A DNA stretch of 64,000 bases from Leptospiraceae bacterium (GTDB lineage: Bacteria > Spirochaetota > Leptospiria > Leptospirales > Leptonemataceae), in the NCBI GenBank assembly GCA_026418015.1, contig JAOACE010000011.1, forward strand, positions 1 through 64,000. Reading direction: 5' to 3'. This document shows positions 1 through 64,000 of the stretch, piece after piece. Position numbers and translations under genes: made by a program. Numbering within the stretch: the first letter of the stretch is position 1; every line of letters begins with the position of its first letter. The notes beneath the pieces are model-generated. The model was not told where the DNA came from, made no database searches, and saw nothing but the letters and a program-made list of their open reading frames with translations.

Positions 1-214
1 TTCCTTCTAAGCGAGATATTTCGGATTTTATCATTCCTTCTAAGCGAGATATTTCGGATTTTATCATTCCTTCTAAGCGAGATATTTCGGATTTTATCAT
101 TCCTTCTAAGCGAGATATTTCGGATTTTATCATTCCCTCTAAGCGAGATATTTCGGATTTTATCATTCCTTCTAAGCGAGATATTTCGGATTTTATCATT
201 CCCTCTAAGCGAGC
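1..214 (-). repeat. 33-bp tandem repeat, about 6.5 copies, within a gene
   Basis: Units start at 1, 34, 67, 100, 133, 166 and 199 (last one partial, diverging after about 213). Copies are identical by eye except for one synonymous-looking T-to-C change shared by the units at 133 and 199. Each unit encodes MIKSEISRLEG on the minus strand. The array continues beyond the left edge. Near-identity at the DNA level suggests recent expansion. Confidence 0.95.
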
Positions 215-337
215 GATATCTTCTTTGGTGGCTAATTCTTTGGTTAACTCGTCCTTTAATTCCAATTTTTTTTGTATTGCAAGAGATTCTGCTTTTTTTT
301 CCATCTCTTCGTAAGCTCTTTCTAATACCTCTGCCAC
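1..337 (-). CDS. Coiled-coil protein with 11-residue repeats (3' part, runs off left edge)
   Basis: Function unknown. The minus strand reads an acidic/basic helical protein whose segment KELATKEDIARLEG leads into at least six copies of MIKSEISRLEG before the window edge cuts it off. The style (ATKEDI followed by helical repeats) recalls DUF1640/CCDC90-like coiled-coil proteins; this is a resemblance only. The start is uncertain. A GTG at 337 has a purine-rich GAAGGA six bases upstream and is used here. The same frame stays open to about 429 and reads plausible protein (KIETLQFF, then RLGKEEGRK) without an ATG, while an ATG at 408 is one base out of frame, so an N-terminal extension lost by a frameshift is possible. 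No membrane segment is visible. An 11-residue period is what a hendecad coiled coil would give. Confidence 0.7.
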   Translation of the reverse strand, partial: MAEVLERAYEEMEKKAESLAIQKKLELKDELTKELATKEDIARLEGMIKSEISRLEGMIKSEISRLEGMIKSEISRLEGMIKSEISRLEGMIKSEISRLEGMIKSEISRLEG

Positions 338-412
338 TTTGCGTCCTTCTTCTTTTCCTAATCGATCTTCGAAAAATTGTAGAGTTTCTATTTTATTATG
401 TTGGGCATAAGA

Positions 413-442
413 ATAATAAATAGAATCAAATTTTTATGTCAA
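413..442 (-). promoter_or_regulatory. Sigma70-type promoter for the coiled-coil gene
   Basis: On the minus strand TTGACA (442-437) is followed after 18 bases by TATTAT (418-413). Transcription would begin near 405, leaving a leader of about 70 bases before the GTG at 337, or none before the ATG at 408. Confidence 0.6.
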
Positions 443-761
443 GAATCTAATTTGTTTTTTAAATTTAAAAGATATTTTTTAGCATTCAATGATGTTCACA
501 CAAAGCAATGATAAGATTCTATTAAAAAGCATCATAACGAATTTTTCTACCGATAAACACGATTTATTGCAAGAATCATTTTAATATATTTTATATAATT
601 TATTTATAATATTTACATAATAATACTTTATTTATTTTTATATCAATAATTTTGAGACTTGATCTCAAATTTATTGACGAAGAGAAAATTTAAATTATTT
701 TGGTAATTATAAAAATTTAAAGTATAAAATTTTTATATTATTTTATATTCAGGAGGACCTT
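443..761. other. AT-rich intergenic region upstream of the feo operon
   Basis: About 320 bases between the divergent coiled-coil gene and the feo operon. It holds the inverted repeat at 651-669 (listed separately) and the ribosome binding site AGGAGG at 751-756. No open frame with a credible start and no structured RNA is evident. The feo promoter is not clearly resolved; a TTGACG at about 673 lacks a well-spaced -10. Confidence 0.5.
651..669. promoter_or_regulatory. Possible Fur operator upstream of feo
   Basis: Inverted repeat TTTGAGA-N5-TCTCAAA about 90 bases before the first gene of the ferrous-iron operon. Its TGAGA-N5-TCTCA core is shared with the much better box at 18847-18869 and agrees with the outer positions of Fur boxes. 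The centre does not match the consensus, so the assignment rests on the shared core and on the iron-uptake context. Confidence 0.45.
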
Positions 762-926
762 ATGAAGTTTCCCTTCGATTTAATCGTACTAAGCTTTTTT
801 TTGTTAGGAGCAATATTCTATATATTTAATTATTTTTATCGAATTTTAAAAACAAATTCATCGAAAGATGTTGTGGCATGTTCAAAATGCATCGACAGCA
901 AGGAAAGTAAAAAAATTCAATCCTAA
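762..926 (+). CDS. Small Cys-containing membrane protein of the Feo operon
   Basis: A 54-residue protein with a strong ribosome binding site (AGGAGG, 751-756). Residues about 5-27 form one hydrophobic membrane helix, followed by a basic stretch and a cytoplasmic-looking VACSKC motif (Cys40, Cys43). This is the architecture of the FeoB-associated Cys-rich membrane proteins, usually encoded next to feoB and thought to assist ferrous-iron transport, perhaps as FeoC-like or iron-handling partners. Here the gene lies first in the operon, 13 bases before feoA, rather than after feoB. The role is inferred from architecture and position. Confidence 0.8.
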   Translation: MKFPFDLIVLSFFLLGAIFYIFNYFYRILKTNSSKDVVACSKCIDSKESKKIQS

Positions 927-939
927 AAGGAGTAAAAAG

Positions 940-1191
940 ATGGATTCTTTTAATTTTACCACATTAGATAAAATTCAACCAAACCAAGAAGTCATCATAA
1001 AAAAGATTCATCATAACAATTCGAATATGACGCGATTGATGGAAATGGGAATTATCCCAGAAGAAAAAATTAAAATTTTACAAGTAGCTCCATTAGGCGA
1101 TCCCATCGAAGTGTCTATTATGGGATACAAACTCTGTATAAGAAAAAAAGATGCAGCTAACATAGAGGTAATATATGCAAAAAATAGCTAA
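940..1191 (+). CDS. feoA: Ferrous iron transport protein A
   Basis: 83-residue SH3-like FeoA, a small cytoplasmic accessory protein needed for FeoB-dependent Fe(II) uptake. The ATG at 940 is chosen over an upstream frame start because AGGAG lies at 928-932 and because the upstream part overlaps the preceding small gene. Visible family features are the TRLMEMG segment, the GDPIEVSIMGY turn and the terminal strand. The gene overlaps the start of feoB by 17 bases, implying translational coupling. Confidence 0.9.
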   Translation: MDSFNFTTLDKIQPNQEVIIKKIHHNNSNMTRLMEMGIIPEEKIKILQVAPLGDPIEVSIMGYKLCIRKKDAANIEVIYAKNS

Positions 1192-3457
1192 AAAAGAATT
1201 CACTATTGCACTGGTAGGAAATCCCAATACTGGGAAAACCACTGTTTTTAATGCTTTGTGTGGAATGCGACAAAGAACTGGAAATTATCCAGGTGTAACC
1301 GTAGAAAAACGCGTTGGTTTTATAGAAAACGATGACTATATATTAGAATTATACGACTTACCAGGTCTTTATAGTTTACGAGCTACTTCGAATGACGAAA
1401 AAATAACATTAGAAGTTTTAACAGGTCGATTAGACAAAAGTAAAAAACCTGATATTATCTTGTATATACTCGATGCATCGAACCTAAAAAGAAATTTTTA
1501 TTTATTGTTACAACTTTTAGAATTAAACATTCCAGTAATCCTTGTACTTACAATGATTGATATTGCAGAAAAAAAAGGCATTAAAATCGATCTCAAAGAA
1601 TTACAAAAAAAATTACCTATACCTATTTTTGCAGTTAACGCGAAAAATCACGAAGATATAACTAAACTAAAAGAAGGTTTAATTAAAAGTATTTCGAATC
1701 TAGAAAATTCTAGAACAAATTTTGACATAAAAAACTACTATCCAAAAAATATTTTAGAATATTATAACCATTGTTTAGCGCAATTTCATCAATTTTTTGC
1801 AAACCACCATATAAACTTTTCTTTAACTTATCCAGACATTTTTTTATGTTTAACAGATCAAAATGAATTTCTTTTATATATTAATGATCTACTTAAAGAA
1901 AACGAAAACCATCCACAGATTCTACAAGAATTAAAAGATTTTATTGCTCGTTTAAAAGAGGGATCGAAGGAATTTATGATCTTTTCTAATGCACAATTGA
2001 TCCAAGCTCGATACAAAATTATCGAACAGATTTTAAAAGATGTGATCAAACAAGAAGAAACACAAGAAAAGAAAACCTTTACAGAAACTTTGGATTCTTT
2101 TTTAATTCATAAAATATGGGGGTTGATGGCTTTTCTACTTGTAATGAGTATTATGTTTCAATCGATTTATACTTGGGCTTCTCCTCTGATGGATTGGATC
2201 GAATCTTTTTTTAACTTTTTAAAAGAATGGGTTTCTAGTTCTGGTCTATTTTCTCCTTTGTTGGAATCATTTATCAATGATGGGGTGATTGGGGGCGTAG
2301 GTTCTGTGGTTGTTTTTGTTCCCCAAATTGCTATATTGTTTTTGTTTATTGCAATATTGGAGGATTCGGGATACTTAGCGCGAGCATCTTTCTTAATGGA
2401 CAAACTTCTTTCTTGGACAGGTTTAAATGGACGTGCATTTATTCCATTGATTTCGAGTTTCGCGTGCGCTGTTCCTGGCATTATGTCTACGAGGGTAATT
2501 TCTGATGACAAAGTAAGGACCAGTACAATTCTGATTGCACCATTGATGTCTTGTTCTGCACGACTTCCTGTTTATGTATTGTTTATAGGGACATTCATCG
2601 AACCTAAATATGGTGCATTAATTGCAGGACTTTGTCTATTTGCTATGCATAGTATTGGGTTAATTCTAGCATTTTTTGTTTCTTTGGTGTTAAACAAAAA
2701 AATCCTTAAAACTCCATCGATTACGTTTATAATGGAATTACCTGAATATCACATTCCATCGTTTCGAAATATCTATTTTCGCGTTATAGAAGCGGTAAAA
2801 AGTTTTCTAAAACGTGCAGGAACGATTATTTTTGCAATGTCCATTGTTATCTGGGCTTTAACATATTTTCCTCATGACGAAGAAGCAGCAAATAAGCATA
2901 TTCAGCCATTCATGCAAGAGTTAGAAACCCTTATTCGAATGGAAGAAGAGGATTTAAAAAACGGAAATCCTTTCCCCGAAAGAAGAATCCAAATCGAATT
3001 ACTCCAAAAAGAAATAGAAAAGGAAATGGCTTCTTTTCATTTGAGTAATAGTTATTTGGGTAGGATGGGAAAATTCGTCGAACCAGTTTTTCGACCATTA
3101 GGTTTTGACTGGAAGTTGAGTATTGGTATTCTTGCTGCATTTCCTGCACGCGAAGTGATTATTTCTACTTTAGGGATAATTTATAATGTTGGAGAAGCAA
3201 ACGAAGAATCGGAAAGTTTGCGAACAAAACTCCTAAACGAAAAATTTCCTGATGGAACTCCTGTGTATACCCCTCTTACTGCCATTAGCTTGATGGTATT
3301 TTTTGCCCTATGTGCCCAGTGCATGAGTACCTTAGCAGTAATTAAAAAAGAATTGGGAGATTGGAAATACCCAGTATACGTATTTTTATACATGACATCT
3401 CTTGCCTACATTGTGGCTTTAATTGTATACCAAACAGGAAAATGGCTTTTTTACTAA
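1175..3457 (+). CDS. feoB: Ferrous iron transporter FeoB
   Basis: 760-residue inner-membrane Fe(II) transporter with a cytoplasmic GTPase domain. The P loop GNPNTGKT lies at residues 15-22 and the switch II DLPG at about 62-65. A helical GDI-like region follows, then the polytopic membrane part from about residue 310 with the two Gate-type segments (the first containing DSGYLAR, the second FPAREVI). Length is normal for the family. It sits between feoA and a hydrolase gene that begins one base after its stop codon. Confidence 0.97.
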   Translation: MQKIAKKEFTIALVGNPNTGKTTVFNALCGMRQRTGNYPGVTVEKRVGFIENDDYILELYDLPGLYSLRATSNDEKITLEVLTGRLDKSKKPDIILYILDASNLKRNFYLLLQLLELNIPVILVLTMIDIAEKKGIKIDLKELQKKLPIPIFAVNAKNHEDITKLKEGLIKSISNLENSRTNFDIKNYYPKNILEYYNHCLAQFHQFFANHHINFSLTYPDIFLCLTDQNEFLLYINDLLKENENHPQILQELKDFIARLKEGSKEFMIFSNAQLIQARYKIIEQILKDVIKQEETQEKKTFTETLDSFLIHKIWGLMAFLLVMSIMFQSIYTWASPLMDWIESFFNFLKEWVSSSGLFSPLLESFINDGVIGGVGSVVVFVPQIAILFLFIAILEDSGYLARASFLMDKLLSWTGLNGRAFIPLISSFACAVPGIMSTRVISDDKVRTSTILIAPLMSCSARLPVYVLFIGTFIEPKYGALIAGLCLFAMHSIGLILAFFVSLVLNKKILKTPSITFIMELPEYHIPSFRNIYFRVIEAVKSFLKRAGTIIFAMSIVIWALTYFPHDEEAANKHIQPFMQELETLIRMEEEDLKNGNPFPERRIQIELLQKEIEKEMASFHLSNSYLGRMGKFVEPVFRPLGFDWKLSIGILAAFPAREVIISTLGIIYNVGEANEESESLRTKLLNEKFPDGTPVYTPLTAISLMVFFALCAQCMSTLAVIKKELGDWKYPVYVFLYMTSLAYIVALIVYQTGKWLFY

Positions 3458-3458
3458 A

Positions 3459-4220
3459 ATGAAGTTGAATTATCTTTTTTACCCCAACCAAACAAGTAAG
3501 GATTCTTTGATCATTCTACATGGATTGTTTGGTTCTTCGAAAAATTGGGTCAACATTGCCAAAGAATTATCGAAAATCCTCAACGTTTATACGTTGGATC
3601 TTCGAAACCATGGAGATTCGCCCCATAGCGTTAGCCACACCCTAAAAGATATGATTCAAGATTTAAAAGAATTTCTCGAAGATCGCGGTTTAGAATCGGT
3701 TATACTCATAGGACATTCTATGGGAGGATTAGTCGCAATGGGTTTTTCTTTAGAGTATCCCGAGCAGGTAAAAAAACTCATCGTAGTAGACATTGCACCC
3801 AAAGCATATCCACCACATCATCAAAAAGAATTTGCTGTGCTTAAAACCGATGTTTCTCGTTTTAGTACGCGACAAGAAATAGATGAATATCTTTCTCAAG
3901 TTCATCCCGATCCTGCAATTCGTCAATTTTTGATGATGAATTTACAAAGAACCGAATCGGGCTATCGATGGAAAATCCATGTCTCTGCATTAGAAAAAAT
4001 CGAATACTTAAAAGAAATCGAACAATTTAAAGAAAAGCAATTCTTAAAAGATACCCTTTTTATCAGAGCATTAGATTCTTTTTATATTCAACCAGAGGAT
4101 AAAACCATCATCAAAAAATATTTTCCTAATGCTAAGATTGTAGAACTTAAAGGAAACCACTGGATTCATTATTCCAACCAAAAAGAATTTTTACAAGTTG
4201 TTAAAGATTTTATTTTATAA
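3459..4220 (+). CDS. Alpha/beta hydrolase, YbfF-like esterase
   Basis: 253-residue serine hydrolase. Visible are the HGLFGS oxyanion segment, the LRNHGDSP strand-turn, the nucleophile elbow GHSMGG and a C-terminal GNHWIH carrying the likely catalytic His. The overall pattern matches the YbfF family of short acyl-ester hydrolases; the substrate is not known. The ATG at 3459, one base after the feoB stop, is preferred to an earlier in-frame start that would overlap feoB. Its place in the feo operon may only be transcriptional convenience. Confidence 0.85.
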   Translation: MKLNYLFYPNQTSKDSLIILHGLFGSSKNWVNIAKELSKILNVYTLDLRNHGDSPHSVSHTLKDMIQDLKEFLEDRGLESVILIGHSMGGLVAMGFSLEYPEQVKKLIVVDIAPKAYPPHHQKEFAVLKTDVSRFSTRQEIDEYLSQVHPDPAIRQFLMMNLQRTESGYRWKIHVSALEKIEYLKEIEQFKEKQFLKDTLFIRALDSFYIQPEDKTIIKKYFPNAKIVELKGNHWIHYSNQKEFLQVVKDFIL

Positions 4221-4283
4221 AATATTTGACTGATATAAGTTTTTTTTTAAATTGCTATAAAAAAAATAAATTGAGATTTTTTT

Positions 4284-6392
4284 ATGAATAACCCTATACC
4301 TGTATTAGCTAAAGCAAAATCTTTATTCATCAAACATGCAAGCGTTGCATTTCTATTAATTTTAATCTATATTTTCCTTATTTTTTATTTAAATGTTTTT
4401 GAATTTACGACCATTGATATCTTAATTTATATTTTTTATCATATATTGATACAAACATTTTATTCATTATTTCTTTGGATAATGATTATCAAACCAAAGT
4501 TATCTTTATTAGAAAACCAAAGAGATACCCAAAATCCGAATTTTTTAAAAACGGTGAATTTTTTTACTAATTCTTATATCTATGCTTTTTTTACTGCTTA
4601 TTTTGGTGCATTTTTATTTATAATAAGCGATATTTCGATTCTATCTTTTTTGTTAGACAATACATTCTTTTTATTGAACTATGTGTTTAACTTAGCTCTT
4701 GAAATGCTTTTAAGTGGGATTTTTTTTGTGTATCATTTTTTTACCACAGAAAAATTTGTAGAAAAAATTGCAAATCAAACAAAATATTTTGGAGTATCAC
4801 CAGAAATCCTTAAAGTTCCTAAATTAAGGCTAAACTTAGCGATACAATTGTTTATTCTATTACACTCTATTACTGGTTTAATTGCTACGGTTTTATATCC
4901 TTTCGGTATCAATTTAGTATTAACCAATCAAACCATCGAAATGAAAAACAAAATCGAAATTATTCAGAATGTTTACGAAATTCAACCAAACCAAGAATTC
5001 TTACAAGAACTCATAAAAAAAACGTATTTTAAAGAACTTGTTATGATAAAACAACAAAACGAAATCCTCTATGCTCCAGAAAAAATTTTTAGTGCAAGCG
5101 ATGCAAAAAACAAATTATTCCAAAAGATAATAAAGATCAACAAAATCGATTATTCTTATGGAGAATTCTACCTTCGCAATTATAAAATAGAATTTTTAGT
5201 TCCATTAGAGTTTATTATTAAAGAAATTAATCTAATTTATTTATTGATTTTTGCTTTTTCTTTTATCGCTACAATCTTATTGATTTTTATCATCATTCAA
5301 TTTACATTCGGTAAGCAATTATTAGATATACATATTATAAGAAAATTCATCAATGAATTATTTTTTGGTAGGTTTCCTATTCCCTATTCTAATACAATTC
5401 CCAATAATACCATTGGTATTTTAATCTTAAAATTAGAAAAATATGCAACCGTTGTGTTGGATTTATTAATAGAATTGATCCATACTATTAATATAACTGA
5501 TAAAATTTCTTATCAACATCAAGATTTAGTAAAAGAAGCACAAAAAAATACAGAAGAGATAGAATCAGAAATGAGCGAAATCAACATTACTTTAAAAAAT
5601 TTACAAAAAAATACCTTAAATGTTTTTAAAGAAATTCAACACAATATTCAAAATCTTAATACTTATATTTATTCGATTAAGCTTTTAAACAAAGAAATCG
5701 ATTATATGAACGAAACTGTACAAAAGCTTTTTTCTCTTTATACTTCTACCAGAAGCGAAGCTAATATTGGAAAAAATTTATTAAAAGAACAAAAAGAAAT
5801 TTTAAAAGATTTGGACGAAAACTCCAATAAGATTCAAAAAATTGTTAAGTTTATTCAAGATATATCGAAGCAAGTAAATCTCTTGTCTTTGAATGCTTCG
5901 ATAGAGGCCGCAAGGGCTGGCGATGCAGGAAAAGGTTTCGCGGTAGTTGCAGACGAAATCTCGAAGCTTTCTAATAGAATTGATCAAAATGTAAAAGAAA
6001 TCCAGACTATAGTAGAATCTAACAAAGAAACCAGCAAAAAAGGTTACGATAATGCTTTACAAACAACCCGTTTATTTAACCGCGTTATGGTGGATTTAAA
6101 CACAATTCAAGATGTGATCGAAGAAATTATCAAAATAAAAAATAATTTAACGGACGAAAATCAATCTGTAAAAGATATTATAGAAAGATTAGAAACTACC
6201 TTTAAAGATTTTGCTCATTATTTGAATGATATAGAAAATTCTCATGTAGAAATGGAAAAAACTTTAAGTTCTATTCATAATCAATTCTATGGATTGGTGA
6301 ACGATATTAACAAACTTCCCGAAACATCCATAGAAATTACGAATACGATTAAAAAACTAGAGAACTTAATAAAATTTTTTAAAGTAGAATAA
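4284..6392 (+). CDS. Methyl-accepting chemotaxis protein with polytopic N-terminus
   Basis: 702-residue chemoreceptor. Several hydrophobic segments occupy about residues 15-220, followed by a roughly 90-residue hydrophilic stretch, another membrane helix at about 315-345, and a long coiled coil. The signalling hairpin is clear ([18 protein letters not shown] near residues 529-546, then [11 protein letters not shown]). No typical HAMP sequence is recognised after the last helix. The sensor is multi-spanning rather than the usual two-helix periplasmic type. The ligand cannot be predicted. It stands alone, without che genes nearby. Confidence 0.92.
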
Positions 6393-6517
6393 ATTGGTTT
6401 AAAACAGTTTAATCGAAATATGGATATTTTACCTCGCATGTTGTTTTTTTAATAATTTTTTGAAGTTTCTTGAAAAATTTTTGATATAATTTTTTCAAAA
6501 AATGATATACATTAAAT

Positions 6518-7027
6518 ATGAAGATCCAACATTTTTTTACGTGCAAAGAATGTAAAACTTCGATAAATATTACTTTGTTTCATTATCAGTTTTTGATTTA
6601 TCTAACCAAAACTCGTTTTAACGGCGATCTTTCTTTGACAATTGATTATTTATTAAAAAAATATTTATCCCATCTTTATTTGATCAGCGAGACTCCTACA
6701 AAACGAACCCTAACAGCAACCTATCAGCCAAGAACAAAAAATTATGTAATAAGAAAAATCAGCATCCAGCCAACCTACTGGGGGAAGTTATGTGAGCTAC
6801 GCTTTCTCTTAGGTTATTCCATGAGCTATATAATTCGCATCCTCCTAGATTGGGAGATGCAAGAGGATCAGATTCCCGTTGACCCAATTATTGTTAGACC
6901 TCTTTTAAATCCTATGGATGAGGAAATCCATGCTCGCATTCAACTTGGGAATAATTATTCCGCATATAACAAGATAAATCATACAAACTTAGAGGTTTAT
7001 AGTGAGTTCTCGTGTCCTGCGGCGTGA
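6518..7027 (+). CDS. DUF1564-like protein, copy 1
   Basis: 169-residue protein of unknown function. It carries a helix-rich N-terminus (LSLTIDYLLKKYL), a TLTATYQPRTKNY segment and QPTYWGKLCELRFLLGYSMS, a layout that resembles DUF1564, a multicopy family of Leptospira. A gap-free paralogue, about three quarters identical by eye, lies on the other strand at 61665-62174. The DNA just upstream and about 60 bases downstream is also similar. The final residues HTNLEVYSEFSCPAA are identical in both. A TATAAT about 30 bases before the ATG suggests its own promoter. The family assignment is from pattern memory. Confidence 0.8.
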   Translation: MKIQHFFTCKECKTSINITLFHYQFLIYLTKTRFNGDLSLTIDYLLKKYLSHLYLISETPTKRTLTATYQPRTKNYVIRKISIQPTYWGKLCELRFLLGYSMSYIIRILLDWEMQEDQIPVDPIIVRPLLNPMDEEIHARIQLGNNYSAYNKINHTNLEVYSEFSCPAA

Positions 7028-7059
7028 CTTTTATGTGAGTTTTTGTTAATATCTCAATA

Positions 7060-7093
7060 ATTTTATAATTTTTCTTAATATTATAAAATTTTT
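7060..7093. terminator. AT-only hairpin between convergent genes
   Basis: Ten-base inverted repeat ATTTTATAAT / ATTATAAAAT (7060-7069, 7080-7089) followed by Ts, lying between DUF1564 copy 1 and the converging rsmE. It could serve both strands, but the stem has no G-C pairs and is weak. Confidence 0.35.
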
Positions 7094-7151
7094 ACCAACT
7101 TCAACTTGTCAGAATATTTCTTTATTCTAAATCCATTTTTATATTATTATA

Positions 7152-7856
7152 TTATAAATTAATTTTAATAAAAGAAAATATCGATAAAATATTCAGAACT
7201 GCTGTTTCTATTCTTAAAATATTTTCGCTTAAATAGATTGGTTTGAATTCGTTTGTCAAAATTTCTTTTTCTTTTTTCGAAAATCCGCCTTCGGGTCCTA
7301 CGATTACTGCAATATCTTCTAATGGTTTTTCTTTTATCAATTCGATTAAATCGCTTAAAATAAATCGATTTGTTGTGTTTGGATCTGCAAAAAAGAAGTC
7401 ATACTGATTTTTATAATTCCAGATTTGTTTAAACAAAATGGGATCGTGGATTTTTGGTAGACTAAAACGTTTTGCTTGTGATGCTGCTTGCTGTATGATT
7501 TTATTCACCCTATCCTTAGAAAAATCTTTTCTTTCGGAAAAATCAAAAATTACCGGATAAAAATTAGATATACCCAATTGTACAGCCATGTCCAACATCT
7601 TCTCGAAACGATTTCCCGAAGGTATGGCAGAAAAAATTGCTACATTGTTGTTTTTATTTTCTATCAAGCAGTCACGAAAATTCACAATTACATTGGGTAA
7701 TTCTAAGATAGCTTTATAAGCTGTTCCTTCGCCATCAGAGATCAAAATTTCTTCGTTTTGTTTTAAACGTAATGCTTTGATATGCTGAATCTCTTCTTTG
7801 GTTAGGGCAACTTGTATTTTACGTAGGATTTTTTTATCTCTGTATAAAATCAACAT
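7152..7856 (-). CDS. rsmE: 16S rRNA m3U1498 methyltransferase RsmE
   Basis: 234-residue SPOUT-class methylase that N3-methylates U1498 of 16S rRNA using SAM. The diagnostic SAM-knot motifs are present: IVGPEGGFS near residue 188 and LRIETAVL near residue 214. The N-terminal PUA-like domain (residues about 1-70, with HIKALRLK) is also recognisable. Length is usual. It lies just upstream (divergently) of tRNA-Leu and is not in an obvious operon. Confidence 0.93.
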   Translation of the reverse strand: MLILYRDKKILRKIQVALTKEEIQHIKALRLKQNEEILISDGEGTAYKAILELPNVIVNFRDCLIENKNNNVAIFSAIPSGNRFEKMLDMAVQLGISNFYPVIFDFSERKDFSKDRVNKIIQQAASQAKRFSLPKIHDPILFKQIWNYKNQYDFFFADPNTTNRFILSDLIELIKEKPLEDIAVIVGPEGGFSKKEKEILTNEFKPIYLSENILRIETAVLNILSIFSFIKINL

Positions 7857-7913
7857 AAGAAAATCTAAATTTTAGTTTACAAAATAAAAACAACAGAAAA
7901 TTTACCATAAAAA

Positions 7914-7997
7914 GCCGAAGTGGCGGAACTGGTAGACGCAGTAGACTCAAAATCTACCGGGCTTGCGCCCGTGTCGGTTCGAGTCCGACCTTCGGCA
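7914..7997 (+). tRNA. tRNA-Leu (anticodon CAA)
   Basis: 84-base class II tRNA. The acceptor arms GCCGAAG and CTTCGGC pair. The anticodon stem GTAGA/TCTAC encloses CTCAAAA with anticodon CAA. A long variable arm (CGGGCTTGCGCCCG) precedes the T arm with GGTTCGAGTCC. The 3' CCA is not encoded. It closely follows the pattern of other bacterial tRNA-Leu(CAA) genes. Confidence 0.97.
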
Positions 7998-7998
7998 T

Positions 7999-8157
7999 TT
8001 ATACCAGGTTATAAATACAATTTTCTTTGTGTTTACCATTAATAGACAAATCACAATTACAAACCTTATGAATCTTTTCATTTTCGCGTTTTAAGGTCAG
8101 CTGAATATTTTTTTCTTTATGAATTTCTTTTTTTCTATCTAATAAAATCAAAGACAT
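7999..8157 (-). CDS. Small CxC peptide, unknown function
   Basis: 52-residue protein whose ATG at 8157 is preceded by a near-perfect ribosome binding site (GGAGG, 5-6 bases upstream). The sequence is lysine-rich, with VCNCDLSINGKH and a later single Cys, which could bind a metal or form a disulfide. No signal peptide or membrane helix. It ends two bases from the end of the opposing tRNA-Leu gene. Not recognised as a known family; the RBS is the main support for its being real. Confidence 0.65.
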   Translation of the reverse strand: MSLILLDRKKEIHKEKNIQLTLKRENEKIHKVCNCDLSINGKHKENCIYNLV

Positions 8158-8223
8158 AAAACCTCCATGTTAATTTTGCCATCCTTGGCTTTTCTTTACT
8201 ATCGGAAAATAGAGAAAGAAATT

Positions 8224-8949
8224 TCAGTTTTCTTCTGTTATTAAAAAATGCAAATCGGAGATTTTTATTATATGATCTTTATAAAATTTATCAATAGAAT
8301 CTATAAAATGTTTTTTTAAAGCTAAGCTAAACAATAAAAACCTTCCATGATGACTTAAAGAAATAGGATAAAATCTTTTTTTGAAATATAAATAAGGTGG
8401 TAAAAATAAATTTTCTTTATGGAGATACTTTCTGTAAATTTTAGTTTTTTCGAAGAAGAGTTTTTCCATAGTAGATTCTACATATTTTCGTATTTCAACA
8501 GATGGTTTTATTTTGTTATCTTTTATTAAATTTAAATCTTTTTTTAACCAAGACACAAAAACAAAATGTTGATCCTCTTTAAAAACAGAAAGATTTTGAT
8601 CAATATAAGATAGTGCTAGAATATAATTAGGTTCAACATAAATATCATTTATTATTTGATGATTTTTATAAAATGTTTTTATAAAATCCTTTTGAATTTC
8701 GAAATCTTTATACCGAAAAGTTGGAAGAAACTCCATACGAGAAATTACTTTATAACTGGATTCCTTGATTGCCCAAATCTTCCATAAGGTGATCAAATCC
8801 TTTTGTTTAAAAAACCATTCTTTTTCGTTTTCTGTACAAATTTTATTGATAAATCGATCATTTAGATGATCTTCTGTTGTATCTGGATCGTTTAAATCTA
8901 TGATATCATTTCCAAAAACAACACTACTTGTAGAAAGAAAAATACTCAT
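8224..8949 (-). CDS. 4'-phosphopantetheinyl transferase family protein
   Basis: 241-residue protein with the two signature motifs of phosphopantetheinyl transferases: GNDIID at residues 13-18 (Mg2+-binding Asp) and WAIKESSYK at 59-67 (metal and catalytic Glu/Lys). Such enzymes transfer phosphopantetheine from CoA to a carrier-protein Ser. It is larger than AcpS, nearer the Sfp-size group. As last gene of the lipid island, overlapping plsC by 26 bases, its obvious client is the ACP encoded just upstream (9706-9954). Confidence 0.82.
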   Translation of the reverse strand: MSIFLSTSSVVFGNDIIDLNDPDTTEDHLNDRFINKICTENEKEWFFKQKDLITLWKIWAIKESSYKVISRMEFLPTFRYKDFEIQKDFIKTFYKNHQIINDIYVEPNYILALSYIDQNLSVFKEDQHFVFVSWLKKDLNLIKDNKIKPSVEIRKYVESTMEKLFFEKTKIYRKYLHKENLFLPPYLYFKKRFYPISLSHHGRFLLFSLALKKHFIDSIDKFYKDHIIKISDLHFLITEEN

Positions 8950-9670
8950 TTTCGAAGTTTTTGAGCTCTTGGAGAATTTGCAAGGTAATTTCTCTATGTG
9001 CGCGAAAACCTTTACTGTGATATTGTGGTTTGATCAAGTTATATCGAACAAAAAACTCTTCGTTTTTTTTCGGAAAGTCAGACTTTTGGGTTTGATTTTT
9101 TCCACGAAAATAGATTATCAATATTTCTGTTTCGGGAATGTCGTATGCGAATTGTCCTGCTCCATAGTTGATCTGTTCTTCGAGAAGTTTTCCAGTAGGA
9201 CTTCTGGTTCCTTCGATAAAAATACAAATGGGTTCTTTTTTGGTTAGTAAATATGCTAATTCTTGGACTATAAGATCTTTGTGTTCTTTTGATCCATTTC
9301 TGTCGATTAAAATGCATTTCGTTAAATATGTAATAATGCGAAACAAAATACTTTTTTCTACGTTTTCTTTCGCTGGAATATTCCAGGGAAATTTATCGAA
9401 ACGAAACAAATAAAACCAATTACTACCTAATGCCCATTGTATTAAAGCAGAATCCAACATTGTTAGATGATTCGGACATATCAATAATGGTTTATTTTTT
9501 TTAATAATATTTTTATAAAATTTTCTTAACTCTTTTATTTGATTAATTTTATATTTTTTGATATACTTAAAATAAAATACTACAAGATTTCCTAGTATAA
9601 AAAATGCAATATTACCTAATACTTTCTGAACTTGCAATAATATTTTGTATTTTAATTTTAACTGATTCAC
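8924..9670 (-). CDS. plsC: 1-acyl-glycerol-3-phosphate acyltransferase family (PlsC-like)
   Basis: 248-residue membrane-associated acyltransferase with block I NHLTMLD (His68, Asp73) and block III IEGTRSPTG (153-161). These place it in the PlsC/LPLAT family, which acylates lysophosphatidate or related lysolipids. A hydrophobic N-terminal segment precedes the catalytic domain. The start is a GTG immediately after an oligo-T run and without a ribosome binding site; the run belongs to a terminator-like hairpin upstream. It could use acyl chains made by the upstream synthase genes. Confidence 0.87.
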   Translation of the reverse strand: MNQLKLKYKILLQVQKVLGNIAFFILGNLVVFYFKYIKKYKINQIKELRKFYKNIIKKNKPLLICPNHLTMLDSALIQWALGSNWFYLFRFDKFPWNIPAKENVEKSILFRIITYLTKCILIDRNGSKEHKDLIVQELAYLLTKKEPICIFIEGTRSPTGKLLEEQINYGAGQFAYDIPETEILIIYFRGKNQTQKSDFPKKNEEFFVRYNLIKPQYHSKGFRAHREITLQILQELKNFENEYFSFYK

Positions 9671-9700
9671 AAAAAAAACAAGGAGACTAGGTGTCTCCCT
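9670..9700 (-). terminator. Terminator-like hairpin between ACP and plsC
   Basis: On the minus strand a stem GGAGAC-ACCTA-GTCTCC (arms 9698-9693 and 9687-9682, extendable by two pairs) is followed by an almost uninterrupted T tract reaching the plsC start. It would limit read-through from the fab genes into plsC and the PPTase gene. Confidence 0.7.
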
Positions 9701-9705
9701 TTGGT

Positions 9706-9954
9706 TTAACCAACTTTCTTTTTGATCAATTCAATCGCTGCACCAACAGTTTGAACTTTATCTGCCTCAGAGTCATCGATTTCTATATCGAATTCATCTT
9801 CTAATGCAAGAATAATATCCACTAATCTAGAAGAATTTACTTCTAAGTCTTTTAAAATATTAGTAGTTTCGTTTGCATTGTTTAACGCTTCTTTGTTTTT
9901 TGCATAGGGTCCTAAGATTTTTAGGACTTTTTGCATAATTTCTTGATTATCCAT
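9706..9954 (-). CDS. Acyl carrier protein, non-canonical type
   Basis: 82-residue acidic carrier protein preceded by AAAGGAGA. Helix II begins LEVNSSRLVDIILALEDEF, so the usual DSL phosphopantetheine motif is replaced by NSS with the modified Ser predicted at 41. This differs from ordinary AcpP and looks like carrier proteins dedicated to special lipid or polyketide-like pathways. It sits after the ketosynthase and before plsC and its likely activating PPTase. Whether it serves bulk fatty-acid synthesis or a side pathway cannot be told here. Confidence 0.88.
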   Translation of the reverse strand: MDNQEIMQKVLKILGPYAKNKEALNNANETTNILKDLEVNSSRLVDIILALEDEFDIEIDDSEADKVQTVGAAIELIKKKVG

Positions 9955-9993
9955 ATCTATCTCCTTTTTGTTAAATAATTTATAATGAATACA

Positions 9994-11274
9994 TTATCCT
10001 TCCCATTTTTTATATATGACACAGCCATTTACATCCCCAAAACCAAAACTTGCTTTCGCAATAATTCGAACATCTTTTTGGATCATTTCTCTTACAACCT
10101 TATGTTCATATGGTTTGATCTTTTCGTGAATATCTTCACTATTGATGGAGGGATGTAAAAATCCTTGTTCTAATTGTAACATTACAGCAACAGATTCAAT
10201 ACTTCCTGCTGCACCCAAGCAATGACCAATCATAGATTTTGTGGATTGAATATAAGGAAACTTCTCTGGTGGAAGACCTAATGCGGTTGCCCAATTATTT
10301 ACTTCAATGGGATCTGCCATTGTTGCAGTTAAATGTCCATTTATAGCATCAATTTCTTCTGGTTTGATCCCTGCCTTTCGAACTGCTTCTTTGATACATA
10401 TTTGAACAGAGGTGGAATTTGGCGCAGTCATACTTCCGCCCATTCGATGACCACCACAATTTAAATGTGCTCCGATAATTTCTGCATAAATCTTCGCATT
10501 TCGCTTTTGTGCACTTTCTAAACTTTCAAGAAGCAAAATTCCAGAACCAGAACCAGGCACAAAACCACCAGCACTTGCGCTCATGGGACGCGATGCTTTC
10601 TCTGGCTGATCATTAAATCTTGAACTTAGTACCTTCATCGCATCAAAAGCACCCCAGACATATTTAGAAGAAGATTCTGCACCACCTGCCAACATAACTT
10701 CTGCATCACCTCTTCTAATTCTTTCGTAAGCCATAATAATCGCTTCTGTACCAGTATTACATGCACTACTGTTAGATGTTACTTGATTTCCTAATGCAAG
10801 AAGACCACTCATTTTCGCAGAAACAGAACTCATCATAATTTGTTCTACCATAGTGGAACCTAATCTTTTTACTTTTCCCGAATCGATATAAGGAATAACC
10901 CTTTCTGCAATCGTATCAATTCCCGATAAACCTAATCCTATAACACAACCCGCATGCCAATTCACATAATCGGATTTGGAATCGGGCACTTCGAAACCAG
11001 CATCTCTCCATGCATCAATTCCTGCTATGCTAGATAATATCATGATTTCATTCATTGCTAACAGATCTGCTTCGGAAAAATATTTCTGTGCTTTTTGATC
11101 TAAAACTTCTTTATCGATCCATCCTCCAACTTGACAAGAAAACTTTAATTCTTCGAGTTCTTTTCGAAAACGAATCCCACTTTTACCTTGCTTTAATGCA
11201 TTTGCAAACTCTTCTTTTCCATGACCATTGGATGTAATAACCCCAATTCCTGTAACAACAACTCTTCTTTCCAT
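9994..11274 (-). CDS. Beta-ketoacyl-ACP synthase (KAS I/II class)
   Basis: 426-residue condensing enzyme. The Cys-His-His triad is intact: Cys172 in NSSACNTGTEA, His314 in NGHLTATMADP and His351 in MIGHCLGAAG, with Lys346 before it. The segment FNDQPEKASRP is reminiscent of FabB as well as FabF. The second motif reads NGHLTAT instead of NxHGTxT, a noticeable deviation. It elongates acyl-ACP with malonyl-ACP. Together with the FabA-like gene in the same operon it could be the KAS partner for unsaturated chains. Good RBS (GGAG). Confidence 0.9.
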   Translation of the reverse strand: MERRVVVTGIGVITSNGHGKEEFANALKQGKSGIRFRKELEELKFSCQVGGWIDKEVLDQKAQKYFSEADLLAMNEIMILSSIAGIDAWRDAGFEVPDSKSDYVNWHAGCVIGLGLSGIDTIAERVIPYIDSGKVKRLGSTMVEQIMMSSVSAKMSGLLALGNQVTSNSSACNTGTEAIIMAYERIRRGDAEVMLAGGAESSSKYVWGAFDAMKVLSSRFNDQPEKASRPMSASAGGFVPGSGSGILLLESLESAQKRNAKIYAEIIGAHLNCGGHRMGGSMTAPNSTSVQICIKEAVRKAGIKPEEIDAINGHLTATMADPIEVNNWATALGLPPEKFPYIQSTKSMIGHCLGAAGSIESVAVMLQLEQGFLHPSINSEDIHEKIKPYEHKVVREMIQKDVRIIAKASFGFGDVNGCVIYKKWEG

Positions 11275-11287
11275 AATTACTCCTTTT

Positions 11288-11740
11288 TTATTTTATAACA
11301 CCTACACCAGCTAATTCACCAATTGCAACTTTGGTCCCATCTTCTTTTTTTACTTCTACGCTTGTTTTGATTTTATTTTTCCTATAATAGATCAATTTAC
11401 CATAAATCAAAACTGTTTCTTCGGGAAGCACTGTATTTAAAAATTCTACTTGGGCTTCTGTGAATAATGTTATTTTATCAAGAGGATTGCCTTTTTTAAA
11501 TTCTAAATACATTCCTAGTGTAACGACACCTGTTTGTGCCATTGTTTCAAGAATAATTACCCCAGGTGTAATTGGTTTACCAGGAAAATGTCCAGCATAA
11601 AAAAATTCGTCTTTTTTGTAGGTATATTTTCCAACAACATAGTCGTCAGAGATTTCTAGAATGTCGTCGATAAAACGGAATGGTGGCTTTTGAGGGATAG
11701 AATTTAAAAGCATTTCTTTTAGTTCCTGATTAACCGCCAT
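11288..11740 (-). CDS. 3-hydroxyacyl-ACP dehydratase, FabZ-like
   Basis: Hot-dog fold dehydratase of 150 residues from the ATG at 11740, chosen because GGAGG lies six bases upstream; an in-frame ATG at 11752 also exists. PQKPPFRFIDDI and the catalytic HFPGKPITPG (His at about 51) with Glu in VIILETMAQTG (about 65) are typical of FabZ. It removes water from 3-hydroxyacyl-ACP. The start overlaps the end of fabG by 11 bases. Confidence 0.9.
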   Translation of the reverse strand: MAVNQELKEMLLNSIPQKPPFRFIDDILEISDDYVVGKYTYKKDEFFYAGHFPGKPITPGVIILETMAQTGVVTLGMYLEFKKGNPLDKITLFTEAQVEFLNTVLPEETVLIYGKLIYYRKNKIKTSVEVKKEDGTKVAIGELAGVGVIK

Positions 11741-12458
11741 ACATTCCTCCATTCACATGAATCACAGTACCTGTAATATACGTACCAGATGTTGCTAAAA
11801 ACCCAACAACTTGTGCGATTTCTTCTGGTGTTCCCATACGCTTTAAAGGAATTCGACTTAGAATCATATTTTTATGTTCTTCGGGTAAATTCTTTGTCAT
11901 ATCTGTATCGATAAATCCAGGTGCGATGGAATTAACTAATATGCCGTATTCAGCCATTTCCATAGCAGCTGTCTTTGTAAAATTATCGATTGCTGCTTTG
12001 GTCATACCATAAATGGATTGAGTAGGGTTTCCAATACTTCCAATAATAGACGAAATATTGATAATTCTTCCTGAACGATTGCGAATCATTAAACGCATCA
12101 ACCGTTTTGTTAAATACCAAACGGTCTTCATGTTAATGTTGATCATTTGATCGAATTCTTCTAATGTCGCATTAAAAATGGGATTATCCTTTACATAACC
12201 AGCATTGTTTACCAAAACTTCTAGGGTTAATTTTGAATTTTTGATTTCTTCGTATACCTTATCACAACCTTCGATTGTAGAAAGATCTGCTTGTATCAAT
12301 AATCCATCGCCTAATTCTTTTAGCAATTCTTCTGCGGACTGCCTCGAAGAATTATAATGGATTCCAACCAAAAATCCTTTTTGATTGAGTTCTTTTGCAA
12401 TGGCTTTTCCTATTCCTCGACTTGCTCCCGTTACCAATGCCAATTTTTTTTCGCTCAT
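11730..12458 (-). CDS. fabG: 3-oxoacyl-ACP reductase FabG
   Basis: 242-residue short-chain dehydrogenase. It shows the cofactor motif TGASRGIG (10-17), NNAG (84-87) and the catalytic Tyr150/Lys154 in YGMTK, and ends in a GG segment like other FabG proteins. It reduces 3-oxoacyl-ACP with NADPH in the elongation cycle. Located between the FabA-like and FabZ-like genes of the operon. Confidence 0.9.
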   Translation of the reverse strand: MSEKKLALVTGASRGIGKAIAKELNQKGFLVGIHYNSSRQSAEELLKELGDGLLIQADLSTIEGCDKVYEEIKNSKLTLEVLVNNAGYVKDNPIFNATLEEFDQMININMKTVWYLTKRLMRLMIRNRSGRIINISSIIGSIGNPTQSIYGMTKAAIDNFTKTAAMEMAEYGILVNSIAPGFIDTDMTKNLPEEHKNMILSRIPLKRMGTPEEIAQVVGFLATSGTYITGTVIHVNGGMYGG

Positions 12459-12474
12459 ACGATTCTCCAGATGA

Positions 12475-13059
12475 TTATTTTAAAATTCCCCCTAAATGAT
12501 TTTGTGTTTTATGAGGATAGTTTCGATATGTAATACCTTTAAAGATACCAACTCTAGCCTTTTTAACTGTATAAATTAATTCTCCATCAACGAACAAATT
12601 ACCATCAGCGATTGCAATAGAAACCCCTTGTTCTTTTAATTCGCTAAACCTAAGTATATCGATTTGATACTGAATTACTTTATTATGAGGTCGAACTTGT
12701 CCACTAAACTCGACAGCTTCTGCTCCTAATGCTCTACCAGAACCGATTGCTCCACTAACACAACAATAAAAACCTATCAACTGCCATATAGCATCTAACC
12801 CAAAAGAACCAGGCATAACTGGATCATCGCGAAAATGAAACTGAAAAAACCACTCATCAATTAAAATATCTTTTTCGGCAATAATTTTGCCTTTTTTGGT
12901 TCCTTTTTCGATTAAGTTAATTCTATCTATCAACAAAAACGGTGGTGTAGGCAACTTTGCAATTTCGCCAGGTGGATCTTCAATTAGATTTCCTTGCGAA
13001 AAAGCTATTAATTCTATTTTATCAAAATGTGTTCTTTCTAAAAATTCTTTATACTTCAT
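12475..13059 (-). CDS. fabA: 3-hydroxydecanoyl-ACP dehydratase/isomerase, FabA-like
   Basis: 194-residue protein with strong FabA character: FSQGNL near the start, LPTPPFLLIDRI, WFFQFHFRDDPVMPG (catalytic His75), FGLDAIWQL (catalytic Asp89), GRALGAEAVEFSGQV and a closing ARVGIFKG. FabA both dehydrates and isomerises the C10 intermediate, the entry to anaerobic unsaturated fatty acids, a route best known in proteobacteria. A FabZ-like gene is present in the same operon, so the roles are likely divided. Isomerase activity is inferred, since FabZ-type enzymes can sometimes substitute. Confidence 0.85.
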   Translation of the reverse strand: MKYKEFLERTHFDKIELIAFSQGNLIEDPPGEIAKLPTPPFLLIDRINLIEKGTKKGKIIAEKDILIDEWFFQFHFRDDPVMPGSFGLDAIWQLIGFYCCVSGAIGSGRALGAEAVEFSGQVRPHNKVIQYQIDILRFSELKEQGVSIAIADGNLFVDGELIYTVKKARVGIFKGITYRNYPHKTQNHLGGILK

Positions 13060-13068
13060 AAATTCCTA

Positions 13069-14013
13069 TTAACTCCCAGCAATACGTTCTCCACCATCAA
13101 CGCGAATAATCGTTCCATTGATCCATGCTGTTTCGTCTAAACTCATCACATATACTACATTTGCAACATCCTCTGGTGTTGTTAGACGTCCCAAGGGATT
13201 TCTTAAACGAGAATGAGCTGCCATATGAGTACTTCCTGGAATCAACCTTAATGCAGGAGTATCTGTTACCCCCGGTTGTAAGATATTGCTTCTTATACCA
13301 TAAGGACCAAATTCAAAAGCAATAGAACGCGAAATAGATTCTAACGCTACTTTTGCTGCACTTACTGCTGCATACCCTCTCCATGCTACTTCGTTTCCTT
13401 CGCTTGTTAAACCCAAAACTCTTGCATCTTCTGCAAACAAGTTTCGGTTAAAAATATCTTTTACCCAAGTATATAAACTCGTGCCCATAGAATAAATAGT
13501 ATTTGCAATATCTTCGTCTGTTAAAAAGAATTCTTCGTTGTATTCGGGTTCTTTTGCTAAATACATCAACTCGTCTATATTCTCTTCTAAGAATAATTTT
13601 GTTGCTTCTTCGCGTAATTTATCTTTATCTATATTCAACTTCGATGCTAATTTTTCTACCGCATCATAATTACGATGCTTTTTGATTGGTACCATCAATT
13701 TTAAATTACCAAAAGCAATGGAATGTAATAAAGTTCGCACTTTTCCATTTGTATTTTGTAATTCGTTTTGTAAATCATCTAAGACGGTCTTTCTTCCTTC
13801 TTCGCTTAATGCATCTAAATTAAAGGTCTTTAACTTTACTCCTTCCTTTTTGATTAATTCAAACTCTGGTTCAATTCTATGCATTGCTCCTTTTCTATCT
13901 CTATGAACAATACAAAGATTCATTCCTGCTTTTGCTAATCGTTTTGCACTTGCTAATCCAAATCCACTAGAACCACCAAGTATAATTGCCCAATAATTTT
14001 TTTCGCGAAACAT
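13069..14013 (-). CDS. Enoyl-ACP reductase-like SDR with insertion
   Basis: 314-residue short-chain dehydrogenase from the ATG at 14013 (AGGAG five bases upstream; a GTG six bases earlier is less likely). The cofactor loop is of classical SDR type, GGSSGFG, but LHSIAFG and the active site Y-x6-K (Tyr214, Lys221, in GYAAVSAAK) match enoyl-ACP reductases FabI/FabL. About 45-60 extra residues sit in the middle (about 110-175). In the operon it is the only candidate to reduce the enoyl-ACP product, so that role is inferred. Confidence 0.82.
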   Translation of the reverse strand: MFREKNYWAIILGGSSGFGLASAKRLAKAGMNLCIVHRDRKGAMHRIEPEFELIKKEGVKLKTFNLDALSEEGRKTVLDDLQNELQNTNGKVRTLLHSIAFGNLKLMVPIKKHRNYDAVEKLASKLNIDKDKLREEATKLFLEENIDELMYLAKEPEYNEEFFLTDEDIANTIYSMGTSLYTWVKDIFNRNLFAEDARVLGLTSEGNEVAWRGYAAVSAAKVALESISRSIAFEFGPYGIRSNILQPGVTDTPALRLIPGSTHMAAHSRLRNPLGRLTTPEDVANVVYVMSLDETAWINGTIIRVDGGERIAGS

Positions 14014-14023
14014 ATCCACTCCT

Positions 14024-14944
14024 TCATGAATTACTTTTTATTTCTGGAAATAGCTTTGTCATTGACCGAACATTAATAATCGATGGAACTTCAACATTCA
14101 ATGTTAAAAAGAATTTTCCTAATGGTCGATTGGGTCCAATCTCGATGATTTTGAGGTTTTTTTCTATTAGTTTTTGCATATTTTCTATCCACTTTACAGA
14201 ACCACTGATCTGAAACACAAGATTATCAATAAGCTTTTCTGGTTGATGAAAATCCCCCGTAAAATTCGATAAAACGATGGTAGAATTTTCTTTTTTTATA
14301 GGAAATTGCATTAAATAATCGCGAAATTCTGGTTCTATTTCTTTCATCAATCGCGAATGGAATGGAGCACTAACATTCAAAAATACTGCATCAATTACAG
14401 GAAAGTTTTGTTTAATTTCCTCTACAGCTTTTTCTACACCTTCTTTTTTTCCACTAATTACAACTTGATCCTTAGAATTAAGGTTTGCAAGATCTACTTC
14501 GTATTTATCAAGAATTGGTTGAAAGTTGTGTTGAAAAATATTTTCCGAAATCAATGCAGCCATAGAACCTACACCTTCGGGGACTGCACGTTGCATTAAA
14601 GCACCTCTTTTTTTGACGATTTTTACAGCATCCTGAATTTCTAAAACACCTGCTGCAGTTAAAGCACTATACTCTCCCAAACTATGACCTGCAAAATATT
14701 GACCAATTTTATTATATTTTTTTAATACTTCGTATACAGCAATTTCCATGGTCAATATAGATGGTTGGGTATATTCTGTTAAATTTAACCGTGGATCTTC
14801 TTCGAAACAAATCTTTTTTAGATCTTCACCTAAGGATTCCGAAGCTAAATCAAAGATCCTTTTTGCTTCTTCGAATTCCTGATAAAAATCCATTCCCATT
14901 CCAGGTCTTTGTGATCCTTGTCCTGCAAAAACATAAGAAAACAT
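14024..14944 (-). CDS. fabD: Malonyl-CoA:ACP transacylase
   Basis: 306-residue FabD. FAGQGSQRPGMG at the N-terminus, the nucleophile Ser88 in GHSLGEY, and APFHSRLM carrying the catalytic His are all present. It loads malonate from malonyl-CoA onto ACP. It is the first gene of the minus-strand lipid island, with GAGGA upstream of the ATG. The roughly 245 bases before it are AT-rich with no clear promoter call. Confidence 0.93.
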   Translation of the reverse strand: MFSYVFAGQGSQRPGMGMDFYQEFEEAKRIFDLASESLGEDLKKICFEEDPRLNLTEYTQPSILTMEIAVYEVLKKYNKIGQYFAGHSLGEYSALTAAGVLEIQDAVKIVKKRGALMQRAVPEGVGSMAALISENIFQHNFQPILDKYEVDLANLNSKDQVVISGKKEGVEKAVEEIKQNFPVIDAVFLNVSAPFHSRLMKEIEPEFRDYLMQFPIKKENSTIVLSNFTGDFHQPEKLIDNLVFQISGSVKWIENMQKLIEKNLKIIEIGPNRPLGKFFLTLNVEVPSIINVRSMTKLFPEIKSNS

Positions 14945-15189
14945 TCTACATCCTCGCTTTTTATCAATGATAAGATTAAACGAAGGATAGCTTTTTTGAA
15001 TTTTAGATTACGTCAACAATAAAGTGATAAAATGATTATTTTTTTTATTGATATTATAAATTTTTTAACAAATGAACTAAATTCATTAAATAAATTGAAT
15101 ATTTTTTAGTATATTTTATTAAATATTTTTTTCAAAATAATGAAGATTTATTTAACAAGTAACCAACAATTCAAAAATTCAAAATCGAA

Positions 15190-16278
15190 TTATGATTGTT
15201 TGATAAAGATTTTGTTGTAGAGCAAAACTCTGTTTCTTCCTTGTCTTTTACACTCGTATAAAGCTTGATCTGCTCGTTCTATAATATTTTTATTTGTTTT
15301 AGCATCCAAAGACGGATCAAACTTCGCGATACCAGCAGAGGCAGTTACTTTTAGCTCTTTACCTTCGTGATATACAACCGTATTTTCTACACCAGAACGG
15401 AATTTTTCTCCTATTTCGAGGGCTTCTTCGTCATTTTTTAAACCAGGCATTACTAAACAAAACTCTTCTCCTCCATATCGCGCAGCGAAAAATGGTGGTT
15501 TTGCTAAACTTTGTAGCACCTTTGCAACAGCTTTTAACACTTCATCTCCTGCTTGATGTCCATAAGTATCGTTGAAGGTTTTAAATTTATCTACATCTGT
15601 TAACATAAAATAAAGACTTGTATTTCGTTTTAACGCCTTTTCTCTTTCTTCTTTTAAGCGGGATTGAAAATAAGCATGATTTTTTAGACCTGTCATCATA
15701 TCGACGGTTGCTCTTTCGTACAATCTCGCATTATCTACTGCAATCGCACCAAGGGAAGCAAGATCGACTAAAAATTCTTTTTCCGAATTGGTATATTCTT
15801 CGCCGGTAATTTTTTCCCCTAAGATGATTAGGCCAATAATGTTTCCTTTTGCTTTCATCGGAATGATTAAATGGCCCCCCAATTCTTTTAAAATCAATAC
15901 CTCTTTGTTGTTTTGCAATCGAGAATGCGTTTCTAATTCTAGAATAGTATATGCTTTGTTGGTTTCTTTAAAAAGATGGATTAACGAAGACTCTAACGAG
16001 ATTTTGTAATGATCTAACGAATAAATTAAATCAAATCCTTTAAAGTCTGGTACTAATTCCAAAGAATCTGCGTCCATTTCGGGAATTAGAAACAACGCTG
16101 CACTTAGGGTTTGCACTTGTGCTAAACAAACATCTACAACTGCATTAATCAAATATTTATAATCTAATGTAGAATTTAGTGCACGCGAAATTTCTATCAA
16201 TTGGCGTTGATCATAGATTTTTTTTTCGTAATGGAGTATTTCTTGCGGATAGCTTATTTTATCTTCTGAAAGTGACAT
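15190..16278 (-). CDS. Diguanylate cyclase with GAF-like sensor domain
   Basis: 362-residue cytoplasmic protein: short coiled coil, GAF-like domain (about residues 35-180) and a C-terminal GGDEF domain. The active-site loop is RYGGEEF (about 267), so cyclic-di-GMP synthesis is expected; DVDKFKTFNDTYGH is the Mg/GTP-binding helix region. The ATG at 16278 follows GAGGG; an earlier in-frame start is excluded because a good promoter overlaps it. It has the same architecture as the protein at 46354-47394. Confidence 0.93.
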   Translation of the reverse strand: MSLSEDKISYPQEILHYEKKIYDQRQLIEISRALNSTLDYKYLINAVVDVCLAQVQTLSAALFLIPEMDADSLELVPDFKGFDLIYSLDHYKISLESSLIHLFKETNKAYTILELETHSRLQNNKEVLILKELGGHLIIPMKAKGNIIGLIILGEKITGEEYTNSEKEFLVDLASLGAIAVDNARLYERATVDMMTGLKNHAYFQSRLKEEREKALKRNTSLYFMLTDVDKFKTFNDTYGHQAGDEVLKAVAKVLQSLAKPPFFAARYGGEEFCLVMPGLKNDEEALEIGEKFRSGVENTVVYHEGKELKVTASAGIAKFDPSLDAKTNKNIIERADQALYECKRQGRNRVLLYNKIFIKQS

Positions 16279-16297
16279 ACATTCCCTCGTTTTTTTT

Positions 16298-16326
16298 ATA
16301 TTAATTAAATGATGATTTTTTGTCAA
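16298..16326 (-). promoter_or_regulatory. Sigma70-type promoter of the diguanylate cyclase gene
   Basis: On the minus strand TTGACA (16326-16321), 17-base spacer, TAATAT (16303-16298), with the ATG about 20 bases further on. Near-consensus and well spaced. Confidence 0.7.
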
Positions 16327-16416
16327 TCAATCTATTATTATTATCGGTTTAGACGTAAAATCTTTCCAATAATAAAAAAAATTTATTAAAATTTAAAAAA
16401 TTCCGATTTAATTTTT

Positions 16417-17091
16417 ATGATTATCCAACATTTAAAAGACTTTTTTAACAATAAACAAAATATTTTGCCAACAATTACTCTAATAACAGCTTCGTCTATG
16501 GCAACAGCAGTAATTCAAAATTCTCTTACAGAGAATACTTGTAAGATCGAAAAACCAGCTTATATTTTTTTTAAAAATACCGAAATCAAACAGGGCATTC
16601 TATCTTCTATGAACATAAATCAAATTCTATTAAAAGAACCTTCGGAAAACCAAGACTACATCGAAAATAGCTATTTGTTAGATTCCATCAAAAAAATTGT
16701 TTTTTTTGGAGACGAAGAATCCTTTAAAGAAGATCAGAAGTCAAGTTCCATAAATATTATTAATCAAAATTTTATCGGAACCTACAAAATCATTGCTGGA
16801 GGACACGAAGGTGTTCTAACGATTTACCAAACACAGTCAGGGTTTCCTGGTGGTTATGTAAGGTTTCCCCAATGGGGTAAAGGCAAAACAGAATTTTTGC
16901 AATACATTCAAATCAAAGGTAATAACATCCAGTTTGTTCGAGCATGTGTAGGAAAAGCTTGTCAAGAAATCGGTTCACCTTATGAATTCAAACAAACATA
17001 TTTTGGTACATTGAACGAAAAAGGAGAAATCGAAGGCAAGTACAGTGGCACCCATAGTTCTGGACAATGGAAGGCAATTCGTTTAAAATAA
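16417..17091 (+). CDS. Exported protein of unknown function
   Basis: 224 residues, family not recognised. Residues about 15-35 (ILPTITLITASSMATAV) form a signal-anchor-like segment. A hydrophilic middle part follows, then a beta-rich C-terminal domain from about 113 with IGTYKIIAGG, GGYVRFPQWGKG, a Cys pair in RACVGKACQE and a final GTHSSGQWKAIRLK. The repeated Gly/aromatic strands suggest a lipocalin- or avidin-like barrel, which is inference. It ends two bases before the converging CopD-like gene. Confidence 0.75.
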   Translation: MIIQHLKDFFNNKQNILPTITLITASSMATAVIQNSLTENTCKIEKPAYIFFKNTEIKQGILSSMNINQILLKEPSENQDYIENSYLLDSIKKIVFFGDEESFKEDQKSSSINIINQNFIGTYKIIAGGHEGVLTIYQTQSGFPGGYVRFPQWGKGKTEFLQYIQIKGNNIQFVRACVGKACQEIGSPYEFKQTYFGTLNEKGEIEGKYSGTHSSGQWKAIRLK

Positions 17092-17092
17092 A

Positions 17093-17536
17093 TCAAAAAA
17101 TTCCCATACGGATGCTTATACCTACTAAAACAAACAAAACTCCCACAATACTTACTGTAATAATATGAATTGCCAAGATGTTTAGGTTCTCTTTGTTTAA
17201 CTTTGGAACAATTCTTAAACGTGCATGCATGGCAAGTCCTATTGTAAATAACAGCAACAAAATTTTTAGAATAAAATGTCTGCCAATAAAATCATCCCAT
17301 CGAAGCAAAACAGAATAATTTTCTACTCGCATTAGAAATAGTATGATTCCTGTCAAGATTTGACCAACCAAAGAAGGAATCCCTATTTTTTCGTATATAG
17401 ATTCAAAATTCACTATAATAGAAACATCTTTTGTCTTGATTGCTTGGGGTAAAATTCCTATGCTTAATACCAAATGTCCACCTACCCAAATCGTAGCAAA
17501 TAATAGGTGCAAAAACAAAAGAATTGCATACCACAT
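17093..17536 (-). CDS. CopD-like integral membrane protein
   Basis: 147-residue protein with four hydrophobic helices and a WVGGHLVL motif in the first, a pattern seen in CopD-type and related small membrane proteins. His residues in helices (FLHLLFATIWVGGH and GRHFILK) could bind metal or haem. A copper role is suggested by family only. The gene follows the rRNA methylase gene by four bases on the same strand. Confidence 0.65.
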   Translation of the reverse strand: MWYAILLFLHLLFATIWVGGHLVLSIGILPQAIKTKDVSIIVNFESIYEKIGIPSLVGQILTGIILFLMRVENYSVLLRWDDFIGRHFILKILLLLFTIGLAMHARLRIVPKLNKENLNILAIHIITVSIVGVLFVLVGISIRMGIF

Positions 17537-17540
17537 AAGA

Positions 17541-18734
17541 TCAATCCTTCGAAGAACCTTTTTTTAGTAAAGCCATAAAAAATCCATCAAAACCTTCCGA
17601 TGGATAAATCGTTTGTTTTTTAACAAGCTGAAATTGTTCTTTATTTTCTAAAAACCATTGGATTTGATAGTCGTTTTCTTCTGGTAAAATACTACATGTT
17701 ACATACAACAAATAGCCATTATTTTTAAGCATTTTAGAGTAATTCAACAATAATTCTCTTTGTAGTTGTAGGATTTCTTGCTTATTTTCTGAGGTAAATT
17801 TTAACTTTGTGTCTGGATTTCTTTTTATCACACCAGTACCTGTGCATGGTACATCCAACAATAAAATATCCGCAGAATCTTTTAATCGCTTAATGGTTTT
17901 ATTCGACTCAATCGGTTTAACCACAATATTGGATGAACGATTTCTTCTACTTCGTTTTTCTAATTCTTGTAATTTTTTGGGGTTTACATCTAATGCAATG
18001 ATTTGACCTTTATTTCGTTTTAAAGCAGAAAGATGAAGGGATTTCCCACCAGCACCTGCACATGCATCGATAATCCTACTTGCATTTTGTAAAACATCTT
18101 CGGGAATAAAATGTGCCACCCTCTGAGAAGACAAATCCTGAAATTCATAATATCCTTTTAAAAAATATTCATTGGGACTAACAAAGGTTTTATCTTTAAT
18201 GATTAATGCTTCTTCGACATCAGGATGTTCTTCTGTTTCTATGCCTAATTTTTGAAGAAGTGATTGCAATTCTGGTTTGGAAGTTACCAAGGTATTTACG
18301 CGAATTACTAATTTTGCATGTTCGTTTAAGGCAGAAGCTTCTTTTAACCATTTTTCTTCCCCTAATTGGCTTATGCCTTCGTTCCATAAATCTTCGTTGT
18401 AAGAAAGTTGAATTCTTTTAGGAATTTGGTTTAAATCCACAGAAAGATTTACAGAAGGTAGTATTTCTTGTAAATTTTCGAACTCTAATTGATTGTAATG
18501 TAAATAAGCAGAAAAAATTTTTGTTAAGTCACTCGTGCCTGTGATGTATTCAAAAAAATAGTAATATCGAACAATGGTATAAACCGACTCTGCAATGAAT
18601 TTTCGATCTCTTTTTCCTAATTTTGGGTTTGTTTTAAAATAATGTTCTAAGACTTTATCGGAATAATGATTTTCTTTTAGAACTTTATAAAGTGCTTCTA
18701 TTATAATGTTTACTAATGCTTTGTGGAGCTTCAT
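17541..18734 (-). CDS. RsmB/NOP-family RNA m5C methyltransferase
   Basis: 397-residue SAM-dependent cytosine-5 methylase. An N-terminal NusB-like helical region (about 1-130) precedes the Rossmann core with DACAGAGGKSLHL, LDVNPKK, the motif IV DVPCTGTGVIKR (about 295) and motif VI YVTCSILPEEN (about 345) bearing the nucleophile Cys. The layout is that of RsmB, which methylates C967 of 16S rRNA; the exact target base is inferred. Confidence 0.88.
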   Translation of the reverse strand: MKLHKALVNIIIEALYKVLKENHYSDKVLEHYFKTNPKLGKRDRKFIAESVYTIVRYYYFFEYITGTSDLTKIFSAYLHYNQLEFENLQEILPSVNLSVDLNQIPKRIQLSYNEDLWNEGISQLGEEKWLKEASALNEHAKLVIRVNTLVTSKPELQSLLQKLGIETEEHPDVEEALIIKDKTFVSPNEYFLKGYYEFQDLSSQRVAHFIPEDVLQNASRIIDACAGAGGKSLHLSALKRNKGQIIALDVNPKKLQELEKRSRRNRSSNIVVKPIESNKTIKRLKDSADILLLDVPCTGTGVIKRNPDTKLKFTSENKQEILQLQRELLLNYSKMLKNNGYLLYVTCSILPEENDYQIQWFLENKEQFQLVKKQTIYPSEGFDGFFMALLKKGSSKD

Positions 18735-18846
18735 GGATTTATAAAAGACGATTTTATGGAAGGGATTCTTGATACAACCAGAAAAGTAATCAGTTGATTT
18801 TACAAAAAAAATTTATATTGTATAGATTTTAATATAAAAATAATTG

Positions 18847-18869
18847 ATAATGAGACGCATTCTCATTAT
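18847..18869. promoter_or_regulatory. Fur box upstream of the cytochrome c'-like/FadL-like pair
   Basis: ATAATGAGA-N5-TCTCATTAT, a palindrome with nine-base arms. Compared with the known Fur consensus AATGANAATNATTNTCATT it mismatches only at two central positions. It ends ten bases before the ATG of the lipoprotein gene, where bound Fur would block transcription or elongation. A TTTACA/TATAGA pair just upstream (TATAGA at about 18821) could be the promoter. Confidence 0.75.
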
Positions 18870-18878
18870 TTGGACAAC

Positions 18879-19322
18879 ATGAAGATAAAAATACAAATCA
18901 TCCTACTTATAATTATGACAAACTGTCAAACACCCAAAACGAATAACGAACAAAGGAAAGCTATTTTTTTAACAAAAGAAGAAAAGGAATTTGTTTTAAT
19001 GGAGATGCGCGAACTATTAAAAGCTCTTCACTATATACATGTTGGTCTATCGAACGAAAATTATGAATTTGCCTATCAATCTTCTAAGAAAGTAGGTATG
19101 AATATGGTGAACGAATTAAAAGCAGCAGAAAAAATGATATTGATTAAACTTCCTTCTGAATTTAAAAAATTAGGTTTTGCAACTCACAATCAATTTGATA
19201 TATTAGCAGATTCGATCAACAAAAAAGATAACAAAAAAATTCAAGAAAATTTATCTATCTTAACATCTTATTGTGTTAATTGCCATGATTTATATAAATT
19301 CGAGGTGGAACATGAAAAATAA
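18879..19322 (+). CDS. Cytochrome c'-like lipoprotein
   Basis: 147-residue predicted lipoprotein. The signal peptide ends MTNC, a relaxed lipobox with Asn before Cys as often found in spirochaetes. The rest is helical and ends with YCVNCHDLYKFE, a single CxxCH haem-binding motif close to the C-terminus, which is the hallmark of cytochrome c' (class II) four-helix proteins. The role could be electron transfer or haem/NO binding. The ATG at 18879 is preferred to an upstream TTG. It overlaps the next gene and lies directly behind a Fur box. Confidence 0.75.
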   Translation: MKIKIQIILLIIMTNCQTPKTNNEQRKAIFLTKEEKEFVLMEMRELLKALHYIHVGLSNENYEFAYQSSKKVGMNMVNELKAAEKMILIKLPSEFKKLGFATHNQFDILADSINKKDNKKIQENLSILTSYCVNCHDLYKFEVEHEK

Positions 19323-20655
19323 AATTTATTCTGTGATTGTTTTTATCGTATTTCTTCCTAAGCTCATTTTTTCTACAAATGGTTTATTTATGATTTCCTA
19401 TGGATCTAAATTTTCTGGTATTGCAGGTGCAGGATCATCAACAAAAGAATCGGTTTTTTCTAATTTTTTAAACCCAGCAAATTTAGCTTTTAGTTTAGGT
19501 AGTTCATATCACCAATGGGAAATTTCGATAAGAAATAACATAGTTCAAACTATTTACGAAGATCAATATATAAATCTTTTAAATTCAAAGATCTATTTTA
19601 ATCATAATCAAGAAACTCTACAAGCAATTTTACCAAACTTTGGATATGGTTTACCAATCTATAAAAATATATTCTATTCAATTTCTTTTTTGGTTAAAGG
19701 CGGCGGAGGAGGTAACCTAGAAAATATTTTATTTTATAATAGAAATCTTGAACCATTAAAAGAAAATTTTATTATGAGGATGGCTAATCCATCTCTTGTC
19801 CAAGGAATAGGATTTCGTATCAATCATCTAAATTTAGGGATTGGTTATGAACTTAGTTATTTATCAATCAAAATGCAAAATCACAAGAAAGATCTTATGA
19901 ATTTATTTATTTCTCCTGAACAATCCTTTGAATTTTCTGGAAAGAATATTTCTCATGCTGTTATTTTAGGATTAAGCCAAAAAATCCCCTTTAATAACTA
20001 CAACCTAATTTGGGGAATATCTTATCATTCAGCAAATAGATTTAAAGTAAAGGGTGGAATAAAATCTTACGAAACATTTAATAATGATCTGATATTAGAA
20101 CACAAAGCAGAAGCAAGAATTAGCTTTCCAGAATACTACAGAGGCGGTATTCAATTCGATTTTAATTTTTTTAAAATCTACCTTGATTTAAATTATATTT
20201 TATGGAATTCTTATTTTAGAAAAATCAAAATCCAATCAGAAGCACCTTTTATTACGACACCATTTGGATATTCTAGTAATACAATTCAAATTAGGCAAAA
20301 TTGGAACAATCAAATAGTATCTGCATTGGGTATGGAATTATATTTTAATACCTATATCTTTTCTATGGGATATAATTATGGCAAATTCCCTACTCCTTCT
20401 GAGGGCATACATCCTTTATTAACAATGACGATAGAACATCATGTAACTCTTGGTTTTGCAAAAAAATTAGAACAGAAGATAATTTATTTTACTTACGAAC
20501 ATGGTTTTAAAAATAAAAGTGAATTTGAATTATCCAAAACTTCTTTTGTTTCTGATTGGTTCCTCTTTCATACAAACTTAAAACCTATCTATTTTAAATA
20601 CAGTAGAAGTATGCAATTAAATTCCCTTATTTTTGGAATAGAAAGCAAAATATAA
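19312..20655 (+). CDS. FadL/OmpP1-like outer-membrane transport protein
   Basis: 447 residues from the ATG at 19312 (GAGGTGG upstream; overlaps the previous gene by 11 bases). A signal peptide is followed by TNGLFMISYGSKFSGIAGAG and SNFLNPANLAF, the N-terminal hatch pattern of the FadL/TodX/OmpP1 family. The remaining sequence alternates beta strands rich in aromatic residues. FadL proteins move hydrophobic compounds across the outer membrane. Co-transcription with a haem lipoprotein under a Fur box suggests an iron-linked cargo, which is inference. Confidence 0.8.
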   Translation: MKNKIYSVIVFIVFLPKLIFSTNGLFMISYGSKFSGIAGAGSSTKESVFSNFLNPANLAFSLGSSYHQWEISIRNNIVQTIYEDQYINLLNSKIYFNHNQETLQAILPNFGYGLPIYKNIFYSISFLVKGGGGGNLENILFYNRNLEPLKENFIMRMANPSLVQGIGFRINHLNLGIGYELSYLSIKMQNHKKDLMNLFISPEQSFEFSGKNISHAVILGLSQKIPFNNYNLIWGISYHSANRFKVKGGIKSYETFNNDLILEHKAEARISFPEYYRGGIQFDFNFFKIYLDLNYILWNSYFRKIKIQSEAPFITTPFGYSSNTIQIRQNWNNQIVSALGMELYFNTYIFSMGYNYGKFPTPSEGIHPLLTMTIEHHVTLGFAKKLEQKIIYFTYEHGFKNKSEFELSKTSFVSDWFLFHTNLKPIYFKYSRSMQLNSLIFGIESKI

Positions 20656-20663
20656 TGATTTTT

Positions 20664-20709
20664 CCAAGCTTATGATTGAATTTTGGTTAAGGCTAAATCA
20701 TAAGCTTGG
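20664..20709. repeat. 13-bp perfect inverted repeat at a convergent gene junction
   Basis: CCAAGCTTATGAT (20664-20676) and its exact complement (20697-20709) enclose 20 bases. It begins nine bases after the porin gene stop and lies mostly inside the last codons of the glycogen synthase gene. No T tract follows on either strand, so it is not a standard terminator, though it may stop or stabilise convergent transcripts. Confidence 0.8.
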
Positions 20710-22451
20710 AGATAATATTGAATTAAGTTTTTCCAATCGAAAATTTCGCTTATACTTTCTACGCGATTTCTTAATTCGATTCTTTGTCGTCGGTTTAAAG
20801 ATACCACATTAAAAATCATTTTTGCTAACTGTTGAATAGATTCGTGGTAAGATTGATTTTTGCGATTTAAGATAAAAAGTCCATGTTCTTCGTGATTAGG
20901 AAGCATTTTCTTTACATACAAAGAAAAACCTGTAAGATCAGAAGTAATCGAAGGAATACCAGCAGCAGAACACTCCATTGGTGTATAGCCCCATGGTTCA
21001 TAATAACTGGGGAAGATTCCTAAATGGCATCCGCGGATAAAATCTAAGTAATCTAATTTAACCACAGAACCAAAACTAGACAAAAAATCTGGATGATAAA
21101 CAATCTTTACTCTGGATTCTTTCTGATTCAATAAATGATTTTTGTAAATTGTATTTAATATTACATCGTCTGGATATTCCATTTCGTGTGTTACAACAGA
21201 AGGTAGTCCATTTTTTTTCCATGAATAATAGATTCTTTTTAGATACATTCTTTCTGTTTCGTTTATAAGTTCTTCTGTATTGATTTGTGGCTTTTCGATG
21301 ATTTGATTTAGCAGACGTTGAGGAATTCTTTCTGCTACGGTTTCGCATACATGGTTTAGCTCATCATAGATAAATTGATTCTGTAAAACATCATAGCGAT
21401 AGCCTTTGGTTTTTGCTTTAGTAATGATAAAAACAACCACAGTGATGTCAATATTATTCTGCATTAAAAGATGATTTAGTGCAGGAAGAGAATCTAAGAA
21501 GAGATCGATGCCTTTATTTCGAAATTCATACCTACCAGAAGTAAAAATGTACAGGGTTTTTTCTAAATCAAACGTATAATAAGGGAAAAAATAACCTGCA
21601 ACAAATTGATGAATCTTTGTTTTAAAAAGACCATGCAAGTTTTGATGTTCATGAGCTACGGTAAAACGTCGGATGTTTAAACCATTTGGGGTAATAATAT
21701 CAACTTTTTTGTGTAAAAGATGTTTGATTTCTTCTGCGGTGATCTCACTTACAGTTGTAAATACATCTGCACCATAACTTGCCGCTCGCTCTATCAAATA
21801 ATGAGAAAAAATATTGTATCTTTTTGCTTCGTCATAAGGGTTGATAAATTTAATATATTCGTAAATGTTATCTACGTTTGGTGCTATATAACGTCCAAGT
21901 AATGTAGCATGAGTAGTAAAAACAATTTTTACTGGTAGGCTTCTTTTTTTTATGATAGGTATTGCAGCTCCCACATTCCATTCATGAAAATGTACCAAAA
22001 TAGGTTTAGACGAAAATGCTTCTATAAAACATTCAATCACATCTGCTACTTGATATCCAAATAAAATAGCGTCATTAATCCACATTTCATCTGGTGTTTC
22101 TATGCCATGATCTTTCCAAAAGAAGTATTTAAATTCTTGAATACGATCAAATAAACATAAAAAATCGATCAGAATAACATTAGGACTTCCTGTAATTAGC
22201 CATTTACCAAATTTTACTTTTAGGTTTTTTTTAGCTATGTTTTGAAGGATTTCTCGGTATACACCCGTTGGTTGCATTTCTTCAAATTCTAATTCAGAGA
22301 TACCTTTTATATAAGGTCCAATAAGACAATAGCGATCTTTAAAATGTTCTGTTATGATTGGTGCTTTACTACGAATTACTTGATAGATTCCTCCTACTTG
22401 TCTACATACTTCCCAACTAACTTCTATTAAATAACTGTTTGATAGATTCAT
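20670..22451 (-). CDS. Glycogen synthase of the GT3 (eukaryote-like) family
   Basis: 593-residue glycosyltransferase. IEVSWEVCRQVGGIYQVI at the N-terminus, CLIGPYIKG, HEWNVGAAIPI, FTTHATLLGRYI and the C-terminal EPWGYTPMECSAAGIPS are the signatures of GT3 glycogen synthases (animal/fungal GYS type), not of GT5 bacterial GlgA. GT3 enzymes transfer glucose, usually from UDP-glucose, to glycogen. Length is short relative to animal GYS, as in other bacterial members. No other glycogen genes are adjacent. Confidence 0.9.
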   Translation of the reverse strand: MNLSNSYLIEVSWEVCRQVGGIYQVIRSKAPIITEHFKDRYCLIGPYIKGISELEFEEMQPTGVYREILQNIAKKNLKVKFGKWLITGSPNVILIDFLCLFDRIQEFKYFFWKDHGIETPDEMWINDAILFGYQVADVIECFIEAFSSKPILVHFHEWNVGAAIPIIKKRSLPVKIVFTTHATLLGRYIAPNVDNIYEYIKFINPYDEAKRYNIFSHYLIERAASYGADVFTTVSEITAEEIKHLLHKKVDIITPNGLNIRRFTVAHEHQNLHGLFKTKIHQFVAGYFFPYYTFDLEKTLYIFTSGRYEFRNKGIDLFLDSLPALNHLLMQNNIDITVVVFIITKAKTKGYRYDVLQNQFIYDELNHVCETVAERIPQRLLNQIIEKPQINTEELINETERMYLKRIYYSWKKNGLPSVVTHEMEYPDDVILNTIYKNHLLNQKESRVKIVYHPDFLSSFGSVVKLDYLDFIRGCHLGIFPSYYEPWGYTPMECSAAGIPSITSDLTGFSLYVKKMLPNHEEHGLFILNRKNQSYHESIQQLAKMIFNVVSLNRRQRIELRNRVESISEIFDWKNLIQYYLQAYDLALTKIQS

Positions 22452-22674
22452 AGAATTCGATGGAATATAGATAAAAGTTTTGATGTCAAGTTTTTCTAAC
22501 CATTATGATAAATGATATTTTTTTCTTGATTTTTTGATTCATTTTACTAATTTAAATAAAAAGAACTTTTATATATTTAATTTGACGTTTAAAAATTGAA
22601 AAAAATTTTAAACCTTTATACAATTTTTATTTTAAAATTTTGTTATTTTTTGAATAATTTAAAAGGAGTTGTAA

Positions 22675-25599
22675 ATGAATCCATCAATAGAAACACAAGA
22701 TAAGAAATTATTGAATAAATTATTTACTTTAATAAACGAAGAAAAACTAACAAAAGATTTTTCTTCTTATCAATTGAGTAAAATCGAAAGCTACATCAAC
22801 TTCGCAAAAGAGGTAGCTAATGCTTCGGAAGAGGAACAAAAAGAAATCTTACAAACACTAGCAGAGTACAAAAACACAGAAAATGATAAAACGATTTTAG
22901 GAAGATTAATCCCCGTTATAATAGCATTTTCTAAAACCATTGAACGAGATCCTTCCGAAGAAGACAATTTGTTCGATTTAGTCATAAGCTTATTACATGA
23001 TTTTCAATTAGCGACACGTTGGTCTATCATTGTTTATATTTGTGATCAAATCTTAGATTTTTTTCCCCAAGAAATCGATAAACTAAAAAATCATCCTGGC
23101 ATTGTAGATATCTTAAAATTTAAACAAGATACCATAGAAAAACTCAAAGGGAAAAAAGAAACAAAATCTATCTTAAAAACCATTATAGAGATCGATAAAA
23201 AAGATGCAGATTCAGCAGTAAAATATGCTAAATTAATCGCTGTGGATGATCCAGAAGAAGCAGGAATATACTTAAAACGCGCTGCGGAAATCTATGCAAA
23301 AGAAAACAAAACAGATAAACTAGAAGAAATTTGGAAAACCCTCGTAGATGAATATCACGAAGATTTAAAATTTTTCGAAAGAATAGAAAGAATACTCAAT
23401 AACAATAAAAATTATAATTTTATTATAGCAAACTATCCCCAACTTGTAGAAAAATACAAAGAAATGGAGGAATGGGACATCGTCATCGATCTTCTTAAAA
23501 AGATTATCTCTAATGCAATCGAACAAGAAAAACGAGAAGAAAACGAAAAACGTTTAAAAGGAATTGATCTTAAATATAAAAGAAAAGAAGGCAAAGCTTT
23601 ATCCCGTTTAAGAGAAGAATTAATCAAAGCCTACAAAAATAAATATAAAAAACATTCTTTATTAGATGTTTTTTTGCGTTTATCAGAATTAACCAACCCC
23701 AAAAAACCTATCAACATTGGTATAAGCAATTTCGAAAAATACATCGTTTTCGATACAAATAATTATGTCTACCATCGTAAAAGGGGTGTGGGAAAAATTA
23801 AGCAAATCAACGAAAACGAGATTATCATCGACTTTGATAAAAATCAAAATCAAAAAATGGGTCTCGATATGGCAATCTCTAGTTTACAAGCTTTACAACC
23901 CAATCATATATGGGTAAGGTATTACGAAAATCCAGAAGAATTAAAAAAACTCTGTAAAGAAAACAAATTAGAATTCTTTAAAATTCTTTTGGAATCCTAC
24001 AATAAAAAAATTACCTTAGCACAAGTAAAAGCAGAAATATTAGACAAGTTAATCTCGAAATCTGAATGGAATAAGTGGTGGCAAGATGCAAGAAAGCTTC
24101 TAAAAGAAAGTCAATATTTTGGTTTTAGTCCTAAAAAACGCGACGAAATTCTTATGTGGGATAGAGAACTTTCTTATTCCGAAGAGTTAGAAAACAAATT
24201 CAATAACGTAAAAGAATGGGATAAAAAACTAGAAATTGCCTTAGAAAGCTTAACTGTAAGTCCAGACATAACAGAAAAGGCATCCGAAACTTTTGCAGAG
24301 TATTTTTTATCTCAGGAAGAAAGTAAAGATCCTCTAAAAAAAATCTTGGCATATCTATTTTTGAACTTATTCGAAAAAACCTACCCCAACAACGATATTA
24401 CAAAATCGCGTAAAATCGATAAAAACGAAATCATCGAACTATTAAAAGAACTCGATACCAAACAAATACTCAATATTTTTTATCAGATTAAAAATACTGA
24501 CTTTAAAAAACAATTTGTCGATCTAATTATCGAAGCAAAAGATAACTATGTAGAGATTCTCGAGCAAATACTATTAGAACCAACTATCAAAGTTCATAAA
24601 TACATTATAGAAAAGCTAGATCAATTAAACCGAAAAGATGTATTAAGAAACTATATAGATTTAATCATGAGAAAATACAGAGAGTACCCAGAAATATTCT
24701 TATGGATTAGTAAAAATATTTTAGAAAATGATTGGGAAAAAGATTACGATTGGATCCAAACTACCAAATATGATGTCTTATTACAAATTTTTAGGTTATT
24801 AAAACCATTAGAACGAATCGAAACACGCGGCAATCGATTAAAGAATTTAGCAATAGAAACAATTTTTGGTAACGTAAACATAACCGTAGAAAATTTAGAA
24901 AAATCAAAAATAAGCGAATATATCCAAAATGCAAGTGAATCTTTTATAAAAAGAATTTATATATTGTTTAAAAATGTTCCATATATACCAGATGCTCATA
25001 AAGAAAACTTTAAAGAATTCATCAAAAAAATCCGACCAGATATAACCGATCTAGAAATTACGTTAGAAGCAGATTTAGAAGAAGAACCCATTTACGAAAA
25101 AGAAGAAAAAATCGAAATCTTTATTCCATCCGATGATATTATATACACAACACAAGAAGCTATCGAAGCAAAAAGAAGACATCTCGATCATATCTTGTAT
25201 GTGGAAATGCCCGAAAACTCGAGAGAAATAGGCGAAGCACAAGAAAAAGGTGATCTTCGCGAAAATGCAGAATACAAAGCAGCATTAGAAAGACAAGATA
25301 AACTAAGAGCAGAAGCTACCAAACTCGAAGAAGATTTAAAAAAAGCTGTACCTATCGATCCATCCAAAGTTCGTACTGATGTAGTATCTATTGGAACCAA
25401 AGTTTCTGTTAAAGACAATTCTACTGGAGAAAATATAGATTATACAATTTTGGGTCCTTGGGATGTAGACCCAGAAAAAAATATTATTTCTTATGCTTCT
25501 CCATTAGGAAAGATTCTCTTAGGGAAAAAAATTGGCGACGTTGCTGTTTTAAACAAAGATCGTTCTTTTACAATCGAAAAAATTGAACGTGCCATTTAA
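22675..25599 (+). CDS. greA: GreA transcription elongation factor with very long N-terminal extension
   Basis: 974 residues with AAAGGAG before the ATG. Only the last 150 or so residues are GreA: a coiled-coil finger with the acidic tip GDLRENAEY, which stimulates RNA polymerase to cleave backtracked RNA, and a C-terminal FKBP-like domain (VSIGTKVSV, ISYASPLGKILLGKKIGD). The preceding 820 residues are charged and helical, like TPR/HEAT-type solenoids, with a small basic/beta patch near 365-420. Extended GreA proteins are known from spirochaetes; the extension's role is unknown. A terminator follows. Confidence 0.92.
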   Translation: MNPSIETQDKKLLNKLFTLINEEKLTKDFSSYQLSKIESYINFAKEVANASEEEQKEILQTLAEYKNTENDKTILGRLIPVIIAFSKTIERDPSEEDNLFDLVISLLHDFQLATRWSIIVYICDQILDFFPQEIDKLKNHPGIVDILKFKQDTIEKLKGKKETKSILKTIIEIDKKDADSAVKYAKLIAVDDPEEAGIYLKRAAEIYAKENKTDKLEEIWKTLVDEYHEDLKFFERIERILNNNKNYNFIIANYPQLVEKYKEMEEWDIVIDLLKKIISNAIEQEKREENEKRLKGIDLKYKRKEGKALSRLREELIKAYKNKYKKHSLLDVFLRLSELTNPKKPINIGISNFEKYIVFDTNNYVYHRKRGVGKIKQINENEIIIDFDKNQNQKMGLDMAISSLQALQPNHIWVRYYENPEELKKLCKENKLEFFKILLESYNKKITLAQVKAEILDKLISKSEWNKWWQDARKLLKESQYFGFSPKKRDEILMWDRELSYSEELENKFNNVKEWDKKLEIALESLTVSPDITEKASETFAEYFLSQEESKDPLKKILAYLFLNLFEKTYPNNDITKSRKIDKNEIIELLKELDTKQILNIFYQIKNTDFKKQFVDLIIEAKDNYVEILEQILLEPTIKVHKYIIEKLDQLNRKDVLRNYIDLIMRKYREYPEIFLWISKNILENDWEKDYDWIQTTKYDVLLQIFRLLKPLERIETRGNRLKNLAIETIFGNVNITVENLEKSKISEYIQNASESFIKRIYILFKNVPYIPDAHKENFKEFIKKIRPDITDLEITLEADLEEEPIYEKEEKIEIFIPSDDIIYTTQEAIEAKRRHLDHILYVEMPENSREIGEAQEKGDLRENAEYKAALERQDKLRAEATKLEEDLKKAVPIDPSKVRTDVVSIGTKVSVKDNSTGENIDYTILGPWDVDPEKNIISYASPLGKILLGKKIGDVAVLNKDRSFTIEKIERAI

Positions 25600-25626
25600 A
25601 AAAACGCTCATTATGAGCGTTTTTTT
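25600..25626. terminator. Bidirectional rho-independent terminator
   Basis: Stem AACGCTCA-TTA-TGAGCGTT flanked by A tract on the left and T tract on the right, so it can serve greA (plus) and the converging crotonase gene (minus). It starts right after the greA stop codon. Confidence 0.9.
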
Positions 25627-26404
25627 AAGATGTAAACTTAGGTCTTCTTTTTTCTTTTAGGGCACTGAATGCTTCCATACAATCTGGATGGAGCATAAGT
25701 TCTTCCACTTCTTTTAGATCTTTCTCCATTTGTGCTTCGAAATGTTCTCTATTAATCCAACGTTGGGAGCCTTTTTTTAAGGATTTTAACGACTGGATGG
25801 GTAAATTAGCTATTTGTTTAGCTAATTTATATGCAGCATTCCGCGTTTCTTCGTGGGTTTCGAAAATTTCATCTACAAGGTTAAATTTTAGACATTCTTC
25901 TGCTTTAAGCATTTTCCCTAGCATGACAACCTGAATTAAATTTTGATAACCAATCTTTATAGCCAAGATTTCTAATGCAGTAGAAGGAACAGTCATCGCT
26001 AAATTCACTTCGGTAAAACCAATTCGAGATTTTTTCTTACTCATAAAACGAAAATCATTATAAGAGGCAATAAATGCGCCCCCACCTGCTGCATAACCTG
26101 TAATCACAGATATAGTAGGAAGAGGATAAAAAAAATGTTCTGCTCCTAAGATTAATAAATCTCTCATGTTTTTTTTAATTTGTTCTCCACTCGCTCCCAA
26201 AAAAACATTCGGATGAAATCCATTACAAAAAAAATCTTCTTTTGCAGATTCGATAACGACAACTTTTGCATTGGTATTTTGAATCTCTTTTAGTGCGATT
26301 CGAAAATCCTCAATAAATTCGCCATCAATGGTATTTTCTTTATCGGAATCCATGATGATTGTTGCGATTTTATCTTCTAATTTGTAATAAACCTTTTTCC
26401 CCAT
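25625..26404 (-). CDS. Enoyl-CoA hydratase/isomerase family protein
   Basis: 259-residue crotonase-fold protein with AGGAG upstream. The oxyanion-hole region ITGYAAGGGAFIASY is clear and a Glu is present in GFTEVNLAM, equivalent to one of the two crotonase glutamates. The second (normally in an ME-type motif before LTG) is replaced in QVVMLG, so true hydratase activity is doubtful; isomerase, hydrolase or other acyl-CoA chemistry is possible. It stands alone, not with other beta-oxidation genes. Confidence 0.85.
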   Translation of the reverse strand: MGKKVYYKLEDKIATIIMDSDKENTIDGEFIEDFRIALKEIQNTNAKVVVIESAKEDFFCNGFHPNVFLGASGEQIKKNMRDLLILGAEHFFYPLPTISVITGYAAGGGAFIASYNDFRFMSKKKSRIGFTEVNLAMTVPSTALEILAIKIGYQNLIQVVMLGKMLKAEECLKFNLVDEIFETHEETRNAAYKLAKQIANLPIQSLKSLKKGSQRWINREHFEAQMEKDLKEVEELMLHPDCMEAFSALKEKRRPKFTS

Positions 26405-26532
26405 TTTTTACTCCTATGTGAATATTCAAATTGACAGTCTAATAGATTGATTTTTATGTCAATTTATATTTAAGTATACTTATAAAATTAAAAAATTGAC
26501 GTTTTTTTACGTACTTTTTTATTGTATTACTA

Positions 26533-27294
26533 ATGAAAACTAACCAGTTAATTAATCATCTAATTACGAATAAACCAATCTTTTATTTAGTTATATTTTT
26601 ATTAATAACACAGATTTTTGTTGTTCAGCAAAAGCAGTTATTATCGCAGGAACAAAATCCTCCAAAAACCCCAGAACAAGAAACCATCTTAGATTGGATC
26701 AACAAAGGTGGTGGAACCATGTATTTTTTGGGTTTGATTTCTTCTATCATTATTGGTTTTAGCTTAGAAAGATATTATTTTTTTAGAAAAAGTGGAGCGA
26801 ACACAAAAAATTATTTTAATGAATTTACTAAAAAAATGGAAGAAGGTATAGATAGCTTAGAAGATTTTCTAAAAAAGGATTCTCGTTTGATTTCCCGTGT
26901 TTTACGCGAAGCTATTAAAGTAAAAGATAAAGATATTGCCTTCGTAGAAAAACAAATAGAAAATGCATCTACAATAGAATTAGGAAAATTAGAAAAAGGA
27001 CTAAATCTTCTTTCGAATTTAGGAAATTTAGCTCCTTTACTTGGTTTTTTTGGAACAGTGGTTGGTATGAGGCATAGTTTTATTCAATTTGTTGTAAAAG
27101 CAGCTCCAACAGCAAAAGATTTAGCAGCAGGTGTAGAAGAAGCACTTATAACAACTCAGGCTGGATTATTGATTGCAATACCAACATATTTAATCTATAA
27201 TTTGTTTTTGTATAAGATCGATTCTGTTACAATAGAATTAGAACGTTGTGGTACTTTGTTAATCAATAAGCTACAAGAAAAACATGGCAATTAA
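26533..27294 (+). CDS. exbB: ExbB/TolQ/MotA-family proton channel protein
   Basis: 253-residue inner-membrane protein of the TonB energising complex. After an N-terminal hydrophobic segment there is a TM helix (MYFLGLISSIIIGFSLE), a cytoplasmic loop, and two C-terminal helices with GNLAPLLGFFGTVVGM and ITTQAGLLIAIPTYLI, the conserved core of ExbB. First gene of an operon with two ExbD genes and TonB; its end overlaps the first exbD by 11 bases. Confidence 0.92.
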   Translation: MKTNQLINHLITNKPIFYLVIFLLITQIFVVQQKQLLSQEQNPPKTPEQETILDWINKGGGTMYFLGLISSIIIGFSLERYYFFRKSGANTKNYFNEFTKKMEEGIDSLEDFLKKDSRLISRVLREAIKVKDKDIAFVEKQIENASTIELGKLEKGLNLLSNLGNLAPLLGFFGTVVGMRHSFIQFVVKAAPTAKDLAAGVEEALITTQAGLLIAIPTYLIYNLFLYKIDSVTIELERCGTLLINKLQEKHGN

Positions 27295-27691
27295 AATCAA
27301 AAGAAAAAGTCGCGATCCAGAAGAAATTCCCTTAGCGAGTACAGCAGATATAGCATTTTTGTTGATTATCTTTTTTTTAGCAGCAAGTGCTTTGTTAGAA
27401 CTTAAAGGAGTAAAGCTACCATTGCCTAAAAAAGATGCTCCCCCAATGAAAATAGAAAAAAAGAATCTATTAAAATTAGAAATAACCAAAGAAGAAAAAT
27501 TTATCTACGATAATAAAACATACGAATTGAACGATATCTTAACCATTATGGAAGAAAAGTTCAAACAAAACCCAGAAATAGTTTTCGCCATACAGGTACA
27601 CCCCGATTGTCCTTCTAAGCTTGTTCCCGAACTGATCCATGGTATGAAGCAGAAACAACTAAACAAATTTTCGATAACAATCAAAAAATAA
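27284..27691 (+). CDS. exbD: ExbD-family biopolymer transport protein 1
   Basis: 135 residues: short basic cytoplasmic tail, one membrane helix with the functional Asp (Asp22 in STADIAFLLIIFFL), and a periplasmic domain. ExbD works with ExbB to convert proton motive force into TonB movement. The start overlaps exbB. A second, divergent ExbD follows three bases later. Confidence 0.92.
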   Translation: MAIKIKRKSRDPEEIPLASTADIAFLLIIFFLAASALLELKGVKLPLPKKDAPPMKIEKKNLLKLEITKEEKFIYDNKTYELNDILTIMEEKFKQNPEIVFAIQVHPDCPSKLVPELIHGMKQKQLNKFSITIKK

Positions 27692-27694
27692 GTT

Positions 27695-28114
27695 ATGAAG
27701 TTAAGAAAAAAAAGAAAATTAGAATCTATTCCTGTTGCTGCAATGGGCGATATTGCTTTTTTGTTGTTGATATTCTATATTTCCACAACAATGCTTACGG
27801 ATCAAAAACCAATGGAGGTAGATTTACCAGAAATTACCACAGAGGTTCAGAGCTCTCCCTATCCCTTAATTGTTTATATGAATCAAAACTTAGCTAATCA
27901 GAATAAGGTTTATTTTTTTAACCAAGAAATTCCCGTAGAAAACCTAAGCGATGCTTTAACAAAAAAAATCTATGAACTTCCTTCTAGTTTTCGCGTTTAT
28001 TTAAACATCGATCAATCTGTATCGTTTAAGCATATGTATAAGATTCTACAAGAATTAAAAGAAGCTGGTATAAAAAACGTTATTATTTCTACTAAACCCA
28101 AAGAATCATTATGA
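27695..28114 (+). CDS. exbD: ExbD-family biopolymer transport protein 2
   Basis: 139 residues with the same layout as the first copy, Asp19 in AAMGDIAFLLLIFY being the channel Asp. The periplasmic part is unlike copy 1, so the two may form a heteromeric stator or serve distinct partners. Ends in a four-base overlap with the TonB-like gene. Confidence 0.92.
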   Translation: MKLRKKRKLESIPVAAMGDIAFLLLIFYISTTMLTDQKPMEVDLPEITTEVQSSPYPLIVYMNQNLANQNKVYFFNQEIPVENLSDALTKKIYELPSSFRVYLNIDQSVSFKHMYKILQELKEAGIKNVIISTKPKESL

Positions 28115-28737
28115 CAGTGCTAAACATAAATCAAATTTTAGAAAAATGGGATTTAAGATATTGGACAATCCTAGGGGTGATTCTACAAATCATTTTAATA
28201 TTTTTAGTTGATTTTGTTTATCGATTATTGCCAGAGAAAAAAAGTGATATTCCAACACAAATTTCTCTATCGACAGATTTGTCCTTTATTGAATACCAAG
28301 AGCCAGAGCTTCCTACTAATGTAAGTCAAACAAAAGAACTTTCGGAACAAATCATAGAAACCACACAAAAAGTAGAAGAAAAAATCAACTGGAACAATGC
28401 TGTTGATCCAACACTGGATTTTTTTCAAAGATATACTGCTAAGATTGCTGTAAACATTTCTCCCGATGATTATCCCGAAAGAGCCAAACGTTCCAGCTTA
28501 GGTCAAGTGAAAGTTTCTGTTGCTGTTTATATTGGAGCTGATGGGAAAATCAAAGATGTAAAAATCAGAAAAATCGAGAGTAGTTCTGGCAATATCGATT
28601 TATTCGAAGCGGATTTTGTACAAGCAGTAAAAAAAATCTTTTTACAAAAGGCCAAATTACTCAACCAACCCTACCAAGTGAATGGAGAAAATAAAGACTT
28701 TATTTGGTTTACAACAGTTACATTTACCCTTGAATAA
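28111..28737 (+). CDS. tonB: TonB-like energy transducer
   Basis: 208-residue protein with a short cytoplasmic start, one membrane helix (about 20-40), a modest linker without a strong Pro-Lys repeat, and a C-terminal TonB domain (YPERAKRSSLGQVKVSVAVY and KIKDVKIRKIE). It should span the periplasm to energise outer-membrane receptors. The last strand WFTTVTFTLE fits the family. The short linker is less proline-rich than in enterobacterial TonB. Confidence 0.87.
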   Translation: MTVLNINQILEKWDLRYWTILGVILQIILIFLVDFVYRLLPEKKSDIPTQISLSTDLSFIEYQEPELPTNVSQTKELSEQIIETTQKVEEKINWNNAVDPTLDFFQRYTAKIAVNISPDDYPERAKRSSLGQVKVSVAVYIGADGKIKDVKIRKIESSSGNIDLFEADFVQAVKKIFLQKAKLLNQPYQVNGENKDFIWFTTVTFTLE

Positions 28738-28800
28738 TCTTTTTTTCGAAAAATAAAACAATTGCCAACAGACGTTTTTTTATTTTAATGTATTTGTAAT

Positions 28801-29859
28801 ATGAATAAACTGAAAATCCTCTTTGTAGTTTTAACATTTAACGGGGGGATATTTAATAATTCAATGTTTTTATTCGCACAACAAAATCAAAATGAAGAAA
28901 TCCAACAACAAGAAGAAAATCCCTCTAATACAGAAACACAAAATGAAGTAAAACAACAAACAGAAATGCACGAAGAATGGTTCAAAAACGCCAAAATCTA
29001 CCCTTGTGCTCTAAATAATGAAAAACAATTTCAGATTGCTGTTTTAGATAATGGCGAAGCATTTTTGATTTTTGATCATTCTTATTTAAAAATTCCTGTT
29101 AAAATAAAACTCAACCCAGAAGATATAGAGGTATCTTGTAAAAATCAAATCCTTACGTTAGTATCCAAAAATCCATTAACAAGTATTAGATTAAAACAAA
29201 TGTTCTCTTACAAAAATCAGGAAATTGAACTAATTGGAACATCCAAACAAGATCTAAACAACGATTATATTGATAGTTTGTTCGAATATGCTCTAAAAGG
29301 AAACAAAAAGAAAATTCTATCGATAGAACTAAAAGAGATTCCTTTTGCTTATCAATATATTAATTCCGAAAAACTATCGCATTTTATGTCGAAGATTTTA
29401 GAAAAATCCGAATCACAAGATGCGTTAATAAAAATCAATCTATTGACAAGTTTTGGAATACTATCGACAAAATTAATTCATTATTATCACATGAATTTAT
29501 CTTCGCCCAAAGAGATATTGGAAGATTATAAAAATTGGGTTCAAGCATGGGAACATATTGGGTTAGAAAATTACGAAGATTTTATTTTACAATATGGAGA
29601 AACACTTTTATCTATCAATTCCACAGAAGGAGAAGAGGTTCTAAATTTTCTAAAAGAAAAAAAATCCGAATACATACCTACCTATATTGTACTAGGAAAC
29701 TACTACTGGAAAATAAAACAAAAAGAAAAAGCAGTCGATTTATACAAAAAGGCAATAGAAATTCATCAAGAAAAGCTTAAAAATAACTTTATGGATGAAC
29801 AAAATCATGCATCTAACATTCCAGACTATATATACGAGCGAATCAAAGATCAATTATGA
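28801..29859 (+). CDS. Exported TPR-containing protein of unknown function
   Basis: 352 residues. A signal peptide (about 1-27) precedes a Gln/Glu-rich stretch, a beta-rich region around 60-135, and a helical C-terminal half with a TPR-like motif near 300-335 (LGNYYWKIKQKEKAVDLYKKA). Not recognised beyond that. It follows tonB by 63 bases on the same strand and overlaps the next gene by four, so it may belong to the TonB operon or to a separate unit. Periplasmic location is inferred. Confidence 0.78.
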   Translation: MNKLKILFVVLTFNGGIFNNSMFLFAQQNQNEEIQQQEENPSNTETQNEVKQQTEMHEEWFKNAKIYPCALNNEKQFQIAVLDNGEAFLIFDHSYLKIPVKIKLNPEDIEVSCKNQILTLVSKNPLTSIRLKQMFSYKNQEIELIGTSKQDLNNDYIDSLFEYALKGNKKKILSIELKEIPFAYQYINSEKLSHFMSKILEKSESQDALIKINLLTSFGILSTKLIHYYHMNLSSPKEILEDYKNWVQAWEHIGLENYEDFILQYGETLLSINSTEGEEVLNFLKEKKSEYIPTYIVLGNYYWKIKQKEKAVDLYKKAIEIHQEKLKNNFMDEQNHASNIPDYIYERIKDQL

Positions 29860-30488
29860 ATTGGAAGGAATCCTTTAAAATTCACCTAATAAAAATGGAT
29901 CAGTACTTCCAGAAATATAAACCACCTTTTAAGAGCGATATTAAAGTGTATTTAGCAGGCTATTTTGCGCGATATTTAGACGAAGAATACAAAAATCAAA
30001 TTCAGCCTTACATCATAGAAAACCTCGAATACTTTAAACAATTGATAAAAAAACATCATCTTAAATTAGGACAAAATGCCCCTATATTCTACTACGCGAA
30101 AATCAACGCAGAATATAAGTTGTTTAATATACTGCAAAAATCTATAAAAGAAAAAGAAATCCATTCTTTTACTTTAAACTACGAACTATCAGAACCTGCA
30201 TCGTTATATTTGTTAGCATCTACTTATTATAGACTTTCCGGTAAAATTTACAATGCCCTTATATTTGAATATATTTATAAAAGAATTAAAGAAATATTTT
30301 TAATATTAAATTTATATTCAAAAATTATTGAATCTAACGAATTAAAAGAAAAAGTCACACAAGAAGAATTAGAAAATTTTATCATGAATCTAAAAAAAGA
30401 ATTAAGTCAAAAAAACGAAATTTCTATCGAACAAATTCAAAACGATCCCCTTAATCAAATTCTTTCTAAATTTTTCTATCTATCTTAA
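29856..30488 (+). CDS. Hypothetical helical protein
   Basis: 210 residues, no recognised family, no signal peptide and no convincing membrane helix. Rich in Lys, Glu and Ile and probably all-helical. It starts with an ATGA overlap with the preceding TPR protein gene, which implies co-translation and perhaps a shared complex. No ribosome binding site of its own is obvious. Confidence 0.7.
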   Translation: MNWKESFKIHLIKMDQYFQKYKPPFKSDIKVYLAGYFARYLDEEYKNQIQPYIIENLEYFKQLIKKHHLKLGQNAPIFYYAKINAEYKLFNILQKSIKEKEIHSFTLNYELSEPASLYLLASTYYRLSGKIYNALIFEYIYKRIKEIFLILNLYSKIIESNELKEKVTQEELENFIMNLKKELSQKNEISIEQIQNDPLNQILSKFFYLS

Positions 30489-30605
30489 AAAGAACGATAT
30501 TTTAAACATTCTGGCATAAAGGATTAAAAATAAAAAATAAGGCAAATGCTAATTCTATTAAAAAATCATTTGACATTTTTTAAATAATAATTTTTACTTT
30601 CTTTT

Positions 30606-31004
30606 ATGAATTCACATAGCGTATTAATGGGTTATATCCTTTGGATATTTGGTTTTTTAGGTGCTCATCGTTTTTATTATGGCAAACCTGTCAGTGGTAC
30701 AATTTATCTTTTTACGTTGGGTCTTTTAGGCATTGGTTGGATAATAGATCTATTTTTAATTCCTTCGATGGATCGAGAAGCAGATCGAATCTATATCGAA
30801 GGTCCTATTGATTATAATATTACTTGGATATTACTAACATTTGCAGGTTATTTAGGACTACATCGTTTCTACATGCGAAAATGGATTTCGGGTTTATTAT
30901 ATTTAATCAGTGCTGGATTGTTAGGGATAGGCATTGTTTATGACTTTTGGACTTTGAACGAACAAATATCAGAAATAAACAGTAGATATCAACAGGGAGT
31001 ATAA
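30606..31004 (+). CDS. Tandem TM2-domain membrane protein
   Basis: 132 residues made of two TM2 units. The first has ILWIFGFLGAHRFYYGK and GLLGIGWIIDLFLIP; the second has TFAGYLGLHRFYMRK and GLLGIGIVYDFWTLNEQ. TM2 domains are helical hairpins with a conserved Asp/Arg-containing loop of unknown function. Two in one chain is less common than one. The gene is followed two bases later by a larger membrane protein gene that is probably its partner. Confidence 0.88.
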   Translation: MNSHSVLMGYILWIFGFLGAHRFYYGKPVSGTIYLFTLGLLGIGWIIDLFLIPSMDREADRIYIEGPIDYNITWILLTFAGYLGLHRFYMRKWISGLLYLISAGLLGIGIVYDFWTLNEQISEINSRYQQGV

Positions 31005-31006
31005 TT

Positions 31007-32233
31007 ATGAATAAACTACAAGAAAAAGATATCCTTTGGAAATTACTACACTCTTGGCATATTGTTCTAACCCTTTTTATGGGATTATTATCCTGGTTAT
31101 CATTTCTTTATATGTACATCAAAGGAAAAAAGAAAACATGGCTTATTTCTGCCATTATTTATGGAACATTTGTTGTAGGATTAATTTATCTGGTAAACAA
31201 ATTTCCTGATCAAAAAACAAGGCCAGAGTATGTAGAACAATTTATTTATGGATATTTTGTTGTTTGGATTATTTCTATTTTACATGCATTGATTAGTCTA
31301 AAAGAATTTTGGTTAAGAGCAATAACCAACGAAGAATTAGAAAGCGACCAAATCCAAGTACTAGAAACAAACATACGAAAAGAAATGGGAGCAGTCGATA
31401 ACCCCATCGAAGAGGTATTAGTAGAATTTAAAGAAGATGATAACTCTGTTAAAATTACAAAATTTATTCTAGATAATCTACCAATGGCACCAGAATTTTA
31501 TTATTACATAGATTTTTCTAGAGCAATCAAAAGATATCGTTCGGATGTTTCGCAAGAAATGATAGATAAAGTTCGAGAAATTGCAAAATACGATGATAAC
31601 CTCCATAAAATTGTAAAAACAGCAAAAGCAATCGATAAAATCGATGGTGGGTTAGGAATTTTTACTGGATTAAACAACGTTTACGATGCAATAAAAAAAC
31701 CTGAGCGCGAAAGAACCTTCGAAGCAGATCCACAACAAGCTATCGATGCAGGCATAAAAGCCATTGCATTAGGATATATGATCCATCTCACATCGAAAGA
31801 TAATCCCATAAAAACATTTTTTGAACTTAAAGCTGGTGCAGAACTTTTTTATTATTTTATAATGGTTGAATTAGCACTACCTTTTACTGATAATCTCTTA
31901 GAAGAAGGAGGCAAGTTTTTGTATAAAATTCTACAACAAAAAGAATCCGAAATAGAAAATCGTTTTACAAATTTTGCCGATCCTACATCCTACCAGCAAG
32001 CAAAGGGAATTTTATTGTCTTTAAGCGAACAAATGGATCGGATTGCCATTGCATTAAGTCAAAATATCAAACCTTTCGAAGAACAATTAAAAAACAAACT
32101 ACCTTCGATTTTAAATGCGACAGATTCCATCACTGGTAGTATTGCCACATTTTTAGATATTATGCCAATTTGGAAATTTCTTGGAGCCAGATTAGCCACC
32201 GAAGCAGCAATTTATCGAATTATTAAGAATTGA
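31007..32233 (+). CDS. Membrane protein of unknown function, partner of TM2 protein
   Basis: 408 residues. The first 105 or so contain three hydrophobic helices; the remaining 300 are soluble and helical, with an acidic linker near 115-150 and a stretch IDAGIKAIALGYMIHL that may dip into the membrane. No family recognised. Coupled to the TM2 gene (two-base gap). Confidence 0.75.
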   Translation: MNKLQEKDILWKLLHSWHIVLTLFMGLLSWLSFLYMYIKGKKKTWLISAIIYGTFVVGLIYLVNKFPDQKTRPEYVEQFIYGYFVVWIISILHALISLKEFWLRAITNEELESDQIQVLETNIRKEMGAVDNPIEEVLVEFKEDDNSVKITKFILDNLPMAPEFYYYIDFSRAIKRYRSDVSQEMIDKVREIAKYDDNLHKIVKTAKAIDKIDGGLGIFTGLNNVYDAIKKPERERTFEADPQQAIDAGIKAIALGYMIHLTSKDNPIKTFFELKAGAELFYYFIMVELALPFTDNLLEEGGKFLYKILQQKESEIENRFTNFADPTSYQQAKGILLSLSEQMDRIAIALSQNIKPFEEQLKNKLPSILNATDSITGSIATFLDIMPIWKFLGARLATEAAIYRIIKN

Positions 32234-32269
32234 CTTTTTTATTTTTTCGTATTTTATGGATTTATTCCC

Positions 32270-33103
32270 ATGCAAGAAACTGGTATAATTGAATTTCCCA
32301 TCAACGAAGTATATGATCGTATTTTTTATGTCTATAATCTAATACCGAATCTAAGCAATTCGTTATTAGCATTTCAAGAAGATATATTAAAAGGCAAGAT
32401 CATGGAAAATTTCCATGATTTAATCAAAAGAGCAGATAAAGAATCGGAACTACCATTGATAGAAATCATTGATAATAAATTTAAACAAGATACGATTATT
32501 TCCGAAACTTATGGAGAAACAAAAAAAGATGGTGATTTTAGCTGGTGGATCGATGCATTAGATGGTTCAAGGAATTTTATCCATGGTAATCCTTTATATT
32601 GTATTTCGATTGGACTTGTTTTCCGCGATCACCCCGTTGCTGGAATAGTTCACATGCCATCTCTAAAAGAAACCTACCATGCAATTTTTGGAGAAGGTGC
32701 TTATAAGAACAATCATAGAATACAAGTATCTACCACAGCCTCGTTAGATCTAGCATTACTTTCTTCTGGCATACCTTACAACAGAAAAGAAGTTTTAAAC
32801 CAGCTTATCAGTGAGTTATCCGCGATGATTTCTGCTGGAACTGGGATCAGAAAATCTGGTTCGGCGGTATTAGACCTGTGCTGGACAGCGGAAGGTAGGA
32901 TCGATGGAATGTGGGAAAGAAACCTAAAACCTTGGGATACCTGTGCTGGATATGTGATCCTAAAAGAAGCTGGTGGGAAGATGACTAATTTTCAGGGTAT
33001 TCCATTTCACATTCAGATCGATAACATTGTAGCATCTAATGGGTTAATTCACCAAGATATTTTAAACGCATTAAAAAACATAAAGGATGGAGATTTTAAC
33101 TAA
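32270..33103 (+). CDS. Inositol monophosphatase family phosphatase
   Basis: 277-residue Mg-dependent sugar/inositol phosphatase. The metal-binding motifs are clear: SETYGE, WWIDALDGSRNFIHG and the C-terminal KPWDTCAGYVILKEAGG. The substrate (inositol phosphate, histidinol phosphate, PAP or fructose-1,6-bisphosphate) cannot be read from sequence. No ribosome binding site is obvious at the ATG. Overlaps the next gene by 17 bases. Confidence 0.9.
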   Translation: MQETGIIEFPINEVYDRIFYVYNLIPNLSNSLLAFQEDILKGKIMENFHDLIKRADKESELPLIEIIDNKFKQDTIISETYGETKKDGDFSWWIDALDGSRNFIHGNPLYCISIGLVFRDHPVAGIVHMPSLKETYHAIFGEGAYKNNHRIQVSTTASLDLALLSSGIPYNRKEVLNQLISELSAMISAGTGIRKSGSAVLDLCWTAEGRIDGMWERNLKPWDTCAGYVILKEAGGKMTNFQGIPFHIQIDNIVASNGLIHQDILNALKNIKDGDFN

Positions 33104-33557
33104 TTTATTTTATAAATTATACTTAGATTATGGGCTTTATGGTATACTGATTGTTTCGTTTTTAGCTGCTACAATATTACCGTTGAGTTCGGAAGTTGTT
33201 GTTTCGTTAGCATTTCATTCAAGTTTATCGAAAAGCGAAGTATTACTTTTTGCTACTATCGGAAATTCCTTAGCATGTCTGTTGAATTATTTTATTGGTT
33301 ATTATTTTTTTATAAAATTTAATAATAAATTTTTTAAAATATTTTTTATTAAATTTCATTTACCATCAGAAAAGGATTTAAGTTATAGATTAGTCCAGAA
33401 ATACAATATTTTTGCTCTATTAGCTTCTTGGTTGCCTATTATAGGTGATCCAATAACAATACTTGCTGGCTACTTTAAATTTCCTTTTCTATTGTTTAGT
33501 ATTATTACAACAATTTTAAGATTTCTTCGATATTATGTAATTTATGTTCTATTCTAA
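33087..33557 (+). CDS. YqaA/DedA-like small membrane protein
   Basis: 156 residues with several hydrophobic helices and the SNARE-associated/VTT-type pattern (ATILPLSSEVVVSLA, then GNSLACLLNYFIGYYF and ASWLPIIGDPITILAGYF). The closest recognisable group is YqaA, smaller than DedA and implicated in membrane lipid or ion homeostasis. Its end overlaps the converging serS gene by nine bases. Confidence 0.8.
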   Translation: MEILTNLFYKLYLDYGLYGILIVSFLAATILPLSSEVVVSLAFHSSLSKSEVLLFATIGNSLACLLNYFIGYYFFIKFNNKFFKIFFIKFHLPSEKDLSYRLVQKYNIFALLASWLPIIGDPITILAGYFKFPFLLFSIITTILRFLRYYVIYVLF

Positions 33558-34802
33558 GTATTTTTTTAGAACTTCGGGAATATTAAACGTACCATCCGCA
33601 TTTTGATAATTTTCTAATATTGCCACAAGAGTTCTTCCTATTGCTAATCCAGATCCATTTAATGTATGGGCATAGATGTTTCCTTTTGCAGTTTTGATTC
33701 GAATTTTTCCTCTTCGCGCTTGATAGTCCCAACAATTCGAAACAGAAGAAATTTCTAGCCATCGTTTTAAGCCGGGTATCCAAACTTCTAAATCGTAAGT
33801 TTTCGTTGCTGTTGCTCCAATATCTCCAGAACATAAAAGTATTACGCGATAGGGAAGTTTTAATTCTTGCAAGATCATCTCTGCATGGCTTAACATTTCT
33901 TTATGAGCATTTTTTGATGCTTCTGGATGGGTAATCTGTACTAATTCCACTTTTTGAAATTGATGTACGCGAATCAAACCTCTTGTATCTTTCCCAGCGG
34001 CACCTGCTTCTCTTCTAAAACAAGATGATGCAGCTGTAACTCTTATAGGAACCTCTTCTTCTTTTAGGATTTCGTCATAGAATAAATTCACCAAGGGGAC
34101 TTCTGCTGTGGGTATTAAAGATAAACCATCTCTTTCGAGTTGATAATATTCGCCCTTAAACTTTGGATATTGTCCTGTTGTAACCATTCCTTGATCATTG
34201 ATCAAAACGGGAACCCATACCTCTTCATATCCATTTCTTTTGGTGTGAATATCAAGCATAAAATTCATCAATGCACGTTCCAATTTAGAACCTAATCCTC
34301 GGTAGATATAAAAACGCGAACCAGCCAATTTTACACCTTTTTCGAAATCGATTATGCCTAACCTTTCGCCAATTTCGTAATGGGGTAAAACTTCAAAATC
34401 AAATTGAGGAATTTCTCCCACTTGTTTTATTACTACATTTTTTGTTTCGTCTTCTCCAATGGGAACTTCTGGATCAAGCCAATTAGGTAAAGATAATAAG
34501 ATTTCTTCTTGCTTTTCTCTTGTAAAATCTAATTTTTTTTCTAATAGTTGGATTTCGTCTCCGATTTTTCGAACCTCTTCTTTTTTAGCTTCTGCCAATT
34601 CTTTGTTGGTTTGGATTAATTTACCAATTTCTTTACTTTCTTTGTTTCGAATAGCTCGTAATTCTTCTACTTTGGTTTGTATTGCTTTGGATTCTTTTAT
34701 TAACGATACTAATTCCTCTACGATTGAATCATCTTGTTGTCTTTTTTTTAATGTATCTTTTAATTCTTGCGGATTTTCTTCTATTTTTCGTATATCAAGC
34801 AT
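33549..34802 (-). CDS. serS: Seryl-tRNA synthetase
   Basis: 417-residue class II synthetase that charges tRNA-Ser and tRNA-Sec. The N-terminal long coiled-coil arm (about 25-105) binds the tRNA variable loop. Motif 2 (FRREAGAAGKDTRGLIRVHQ) and motif 3 (LNGSGLAIGRTLVAILEN) are intact, as is the Ser/Thr-rich PTAEVPLVN. The ATG at 34802 (MLDIRKIEENP) is chosen over an upstream in-frame start because family members begin this way. Confidence 0.96.
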   Translation of the reverse strand: MLDIRKIEENPQELKDTLKKRQQDDSIVEELVSLIKESKAIQTKVEELRAIRNKESKEIGKLIQTNKELAEAKKEEVRKIGDEIQLLEKKLDFTREKQEEILLSLPNWLDPEVPIGEDETKNVVIKQVGEIPQFDFEVLPHYEIGERLGIIDFEKGVKLAGSRFYIYRGLGSKLERALMNFMLDIHTKRNGYEEVWVPVLINDQGMVTTGQYPKFKGEYYQLERDGLSLIPTAEVPLVNLFYDEILKEEEVPIRVTAASSCFRREAGAAGKDTRGLIRVHQFQKVELVQITHPEASKNAHKEMLSHAEMILQELKLPYRVILLCSGDIGATATKTYDLEVWIPGLKRWLEISSVSNCWDYQARRGKIRIKTAKGNIYAHTLNGSGLAIGRTLVAILENYQNADGTFNIPEVLKKYLE

Positions 34803-34877
34803 AAAGAAAATTTTTATAGGATAAAATTTACGTAAAGTAGTTTTATGCCACAAAGAAATCTTTTTTTATCTGACTAT

Positions 34878-35675
34878 TTAATAAAAATCCAGAATTAATG
34901 TTTCGACTTTTTTTAAATCAATCAAAACTTTATGTTGATTTTCGTTAAGATTTTCTACACGATAACTTAATCGAAGCGGTAGAATTTTTCCACCATTTTT
35001 ATAAAATTCTTTTAAAATTTTAGAGAATTGAGGATCTATATGATATGCGGGCATAAAATACGATCCTTCTTCTCTCGATAAAACAAAAATGATCATACAA
35101 TCATAACCTTTTTTTAAGTATTGAATTAAAAGTTGTAGATGTTTATATCCCCTTTGGGTTTTTGCATCGGGAAATTGCAAACAATCCAATCTTTCGTTGT
35201 AATAAGTAACATTTTTTACTTCTATCAGTAATGGCTTTTGATTTTCGATATCGAAGAACTTTTGGTTTATTTCATCGATGGAATTTTTATTTAGTTGATT
35301 ATAAAGCAAAAAATCCAATTTATGATTTTCTATTTTTGGTTCTCTTTTTAAATATTGATAACGATTTATAAAATCTTTTAGTAAATGATGTTTATGAATA
35401 AAAAAATGTTCGATGATTTTATTAACCATTAACGTATTTACTAAGATCCAAGATTTACCAGAATCAATCATTTCGAAGGTATAAAGCAATTTTCTTTTAG
35501 GATTACTAGAAGAACTAAATAGAATATCTGCTCCTTCTTTTAAACAAGTTTCCATCGAACCAGTGTTAGGACAATGGGCAGTATAGATATTTTGATGAAA
35601 TAAAAATTCTACAAAAAAACGTTTATATCTTTTGATAAATTTTCCTTTTAAAAAAACTTTTTCAATCTCCATCAT
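34878..35675 (-). CDS. sfsA: SfsA-family protein (DNA/RNA nuclease SfsA)
   Basis: 265 residues from the ATG at 35675 (35672 and a GTG at 35684 are alternatives; no clear RBS). HCPNTGSMETCL, the acidic LIEVKNVTYY and FPDAKTQRGYKHLQLL follow the SfsA pattern, including the nuclease-like E-x-K and Asp. SfsA was first linked to sugar-fermentation stimulation and nucleic-acid binding. It is slightly longer than E. coli SfsA because of an insertion near 140-165. Confidence 0.88.
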   Translation of the reverse strand: MMEIEKVFLKGKFIKRYKRFFVEFLFHQNIYTAHCPNTGSMETCLKEGADILFSSSSNPKRKLLYTFEMIDSGKSWILVNTLMVNKIIEHFFIHKHHLLKDFINRYQYLKREPKIENHKLDFLLYNQLNKNSIDEINQKFFDIENQKPLLIEVKNVTYYNERLDCLQFPDAKTQRGYKHLQLLIQYLKKGYDCMIIFVLSREEGSYFMPAYHIDPQFSKILKEFYKNGGKILPLRLSYRVENLNENQHKVLIDLKKVETLILDFY

Positions 35676-35757
35676 GGCAATCACAATCGCAAAACTAAAT
35701 CTTTTAGCTAAATTTTTTCTATCTTATCACAAAAATATAATTTTTCTGGTTTGACAT

Positions 35758-37197
35758 ATGACAAAATGGTTTTTGAACAACAAATGGATTTTTGTTATAA
35801 TATATAGTATATTTTTTTTATTATTCTTGAACAACTCGTATCTTTATGATCAAGACGAAGCAGCTTATGCTGGTTTTGCAAGAAACATGATCGAATCTAA
35901 CGACTTACTTTTATTAGATTTTCCTTTTTCTGAACCACACAGAAAACCCCCTTTACATTTTTGGATAACAGCATTGTCTTTTAAAATCTTTGGCGAAAGT
36001 GAATTTACTCTTAGAATATTTCCTGCAATATGGATCTTTTTAACATATACTTTAACTTATTTGTTGAGTTCAAAGATTTATAACCATAGAGTTGCCTTTT
36101 ATTCTTTTTTGATTTTATCGTGTTCTTTGTATTTTCCTCTAAACGGAAAAATTGCTCTGGTAGATGGACTTTTAACATTTTTACAGTTTAGTGCAATTTA
36201 TTTGTTATACCTACATTTTTTCGAAGATCATCCTTATGCTAAATATCTCTTTTGGTTTGTTTTAAGCTTAGGTGCACTTACCAAAGGTCCTCCTATATAT
36301 ATACTCTCTATGGGTATATTGTTTTTTGCAGTTTTTAACAAGGATCTAAGAAAAAAGGTTTGGTCTTTACATCCTTGGTTTTTTCTTCCGATTAGTGTAA
36401 TTCCTCTATTTGTTTGGGGATATTTTTTATGGGAAAGAACTAATGGTGCCTTAATTCGCTGGATGATAGACTGGTACATACTAAGAAGAGCTACTAATCC
36501 AGTATTTGGACAATATGGTCCTCCGGGAACTTATTTAATTCTATTTTTTGTTGGATTATTCCCATGGAGCTATTTTTTGATATATACTCTAAAAGATTTA
36601 TTTAATAAATTTATAAATATATTTATAAAAAGAAATACTAATAATAATTTAGATTATTTTATTATTGCTACTTTAATTTCGAGTTGGATTGTATACGAAT
36701 TTATGATGAGTAAACTTCCTTCTTATGTATTAGTGGCATATCCCATTCTTTCTATGTCAATTGCAAATATTTTAGATAAAAATTTTGAATTATATAAAAA
36801 AAAGATCAAAATCATAAGTATTCTGAGCATAATTATGGGAATTTTTGTCCTTGTTTTTTTAGCAGAGTTCAATTCTATAAGAAAGGATACATTTGAACTT
36901 GCAAATCAGATCAAACAAATTATAAAAAAACCCGAAACGATTTATTTTGCAAAAGATTATGCAGTTCCTAGTTTAGCTTATTATTTGGATTATCCTAAAC
37001 AATCAATCGAAATCCTTAAAAGTATTAATACTATAAAAAATTTACAGAACAATTCTCTATTAGTGATAGATAAAGAATCTTTAACACTGTTAGAAAAAGA
37101 AAAAATCGAAATTCTTAGCAAAAAGAAGCTCTATTTGTACGATAGAAATCGTTCTTTGGAACTATTCGTTATAAGATTAAAAAATAATAAAAGATAA
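35758..37197 (+). CDS. ArnT-like GT83 membrane glycosyltransferase
   Basis: 479-residue polytopic enzyme. The first extracytoplasmic loop has DQDEAAYAGFARNM followed by EPHRKPPLHFW, the hallmark of the PMT/ArnT clan that transfers a sugar from a polyprenyl phosphate donor to lipid A or protein. About 10-12 hydrophobic segments are visible, then a small C-terminal domain. The acceptor is unknown. Its end overlaps the opposing PAP2 gene by 21 bases, and both may act on envelope lipids. Confidence 0.88.
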   Translation: MTKWFLNNKWIFVIIYSIFFLLFLNNSYLYDQDEAAYAGFARNMIESNDLLLLDFPFSEPHRKPPLHFWITALSFKIFGESEFTLRIFPAIWIFLTYTLTYLLSSKIYNHRVAFYSFLILSCSLYFPLNGKIALVDGLLTFLQFSAIYLLYLHFFEDHPYAKYLFWFVLSLGALTKGPPIYILSMGILFFAVFNKDLRKKVWSLHPWFFLPISVIPLFVWGYFLWERTNGALIRWMIDWYILRRATNPVFGQYGPPGTYLILFFVGLFPWSYFLIYTLKDLFNKFINIFIKRNTNNNLDYFIIATLISSWIVYEFMMSKLPSYVLVAYPILSMSIANILDKNFELYKKKIKIISILSIIMGIFVLVFLAEFNSIRKDTFELANQIKQIIKKPETIYFAKDYAVPSLAYYLDYPKQSIEILKSINTIKNLQNNSLLVIDKESLTLLEKEKIEILSKKKLYLYDRNRSLELFVIRLKNNKR

Positions 37198-37743
37198 AGC
37201 TATTATAATTCTAAAAGTAAAAAAACCAATGATTCCTCCAACAACCACATCCAAAGGGAAATGAACTCCAAAATAAATCCTTCCATAACCAATCAATAAA
37301 GCATAGAACCATGCCAAGATCTGAAATATTAAAGGAACTCCAACAAACGTTAAAAAGCTTACGATTAAAAATGCAACTGCTGTATCTCCCGAAGGAAAGG
37401 ATTTATGATAAATAGGTTCAAGAACATAAGCGTCTTTGATTACATTCGAAGGTCTACGAACTTTAAGAAGATTTTTTAATAGACCAATTAGCAAGCCTTG
37501 TAGAATCATTGCGAATAAAAAATATATAAAATAATCTGAGGCAAAGAATAAGACTAATATAGCAATAGGAATAAGGATAAAGCCTTTTCCTAGGAAATAA
37601 AAATATTTATAAAACCAATCTAAAAATGGATGTCTTGCATGATTGATGAAATAAAATAATTGAATGTTTAAAGGAAAATCTTCGATAAAAGAAATCCTTG
37701 AATCTTTTTTTAAAATTAATGAATTCACTATCATTTTATTCAT
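37177..37743 (-). CDS. PAP2-family phosphatase with altered second motif
   Basis: 188-residue membrane phosphatase. Motif 1 (KVRRPS), motif 3 (YGRIYFGVHFPLDV) with the nucleophile His and supporting Asp are kept. Motif 2 reads FPSGDTA, with Asp in place of the usual His of PSGH. Likely substrates are undecaprenyl diphosphate, phosphatidylglycerol phosphate or lipid A phosphates. The Asp may act as acid in place of His. Six hydrophobic segments are expected. Confidence 0.85.
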   Translation of the reverse strand: MNKMIVNSLILKKDSRISFIEDFPLNIQLFYFINHARHPFLDWFYKYFYFLGKGFILIPIAILVLFFASDYFIYFLFAMILQGLLIGLLKNLLKVRRPSNVIKDAYVLEPIYHKSFPSGDTAVAFLIVSFLTFVGVPLIFQILAWFYALLIGYGRIYFGVHFPLDVVVGGIIGFFTFRIIIALSFIIF

Positions 37744-37885
37744 AAAAAATTATAGAAGCTCATCATTATGAATTTAAGATTACAAAAATATTTAAATTCG
37801 ATAAAAAATACTTGCATAATTTTAAAATTAGATTATCTTGGAATTATCACATCATTTATGTTTAACACATACTCGAGGTTTTACC

Positions 37886-39748
37886 ATGCAACAAGAAAAA
37901 CAATCCTCAGCCTCCATTAAGAAGTTGAGTCAACAAATTGATAATGTAACAATAAGATTTTCGGGAGATTCTGGTGATGGAATGCAGTTGGCAGGAAGTC
38001 AATTTACCTTAGCAACAGGTTATTTAGGAAACGATTTAATGACATTCCCCGATTTTCCAGCAGAAATTCGAGCACCCCAAAATACTGTACCTGGTGTATC
38101 GAGCTTTCAAATTCATTTTGGTAACACTAAAATTTTTACACCGGGTGATCTGGTCGATGTATTAGTAGCAATGAATCCAGCTGCTCTTAAAGCAAACATT
38201 AATTTTTTAAAACAGAATGGTATCCTCATTGCAAACTCAGACGAATTTAATGAACGAAATTTAATTAAAGTTGGATATCAGTCTAATCCCTTACATGATG
38301 AAAATTTAAAACAAAAATATAGAATTATAGAAGTGCCCATTTCTACATTAACAAAAAATGCATTAAAAGATACAGGACTTTCTGCACGAGAAATCGAACG
38401 TTGTAAAAACTTTTTTACGTTAGGGATTACTTATTGGCTCTTTCAAAGAGATCCTCAACCAACAATTAATTGGCTTAAAAAAGCTTTTGCAAACAAACCT
38501 CATTTAGCAGATGCAAACATAAAAGCATTGATGGCTGGTCACGCTTATGCAGAAACTGTCGAAGCCTTCGAAACCAGATACGAAGTAAAAAAAGCTATAT
38601 TTCCCCCGGGTATATACAGAAATATTAACGGTAATACTGCATTAGCATTAGGTATCGTCTCTGCAGCAATTCTGTCTAAATTAAAAGTACTCTATGCAGG
38701 TTATCCTATTACACCAGCTTCCGATATACTACACGAATTGGTAAAGTTTAAACACTGCAATGTATATACGTTCCAAGCAGAAGACGAAATTGCTGCAATT
38801 GGTGCTGCTATCGGTGCCTCTTATGGTGGTTCTATTGGTATTACTGGTTCTTCTGGACCTGGTATATCTTTAAAAACAGAAGCAGTGAATTTAGCTGTAA
38901 TGGCAGAATTACCTGTTGTCATTATCAACGTACAAAGAAGTGGACCTTCTACTGGTATGCCAACAAAAACAGAACAAGCTGATCTTTTACAAGCAATGTT
39001 TGGCAGAAATGGAGAAAGTCCAGTTCCCATCCTTGCACCAGCGACACCAGCAGATAATTTCCAGTTGATTTTCGATGCTATAAAAATAGCTGTTAAATAC
39101 ATGACCCCTGTATTTTTTCTTTCTGATGGTTATTTAGCTAATGGTTCTGAACCATGGAAATTACCTAACATAGAAGATTTAGAATTCAATGTTCCCAAAC
39201 CTATACTAAACGAAAAAATAGAAAATTATAAAATCTACGGAAGAGATCCAGAAACACTTGCAAGAAAATGGGTAGTTCCAGGAAATCCTTATCATATGCA
39301 TCGAATTGGTGGGTTAGAGAAAAACGAAAACGGAAATATTAGTTACGATCCAGATAACCACGATAAAATGGTTCGATTAAGAAGCGAAAAAATCCAACGC
39401 GTTGTTCAAGACATTCCTGATTTAGAAGTTTTTGGTTCTAACGAAGGAAATTTATTAGTAGTAAGTTGGGGTTCTACTTTTGGAGCAGTAAGAGAATCCG
39501 TAGAAAGATTGTATAGAGAAGGATATTCCATAGGCCATGTTCATTTAAGATATATTAATCCATTCCCAAAAAATCTAGAAAAAATCTTAAAATCGTTTAA
39601 AAAAATCATCGTCCCAGAAATCAATTTAGGGCAGTTGGTATTTTTGTTAAGAGCAAAATATTTGGTACCAGCGGAACCTTACAATCAAGTTCGCGGTAGA
39701 CCATTTACAACATCCGAATTAATCGAAGCATTCAAAAAACATTTATAA
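37886..39748 (+). CDS. korA: 2-oxoacid:ferredoxin oxidoreductase, alpha (gamma-alpha fusion)
   Basis: 620 residues. The first 190 or so form the gamma domain (RFSGDSGDGMQLAGSQF and PAEIRAP) and the rest is the alpha (pyrimidine-binding) domain with AGYPITPASDILHE and INVQRSGPSTGMPTKTEQAD. This fusion is typical of KorA, which oxidises 2-oxoglutarate with ferredoxin, or works in the carboxylating direction. The ATG at 37886 (GAGGT upstream) is preferred to a start 48 bases earlier. KorB follows after 22 bases. No ferredoxin-type subunit is encoded here. Confidence 0.93.
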   Translation: MQQEKQSSASIKKLSQQIDNVTIRFSGDSGDGMQLAGSQFTLATGYLGNDLMTFPDFPAEIRAPQNTVPGVSSFQIHFGNTKIFTPGDLVDVLVAMNPAALKANINFLKQNGILIANSDEFNERNLIKVGYQSNPLHDENLKQKYRIIEVPISTLTKNALKDTGLSAREIERCKNFFTLGITYWLFQRDPQPTINWLKKAFANKPHLADANIKALMAGHAYAETVEAFETRYEVKKAIFPPGIYRNINGNTALALGIVSAAILSKLKVLYAGYPITPASDILHELVKFKHCNVYTFQAEDEIAAIGAAIGASYGGSIGITGSSGPGISLKTEAVNLAVMAELPVVIINVQRSGPSTGMPTKTEQADLLQAMFGRNGESPVPILAPATPADNFQLIFDAIKIAVKYMTPVFFLSDGYLANGSEPWKLPNIEDLEFNVPKPILNEKIENYKIYGRDPETLARKWVVPGNPYHMHRIGGLEKNENGNISYDPDNHDKMVRLRSEKIQRVVQDIPDLEVFGSNEGNLLVVSWGSTFGAVRESVERLYREGYSIGHVHLRYINPFPKNLEKILKSFKKIIVPEINLGQLVFLLRAKYLVPAEPYNQVRGRPFTTSELIEAFKKHL

Positions 39749-39770
39749 TAAGAATTAGGAGTGAATTTAT

Positions 39771-40769
39771 ATGAGTACTACATTAACAAAAAAAGATTAT
39801 GCATCAGAGGTAGAAATACGTTGGTGTCCAGGTTGTGGTGATTATGCTATCATCAATGCAATACAAAAAGCATTAGCAGATGTACAAGCTCCAAGAGAGA
39901 AAACTGTTTTTATTTCTGGTATAGGTTGTTCTTCTCGATTTCCTTATTACATGAATACTTATGGTTTTCATACCATTCATGGTAGAGCACCAGCAATTGC
40001 GACAGGACTAAAACTTACCAGACCAGATTTAGAGGTATGGATCATCACAGGAGATGGAGATGCATTATCTATTGGTGGAAATCACTTCATTCATTTATTA
40101 AGACGAAACATTAATGTAAAGATTGTTTTATTCAACAATCAAATCTATGGTTTAACAAAAGGACAATATTCTCCAACATCAAAAGTTGGGACAAAATCCA
40201 AAACTACCCCAGAAGGTTCTATCGATGAACCATTTGATCCAATCCGATTAGCTTTTGGTGCTAATGCATCATTTATTGCTAGAACTTTCGATAAAGATAT
40301 TCCTCATATGGAAAGTGTATTTAAAGCAGCTCACGAACACAAAGGAACTGCATTCATAGAAGTATTCCAAAATTGTGTGATTTTTAACGATGGTGTTTAC
40401 AACGAAATAACCGAAAAACAAAATCGAGTAGAAAGAGCCATTTACATAGAAAATAACAAAAAGATGTTATTCGGAAAAGATAACGAAAAGGGCTTAAAAT
40501 TAGACAATAATCAGCTTAAAGTTGTATCCGCAGTAGATCAGCCAGAAGAAGTATCTATTTTCCAAGAAAACGATGAAAATTTTATAATACAATTTATAAA
40601 AAATCATAACAATCCATCTATTCCTATTCCTGCGGGCATATTATATAGGAACAACCGTCCCATTTTCGAAGAAACATACGAGCAACTCGTAGAAAAAAAT
40701 CGCAAAGAAAAAGGCGAACCAGACCTTTATAAAATCTTGTACTCTGGAGAAATATGGGAGATTAAATAA
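39771..40769 (+). CDS. korB: 2-oxoacid:ferredoxin oxidoreductase, beta subunit
   Basis: 332-residue thiamine-diphosphate-binding subunit. It has WCPGCGDYAIIN (Fe-S/TPP region), GIGCSSRFPYYMNTYG, and the TPP motif ITGDGDALSIGGNH with LFNNQIYGLTKGQYSPTS, all typical of KorB. The Cys residues at the start are expected to ligate the iron-sulphur cluster together with a later Cys. Strong RBS (TAGGAGTG). Partner of the preceding korA. Confidence 0.94.
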   Translation: MSTTLTKKDYASEVEIRWCPGCGDYAIINAIQKALADVQAPREKTVFISGIGCSSRFPYYMNTYGFHTIHGRAPAIATGLKLTRPDLEVWIITGDGDALSIGGNHFIHLLRRNINVKIVLFNNQIYGLTKGQYSPTSKVGTKSKTTPEGSIDEPFDPIRLAFGANASFIARTFDKDIPHMESVFKAAHEHKGTAFIEVFQNCVIFNDGVYNEITEKQNRVERAIYIENNKKMLFGKDNEKGLKLDNNQLKVVSAVDQPEEVSIFQENDENFIIQFIKNHNNPSIPIPAGILYRNNRPIFEETYEQLVEKNRKEKGEPDLYKILYSGEIWEIK

Positions 40770-40879
40770 AATTCAATTTTTTTTCACAAATTACTAATTT
40801 TTGCTTGTCAAAATAACGATTAAAAAAATAAGTTTAGCTTATAAAATTTTTGATAAATTTTTTTTAGGAGGTACAATGA

Positions 40880-41305
40880 ATGGAAGATCCTCTTGGTATT
40901 CACTATATAATCGAGTTATATGGCTGTAAACCAGCGATATTGGATGACCTTCAAAAAATCGAAGATACACTCAACTACTCAGCCGATCTGGCAGGAGCAA
41001 CGATAATATCAAGCAAATTCCACAAATTCTCTCCACAAGGTGTTTCTGGAGTTATCGTTATTGCAGAGTCGCATCTTAGTATTCATACTTGGCCAGAATT
41101 GGGTTATGCTGCATTAGATCTCTATACCTGCAACATCAACATGGATATCGATAAAGCTCTTGATTACATTCAAGTTGTATTTAAACCAGAAGAAATGATC
41201 GTAAAATACTTAGAAAGAGGTGTTATGGATCCAGCAAAAAGGCGTTTTCTAAAAGTAAAAGATTACGAACCTAACGAGGCATTTATCACAGGAGGAAAAA
41301 AATGA
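40880..41305 (+). CDS. speD: S-adenosylmethionine decarboxylase proenzyme
   Basis: 141-residue class 1B SpeD. Ser64 in AESHLSIHTWPE is the self-cleavage and pyruvoyl site, His69 and Cys84 (LYTC) complete the active site. It makes decarboxylated SAM for spermidine synthesis. AGGAGG at 40866-40871 suits the ATG at 40880; a nearer out-of-frame ATG at 40876 leads to a short unrelated frame. No spermidine synthase gene lies in the window. It is coupled (four-base overlap) to the SET/SpeD-like fusion gene. Confidence 0.95.
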   Translation: MEDPLGIHYIIELYGCKPAILDDLQKIEDTLNYSADLAGATIISSKFHKFSPQGVSGVIVIAESHLSIHTWPELGYAALDLYTCNINMDIDKALDYIQVVFKPEEMIVKYLERGVMDPAKRRFLKVKDYEPNEAFITGGKK

Positions 41306-42204
41306 TCGAACTAAAAGAGAAGAATTCTTTAATTCATAATTTTTCTATCGAAGTGGATAATTCGAGCATTCATGGAAAAGGTGTATTTGCAAAAGAATCG
41401 ATTAAAAAAGGATCATTGATTGGAGTTCTTACAGGTAAATTCTACCAAAAGAAGGAGTTAAATTCTATACAAGAAGAATTTAAAAGATATTTGTTCCCCA
41501 TCGAGGATTCATTGTTCATTGGTCCAGAATCTTTTTATAATATACCTCCTCTCTTTTATTTGAATCACTCTTGTGAACCTAATGCAGGTATAGATGGAGA
41601 TTTAGCAATCGTAGCTATTAATGATATTTTACCTGGAGAAGAAATTACCATCGATTATGCAACAATGTTTCTTAACGATGAACGACTTATCTGTCAATGT
41701 AAGTCTTCTAATTGTAGAAAATCTATCCATGGTACAGATATCTTAATGCCAGAATTACAAAAGAAATATAGTAACAATATTTCCAACTGGATTAGAAGAA
41801 TATTGGAAATAAAACCTCAGGATATAGCAAGTAAATTGCATTTTGAACAAACAGGGGCATGGGGTTTAGTTACAGCTCTCGATTTACATGATTGTGATCC
41901 AGATATTATCAGGGACCGTGATGCAATTTATCAGTATACAATACAACTCTGCGAAAAAATCAAAGTAAAACGATTTGGTGAACCTATTATCGTTCATTTT
42001 GGAGAAGACGAAAGAGTTGCTGGTTATTCTTTGGTTCAGCTTATAGAAACATCGTTAGTATCTGGACACTTCGCGAATCTTACGAATAGAGTATATTTGG
42101 ATATTTTTAGTTGTGCCTATTACAATCCCACAGAGGTAATTGAATTTTCTAAGAATTTCTTTAAAGCACAAGACTACAATTGTAAAATCTATTTAAGACA
42201 TTAG
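41302..42204 (+). CDS. SET-domain methyltransferase fused to a SpeD-like domain
   Basis: 300 residues with two recognisable parts. Residues about 12-145 are a SET lysine-methyltransferase domain: SIHGKGVFA, FYLNHSCEPNAG, GEEITIDYA and a post-SET CQCKSSNC zinc-type cluster. Residues about 175-300 read like a second AdoMet decarboxylase: GAWGLVTALDLHDCDP resembles the SpeD first strand, and ETSLVSGHF...DIFSC lines up with ESHLSIHTW...LYTC of the neighbour. Ser251, His256 and Cys271 match its pyruvoyl Ser, His and Cys, while the Glu before Ser is Thr. AGGAGG precedes the ATG. It could be a lysine methylase with a SAM-sensing or regulatory domain for speD. The fusion is seen directly; the function is inference. 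Confidence 0.82.
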   Translation: MIELKEKNSLIHNFSIEVDNSSIHGKGVFAKESIKKGSLIGVLTGKFYQKKELNSIQEEFKRYLFPIEDSLFIGPESFYNIPPLFYLNHSCEPNAGIDGDLAIVAINDILPGEEITIDYATMFLNDERLICQCKSSNCRKSIHGTDILMPELQKKYSNNISNWIRRILEIKPQDIASKLHFEQTGAWGLVTALDLHDCDPDIIRDRDAIYQYTIQLCEKIKVKRFGEPIIVHFGEDERVAGYSLVQLIETSLVSGHFANLTNRVYLDIFSCAYYNPTEVIEFSKNFFKAQDYNCKIYLRH

Positions 42205-42208
42205 AAGT

Positions 42209-42230
42209 ACGCCCTTTGGGGCGTTTTTTC
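42209..42230 (+). terminator. Rho-independent terminator of the speD operon
   Basis: Stem ACGCCC-TTTG-GGGCGT followed by TTTTTTC, five bases after the stop codon of the SET/SpeD-like gene. Confidence 0.9.
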
Positions 42231-42329
42231 TAATATTCATAAAGTTAAAAAATAATTCAATTGCCATAGGAACAAAAGTTCAATTTATTGTATTTAACAA
42301 TTTCTTTATTTTAACAGGAGATTTATAGT

Positions 42330-43403
42330 ATGATCATTCCTAAGAACCCACAACTAACAGAAGAAGAATTCGAAATCGTAAAAAAGATAGTTAGCGAATT
42401 TGGTTGTAGTGTAACGCCAATTCCCGGTGAAACAATGACAGTATACGCCATAAAAGGCGATGAACGTCATGAATTAATGTTTAATCGTTTAGAAGGTTTA
42501 CCCTTTGTTCTAAGAGTGGATAGGATTCAATCTATGTATAAATTAATGGATATTAAATCGGAACTATCGAAAAATCACTTTAAAATTGCTGGAAAGATTC
42601 CTGGAGAAGATCTGATTGTAATTGCAGGTCATTGTACGATTGATCCTAAAAATCCTAATTTATTTTTCGAATCCGCACATGCAATTAAAGAAGCTGGTGC
42701 AGATGTTTTACGCGGTGGTGTTTGGAAACCTAGAACTAGCCCTCATTCTTATCAAGGGGATTCGAAAGCAATTGATATTCTAATAGAAGCAAGGGAGAGG
42801 TTTAATATTCCTGTTATAACAGAAGTAATGGACGAAGAACAATTAGAGGTTGCTCTTGCCTCAAAAGTAGATATGATTCAAATCGGTGCGCGCAATGCAT
42901 TAAATTATTCTCTGTTGAAAAAAATTGGAGAACTAACACACTTTTCGCGTATTCCAATTTTATTAAAACGTGGGATGCATATGGGACCAATAGATGAATT
43001 TATTTCTGCAGCAGAATATATCGTAAGTCATGGAAATCCAAATGTAGTTTTATGTCCACGAGGAACAGTACCAGCAATCGATGGTTATAGAAATTATCCA
43101 GATGAATGTATAACACCACTATTAAAACAAAAAACATGGGCACCAGTAATTGTTGATCCATCTCATTCTGTTGGTCGTGCTATTTATGTGCCTCATGCAG
43201 CATTAGCAGCAATCGCTTATGGTGCAGATGGTCTAATCATAGAAACCCACATTAGAGCAAGAGAAGGTATAGGTGATGATCCGAAACAAGCAATACATCC
43301 TTCTACATTAGCACAAATCATAGAAGATGCTAAAACATTATTCTATAACGTAAAAAAATATCAAAAAGCTTATATTCCCCAATTAGAAAATGTAAGCAAA
43401 TAG
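42330..43403 (+). CDS. DAHP synthase family protein (type I-beta like)
   Basis: 357 residues. An N-terminal ferredoxin-like regulatory domain (about 1-85) precedes a TIM barrel with IAGHCTIDP, VLRGGVWKPRTSPHSYQG, QIGARNALNYSLL, LLKRGM, LCPRG and VDPSHSVGR. These are the 3-deoxy-D-arabino-heptulosonate-7-phosphate synthase motifs, the first step of aromatic amino-acid synthesis. After LCPRG the sequence TVPAIDGYRNYPDE departs from the usual RTF-type loop, and GHC replaces the usual GPC, so a related aldolase specificity is possible. Good RBS (AGGAG). Confidence 0.85.
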   Translation: MIIPKNPQLTEEEFEIVKKIVSEFGCSVTPIPGETMTVYAIKGDERHELMFNRLEGLPFVLRVDRIQSMYKLMDIKSELSKNHFKIAGKIPGEDLIVIAGHCTIDPKNPNLFFESAHAIKEAGADVLRGGVWKPRTSPHSYQGDSKAIDILIEARERFNIPVITEVMDEEQLEVALASKVDMIQIGARNALNYSLLKKIGELTHFSRIPILLKRGMHMGPIDEFISAAEYIVSHGNPNVVLCPRGTVPAIDGYRNYPDECITPLLKQKTWAPVIVDPSHSVGRAIYVPHAALAAIAYGADGLIIETHIRAREGIGDDPKQAIHPSTLAQIIEDAKTLFYNVKKYQKAYIPQLENVSK

Positions 43404-43423
43404 ATGCTTATCATCTATTTGCT
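43395..43423 (+). terminator. 12-bp hairpin overlapping the DAHP synthase stop codon
   Basis: AGCAAATAGATG-CTTAT-CATCTATTTGCT; the TAG stop is inside the left arm. Downstream is T-rich (CATTTATTCTTC) but lacks a clean T tract, so this is a weak or atypical terminator. Confidence 0.55.
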
Positions 43424-43527
43424 CATTTATTCTTCATTCTTAAAGAATAACTTCTTTTCTATAAAATAGAATTATGTTTTAACACTAGTGCAGTTTAAAA
43501 GACTTTGAATTATTTAAAAAAATAAGA

Positions 43528-43560
43528 GGGCACAATATTCATTTACATTTTTTTGTGCCC
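43528..43560 (-). terminator. Terminator for the PPDK-like gene
   Basis: On the minus strand GGGCACAA and TTGTGCCC (8 pairs) enclose about 17 bases and are followed by TCTTATTTTTTT. The loop is long but the position just after the stop codon fits. Confidence 0.6.
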
Positions 43561-43571
43561 GCGAATTTAAT

Positions 43572-46169
43572 TTATTGATTCTTTAATTTTTTTAAGTTAT
43601 GTTGTGCTACTGCCAAGAGTGCAATAGGAATACCATAAGGAGATACAGAAACATAATCCAATTTTGCCTCGTCCATACAGAAAGGAATATTTGCTGGATC
43701 TGCTCCGTGTTCTCCACATAATCCTAATTTTAGGTTTGGTCTTGTAAGTCGCCCTCTTTCTGCCGAAAGTAAGATTAATTCTTTTACTGGTTCACCTAAT
43801 ACTTGAAAGGGATTCGATGGTAATAAATCATACAATGTATAAGCCGGGAAGAAAGAATTAATATCATCTCTACTTAATCCATAAGTTGTTTGAGTTAAAT
43901 CATTTGTACCATAACTAAAAAATTCAGCATATTGAGCAATTTCGTGGGATTGCAAAGCAGCCGCAGGAAGCTCAATCATTGTACCGACTTTATATTTTAT
44001 TCTTATACCTTCTTGTTTAAATATCTGTTCTGCAACATCCCTTATACCTCGAATATAAGAACCTTCTATTTGTTTACCATTTTTGATAAATTTTAACTCG
44101 CTTGTATTCATTACAATAGGAATCATTATCTCTGGTTCTACTTCTATACCTTCTTTTTTTAACCTAACAGCAGCTTCGAATATAGCTTTAACTTGTGTTT
44201 CGTAAATCTCTGGGTAAGTAATGGCAACCCTACAACCTCTGTGTCCTAACATCGGGTTAAATTCGTGCAAGCGTTCAATTCGTTCTCGAATTTCTTTTTC
44301 GTCTGGTTGAATGCCTTTTTGTTTTAGATATTCTATGTATTCTTTAAAAGTATCTTCGTTTCGTGGTAAGAATTCATGTAATGGTGCATCTAACAAACGA
44401 ATTGTAACAGGATAAGGAGCCATAATTTTGAATAGTTCATAGAAATCATCTCTTTGTAATGGTCTTAACTCTTCTAAACAACGAATTCTTTCTTCGTAAG
44501 ATTTAGATAGAATCATTTCGCGGAATTTATTAATCCTTTGAGCATCAAAAAACATGTGTTCTGTCCTACAAAGTCCTATGCCATAGGCTCCCATCATTTT
44601 TGCAACTTTTGCATCTCTACCTAAATCTGCATTTGCTCTAACAACAAAATCCTTCGTAATAAATTTTTTTACTACATTGATAAATTCCAACAATCCATTA
44701 GTTTGTATGTCTGGAGAAATCAACTTAGCTTTTCCCAAATAAATCGTAGGGTCTTTATAAACTGGTGCATCCAAAGTAATATAATCACCCTCATTTACAC
44801 GATAACCATTGTATTCAAAATAATTTTGTCCAATTTTTATCTCTGGATGGACAATACTTACTTTTCCTAATGAACGCGCAACAACTGGCGCATGGGAAGA
44901 ATAACCACCTTCTGAAGATAAAACACCTACACCCACTTCAATAGCTTTTACATCTTCTGCAAAAGAAGCGGGTACACATAATATCATCCTTGTATCTTCG
45001 CCTTTTAGGATTGCTTCTCTATGTGCTTCCATTAATCTATCAGCATCGAAATAAACCCTGCCAACAGCAGCACCAGGAGCACCTGTTAATCCACCACGAA
45101 TTGCAGGTTTACCTTCTAAGGATTTTTCGTCAACAACTGCATGGAGTAACGTTGCAAGTTGTCCTGGGGGAATTTGTTCAATAAGCCAATCTTCTTTGAT
45201 GATGTTTTCTTTTAATAAATCCAGTAGTGTTCGGATATGAGCTTGAGTAGATTTTTTATCCACCTCTGTTTGATTGATAATCCAAAGTTTTTTCTTTTCG
45301 ATAATAAACTTTATTTCTCTAATTTCTTTGAATTTTCTTTCTATTGCTTTTCCTATTCGCTTTAATTCTGATAGATACTTTTCGTCTAGTTGCTCTATAG
45401 AAATACCTTCTTTATCTAATGTATAGCGATTTAATAAATAACTTCCTTGTAGTTTATCTTCGCCTGTAATGATATCTCTTGTGTAATACATTCCTACGGC
45501 CGAATCTTCTCCTAAATTTCCAAATACCATACCTTGAATCAACATTGCTGGTGGATCTTCTTTATCTAATTCTGGATCATAATATCGTTTTGCTAAATTT
45601 CGTATTACCAAGAAGAGTTGCTGATATGGATCGTCTGGAACGTTATGTTTCCCCACAAGATCTAGCATCTCTAATGCAGCTTGTTTAATACCTTCTGAGG
45701 TATCGTCGTATTTTGCAATAATATCGTCAAAACGTTCATGTTCTAAATCCAAGATCTTTGTTCCAATGGTTCGAATTAAATAACCGTATTCAAACCAAGC
45801 TGATTTTTCTCCAATTAAGTTTGCAAAACCTTGAACTGTTAAAGGGGATAAACCAATATTAAACACAGTAGGATATAAAGGTAAACTTAAATTTGAGCTA
45901 ACGACTACTTTTAATAATAATGGATTTAATGGATCTGCAAATTTTCTTCCTACACCCTCTTCTATATATTTTAAACCTTCCCTTAACATCGAAGAAAAAT
46001 CATCTGTAATTAAATAAGGGGTATATTGACTATCGATAATAAACCCTGGTACAACAGGAATTTGCATCTCTGTTAGTTCTAGCATTCTTCTGCCACGTCG
46101 ACCTACTCTTTCGTAAACATCCTCGCTATATTTTTCTCCTTTACCTTGAAAAACATAAATTCTACTCAT
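43572..46169 (-). CDS. Pyruvate phosphate dikinase-like enzyme with degenerate ATP domain
   Basis: 865 residues in the PPDK layout. The swivelling phospho-His domain (GGYSSHAPVVARSLG, about 425) and the PEP/pyruvate barrel (IRLLDAPLHEFLP, MLGHRGCRVAITYP, GTMIELPAAA, SYGTNDLTQ, GLCGEHGADPANIPF with its catalytic Cys) are intact. The N-terminal ATP-grasp part is eroded: GGKGANL is replaced by GRRGRRML, the SVRSG Arg is absent (LLKVVVSS), and the metal/nucleotide end reads IKFIIE and NQTE instead of IEFTIE and LQTR. It may use a different phosphoryl donor, need a partner, or be regulatory. Good RBS. Confidence 0.85.
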   Translation of the reverse strand: MSRIYVFQGKGEKYSEDVYERVGRRGRRMLELTEMQIPVVPGFIIDSQYTPYLITDDFSSMLREGLKYIEEGVGRKFADPLNPLLLKVVVSSNLSLPLYPTVFNIGLSPLTVQGFANLIGEKSAWFEYGYLIRTIGTKILDLEHERFDDIIAKYDDTSEGIKQAALEMLDLVGKHNVPDDPYQQLFLVIRNLAKRYYDPELDKEDPPAMLIQGMVFGNLGEDSAVGMYYTRDIITGEDKLQGSYLLNRYTLDKEGISIEQLDEKYLSELKRIGKAIERKFKEIREIKFIIEKKKLWIINQTEVDKKSTQAHIRTLLDLLKENIIKEDWLIEQIPPGQLATLLHAVVDEKSLEGKPAIRGGLTGAPGAAVGRVYFDADRLMEAHREAILKGEDTRMILCVPASFAEDVKAIEVGVGVLSSEGGYSSHAPVVARSLGKVSIVHPEIKIGQNYFEYNGYRVNEGDYITLDAPVYKDPTIYLGKAKLISPDIQTNGLLEFINVVKKFITKDFVVRANADLGRDAKVAKMMGAYGIGLCRTEHMFFDAQRINKFREMILSKSYEERIRCLEELRPLQRDDFYELFKIMAPYPVTIRLLDAPLHEFLPRNEDTFKEYIEYLKQKGIQPDEKEIRERIERLHEFNPMLGHRGCRVAITYPEIYETQVKAIFEAAVRLKKEGIEVEPEIMIPIVMNTSELKFIKNGKQIEGSYIRGIRDVAEQIFKQEGIRIKYKVGTMIELPAAALQSHEIAQYAEFFSYGTNDLTQTTYGLSRDDINSFFPAYTLYDLLPSNPFQVLGEPVKELILLSAERGRLTRPNLKLGLCGEHGADPANIPFCMDEAKLDYVSVSPYGIPIALLAVAQHNLKKLKNQ

Positions 46170-46353
46170 AAAATACCTCTATAAAAAAGCTGCAAATTTA
46201 TCTTTCGCCCACCCAACCCGCCATCAAAATATTAATATAATTTTATAAAAAAAATTAACTGGTTTAATTTATTTTTTTATAAATATTAAATAATCTAACT
46301 AATACCTAATAATTCGATTATATTTTTATTTCAATAATTTTTTATAATTTTTT

Positions 46354-47394
46354 TTATTTTTCGTAGATTGCACAACAATTTCTTCCTTTATCTTTACAAA
46401 TATATAAAGCTTCGTCAGCAAGTTTTATTAAATCTTCGTAGTCTTTTATAAGATCTTTATGTAAGGGTAAATTTGATATACCGATAGATATCGTAATTCT
46501 TGCTTCCCTTCCATCAATAAAGAATTGATGTTGTTCAATCCTTTTTCGAATCTCTTCTGCTAATTCTAATGCTCGCTTTTGATTGGCTGTTGGCATTAAT
46601 ACACAAAATTCTTCGCCACCATACCTACCAGCAATATCTTCTTCTTTGGATTCGTTTATAACACTTAGGATGACTTTTGCAAGTTCTTTTAACGCAATAT
46701 CTCCTCCTATATGTCCATATTCTGTGTTGACTCTTTTAAAATGATCAATATCCGACATAAGTAAAGATAAGGGCATACCGGTATATTGATAACGTAAATA
46801 TTCGTCTTTAAGCCTCATTAAAAAATATTCTTTTCTATATAGTCCTGTTGCATGATCAATCGTAGCTAAGTTGTGCAAACGAGCATTTTCTATTGCTATG
46901 GCAGCTTGATCCGCCATAATCTGAAAAATTTTTAAATCTTCTTGGTCGAAATTTCGATCGTTCGTTTTGTTTAAGACTTGGATTGTTCCCAATACACGTT
47001 TTCGATAAATCAATGGTACACAAATCATAGAGCGAGTTTGGAATCCAGATGTTTCGTCTGCTTTTCGATAAAATCTTGGATCTTTGGAACAATCTTCTAC
47101 AAGGACAGGTTCTGCATTTTTAGCAACCCATCCAGAAATTCCTTCGCCCACTTTTAAACGAATATTTTTAAGTTTCTCGCTTTTTTCTCCCAATACTGTA
47201 TGAAAATATAATTCCTGCTTTTCTTCGTCTAATAACATTAAGCTCGATGCTTCTGCTTCGATAACTTCTTTGGCTTTTTCTAATAGACGTTCTAATACCA
47301 ACGTTAAATTCAAAGTAGAAGATAGATACCTGTTTGCATCTAATACCTCGTAGAGTTTTTTTAGTTGTTTTTGTAATTTTTCTATATCATTCAT
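46354..47394 (-). CDS. Diguanylate cyclase with GAF domain
   Basis: 346 residues: short coiled coil, GAF domain (about 20-165, with LKVGEGISGWVAKN and ICVPLIYRKRVLGTIQVLNK) and a GGDEF domain with MSDIDHFKRVNTEYGH and active RYGGEEF. Expected to make cyclic-di-GMP in response to a small ligand or redox cue. Same domain order as the protein at 15190-16278, likely a paralogue. Divergent from a small 96-residue gene. Confidence 0.93.
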   Translation of the reverse strand: MNDIEKLQKQLKKLYEVLDANRYLSSTLNLTLVLERLLEKAKEVIEAEASSLMLLDEEKQELYFHTVLGEKSEKLKNIRLKVGEGISGWVAKNAEPVLVEDCSKDPRFYRKADETSGFQTRSMICVPLIYRKRVLGTIQVLNKTNDRNFDQEDLKIFQIMADQAAIAIENARLHNLATIDHATGLYRKEYFLMRLKDEYLRYQYTGMPLSLLMSDIDHFKRVNTEYGHIGGDIALKELAKVILSVINESKEEDIAGRYGGEEFCVLMPTANQKRALELAEEIRKRIEQHQFFIDGREARITISIGISNLPLHKDLIKDYEDLIKLADEALYICKDKGRNCCAIYEK

Positions 47395-47437
47395 ATTTTT
47401 TCTTGTAATTTCGACATGATTGATTATCTTGTAAGTA

Positions 47438-47728
47438 ATGGAAGAATTTACACCCGAAACCCTGAAACAATTTATTTCTCAAAAAAGAGAACGTCGTAAT
47501 CCCGAAGAGATTCTAGAAAATATCGACAAATCCAAAGAATTAAGAAAACGATTAGAACAACCCCAAGCGTCTCTACCACAAAATTTAGCAGAATTAGATG
47601 CACAAATTAGAAACAACATGGTAGAAATTATCCGAAGGTTAATGAAAACCAACCAAAAAGAAGAACTAAAAAAGATATTATTAGAACATAAAACTTTTAT
47701 AGAAAACATCTTAGAAATCCTTAAATAA
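47438..47728 (+). CDS. Small helical hypothetical protein
   Basis: 96 residues, strongly charged and predicted helical throughout (RERRNPEEILENIDKSKEL, later IIRRLMKTNQKEELKKILL). No family recognised, no signal or membrane segment. It begins 43 bases from the diguanylate cyclase start on the other strand and ends four bases before the converging 671-residue gene. No good RBS, so reality is probable rather than certain. Confidence 0.6.
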   Translation: MEEFTPETLKQFISQKRERRNPEEILENIDKSKELRKRLEQPQASLPQNLAELDAQIRNNMVEIIRRLMKTNQKEELKKILLEHKTFIENILEILK

Positions 47729-47732
47729 ACTT

Positions 47733-49748
47733 TTATTTTTGCCTTCTTTTCCATATTGATTCTAAAAAGTAAATTGCTTGAGGTATTCTTAACGATTCTA
47801 CTATTACTCTTAACCAATAGGGCAACTTCATATGGAAGGGCACCTTTTTCTCTTTTGGCATAAATTCCGATGCAACTGATTCTATGTTTGACTTTAATGA
47901 TTCCACCAATTGTTGAAGTTTTAATCTTTGTTCATTGTAAAAAATTCTTTCTTCGAGTAATTTTTCGAAAAATTCCAAAACCATTCTTTCTTTCGGATCT
48001 GCTAATCCCTTATCGATTAATTTATGTTGTTCTTTTAAATACCTTCTGTATTCTTTTTCTAATTCAATTGCTGAATCTGGATCAGGTGGGTATTGGAGCG
48101 TTATAGTCCATAATGGTTCTGTTTCGGAAATAAAGCAAGAAACAAACTCACCTGTTTTAACGAACAAGTTCACTTTTACATTTGTAAGGTTATAAACTTC
48201 TTCTATCTTAACTTTATCATGAGAAAATCGATTTCTTACTTTATAGAATAATCGATTTACATCTGCTGGCAAATCTTGGTGTAAGTTTGCAAACAAATAG
48301 GTTAATTTTAATGCTTCTGCTAAGTTATAAAGAAGAACTCTATCTGCTGGAATAGGTTGTGTTCTTATTAGATAGAGCTCATCTTTTATAGAAACTAAAT
48401 CTTCTGTTGTTGTAAACGTTGCTACTTTTTTTGCTAATTCGTAGATCAAATCTGCAAAAATTGTATTCTCGAATAGCTTTTGTATAAAATCCAAAACTTC
48501 TTCTAAATCTATAATTTGGTTTAAAGTAAATTCAACGTTTGGTATAGCAGGAAAATAATTCTCTTTTAGTTTTAAAGAGTTCCATTTTTTATCAGGAATG
48601 CTGCCAGGAGAAATTAGATAAAAATTTGTAAAATTAAGTTCTTGAAGATCTTTTGCATCGTTAATCTTAATAAATTCCAAATCAAAAGGTGCTTTGATGT
48701 AATCAAAATTTCGATTAATTTTATCCTGAAACAAAGGAATAAGAATCTTCATTTGTTGTTCAATATCATCCCTTACGCGAAATACTAATGCTGCATGAGA
48801 TTTTGTTTTAGATTCGTAATAATTAACATATCGCGCATAAGGAAGTGTACTCCCATCAGAAAAAAACTTGGGTCTAGAAAAATAATAAATTCTTTTTAAT
48901 AAAGTTAGTTTTTCTACATCGGGATAACTTGCTGCAATTTCTTTTTCGATTACATCTGCACGTCGAAATAATTCAACAAAACCCGGTAAATAAGGAGAAG
49001 AAGTAATAGCCATATTAATTCTATCTGGATCAATATGCATTTCGAACAAGCGAAAATGTAATTCTGGTAAAGGATTGATTGTTAATAGCTCTCCTTTAAA
49101 ATTGAATAATGAACTAAAAAGCTCACTATTAAAAACAAAAAAACTAAAACCTTCTTTTGCTTTCTGAGTTGGCAATTTCTCAATCATTCTTTTGATTAAG
49201 AGATATTCTTTATCGATGGTAAGGCGTGTTCTAAAATAATTTCCCGAATCCATTACTCTACTACCACCAACCAAAACCTGGAACTCTCCTGTATGCATAT
49301 AAACGATGGATGACTTATCTTTACTTAACTCTCTTTGGTTTGGTGGTAAATAGACTTTATATTCTACTGGTAAGTTTACTTTTTCTGTTTTTTTTCCGTT
49401 ATGCGAAGAAAAATAACTCTCTAGATCGAAATAACGATTCAAATAACTAAGCATTTCCTTACTACCAACATATCTTATTTTCGAAATACCCATTTCTATG
49501 GAATTTCTTAACCACATTTCTTCTAAACCAACATTCCAAAGATGTCTTTCTGGTAGTAATACATTTTCTACAAATTGTACAATAGATGCTGGGAAGTTAT
49601 GACTCGCACCAATACGAGAAAAAGGGCGAAAATCGTCTAAGGTTAATCCCGTATAAATCAATATTGTATCTCGATCAATTTGAAAAACTCTATCATTTCC
49701 TCTTAATTCTAATGGATTTATCTTATTAGGCTTTACGTTTGCTACCAT
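47733..49748 (-). CDS. Unknown protein of the CfpA-linked locus (671 residues)
   Basis: No recognised family. The protein is soluble, mixed alpha/beta with a helical charged C-terminal third (about 555-640) and a Pro/Trp segment near the end (KLPYWLRVIVESLRIP). No signal peptide or strong membrane helix. Its ATG lies inside the 3' end of the VWA protein gene (23-base overlap), so the two are translationally coupled. It is the last gene of the run that starts with cfpA. Confidence 0.75.
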   Translation of the reverse strand: MVANVKPNKINPLELRGNDRVFQIDRDTILIYTGLTLDDFRPFSRIGASHNFPASIVQFVENVLLPERHLWNVGLEEMWLRNSIEMGISKIRYVGSKEMLSYLNRYFDLESYFSSHNGKKTEKVNLPVEYKVYLPPNQRELSKDKSSIVYMHTGEFQVLVGGSRVMDSGNYFRTRLTIDKEYLLIKRMIEKLPTQKAKEGFSFFVFNSELFSSLFNFKGELLTINPLPELHFRLFEMHIDPDRINMAITSSPYLPGFVELFRRADVIEKEIAASYPDVEKLTLLKRIYYFSRPKFFSDGSTLPYARYVNYYESKTKSHAALVFRVRDDIEQQMKILIPLFQDKINRNFDYIKAPFDLEFIKINDAKDLQELNFTNFYLISPGSIPDKKWNSLKLKENYFPAIPNVEFTLNQIIDLEEVLDFIQKLFENTIFADLIYELAKKVATFTTTEDLVSIKDELYLIRTQPIPADRVLLYNLAEALKLTYLFANLHQDLPADVNRLFYKVRNRFSHDKVKIEEVYNLTNVKVNLFVKTGEFVSCFISETEPLWTITLQYPPDPDSAIELEKEYRRYLKEQHKLIDKGLADPKERMVLEFFEKLLEERIFYNEQRLKLQQLVESLKSNIESVASEFMPKEKKVPFHMKLPYWLRVIVESLRIPQAIYFLESIWKRRQK

Positions 49749-50967
49749 AGTTATACTCGAATATATAATTTTTTATTTTAAATTTATCACCACTATGTAT
49801 TACATTTTTATCGCTTGTAATCAGCTGAACATCTTTTAGGTACTTGCTTGGAATTTTAAAGTAATAATCATCATTTTTATCTACTGCTTTAAGTTCTACC
49901 TTCTTAGGAAAATCTTTTTGTCTGATTCTGATTAAACATGAGGGATCGTTTCCAATACTTAGGGTCTTTTTTTCGAATCGATTTAATTTTATTGCCCTAC
50001 CAACAGAAGGATGCATACCAGATTCGTAAAAGATTAATTCTCCTTTCATTGGTTTTGGCTTAAATCTATAGAAAATCAGCGTACCTAAAATTAAAACTAA
50101 TAGGAGAGAAATTAATATAATATATTTATAATGATTTATTAATGATAAAATTTTATGGTAAATATTTATAAAATCATTTTTCTTTTGAACTTCACTTTGT
50201 TTTTGCTCCAAATCCTGTTTTAATTCTTCTAACCCTGATGGATCTTTTATAGTTGTAGAAGCATCTTCTTGTCTATTTATATTATTCTTGGCATTTTGAT
50301 CACTTTGGTTTGAGTTGACTGGTCTTTCTATTACTTTAACGTTCGAAGATAAGTCTTTTAAATTTTTTTCCAACTGCTCACTTTTTTTCTCTGCAAAACT
50401 GATGTAGTAAATATATCTATCTTGTATTGGTAATTGTTCTGTTGTAGAATATTCTTTGATGTTAACCAATTTTCGTTTTTTTGTAGGTTCATCTTTTCCA
50501 TCTGTTAAGACAATTACATATTGGTTGATTTTGGTTTTATAGAGAATATTTTTTTCTTGATCAAATTTCTGTTCTTCTAAGGAAGTTTTAGATAATAAAT
50601 CTCTTAAATAATCCAACAAAAGTTGAAAGTCCGTATATAAACCCAAAGGCTTTAAATCCTGAATTAATTGAAGTATTTCCTCTTTTTTTTCTAAAGAATA
50701 ATTATCAATTTTTTTTAATAGTTTTGGTTCAGAATCAAATGTGATTATGTAGATAGTATCACCCGATTTCATAAAAGATAAGAGTTCAGCAAACTTTTTT
50801 TGAATATGTTGGAAGGCTCCTCCCGCCATAGAACCAGACGTATCTATAACTATATAATACTCATTTTTGTTGATAACTTGTATTTCTGGATCTTTTTTAC
50901 AATACAAAAAAAGTAATATTGTTAAAATAGCCCACGTAAATAGAATATTTTTTTTTATAATTTTCAT
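49726..50967 (-). CDS. Membrane-anchored VWA protein with C-terminal FHA-like domain
   Basis: 413 residues. An N-terminal hydrophobic segment ends at Cys23 (possible lipid anchor). A von Willebrand A domain follows with intact MIDAS residues: DTSGSM from Asp42, a Thr in GLYTDF and Asp in LTDGKDEP. Next come a polar Asn/Gln/Glu linker, a membrane helix (about 275-297, IILISLLLVLILGTLIF) and a C-terminal domain with LSIGNDPSCLIRI that resembles FHA. Topology would put VWA outside and the FHA-like part in the cytoplasm. AAGGA before the ATG. Possible link between envelope and cytoplasmic filaments, by context only. Confidence 0.8.
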   Translation of the reverse strand: MKIIKKNILFTWAILTILLFLYCKKDPEIQVINKNEYYIVIDTSGSMAGGAFQHIQKKFAELLSFMKSGDTIYIITFDSEPKLLKKIDNYSLEKKEEILQLIQDLKPLGLYTDFQLLLDYLRDLLSKTSLEEQKFDQEKNILYKTKINQYVIVLTDGKDEPTKKRKLVNIKEYSTTEQLPIQDRYIYYISFAEKKSEQLEKNLKDLSSNVKVIERPVNSNQSDQNAKNNINRQEDASTTIKDPSGLEELKQDLEQKQSEVQKKNDFINIYHKILSLINHYKYIILISLLLVLILGTLIFYRFKPKPMKGELIFYESGMHPSVGRAIKLNRFEKKTLSIGNDPSCLIRIRQKDFPKKVELKAVDKNDDYYFKIPSKYLKDVQLITSDKNVIHSGDKFKIKNYIFEYNYGSKRKA

Positions 50968-50982
50968 ACCGATATTCCTTAG

Positions 50983-51696
50983 CTATTTTTCTACATATTG
51001 TTTTTCTTCTTTTATATAGCTTCTTAGATCTAATTTTAATTCATTTTCTCTATCTAAAAATTCAATAAAGAGTATATAAAACCACATTAAGGTATCTTCG
51101 TTCGTTTCTATAATTTTAAACGTAGCTTGTTCCCAATCTTTAACTATAATCCCTTGATCTAAAACACAAATCAAATCTACTTCGCAGTTAATGGGAATAG
51201 ATTTTTCTTCTGATGCATGAACCATCGAAAGTTTATGTGATAACAATGGCACACGCGAATTGTATGCAAACAAGATAGAATACAAGGGAATGATCTTTTC
51301 TTCGGGTAAATTATAATCCATCGCATACATCGTCTTAACTGTATTGGTTATTTCCACATGTTTTAACAAAGACTCCGTAGTTAATTCACGTTCTATCGAA
51401 AAAAAAGAATAGATCTGATCGGTTAATACATACCCTCCCGTTAGGTTTAAAAAATTTTTGCACCATTTTTTATAAACGATTAAGTCTAGATTTTTGTTAA
51501 GCACATGCGTTCTGTTACGAACTTTACCCATTGCAAGAGAAAAACCCAAAGGAATATGATCTTTGATAAAATCGTAAAATTCTTTAAATAATTTTAAATC
51601 CTTTTCGGAAGGGGGAGTGATTCCCTTTTTATCCAAGCGTGCTTTTAGTGCATCCTGTAACCATTTAGATTGTTCCTGAAAGTATTTTTCAAACAT
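50983..51696 (-). CDS. Unknown protein of the CfpA-linked locus (237 residues)
   Basis: Soluble protein. The central part (GKVRNRTHVLNKNLDLIVYKKW, then SIERELTTESLLKHVEI) loosely recalls DUF6602-type nuclease/nucleotidyltransferase-like domains, where a D-L-I-V-Y strand and a later Glu carry the active site; this is a weak resemblance. It lies seven bases after the preceding gene and 15 before the VWA gene, consistent with one transcript. Confidence 0.7.
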   Translation of the reverse strand: MFEKYFQEQSKWLQDALKARLDKKGITPPSEKDLKLFKEFYDFIKDHIPLGFSLAMGKVRNRTHVLNKNLDLIVYKKWCKNFLNLTGGYVLTDQIYSFFSIERELTTESLLKHVEITNTVKTMYAMDYNLPEEKIIPLYSILFAYNSRVPLLSHKLSMVHASEEKSIPINCEVDLICVLDQGIIVKDWEQATFKIIETNEDTLMWFYILFIEFLDRENELKLDLRSYIKEEKQYVEK

Positions 51697-51703
51697 AATT
51701 CAT

Positions 51704-52630
51704 TTAAAATAAATTTAAAACTTTATTAACATCTTTTTTAAGGAAAGATTCAAATCTTGGAGATGCACCTTCGTGTAAATATTTTTGCAATCTACTTACA
51801 CCTTTTATATTTTCTCCAATTACTTGAAACATAATTACACCACCATGTTTTACTTTTCCCCATTTAAAGAGAGAATTCAAATCTTGTATTAACTCTCCTT
51901 CGTGGTAGACAATTACCTTGCAGTCGGGATATTTCGCTTCGTATGCCTCGATGATATTTTTCCAAGCTTCTACGTTTCCGTTATGGAATAACTCATTTGT
52001 AACTTGAACAGAATATTTTGGTGTAATATTTCTACTTTTGGGAATTGTTGGAGAAGGCTGTGGTTGTGGTGGTTCTAATTTTACCTCTGGTTTTTCTTCT
52101 ATCTTTCTCTCTTCTGGTAGAATAAAATCTAAATCTTCTTCGGGAATTTTATTTTCTAATAACATAAAAAAAGCATCAATAGCTTTTTTTGCAATTTCTT
52201 GATTTCCTTTCTTGCTTCTTACATAAACTGTTAACAATTCATCTTTTTTTAGTTCATGCACTCTATCCCAATGATCCTGGTTTGCAGGATTTATAACAAC
52301 CAAGCCATATGTTGGATGATAATATGCAATAACTACATCTAATGCATTCCATTTCTGAAACGTTTTAGACAAAATGGAAAAGTTATAAAAGTCATAGTTT
52401 AAATTGATGGATTCTGAAGGTAATTTCGCACGTTCTACAAGTATTAATCTTAAAATTGCGGGAATTTGCTCTTTGGTAATTAAGCCTTGGTCTAACATTT
52501 CGTTCAAAATATTTGCTAGATTCTCCCCTTTTTCGAACCTATCTACAATGGTTGTTGTAAAAACCATGTGCCTTAGCAGCTTATTGTATGTTTCTCTTTT
52601 GCCCGTAGAATAATATGTTTTTCCTATCAT
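51704..52630 (-). CDS. Unknown two-domain protein of the CfpA-linked locus
   Basis: 308 residues from the ATG at 52630 (GAGGGA upstream; a TTG 12 bases earlier is less likely). An N-terminal globular domain (about 1-165) is joined by a Pro/Glu-rich linker (about 175-210, PPQPQPSPTIP) to a C-terminal alpha/beta domain with YPDCKVIVYHEGELI and KHGGVIMFQVIG. Family not recognised. It follows the cfpA gene by about 106 bases and leads a closely spaced run of four genes. Confidence 0.72.
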   Translation of the reverse strand: MIGKTYYSTGKRETYNKLLRHMVFTTTIVDRFEKGENLANILNEMLDQGLITKEQIPAILRLILVERAKLPSESINLNYDFYNFSILSKTFQKWNALDVVIAYYHPTYGLVVINPANQDHWDRVHELKKDELLTVYVRSKKGNQEIAKKAIDAFFMLLENKIPEEDLDFILPEERKIEEKPEVKLEPPQPQPSPTIPKSRNITPKYSVQVTNELFHNGNVEAWKNIIEAYEAKYPDCKVIVYHEGELIQDLNSLFKWGKVKHGGVIMFQVIGENIKGVSRLQKYLHEGASPRFESFLKKDVNKVLNLF

Positions 52631-52736
52631 AGTCCCTCTCAATTTTAAGAATTATAAATCTACCAACAGAACTTAAAAAGTTCTATTGGTAGATTATCCC
52701 ACCCTTCCCCACCTTATAGGTTATGAATGTTTTAAA

Positions 52737-54776
52737 TTATAATTCTTTTAAACCCATGTCTTTTAATTTATCTTCGTAAGATTTTGGAGTTACATCCGCT
52801 GAACCTTTAACACCAGAATCCGAAGATGTTACGCTATTACCAGAAGGAATATTATTGGATACTGATGATGTTTCTTCTATACTTGATTGAGGAGTTGAGT
52901 ATTGAGAAGCTAATTTTCTCATTTGAGCATCTGCTTCTGAATCAGCCTCGAAGGACATTTCGCGATCATCACGTACGGTAGATCTTCTACGTTTAAATGT
53001 TGCAAAAGCAGCATCAGCAAAACCTTTAGAGACACTATGTAAAAACTCATTTAGAACATTTGCCATTGCCTTCATCATATATTGTTTTCTTTTGTTTGTA
53101 CTGATATCGATATCTAAAAGTAACCCCGGTTGTAAATGGTGTGGGTTAATTTCGTAGATAAATTTATTGAATTGTTTTTCTAGAAGATTTACTCTTTCTT
53201 CTACAACAACTCTTTCTACTGGGTTTTGATAGCCATACATTGTATGTAATTTTTCTTTGATTTCTTTTAATTTCTGAGATGTATTCTTGATTTCTACTGT
53301 ATAGGTTCTGTTATTTTTTTCTACAAAAGTGTTAACAGGATCTCTATATTTTAGTTTATTCCATTGAATTTCGTCTGGATCAGAATTAATAGATTGTCTT
53401 TCTTTTACCCATTTTTTAGGCATAACAGCTTCTGCTAAATCTTCGAAATCTTTGATGACTTTTTTCAATCCACCAAATTTCTTCTTAGAACGTTGATATA
53501 ACTCTTCTACCACATCCATCACTGCATCAACTTCTCTTATAAAAGCATTCATTCTTGCATCATAGATTCTTTTTAATTCTCGTATTTGAGATTGATCGTA
53601 GTATACTAAACGAATTGCATATCGTTCGTCGGGTAATTGTGTTTCGTCTTCGTCTTCGTATTCGCGTATTAAGCATTCTCTTGCATTTTTCTTGTTATCA
53701 CATACTTGATAACCCAATTTTGATGTATCCAAAATAGATGTAATCGTATTAACTGCGGTGTTAAAACCTCTGTTTCGAATATTTTCGTCATCGATAATCG
53801 CTTTAATTCTTTCTCTCATGTTTAGAGGATCATAATCTTCTTGATCAATTTCTGCTCTTAGACCTTCGATTTTATCTAAGAATTTTTTTGCTAAAATTGC
53901 ATAACGTCGAGAATTGGGATCAGATGCATTATCGTCTGTAAATTTCTCTACCATTTTGATTTTTTCGAACATCACTTCGCTGTCTGTTAACTCTGGTCTT
54001 CCAGAATCCACAATTTCTTCTTTTAGTTTTTCAATTTCTCTATCAATCAATTCCATGATGTGTTTTGCTAATGTATCTTTTAGCAAAAATTCAACTGTTG
54101 TTTGATAGTGAAAAATGGGACTTATCAACTCAGAATCAAGGATGTTTATGGATAATTTAATATCGGTAACTGTTTTTGGTTTATATAGATTATCTTTGAA
54201 TACACATTTTACGATGGAGTAAGCATTTTCTCCTCTTACGAATGCACCAACATCAGTTTTTTGACGTAATATCGCGTTAGTTTCGTTTTCTAAATCGTTT
54301 ACACCTCTTTGAATGTGCCCTTGTAAGTGTCCATACATGTTAATGATAGATTTTTCGATCTCACCCGTATTGAACTTATCTGCCCCAGCTAATTTGTCGA
54401 TTAATTCGGAGATTTCTCTTGGTGTATATCTTGCCAACGCTCGCAACTCTTCTTTATCGATAAAATCGCGAACCTTTTTCATCATTTCGTCTTCTACGGT
54501 AATCGTATAGCGATTGAACATGTTTACATAAGCTTGATTCACATAGTTATAGATTTTATCTTCTATACTTGCCATTATATCCACATCTTTTACGATTTCT
54601 GGGGGTAATTTAGTTTGTACAAAATCCCTCACTCTTGCCGCAGCATCATCGATAATTTTTTTCGATTCCGCTATTTTATTTCGCCCTTCCCAAACGAGTG
54701 ACGTTCTCGATGCCACAGCACTTGGGATTACTGGATCTACTTTATTAGGACTTTTTGGAAATTGACCCGCTGCCAT
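52737..54776 (-). CDS. cfpA: Cytoplasmic filament protein CfpA
   Basis: 679-residue, largely helical, acidic cytoplasmic protein. Features remembered from spirochaetal CfpA are present: WEGRNKI near the N-terminus, YTPREISELIDKL, IINMYGHLQGHIQRG, KTDVGAFVRGENAYSIVKC, SILDTSKLGYQ and DERYAIRLVYYDQ. CfpA forms the ribbon of filaments running along the treponemal cell body and is needed for normal chromosome segregation and cell division in Treponema. The ATG at 54776 (GGAGGA seven bases upstream) is preferred to one 15 bases earlier. The Ser/Thr-rich tail (from about 635) is low complexity. Four unknown genes follow on the same strand. Confidence 0.85.
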   Translation of the reverse strand: MAAGQFPKSPNKVDPVIPSAVASRTSLVWEGRNKIAESKKIIDDAAARVRDFVQTKLPPEIVKDVDIMASIEDKIYNYVNQAYVNMFNRYTITVEDEMMKKVRDFIDKEELRALARYTPREISELIDKLAGADKFNTGEIEKSIINMYGHLQGHIQRGVNDLENETNAILRQKTDVGAFVRGENAYSIVKCVFKDNLYKPKTVTDIKLSINILDSELISPIFHYQTTVEFLLKDTLAKHIMELIDREIEKLKEEIVDSGRPELTDSEVMFEKIKMVEKFTDDNASDPNSRRYAILAKKFLDKIEGLRAEIDQEDYDPLNMRERIKAIIDDENIRNRGFNTAVNTITSILDTSKLGYQVCDNKKNARECLIREYEDEDETQLPDERYAIRLVYYDQSQIRELKRIYDARMNAFIREVDAVMDVVEELYQRSKKKFGGLKKVIKDFEDLAEAVMPKKWVKERQSINSDPDEIQWNKLKYRDPVNTFVEKNNRTYTVEIKNTSQKLKEIKEKLHTMYGYQNPVERVVVEERVNLLEKQFNKFIYEINPHHLQPGLLLDIDISTNKRKQYMMKAMANVLNEFLHSVSKGFADAAFATFKRRRSTVRDDREMSFEADSEADAQMRKLASQYSTPQSSIEETSSVSNNIPSGNSVTSSDSGVKGSADVTPKSYEDKLKDMGLKEL

Positions 54777-54919
54777 ATATTCTTCCTCCATTTATACTTA
54801 TTGATTACATTGTATTGTTAAAAAAAATTAACACTTATTAACTATTATCGTATTTTTATATTACCATCTTTTAAGATCAAGTAAAAAATTTTATAAATTG
54901 AAAATTTTTTTATTTTTTA

Positions 54920-55126
54920 TTAATCTCTGAATTTATAACCACCTTTTCGCAATAGTTCTTTTTCTCTTTCACTGATAATTTCGAACTTCATGCCTTGTTT
55001 GATAAATTCCAATGGACTTATATAACCAAGTTCTTCTACATACAACAAAGGTTTACCAGATTCTATTCGTACTTCTCCTTTGAGTTTTCTATAACCATAC
55101 ATCAAAGAATACATTTTTACTATCAT
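54920..55126 (-). CDS. Small basic hypothetical protein
   Basis: 68 residues, charged, with a compact predicted alpha/beta fold (GEVRIESGKPLLYVEELGY, LRKGGYKFRD). It starts 14 bases after the end of the amidohydrolase gene and is probably co-transcribed with it. ATGs at 55126 and 55114 are both possible; neither has a strong RBS. Not recognised. Confidence 0.65.
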   Translation of the reverse strand: MIVKMYSLMYGYRKLKGEVRIESGKPLLYVEELGYISPLEFIKQGMKFEIISEREKELLRKGGYKFRD

Positions 55127-55140
55127 AAGCAGATCACATT

Positions 55141-56316
55141 TTATTCTATATCCATCGCTAATTCAACCCAAAATTGAATCATATCTTTTAAAATATTATC
55201 GTTAAAATCATATTCTGGATTATGAAGCATGCAAATACTTTGATTCTCCTGTCCGTTATAAGACCCCAACCATAAATAGACACCAGGATAGTTTTCCAAA
55301 AAATAAGAAAAATCTTCGCTTCCCATACTTGGTTTTTGTATGTCGATGATTTTATCGCTTCCAAATTTATTTGCGATGATCTTTCGAACTCGTTCTACTT
55401 CTGCTTTAGAATTGATAGTTGCTGGATATCCTTCCGAAAAAATCAATTCATAATTAAAGCCATATAAATTTTTATAAGATTCTAACAATTGTTTTAAAAA
55501 TTCAAGAATTTGATTACGTTGATTTTTATCGAAGGTCCTTATAGTTCCTTTGACCTCGATTTCTTCTGGTAATACATTATAGGTTGTTCCAGCATGGATT
55601 GATGTAAAAGAAATCACCTTTTCTTGGACTGGGTTCATCCTCGAAACAAAGGAATATACATTTTGGATAAACAAAGAAACAACATAGATTATATCCGTTC
55701 CTTGATGAGGCATTGCAGCATGTGCACCTTTCGAAAAAAACCGAATCAAGAAGCGATCATACGATGCCATAATCGGACCACTTTTTAACCCAAAGATTCC
55801 TTGGGGTAGTTCTGGCCAGTTGTGGATAGCATAAATCGCATCGAAATTGTATCGAGTTGCAAATCCTTCTTCTATCATTCGTTTTGCACCACCTTCGTTT
55901 TCTTCCGCAGGTTGAAAGATAAAATAAATAGAATTCTTTAGTAAATTGTTTTTATAGAATTCATTGATTATTTTAACTGAGCCCAATAAAGCTGCTAAAT
56001 GCCCATCATGACCACATGCATGCATTTTTCCTTCATAGATAGATCTATAAGGTTTTTGACTCATCTCTTGAATCGGAAGAGCATCCATCTCTGTACGAAA
56101 TGCTAATCGCCTTTTGGGATTGTTTACTTCTAATTTAGCAACTATACCAGTGCCAGCTAATGGGAAATCGTAAGGGATTTCCCATTCTTGTAATTTTTGT
56201 TGAATGAATTTCGATGTTTCGTATTCTTCGAAAGCAAGCTCCGGTCTTGAATGGATTTGATGTCTCCATTGAATTACTTCGTTTAAAATGTTGTTGAGTT
56301 GGTTTTCGAGGTTCAT
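55141..56316 (-). CDS. M20D-family amidohydrolase
   Basis: 391-residue metallopeptidase of the hippurate / IAA-amino-acid hydrolase type. The HACGHDGH metal motif lies near residue 100, PAEENEGGAKRMIEEG carries the catalytic Glu pair, and GSEDFSYFL is the C-terminal metal site. It removes N-acyl groups from amino acids. Its ATGA start overlaps the upstream lipase stop by four bases. Confidence 0.92.
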   Translation of the reverse strand: MNLENQLNNILNEVIQWRHQIHSRPELAFEEYETSKFIQQKLQEWEIPYDFPLAGTGIVAKLEVNNPKRRLAFRTEMDALPIQEMSQKPYRSIYEGKMHACGHDGHLAALLGSVKIINEFYKNNLLKNSIYFIFQPAEENEGGAKRMIEEGFATRYNFDAIYAIHNWPELPQGIFGLKSGPIMASYDRFLIRFFSKGAHAAMPHQGTDIIYVVSLFIQNVYSFVSRMNPVQEKVISFTSIHAGTTYNVLPEEIEVKGTIRTFDKNQRNQILEFLKQLLESYKNLYGFNYELIFSEGYPATINSKAEVERVRKIIANKFGSDKIIDIQKPSMGSEDFSYFLENYPGVYLWLGSYNGQENQSICMLHNPEYDFNDNILKDMIQFWVELAMDIE

Positions 56317-57152
56317 AAGTGGTTTTTAATCCAAGTTAAAACATCTTCGTAAACCTTTTTTCTTTCGGGCTGTTTTTCGTTTAAGATTTCGTGATAGAGT
56401 CCATCATAACCTATCCATTTTTTATCGCTTACAGTTAAATGATCGTAAAATTCTTTTGTTTTCGATGGTTGAACCACTTTATCTGCCAATCCTTGCATCA
56501 CTTGGGTTGGTACTTGGATCTTTTTTGCTTCTTGTATTACAAGTTCATGATTTTTTAAACATTCTACAAACCATCGAGCAGTTGCATTTTTAAAAATTTT
56601 TGGATCATTGATGTAAGCTTTTACAATATTTTCGTCATGACTTAAATCTTTGGGATCAAGTCCAGAGGGTAAAGACAAACCTGGGAAGGGACCAGCCAAC
56701 ATTTCGGCTAATTTTCTCTTCCATGCAGGTACAGGAACACCCAATCCCATAAAAGGACAGGTAAAAATTGATGCTTTAATCTTAATGTTAGGATTTCTTG
56801 TTTCTAAAAATCGTCCTAAGATTAATCCTCCCATAGAATGTCCTGCTAAAAAAATTTCTTTTGTTTTTTTCGATAATTCTTTGATTGCTGCATCAACATC
56901 GTCTAAATAATCATTAAAATCGAGGATTAAACCGCGTTTTCCGGAAGAATCTCCATGTCCTCGTAAATCGAAACAAAAGAAATTGATCTGATTTTGGTTT
57001 AAGTAATTTGCAAATTCGTCGTATCTTAGACGATGTTCTGCAAATCCGTGTATCCACAAAACCCAACCTTTCGCGTTGCTTACTTCCCAAAATGTTCCTT
57101 TAAGATTCGTTTTATTATCAAGTGATAGAAAATCTACATGATTTGTTGACAT
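56313..57152 (-). CDS. Monoacylglycerol lipase-like alpha/beta hydrolase
   Basis: 279 residues. IHGFAEHRLRY, LRGHGDSSG, the nucleophile elbow GHSMGG (about 102) and a C-terminal LYHEILNE His segment give the catalytic triad pattern of monoacylglycerol lipases and lysophospholipases. Probably cytoplasmic, no signal peptide. First gene of a unit with the M20D amidohydrolase; both hydrolyse acyl bonds, which may reflect lipid or acyl-amino-acid turnover. Confidence 0.88.
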   Translation of the reverse strand: MSTNHVDFLSLDNKTNLKGTFWEVSNAKGWVLWIHGFAEHRLRYDEFANYLNQNQINFFCFDLRGHGDSSGKRGLILDFNDYLDDVDAAIKELSKKTKEIFLAGHSMGGLILGRFLETRNPNIKIKASIFTCPFMGLGVPVPAWKRKLAEMLAGPFPGLSLPSGLDPKDLSHDENIVKAYINDPKIFKNATARWFVECLKNHELVIQEAKKIQVPTQVMQGLADKVVQPSKTKEFYDHLTVSDKKWIGYDGLYHEILNEKQPERKKVYEDVLTWIKNHL

Positions 57153-57301
57153 ATTTCCCCCTTTTACATTGCAAAATTATTTATGAATAATCTTTTGTCA
57201 AATTGATATTTTTATTTAAGTTTTTTAAAAAATTAAAAAAATTATTAAATTTTTTCGTTAAATTCAATTGATGAATTATTATTAATAAAAAAATAGAATC
57301 T

Positions 57302-58396
57302 ATGAAGGTTGCAATTGTACATGATTGGCTAACAGGAATGAGAGGAGGCGAAGTTGTATTAGAAGCGTTGTTAGACATCTTTCCGAACGCAGATTTATTT
57401 ACACTTTTACATATTAGAGGACGATGTAGCGAAAAAATCGAAAATAGAAATATATATACAAGTTTTATTCAAAAATTTCCATTAAAAGAGCGATTTTATC
57501 GACATTATTTACCTTTTTTTCCAACTGCCATAGAAGAGTTTGATTTTTGGGGATATGATCTTGTTTTTTCGAGTTCCCATTGTGTTGCAAAAGGTGTGAT
57601 AGTTCCACCAGGTATTCCACATTTTTCGTATATTCATAGTCCTATGCGATATGTTTGGGATATGTATAGAACCTATTTCCCTGGTAGAAGTTTTACACAA
57701 AAAGTAGTGATTCCTTTTTTTGCAAATTATCTAAGAATGTGGGATAGTTCTTCTGCTTCTCGTGTAGATGAATACATCGCCAATAGCAAGTTTGTTGCAA
57801 ATCGAATCAAACGCTTTTATGGAAGAGATGCAGTAGTTATTCATCCTCCCTGTTTTAAAGAATTTCCCAAAATAAACATGAAATACCGAGATAATTTTTA
57901 TTTAGTAGTAAGTGCTCTTGTTCCTTACAAAAGAGTTGATTTGGCAGTACAAGCATTCAACAAGACATCAGAAAAGCTGATTGTTGCAGGAAATGGACCA
58001 GAATTAAAAAAACTGAAAAAAATTGCTCGCAAAAATATTGAGTTTATCGAATCTCCCTCGAAAGAGCTGATTGTGGAACTTTATCAGAAGGCAAAGGCAT
58101 TAATTTTCCCAGGAATAGAAGATTTTGGCATAGTTCCCGTAGAAGCTCAAACCTATGGTTGTCCTGTGATTGCAATTAAAAAAGGCGGAGCAATAGAAAC
58201 AGTGTGGGAAAACAAAACAGGCATATTTTTCGAAGAACAAACCATCGACAGTTTATTACATGCAATCAAAAGGTTCGAAAATCAATCCTTTAAAGAAAAA
58301 GATTTTATTCTTCACATACAAAAGTTTTCTTACGATAATTTTATTAAAAATATAAAAAAAATCGTATTGTCCTATAAAGATTTTAAATTTTCTTAA
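57302..58396 (+). CDS. GT4-family glycosyltransferase
   Basis: 364-residue GT-B enzyme. VHDWLTGMRGGEVVLEAL at the N-terminus and the PGIEDFGIVPVEAQTYG motif (E-x7-E) are typical of GT4 enzymes acting in polysaccharide or LPS synthesis (mannosyl- or rhamnosyltransferase-like). FSYIHSPMRYVWDMY is another familiar element. Donor and acceptor are unknown. Followed after ten bases by a phosphoesterase gene. Confidence 0.9.
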   Translation: MKVAIVHDWLTGMRGGEVVLEALLDIFPNADLFTLLHIRGRCSEKIENRNIYTSFIQKFPLKERFYRHYLPFFPTAIEEFDFWGYDLVFSSSHCVAKGVIVPPGIPHFSYIHSPMRYVWDMYRTYFPGRSFTQKVVIPFFANYLRMWDSSSASRVDEYIANSKFVANRIKRFYGRDAVVIHPPCFKEFPKINMKYRDNFYLVVSALVPYKRVDLAVQAFNKTSEKLIVAGNGPELKKLKKIARKNIEFIESPSKELIVELYQKAKALIFPGIEDFGIVPVEAQTYGCPVIAIKKGGAIETVWENKTGIFFEEQTIDSLLHAIKRFENQSFKEKDFILHIQKFSYDNFIKNIKKIVLSYKDFKFS

Positions 58397-58406
58397 AAAA
58401 AACTAT

Positions 58407-59456
58407 ATGAAGAAAATCATTTTTGTCACAGATGTTCATGATTCTCTGATCGATTTAAAAAACCTTTTAGAACAAACAGAAGCAAACTTATACCTAATTT
58501 GTGGAGATATTTTATACTATGCTTTCTATAATATGGATAAAGTGATTCAGTTTGTAACATTACAAGAAGAGTTTTACGAATTAGGAAAAGAACAAAATCG
58601 CGATATATTTTCTTACGATTTAGCAACAGAAATTTTAAGAGATTCTTCGAAAAACATACCAAATGAATTGTATCTTAAAGCTGCAGAATATCGTTTGTTA
58701 TTTCATCAAGCTGCCAAAACCATGAAAGAAAAATACAAAAAAATCGAAGATCTTATCAACAAATATTCTAATGCTGCATGTTTTGTTCTACCCGGAAATT
58801 ATGATATCGATTTTAAATACACAGCACTTGCATCGAGAAACCTACACAAAAGAATTATGTATTACGAAAATTTATCGTTTGGTGGATATGGAGGTGCTCC
58901 AATACGCACTTCCGGAATTCCCGAAAAGTTAGCTGTACCTTATTTAGAAGGTGGTAAAGGAAAAGAATTCTATTCCGAACCACAAGAATTTTTCGAAGAA
59001 AATCATCCCGATATTCTTGTTCTACACAATCCTGCTTATGGTTATTTTGATCGAGTAAATCGATATGGTCATGTAGGTTCTTTGGGAATTCGAAATTATT
59101 TAGACGAAAATCAACCCATTTTAGTATTATCAGGTCATGTGCACGAAGATTACGGCGTTTTTATCAACAAAAAAGGAACTGTGTTTATGAATCCATCGAA
59201 TTTTGGTAGTGTTGAATCTATCCATGGTTTTATGGAAGGAGGAATCTTTGCTGAAATTTATCTAGAAGAAAAAAGAAAACAGGTAGATAGTATCATCGTT
59301 AAAAGGATTTATCACAATAGCATATATGAATACTTTCAAATCTTTTTTTATTACGATAATATACCTACAATGGAATACAAAAAATTAAAGGATTTTGATT
59401 TTTTTTATTTAGATTTTGAACAATTCTTCAGAAAAAATCCGAATGTACTGTATTAG
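58407..59456 (+). CDS. Calcineurin-like metallophosphoesterase
   Basis: 349 residues. Metal ligands are visible in TDVHDS, CGDILY, PGNYDID and SGHVHEDYG. An insertion of about 70 residues (35-120) lies between the first and third motifs. The substrate is unknown; such proteins include phosphodiesterases and UDP-sugar hydrolases. Co-transcribed with the glycosyltransferase by position. Confidence 0.88.
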   Translation: MKKIIFVTDVHDSLIDLKNLLEQTEANLYLICGDILYYAFYNMDKVIQFVTLQEEFYELGKEQNRDIFSYDLATEILRDSSKNIPNELYLKAAEYRLLFHQAAKTMKEKYKKIEDLINKYSNAACFVLPGNYDIDFKYTALASRNLHKRIMYYENLSFGGYGGAPIRTSGIPEKLAVPYLEGGKGKEFYSEPQEFFEENHPDILVLHNPAYGYFDRVNRYGHVGSLGIRNYLDENQPILVLSGHVHEDYGVFINKKGTVFMNPSNFGSVESIHGFMEGGIFAEIYLEEKRKQVDSIIVKRIYHNSIYEYFQIFFYYDNIPTMEYKKLKDFDFFYLDFEQFFRKNPNVLY

Positions 59457-59557
59457 CAAGAAATATATATTATTTATAAATAAATATTATAAATTCAAAA
59501 TATAAAATTTTTTTTCTACTGAACAAATTTTGACAAAGAAATTTTGATCAATCAACA

Positions 59558-60403
59558 TTAGATTGCAATAAAACTACGTTCGCTAAATGCTGGCAATGTA
59601 GAAGGATTTTCGTAAAAAAAATGAATTTCATCTTTATTATCCATTGTGCCAAAAGTATAAAATATGGGAACAAAATGATCGGGTGTAGGAGCAGCTAATT
59701 TTCCAAAGGGATGAGAGCTTTCATAATTCAGCAGTGCATCGATATTTCTTTGAAGGATTTGCTTTTTTATCCAAGCATCATATTCGCTTTCCCAATCATA
59801 AGGTCGATTATCATTATTTTGCATCTTTTGCATAATTAAACGAAGATTATGAATTAAAGCACCACTTCCTATGATTAAGACCCCTTTTTCGCGTAAGCAT
59901 TTCAATTGCTTTGCCAAATTCAAGTGATATTCCGGTTTTGCATAATAATGAATGCTTAGTTCAAAAGCAGGAATGTCACCATCGGGAAAAAGATGCATCA
60001 GAACTGGCCATGCACCATGATCCAACCCCCACTCATCAGTTGGGATAATCTTATCTGGTGCTAATTGTTGAACCCTTATAGCTATATCAGGATGACCTTT
60101 GGTTGTATATGGAACATTGTAATATTCCTCTGGAAATCCATAATAATCATAAATTTGCTTTTGATGTTCTAATACATTTACAAATGTACCTTTTGTACAC
60201 CAATGTGCCGAAACGATCAAAACTGCTTGAATCTCATAATTTTTTCGGAGTTGTTTTCCCAATTCGAATAAAATTTTCCAAAAGGGTCTTTGCTCTCTCG
60301 AAAGAACAATATCCATTGGGTTTCCATGAGATGTAAAAATCACTGGCAATCGTTTGGTATCACCAAAGGATTGAAAAATATTGTATAAATCTTGTAAATC
60401 CAT
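59558..60403 (-). CDS. 4,5-DOPA dioxygenase extradiol-like protein (YgiD type)
   Basis: 281-residue class III extradiol ring-cleavage dioxygenase family member. FTSHGNPMD (His26), VSAHWCTKGTF, EWGLDHGAWPVLMHLFPD and GSGALIHNLR carry the metal-binding residues. The family is related to plant DOPA dioxygenase and to Memo. The native substrate in bacteria is unclear. It is an isolated gene between AT-rich spacers. Confidence 0.9.
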   Translation of the reverse strand: MDLQDLYNIFQSFGDTKRLPVIFTSHGNPMDIVLSREQRPFWKILFELGKQLRKNYEIQAVLIVSAHWCTKGTFVNVLEHQKQIYDYYGFPEEYYNVPYTTKGHPDIAIRVQQLAPDKIIPTDEWGLDHGAWPVLMHLFPDGDIPAFELSIHYYAKPEYHLNLAKQLKCLREKGVLIIGSGALIHNLRLIMQKMQNNDNRPYDWESEYDAWIKKQILQRNIDALLNYESSHPFGKLAAPTPDHFVPIFYTFGTMDNKDEIHFFYENPSTLPAFSERSFIAI

Positions 60404-60643
60404 AGCTGAAATATTTTTTTGCGATTTATTATAAATATAATATTAATGAATCACTTGACGACAAATTTCTTTTTTTTATAGCAGGCAAGGAGAGAAATTG
60501 TTCTATTAAATAATCATTATAAGTATTTCTATTTATTAAAAAACTTTATAAAACAATTAAAATATTATAGACTTTTAAATTTTATTATATTTTTGATTGA
60601 TTTCAAATATTGATATTTATTTTTAAAGAAGCTTTTAACTTTG

Positions 60644-61189
60644 CTACTGCAATTTATCTTGATTGAAACGTTTATAATGGAGTTGAATTAAACCACTTTC
60701 AAAAGTTTTAACACTTATTAGTTTAAGTAATTGTTCAGGTCTATTTTCATCAAAAAGCCTTATTCCCTTACCTACTAAAATAGGGATGATCGAAATTATT
60801 AGCTCGTCAATCAAGTCCTTTCTTAAAAGTTCGTTTACAATCTCTGCACCACCTTCGCACAAAATATTTTTTTCGTTTTGTATTTTTAGGTTGTGTATTA
60901 ATTCCGTTAGGTTGCCTGAATAAAAAACGATCTTTCCTTTGTTAGGTCTAAATGTTCTGGTTATGATATAAACGTTTTTGTCTTTATAAGGAAGTTCTCC
61001 CAACTGCATTACCCAATCATAAGTTTTTCTTCCAAGAATGATAGTATCAACTTGTGATAATAGCTCTGAATAACCGTAATCTTCTCCAACTTTTTCTACG
61101 ATGGATAAAAAACTTAGATCGTCATTTGGTTTAGCAATATAACCATCCAAACTCATTGCAATGTAAAGGATAACTTTTTTGTCATTCAT
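60644..61189 (-). CDS. RibD C-terminal/dihydrofolate reductase-like protein
   Basis: 181-residue protein of the DHFR-like reductase fold: AMSLDGYIAKPND at the start, TIILGRKTYDWVM and LCEGGAEIVNELL, as in YyaP/YwjB-like proteins related to RibD C-terminal domain. Likely NADPH-binding; substrate unknown. Flanked by long AT-rich spacers, it could be an isolated acquisition, though base composition is not distinctive. Confidence 0.88.
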   Translation of the reverse strand: MNDKKVILYIAMSLDGYIAKPNDDLSFLSIVEKVGEDYGYSELLSQVDTIILGRKTYDWVMQLGELPYKDKNVYIITRTFRPNKGKIVFYSGNLTELIHNLKIQNEKNILCEGGAEIVNELLRKDLIDELIISIIPILVGKGIRLFDENRPEQLLKLISVKTFESGLIQLHYKRFNQDKLQ

Positions 61190-61664
61190 CTATGATTATG
61201 AAAAATTTTTTTGAATTTTTTATTCTTGGGATATTAGTCAATTAGTTAAAACGAGTTTTTTAAAAACAAATTTATTAAAAACTCAAATGCTAATTCAAAA
61301 TATAAGAAGAATTATAAAATAGAAGCATTGATTCAAAATTTTTTTATTAGCAACTACTGGAATATTTTTTGCAGCCTATATAAAATCCTATGTAATAAAA
61401 AAACAGCATTTCTTTATTAGATTTTTGGCGTAAAATTATTTATAGGAAAACGAATTCATGGATTTAAAACAATTGAAGCATTATTATATAAGTTGAAATT
61501 TTATTAAATCTTTTATAGAAAAAATATATTTAATGAATTTATAAATGAAAATATTAATTTTTTTTAAAAAGATAATTCTTGTGCAGTGTAATTTAAAATG
61601 ATTAGATTTTATTATAAATAAAATTATAAAATTTATATATCAATAATAAAAACTCACACCAATG
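61190..61664. other. 475-bp AT-rich spacer without a recognisable gene
   Basis: No complete open frame with a start. One stretch at about 61332-61433 reads a hydrophobic 33-residue frame (LATTGIFFAAYIKSY) with no start codon and ended by TAA, possibly a gene remnant. The last 40 or so bases are related to the DNA downstream of DUF1564 copy 1. Confidence 0.5.
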
Positions 61665-62174
61665 TCACGCAGCAGGACACGAAAACTCACTATAAACTTC
61701 TAAATTTGTATGACTCACCCTATTATAAGATGAATAGTTATTCCCAAACTGAATACGAGCGTGAATCTCCTCATCAATGGGTGTTAATTGTGGCATAATA
61801 AATATGGGTTCCACAGGTATTTGTTCTTGTTGCATCTCCCAGTCGAGCATGATGCGAAGAATAAAGCTCATCGAAAAACCTAGTAAAAACCTGAGTTCGT
61901 GTAATTTTCCCCAATAAGTAGGCTGGATTTGGATTTTTCTTACAATATAATTTTTTGTTCGTGGTTGATAGCTTGCTGTTAGGGTTCTTTTCGTAGGTGT
62001 AAGGCTAATTTTATAAAGATAGACTAAATATCGCCTTAACAAATAATCGATGGTTAAAGATAAATTGCCATTAAAGCGACTTTCTGTTAGATCCATCAAA
62101 TACTGATAGTGAAATTGCGTAAGATTGATCGAAGTTTTGCATTCTTCGTACGTAAAAAAATGTTGTGTCTTCAT
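61665..62174 (-). CDS. DUF1564-like protein, copy 2
   Basis: 169 residues, gap-free paralogue of the protein at 6518-7027 (about three quarters identical by eye), with the same TLTASYQPRTKNY and QPTYWGKLHELRFLLG elements and the identical tail HTNLEVYSEFSCPAA. Upstream (TTCTTAAAATTT with a TATAAA) and downstream (GTGAGTTTTT) DNA also corresponds to copy 1. Function unknown; the multi-copy pattern is characteristic of Leptospira. Confidence 0.8.
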   Translation of the reverse strand: MKTQHFFTYEECKTSINLTQFHYQYLMDLTESRFNGNLSLTIDYLLRRYLVYLYKISLTPTKRTLTASYQPRTKNYIVRKIQIQPTYWGKLHELRFLLGFSMSFILRIMLDWEMQQEQIPVEPIFIMPQLTPIDEEIHARIQFGNNYSSYNRVSHTNLEVYSEFSCPAA

Positions 62175-62273
62175 ATTTATTTTAATATGATTTTTTATGA
62201 ATTTATACCAAAAAAATTTTAAGAAACATGCGAAATTTTACGAATTTCTTACAAGCCTACAAATGCAAAAATA

Positions 62274-63356
62274 TTACAAATTTGCAAAATTTTTTAACCT
62301 TATGGGTAATCTTTTGGGTCCCCAGTTTCCGGGTGGTCCATCGAAGACGCCAGCAATCTTGTAGTTGCAAAAACGGCAATGTCCGTCATCCGTTAGATGA
62401 TATTCTGTTAATACATACCAATCTCTACCAATGACTTTTTTCTTGCAATTGGGACAATAAGTGCTTTCGCCATCTTCGTCGTGAACATTTCCTATGTAAA
62501 CATAGTGCAAGCCTACTTCTAATGCAATTTTTCGTGCTCTTAATAGGGTGGAATGAGACGTTCGTGGTTTATTCAACATTTTAAAATCCGGATGGAATGC
62601 AGTAAAGTGTATGGGGACATCAGGTCCTAAATGTTCTAATATCCATTCACATTCGTTTTGAATTTCTTGCGAAGAATCATTTTCTCCGGGTATGAGCAAC
62701 GTAGTTATTTCGAACCACACACTCGTAGATTTCTTTAAATATTCTAAGGTTTCGAGCACTGGCTTTAAATGTCCTCCACAAATCCTTCGATAAAAATCTT
62801 CTGTAAAAGCTTTTAAATCCACATTTGCAGCATCCATGTATTGATAAAATTCTTCGCGTGCTTTTTCTTTAATATATCCAGCAGTAACAGCAACCGTCTT
62901 GATTCCATACTTATGGCATTCTTTTGCAACATCGATTGCATATTCCATAAAAATAACTGGATCATTATAAGTAAAGGCTACACTCTTACAACCCAATCGT
63001 TTTGCTACTTTTGCTATAAGTTCGGGACTTGCCTCATCTGCTAATGTATCCATTTCGCGAGATTTGCTTATATCCCAATTCTGACAAAATTGACAAATTA
63101 AATTACAGCCCGCAGTTCCAAAAGAAAGAATGGGTGTTCCGGGTAAAAAATGGTTTAAGGGTTTTTTTTCAATCGGATCGATACAATATCCACTCGAGCG
63201 TCCATAAGTATATAGTACTATCTGATTGTTTTCTCTTCCTCTTACGAAACAAAGTCCTCGTTGACCTTCGCTTAATTTACACTCTCTTGGACAAACATCG
63301 CATTGGATTTTTCCACTCTCTACAAAATGCCAATACTTTGTAGGAATTGCCTTCAT
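62274..63356 (-). CDS. amrS: AmmeMemoRadiSam-system radical SAM enzyme (AmrS-like)
   Basis: 360-residue radical SAM protein. An N-terminal Cys set (CDVCPRECKLSEGQRGLC) precedes the SAM cluster motif CNLICQFC (Cys84, 88, 91) with FGTAGC before it and a TIM-like core (AFTYNDPVIF, VDLKAFTEDFY). The C-terminal extension bears YCPNCKKKVIGRDW and CRFCNYK, a rubredoxin-like zinc pair. This full layout matches the AmrS family that co-occurs with AMMECR1 and Memo proteins in a pathway of unknown product. Neither AMMECR1 nor Memo is encoded in this window. Confidence 0.9.
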   Translation of the reverse strand: MKAIPTKYWHFVESGKIQCDVCPRECKLSEGQRGLCFVRGRENNQIVLYTYGRSSGYCIDPIEKKPLNHFLPGTPILSFGTAGCNLICQFCQNWDISKSREMDTLADEASPELIAKVAKRLGCKSVAFTYNDPVIFMEYAIDVAKECHKYGIKTVAVTAGYIKEKAREEFYQYMDAANVDLKAFTEDFYRRICGGHLKPVLETLEYLKKSTSVWFEITTLLIPGENDSSQEIQNECEWILEHLGPDVPIHFTAFHPDFKMLNKPRTSHSTLLRARKIALEVGLHYVYIGNVHDEDGESTYCPNCKKKVIGRDWYVLTEYHLTDDGHCRFCNYKIAGVFDGPPGNWGPKRLPIRLKNFANL

Positions 63357-63429
63357 TAAGAATATTATACTAAAAAAAGGAAAACAGGTAAAGAAATTTT
63401 TTTAGAAAGATATGATAAGAATAATTAAA

Positions 63430-63458
63430 AATAAAAAAGCCTGCTAATAGCAGGCTCA
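63430..63458 (-). terminator. Terminator of the OmpL1-like gene
   Basis: Stem AGCCTGCT-ATT-AGCAGGCT read on the minus strand and followed by TTTTTTATTTTT, about ten bases after the stop codon at 63469-63471. Confidence 0.9.
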
Positions 63459-63468
63459 GGATAAAAAA

Positions 63469-64000
63469 TTATAAGGGTTTTTTAAAACCTAATCTATAAC
63501 GAAGACCACCCACTACAATAGGATAAGAAATATTTCCTGTTGATGCAAGCTGATTGACTGTTCCAGGACTTCTAACTGGTGCATTGTCCATTTTTGCATC
63601 TAAAAGATATTCTAATTCAAAATAGAATTTGCTGCCAGATTGGAGCTTTTTATCAAGACCAATTAAAAAGTTGAACCCTACTCCACTTACATCGAAGACG
63701 ATTTGTTCTCCAAAAATTGCACCGGAATATAATGCTTGTGGATTTGATGTTACAGCAGCAACGTCAGCTGTAGTTCCTGTTACTGGATCAATTAATCCAA
63801 TCCCACTTGGACCTAAACCGCATAATCTAGATGAAACAGAACAAGGTGTTGCACCATCTCCTGTTCCAGATAAGCTCCAACCACCTCTAAAATAGTTGAT
63901 ACCAAATGCACCATAAACAGAAGCACTTTCGGATACATTTGCTTTAATACCTAAATATAAAGGTACTACTAAACTATAAAAATCCCAGCTTTGTTCAATA
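63469..64000 (-). CDS. ompL1: OmpL1-like outer-membrane porin (3' part; start beyond right edge)
   Basis: The 176 C-terminal residues are visible. Three stretches line up with Leptospira OmpL1 as remembered: YLGIKANVSESASVYGAFG, INYFRGGWSLSG, and the ending YPIVVGGLRYRLGFKKPL (OmpL1 ends with YPIVVGGQIYRFGY). FNFLIGL also matches. The region between holds a Cys-bearing extracellular-type loop (TPCSVSSRLCGLG). OmpL1 is a beta-barrel porin and surface adhesin/antigen of Leptospira. The gene continues past position 64000. Confidence 0.85.
   Translation of the reverse strand, partial: IEQSWDFYSLVVPLYLGIKANVSESASVYGAFGINYFRGGWSLSGTGDGATPCSVSSRLCGLGPSGIGLIDPVTGTTADVAAVTSNPQALYSGAIFGEQIVFDVSGVGFNFLIGLDKKLQSGSKFYFELEYLLDAKMDNAPVRSPGTVNQLASTGNISYPIVVGGLRYRLGFKKPL

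Follow-up and report, generated by a model that had tools for sequence, protein, structure and literature searches.

Organization of the speD locus

The window analyzed here is a 64,000-nucleotide stretch of contig JAOACE010000011.1 from a Leptospiraceae genome of 2.9 Mb, assembled in 28 contigs and 97.9% complete. Among named records, the nearest matches are to Leptospiraceae bacterium KatS3mg129, at 81% identity, and to other Leptospiraceae and Leptospirales MAGs. The window contains speD, followed directly by a gene whose product joins a SET domain to a SpeD-related domain, arranged as follows.

40880..41305, + strand: speD, encoding a class 1b AdoMet decarboxylase proenzyme with the cleavage site AESHLSIHTWPE
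41302..42204, + strand: SET-SpeDC fusion gene (300 aa), from the ORF, Pfam, the AlphaFold model and its recurrence in the order
41347..41730, + strand: SET and post-SET, residues ~16-143, from Pfam SET, the PDB match to MLL1, fold and motifs
41731..41847, + strand: linker with short helices, residues ~144-182, from the secondary structure in the model
41848..42201, + strand: SpeDC domain, residues ~183-300, from hallmark residues, tree and fold
42209..42224, + strand: terminator-like hairpin common to speD and the fusion gene, a stem-loop followed by a T run

The start of the fusion ORF sits within the speD stop, and the sequence AGGAGG is present closely 5′ of it. There is no hairpin between the two genes and a single terminator-like hairpin 3′ of the fusion gene; the 4-bp overlap and the common terminator described in an earlier note on this DNA are both confirmed in the window. 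No Rfam match to a riboswitch was found 5′ of speD. The region directly 5′ of speD (window positions 37838-40769) contains two genes resembling 2-oxoacid:ferredoxin oxidoreductase subunits (clusters c3 and c4), a pair that adjoins speD upstream in most genomes of the same family.

The fusion of a SET domain to a SpeD-like domain, which was the central claim of the earlier note, is borne out by three types of evidence. First, both halves have Pfam matches far above gathering: SET at residues 25-119 (E = 8.4e-16) and AdoMet_dc at residues 193-299 (E = 1.4e-19). Second, the AlphaFold model of the fusion (pLDDT 88.7) has clear fold matches for each half, as described below. Third, the same domain arrangement is seen in 18 of the 30 Leptospirales genomes examined and is therefore not an artefact of assembly or chance.

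Distribution of the SET-SpeDC fusion

Fifteen of the 18 fusions are in the window's family and three are in a sister family (one of these is interrupted by a contig end), and no further examples were found elsewhere among 393 genomes of the phylum. Wherever the flanks of a fusion locus were read, speD was upstream of the fusion gene, and within the window's family the two either overlap by 4 bp or are separated by a gap of a few bases; the linkage to speD, for which the earlier note had proposed a test in relatives, is thus conserved across related genomes. In other spirochaetes a close homologue (~60% identity) is unfused and is found in the order speD-speDC-speE (cluster c2 being SpeE), and unfused SpeDC is also present in two genomes of the sister-family genus g15. 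A literature search, limited to open-access papers, turned up no SET-SpeDC fusion. The novel part is the SET domain, SpeDC and a SpeD-SpeDC fusion having already been published.

Several other features were noted in these and related genomes. In the sister family a conserved ORF of 83-102 aa separates speD from (SET-)speDC and overlaps or abuts its neighbors (L046:7609-7893, L047:7895-8203, L049:7887-8153 and L053:5236-5487, all + strand); it carries a DTFLGT...GLAGS motif, and has no NCBIfam match (three members scanned) or Pfam match (one scanned). Genus g15 also encodes a degenerate SpeDC-like paralogue (L059:7287-7676, L060:7352-7750 and L062:1195-1617, all - strand) with conserved neighbors c50/c51, in which the processing Ser is kept, the catalytic His and Cys are gone, and the branch is very long (3.4). 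Divergent AdoMet_dc proteins in frames of 274-313 aa are present elsewhere in the class (L160 in G030:C64, G031:C20, G032:C1 and G033:C2), with the AdoMet_dc match in two pieces in three of these four genomes.

The C-terminal domain is a member of the SpeDC family

SpeD gave rise to both arginine (SpeDA) and ornithine (SpeDC) decarboxylases, SpeDC being a pyruvoyl-dependent L-ornithine decarboxylase, and the Spirochaetota are rich in such SpeD-derived homologues (Li et al. 2023, PMC10407285). Several features place the C-terminal half of the fusion within SpeDC. First, the product of the neighboring speD matches PF02675 (2.5e-40) and scores 138 bits with TIGR03330, the AdoMetDC equivalog model, against a cut-off of 75.65; the C-terminal domain of the fusion fails that cut-off with 23 bits. 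Second, when 33 SpeD and 40 SpeDC-type domains are aligned, Ser251, His256 and Cys271 have a spacing (+5, +20) identical to that in the neighboring SpeD, upholding the view of the earlier note that they are counterparts of the SpeD residues, and Thr250 occupies the position of the SpeD Glu, such that the site is Thr-Ser instead of Glu-Ser. Third, Q246, T250, F257, Y265 and Y274 are each invariant or 95% conserved in the 40 SpeDC-type domains, and the 33 SpeD domains have other consensus residues in these columns. Four diagnostic residues, Gln, Thr, Phe and Tyr, are described for SpeDC (PMC10407285), and all four types appear to be present in the fusion, if the columns are assigned by order and exclusivity (with Tyr corresponding to either Y265 or Y274). 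Finally, SpeD and SpeDC are split in the tree with 100/100 support, with every fusion domain inside SpeDC and the window speD grouped with SpeD, also at 100/100. The fusion domains share a clade with Desulfotignum-type SpeD-SpeDC domains, and the SpeD-SpeDC protein of the congener D. phosphitoxidans has been assayed as an ornithine decarboxylase (PMC10407285). The Thr at the cleavage site, which had seemed an odd loss of Glu, is instead a trait of the SpeDC family according to the alignment, the tree and the TIGR03330 score, and the puzzle that it posed is explained through published work.

By sequence the SpeDC domain alone has no convincing match among solved structures and a comparison of folds was therefore needed. 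Residues 181-300 of the model match Thermotoga maritima AdoMetDC (1vr7) with a Z of 16.7 and an rmsd of 1.7 Å over 112 residues, and the structural match to the SpeD fold on which the earlier note had made its reading depend is thus found. This fold and the retained Ser, His and Cys would equally suit that reading, in which the C-terminal half is an unusual AdoMet decarboxylase or a regulator or sensor of decarboxylated SAM. However, the SpeDC hallmarks and the position in the tree led us to reject both forms of it, a proper speD lies next door, and no other source of putrescine was found, and we regard this explanation as quite improbable. With the assignment to SpeDC the basis is gone for decarboxylated-SAM sensing and also for the statement that both halves use SAM, as the C-terminal half most likely decarboxylates ornithine, judging from its family and the genome context. 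Self-processing is predicted to occur between Thr250 and Ser251 and to yield a pyruvoyl group.

Other routes to putrescine and spermidine

The substrate is uncertain from family membership alone, because one phage arginine decarboxylase is placed inside the SpeDC clade (PMC10407285); in our own searches no phage homologues were found at 1e-6. That phage enzyme is a precedent for a C-terminal half that decarboxylates arginine (a SpeDA) rather than ornithine, but four of four SpeDC residue types are present in the fusion, and neither agmatinase nor agmatine deiminase, through which agmatine could be used, was found in the window genome. We consider action on arginine very improbable.

Ornithine decarboxylation by SpeDC is also in keeping with the remaining gene content. 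The sole PLP-dependent Orn/Arg-type decarboxylase of the window genome is LysA (481 bits), nothing scores over the cut-off for OKR_DC, and a pyruvoyl arginine decarboxylase (ArgDC) was not found; SpeE is encoded on contig C17, unlinked to the speD-fusion locus. The genome contents thus fit a role for SpeDC as the putrescine supplier, though they are not proof of it. In a comparison of 25 genomes, agmatine-deiminase-family genes are missing from all 12 that carry the fusion and present in 7 of the other 13, a contrast that is suggestive only: its hypergeometric chance (~0.004) assumes independent genomes and these are related, and the two homologues that were checked singly score below the NCBIfam equivalog cut-off. 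Three genomes (G004, G005 and G010) have an OKR_DC-family enzyme in addition to the fusion.

The SET domain

The N-terminal half contains the SET and post-SET motifs HGKGVFA, NHSCEPN, GEEITIDY and CQCKSSNC. Its closest solved relatives are the MLL/SET1 lysine methyltransferases, both by sequence (MLL1 SET, E = 2.5e-12) and by fold, with residues 5-143 of the AlphaFold model matching MLL1 SET with a Z of 15.4 and an rmsd of 3.2 Å over 130 residues. GxG, NHSCxPN, DY and the post-SET CxC...C are intact in 14 of the 15 fusions of the window's family (the window and 13 others), with small changes around GxG in G002 (HKTG) and G003 (GKGIVT); the exception is G007, in which the SET motifs are partly degraded. 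SET evolves faster than SpeDC (the window and G003 share 69% identity in SET and 97% in SpeDC), and with a dN/dS of 0.01-0.13 it is under purifying selection in the window's family. Tandem pairs of SET genes also occur in family f3 of the same class (at L055, L056, L057 and L151), and one ORF in G015 (L061:5008-6096) holds two fused SET domains.

The sister family presents a different picture. The domain is still modelled as a SET fold (pLDDT 89.4, with a Z of about 10 against SET structures), but its catalytic and SAM-binding motifs have disappeared: all three fusions of this family (G022, G024 and G025) lack GxG, NHSC, the catalytic Tyr and post-SET. Together with the partial loss in G007, this indicates that methylation is dispensable for SpeDC in some genomes. 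The gene that follows speD in G006 encodes an unfused SET of 168 aa with intact motifs. This SET clusters with its fused counterparts in G005 and G019 (95/90), and the genome has a single AdoMet_dc gene; from this grouping and gene content, SpeDC has probably been lost and SET retained beside speD, the completeness of the G006 genome being 78%. That all fused SETs have a single origin is neither rejected (p-AU 0.35) nor shown, and we did not adopt two independent fusions in the window's family and the sister family, as the same value leaves a single origin standing.

The persistence of a SET fold lacking its motifs in the sister family (pLDDT about 90, Z about 10) raises the possibility that SET is non-catalytic in all members, acting as a SAM binder or a scaffold for SpeD and SpeDC that matches putrescine output to the supply of SAM. 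The partly degraded SET of G007 points the same way, and there is a precedent for a dead partner in prozyme, a dead paralogue that activates trypanosome AdoMetDC (PMC5201418). However, the catalytic motifs and post-SET cysteines are maintained in 14 of 15 same-family fusions within a domain that is otherwise largely variable, and G006 keeps an intact SET without SpeDC. We regard a non-catalytic SET throughout as a possibility, albeit a rather unlikely one.

SET might alternatively methylate one of the pathway's small molecules, whether ornithine, putrescine or methionine, to give a methylated amine. BurB, a SET-domain methionine S-methyltransferase that acts on free methionine (PMC12542666), also matches in the structural comparison (Z 13.1), and fusion to a putrescine-making enzyme is compatible with channelling. 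Nonetheless, the nearest relatives in both sequence and fold are MLL/SET1 histone-lysine methyltransferases with post-SET, the BurB sequence match is much weaker (5.7e-5), and no conserved neighbors pointing to a methylated-amine pathway were found; a small-molecule substrate therefore seems improbable.

Proposed role in spermidine synthesis

We propose that the fusion is a two-domain enzyme of the spermidine pathway, combining a SpeDC ornithine decarboxylase with a SET protein methyltransferase, and consider this scheme as a whole to be likely. The SpeDC domain would cleave itself at Thr250-Ser251, and with the resulting pyruvoyl group would convert L-ornithine to putrescine; the neighboring SpeD would convert SAM to decarboxylated SAM, and SpeE would join the two products to form spermidine. 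SET/post-SET, which shares a polypeptide with the first enzyme of the pathway, would act as a SAM-dependent methyltransferase, most likely on polyamine enzymes, the target being a lysine of SpeD, of the fusion itself or of SpeE, and SpeD is favored because SET stays beside speD when SpeDC is gone. The lysine-rich C-terminal tail of SpeD was considered as the substrate and set aside, as the tail varies among relatives. In the sister family, SET would have decayed to a non-catalytic structural or regulatory module.

Regulatory methylation of SpeD or SpeDC by SET has some indirect support from purifying selection, the intact motifs and the arrangement in G006. More tentatively, and with less than even probability, the built-in SET may methylate lysines of SpeD, SpeDC or SpeE such that SAM supply controls polyamine synthesis. 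We know of no case of this type of post-translational control of polyamine enzymes in any bacterium, and if SET does act on them it would represent a new form of bacterial metabolic control, coupling the use of SAM in methylation and in polyamine synthesis. The locus raises the question of why a lysine-methyltransferase-type domain should be wired into putrescine synthesis, and SET itself is a puzzle, being selected in one family, kept after the loss of SpeDC in G006, and present as a motif-less scaffold in the sister family.

Comparison with known systems

The C-terminal domain is similar to published SpeDC proteins in its fold, its Ser/His/Cys center and its Gln/Thr/Phe/Tyr hallmarks, and also in clustering with speD where other putrescine routes are absent; the SpeDC proteins described in that account (PMC10407285) are either free-standing or have SpeD as their fusion partner, whereas here there is an N-terminal SET/post-SET, and speE is unlinked. 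The SpeD-SpeDC protein of Desulfotignum phosphitoxidans likewise provides two polyamine decarboxylases from one locus (PMC10407285), and the C-terminal domain in a Desulfotignum MAG is 54% identical to that of the fusion. In D. phosphitoxidans, however, SpeD is the N-terminal partner (PMC10407285), whereas in the window that place is taken by SET and SpeD is encoded by a separate, overlapping ORF. BurB is similar in being a bacterial metabolic SET enzyme (PMC12542666), but it is unfused and more distant in both sequence and fold (Z 13.1 vs 15.4 for MLL1). The SET half shares its core motifs, post-SET cysteines and fold (Z about 15) with the MLL/SET1-type methyltransferases, but differs from these in lacking a chromatin context and in being joined to a metabolic decarboxylase.
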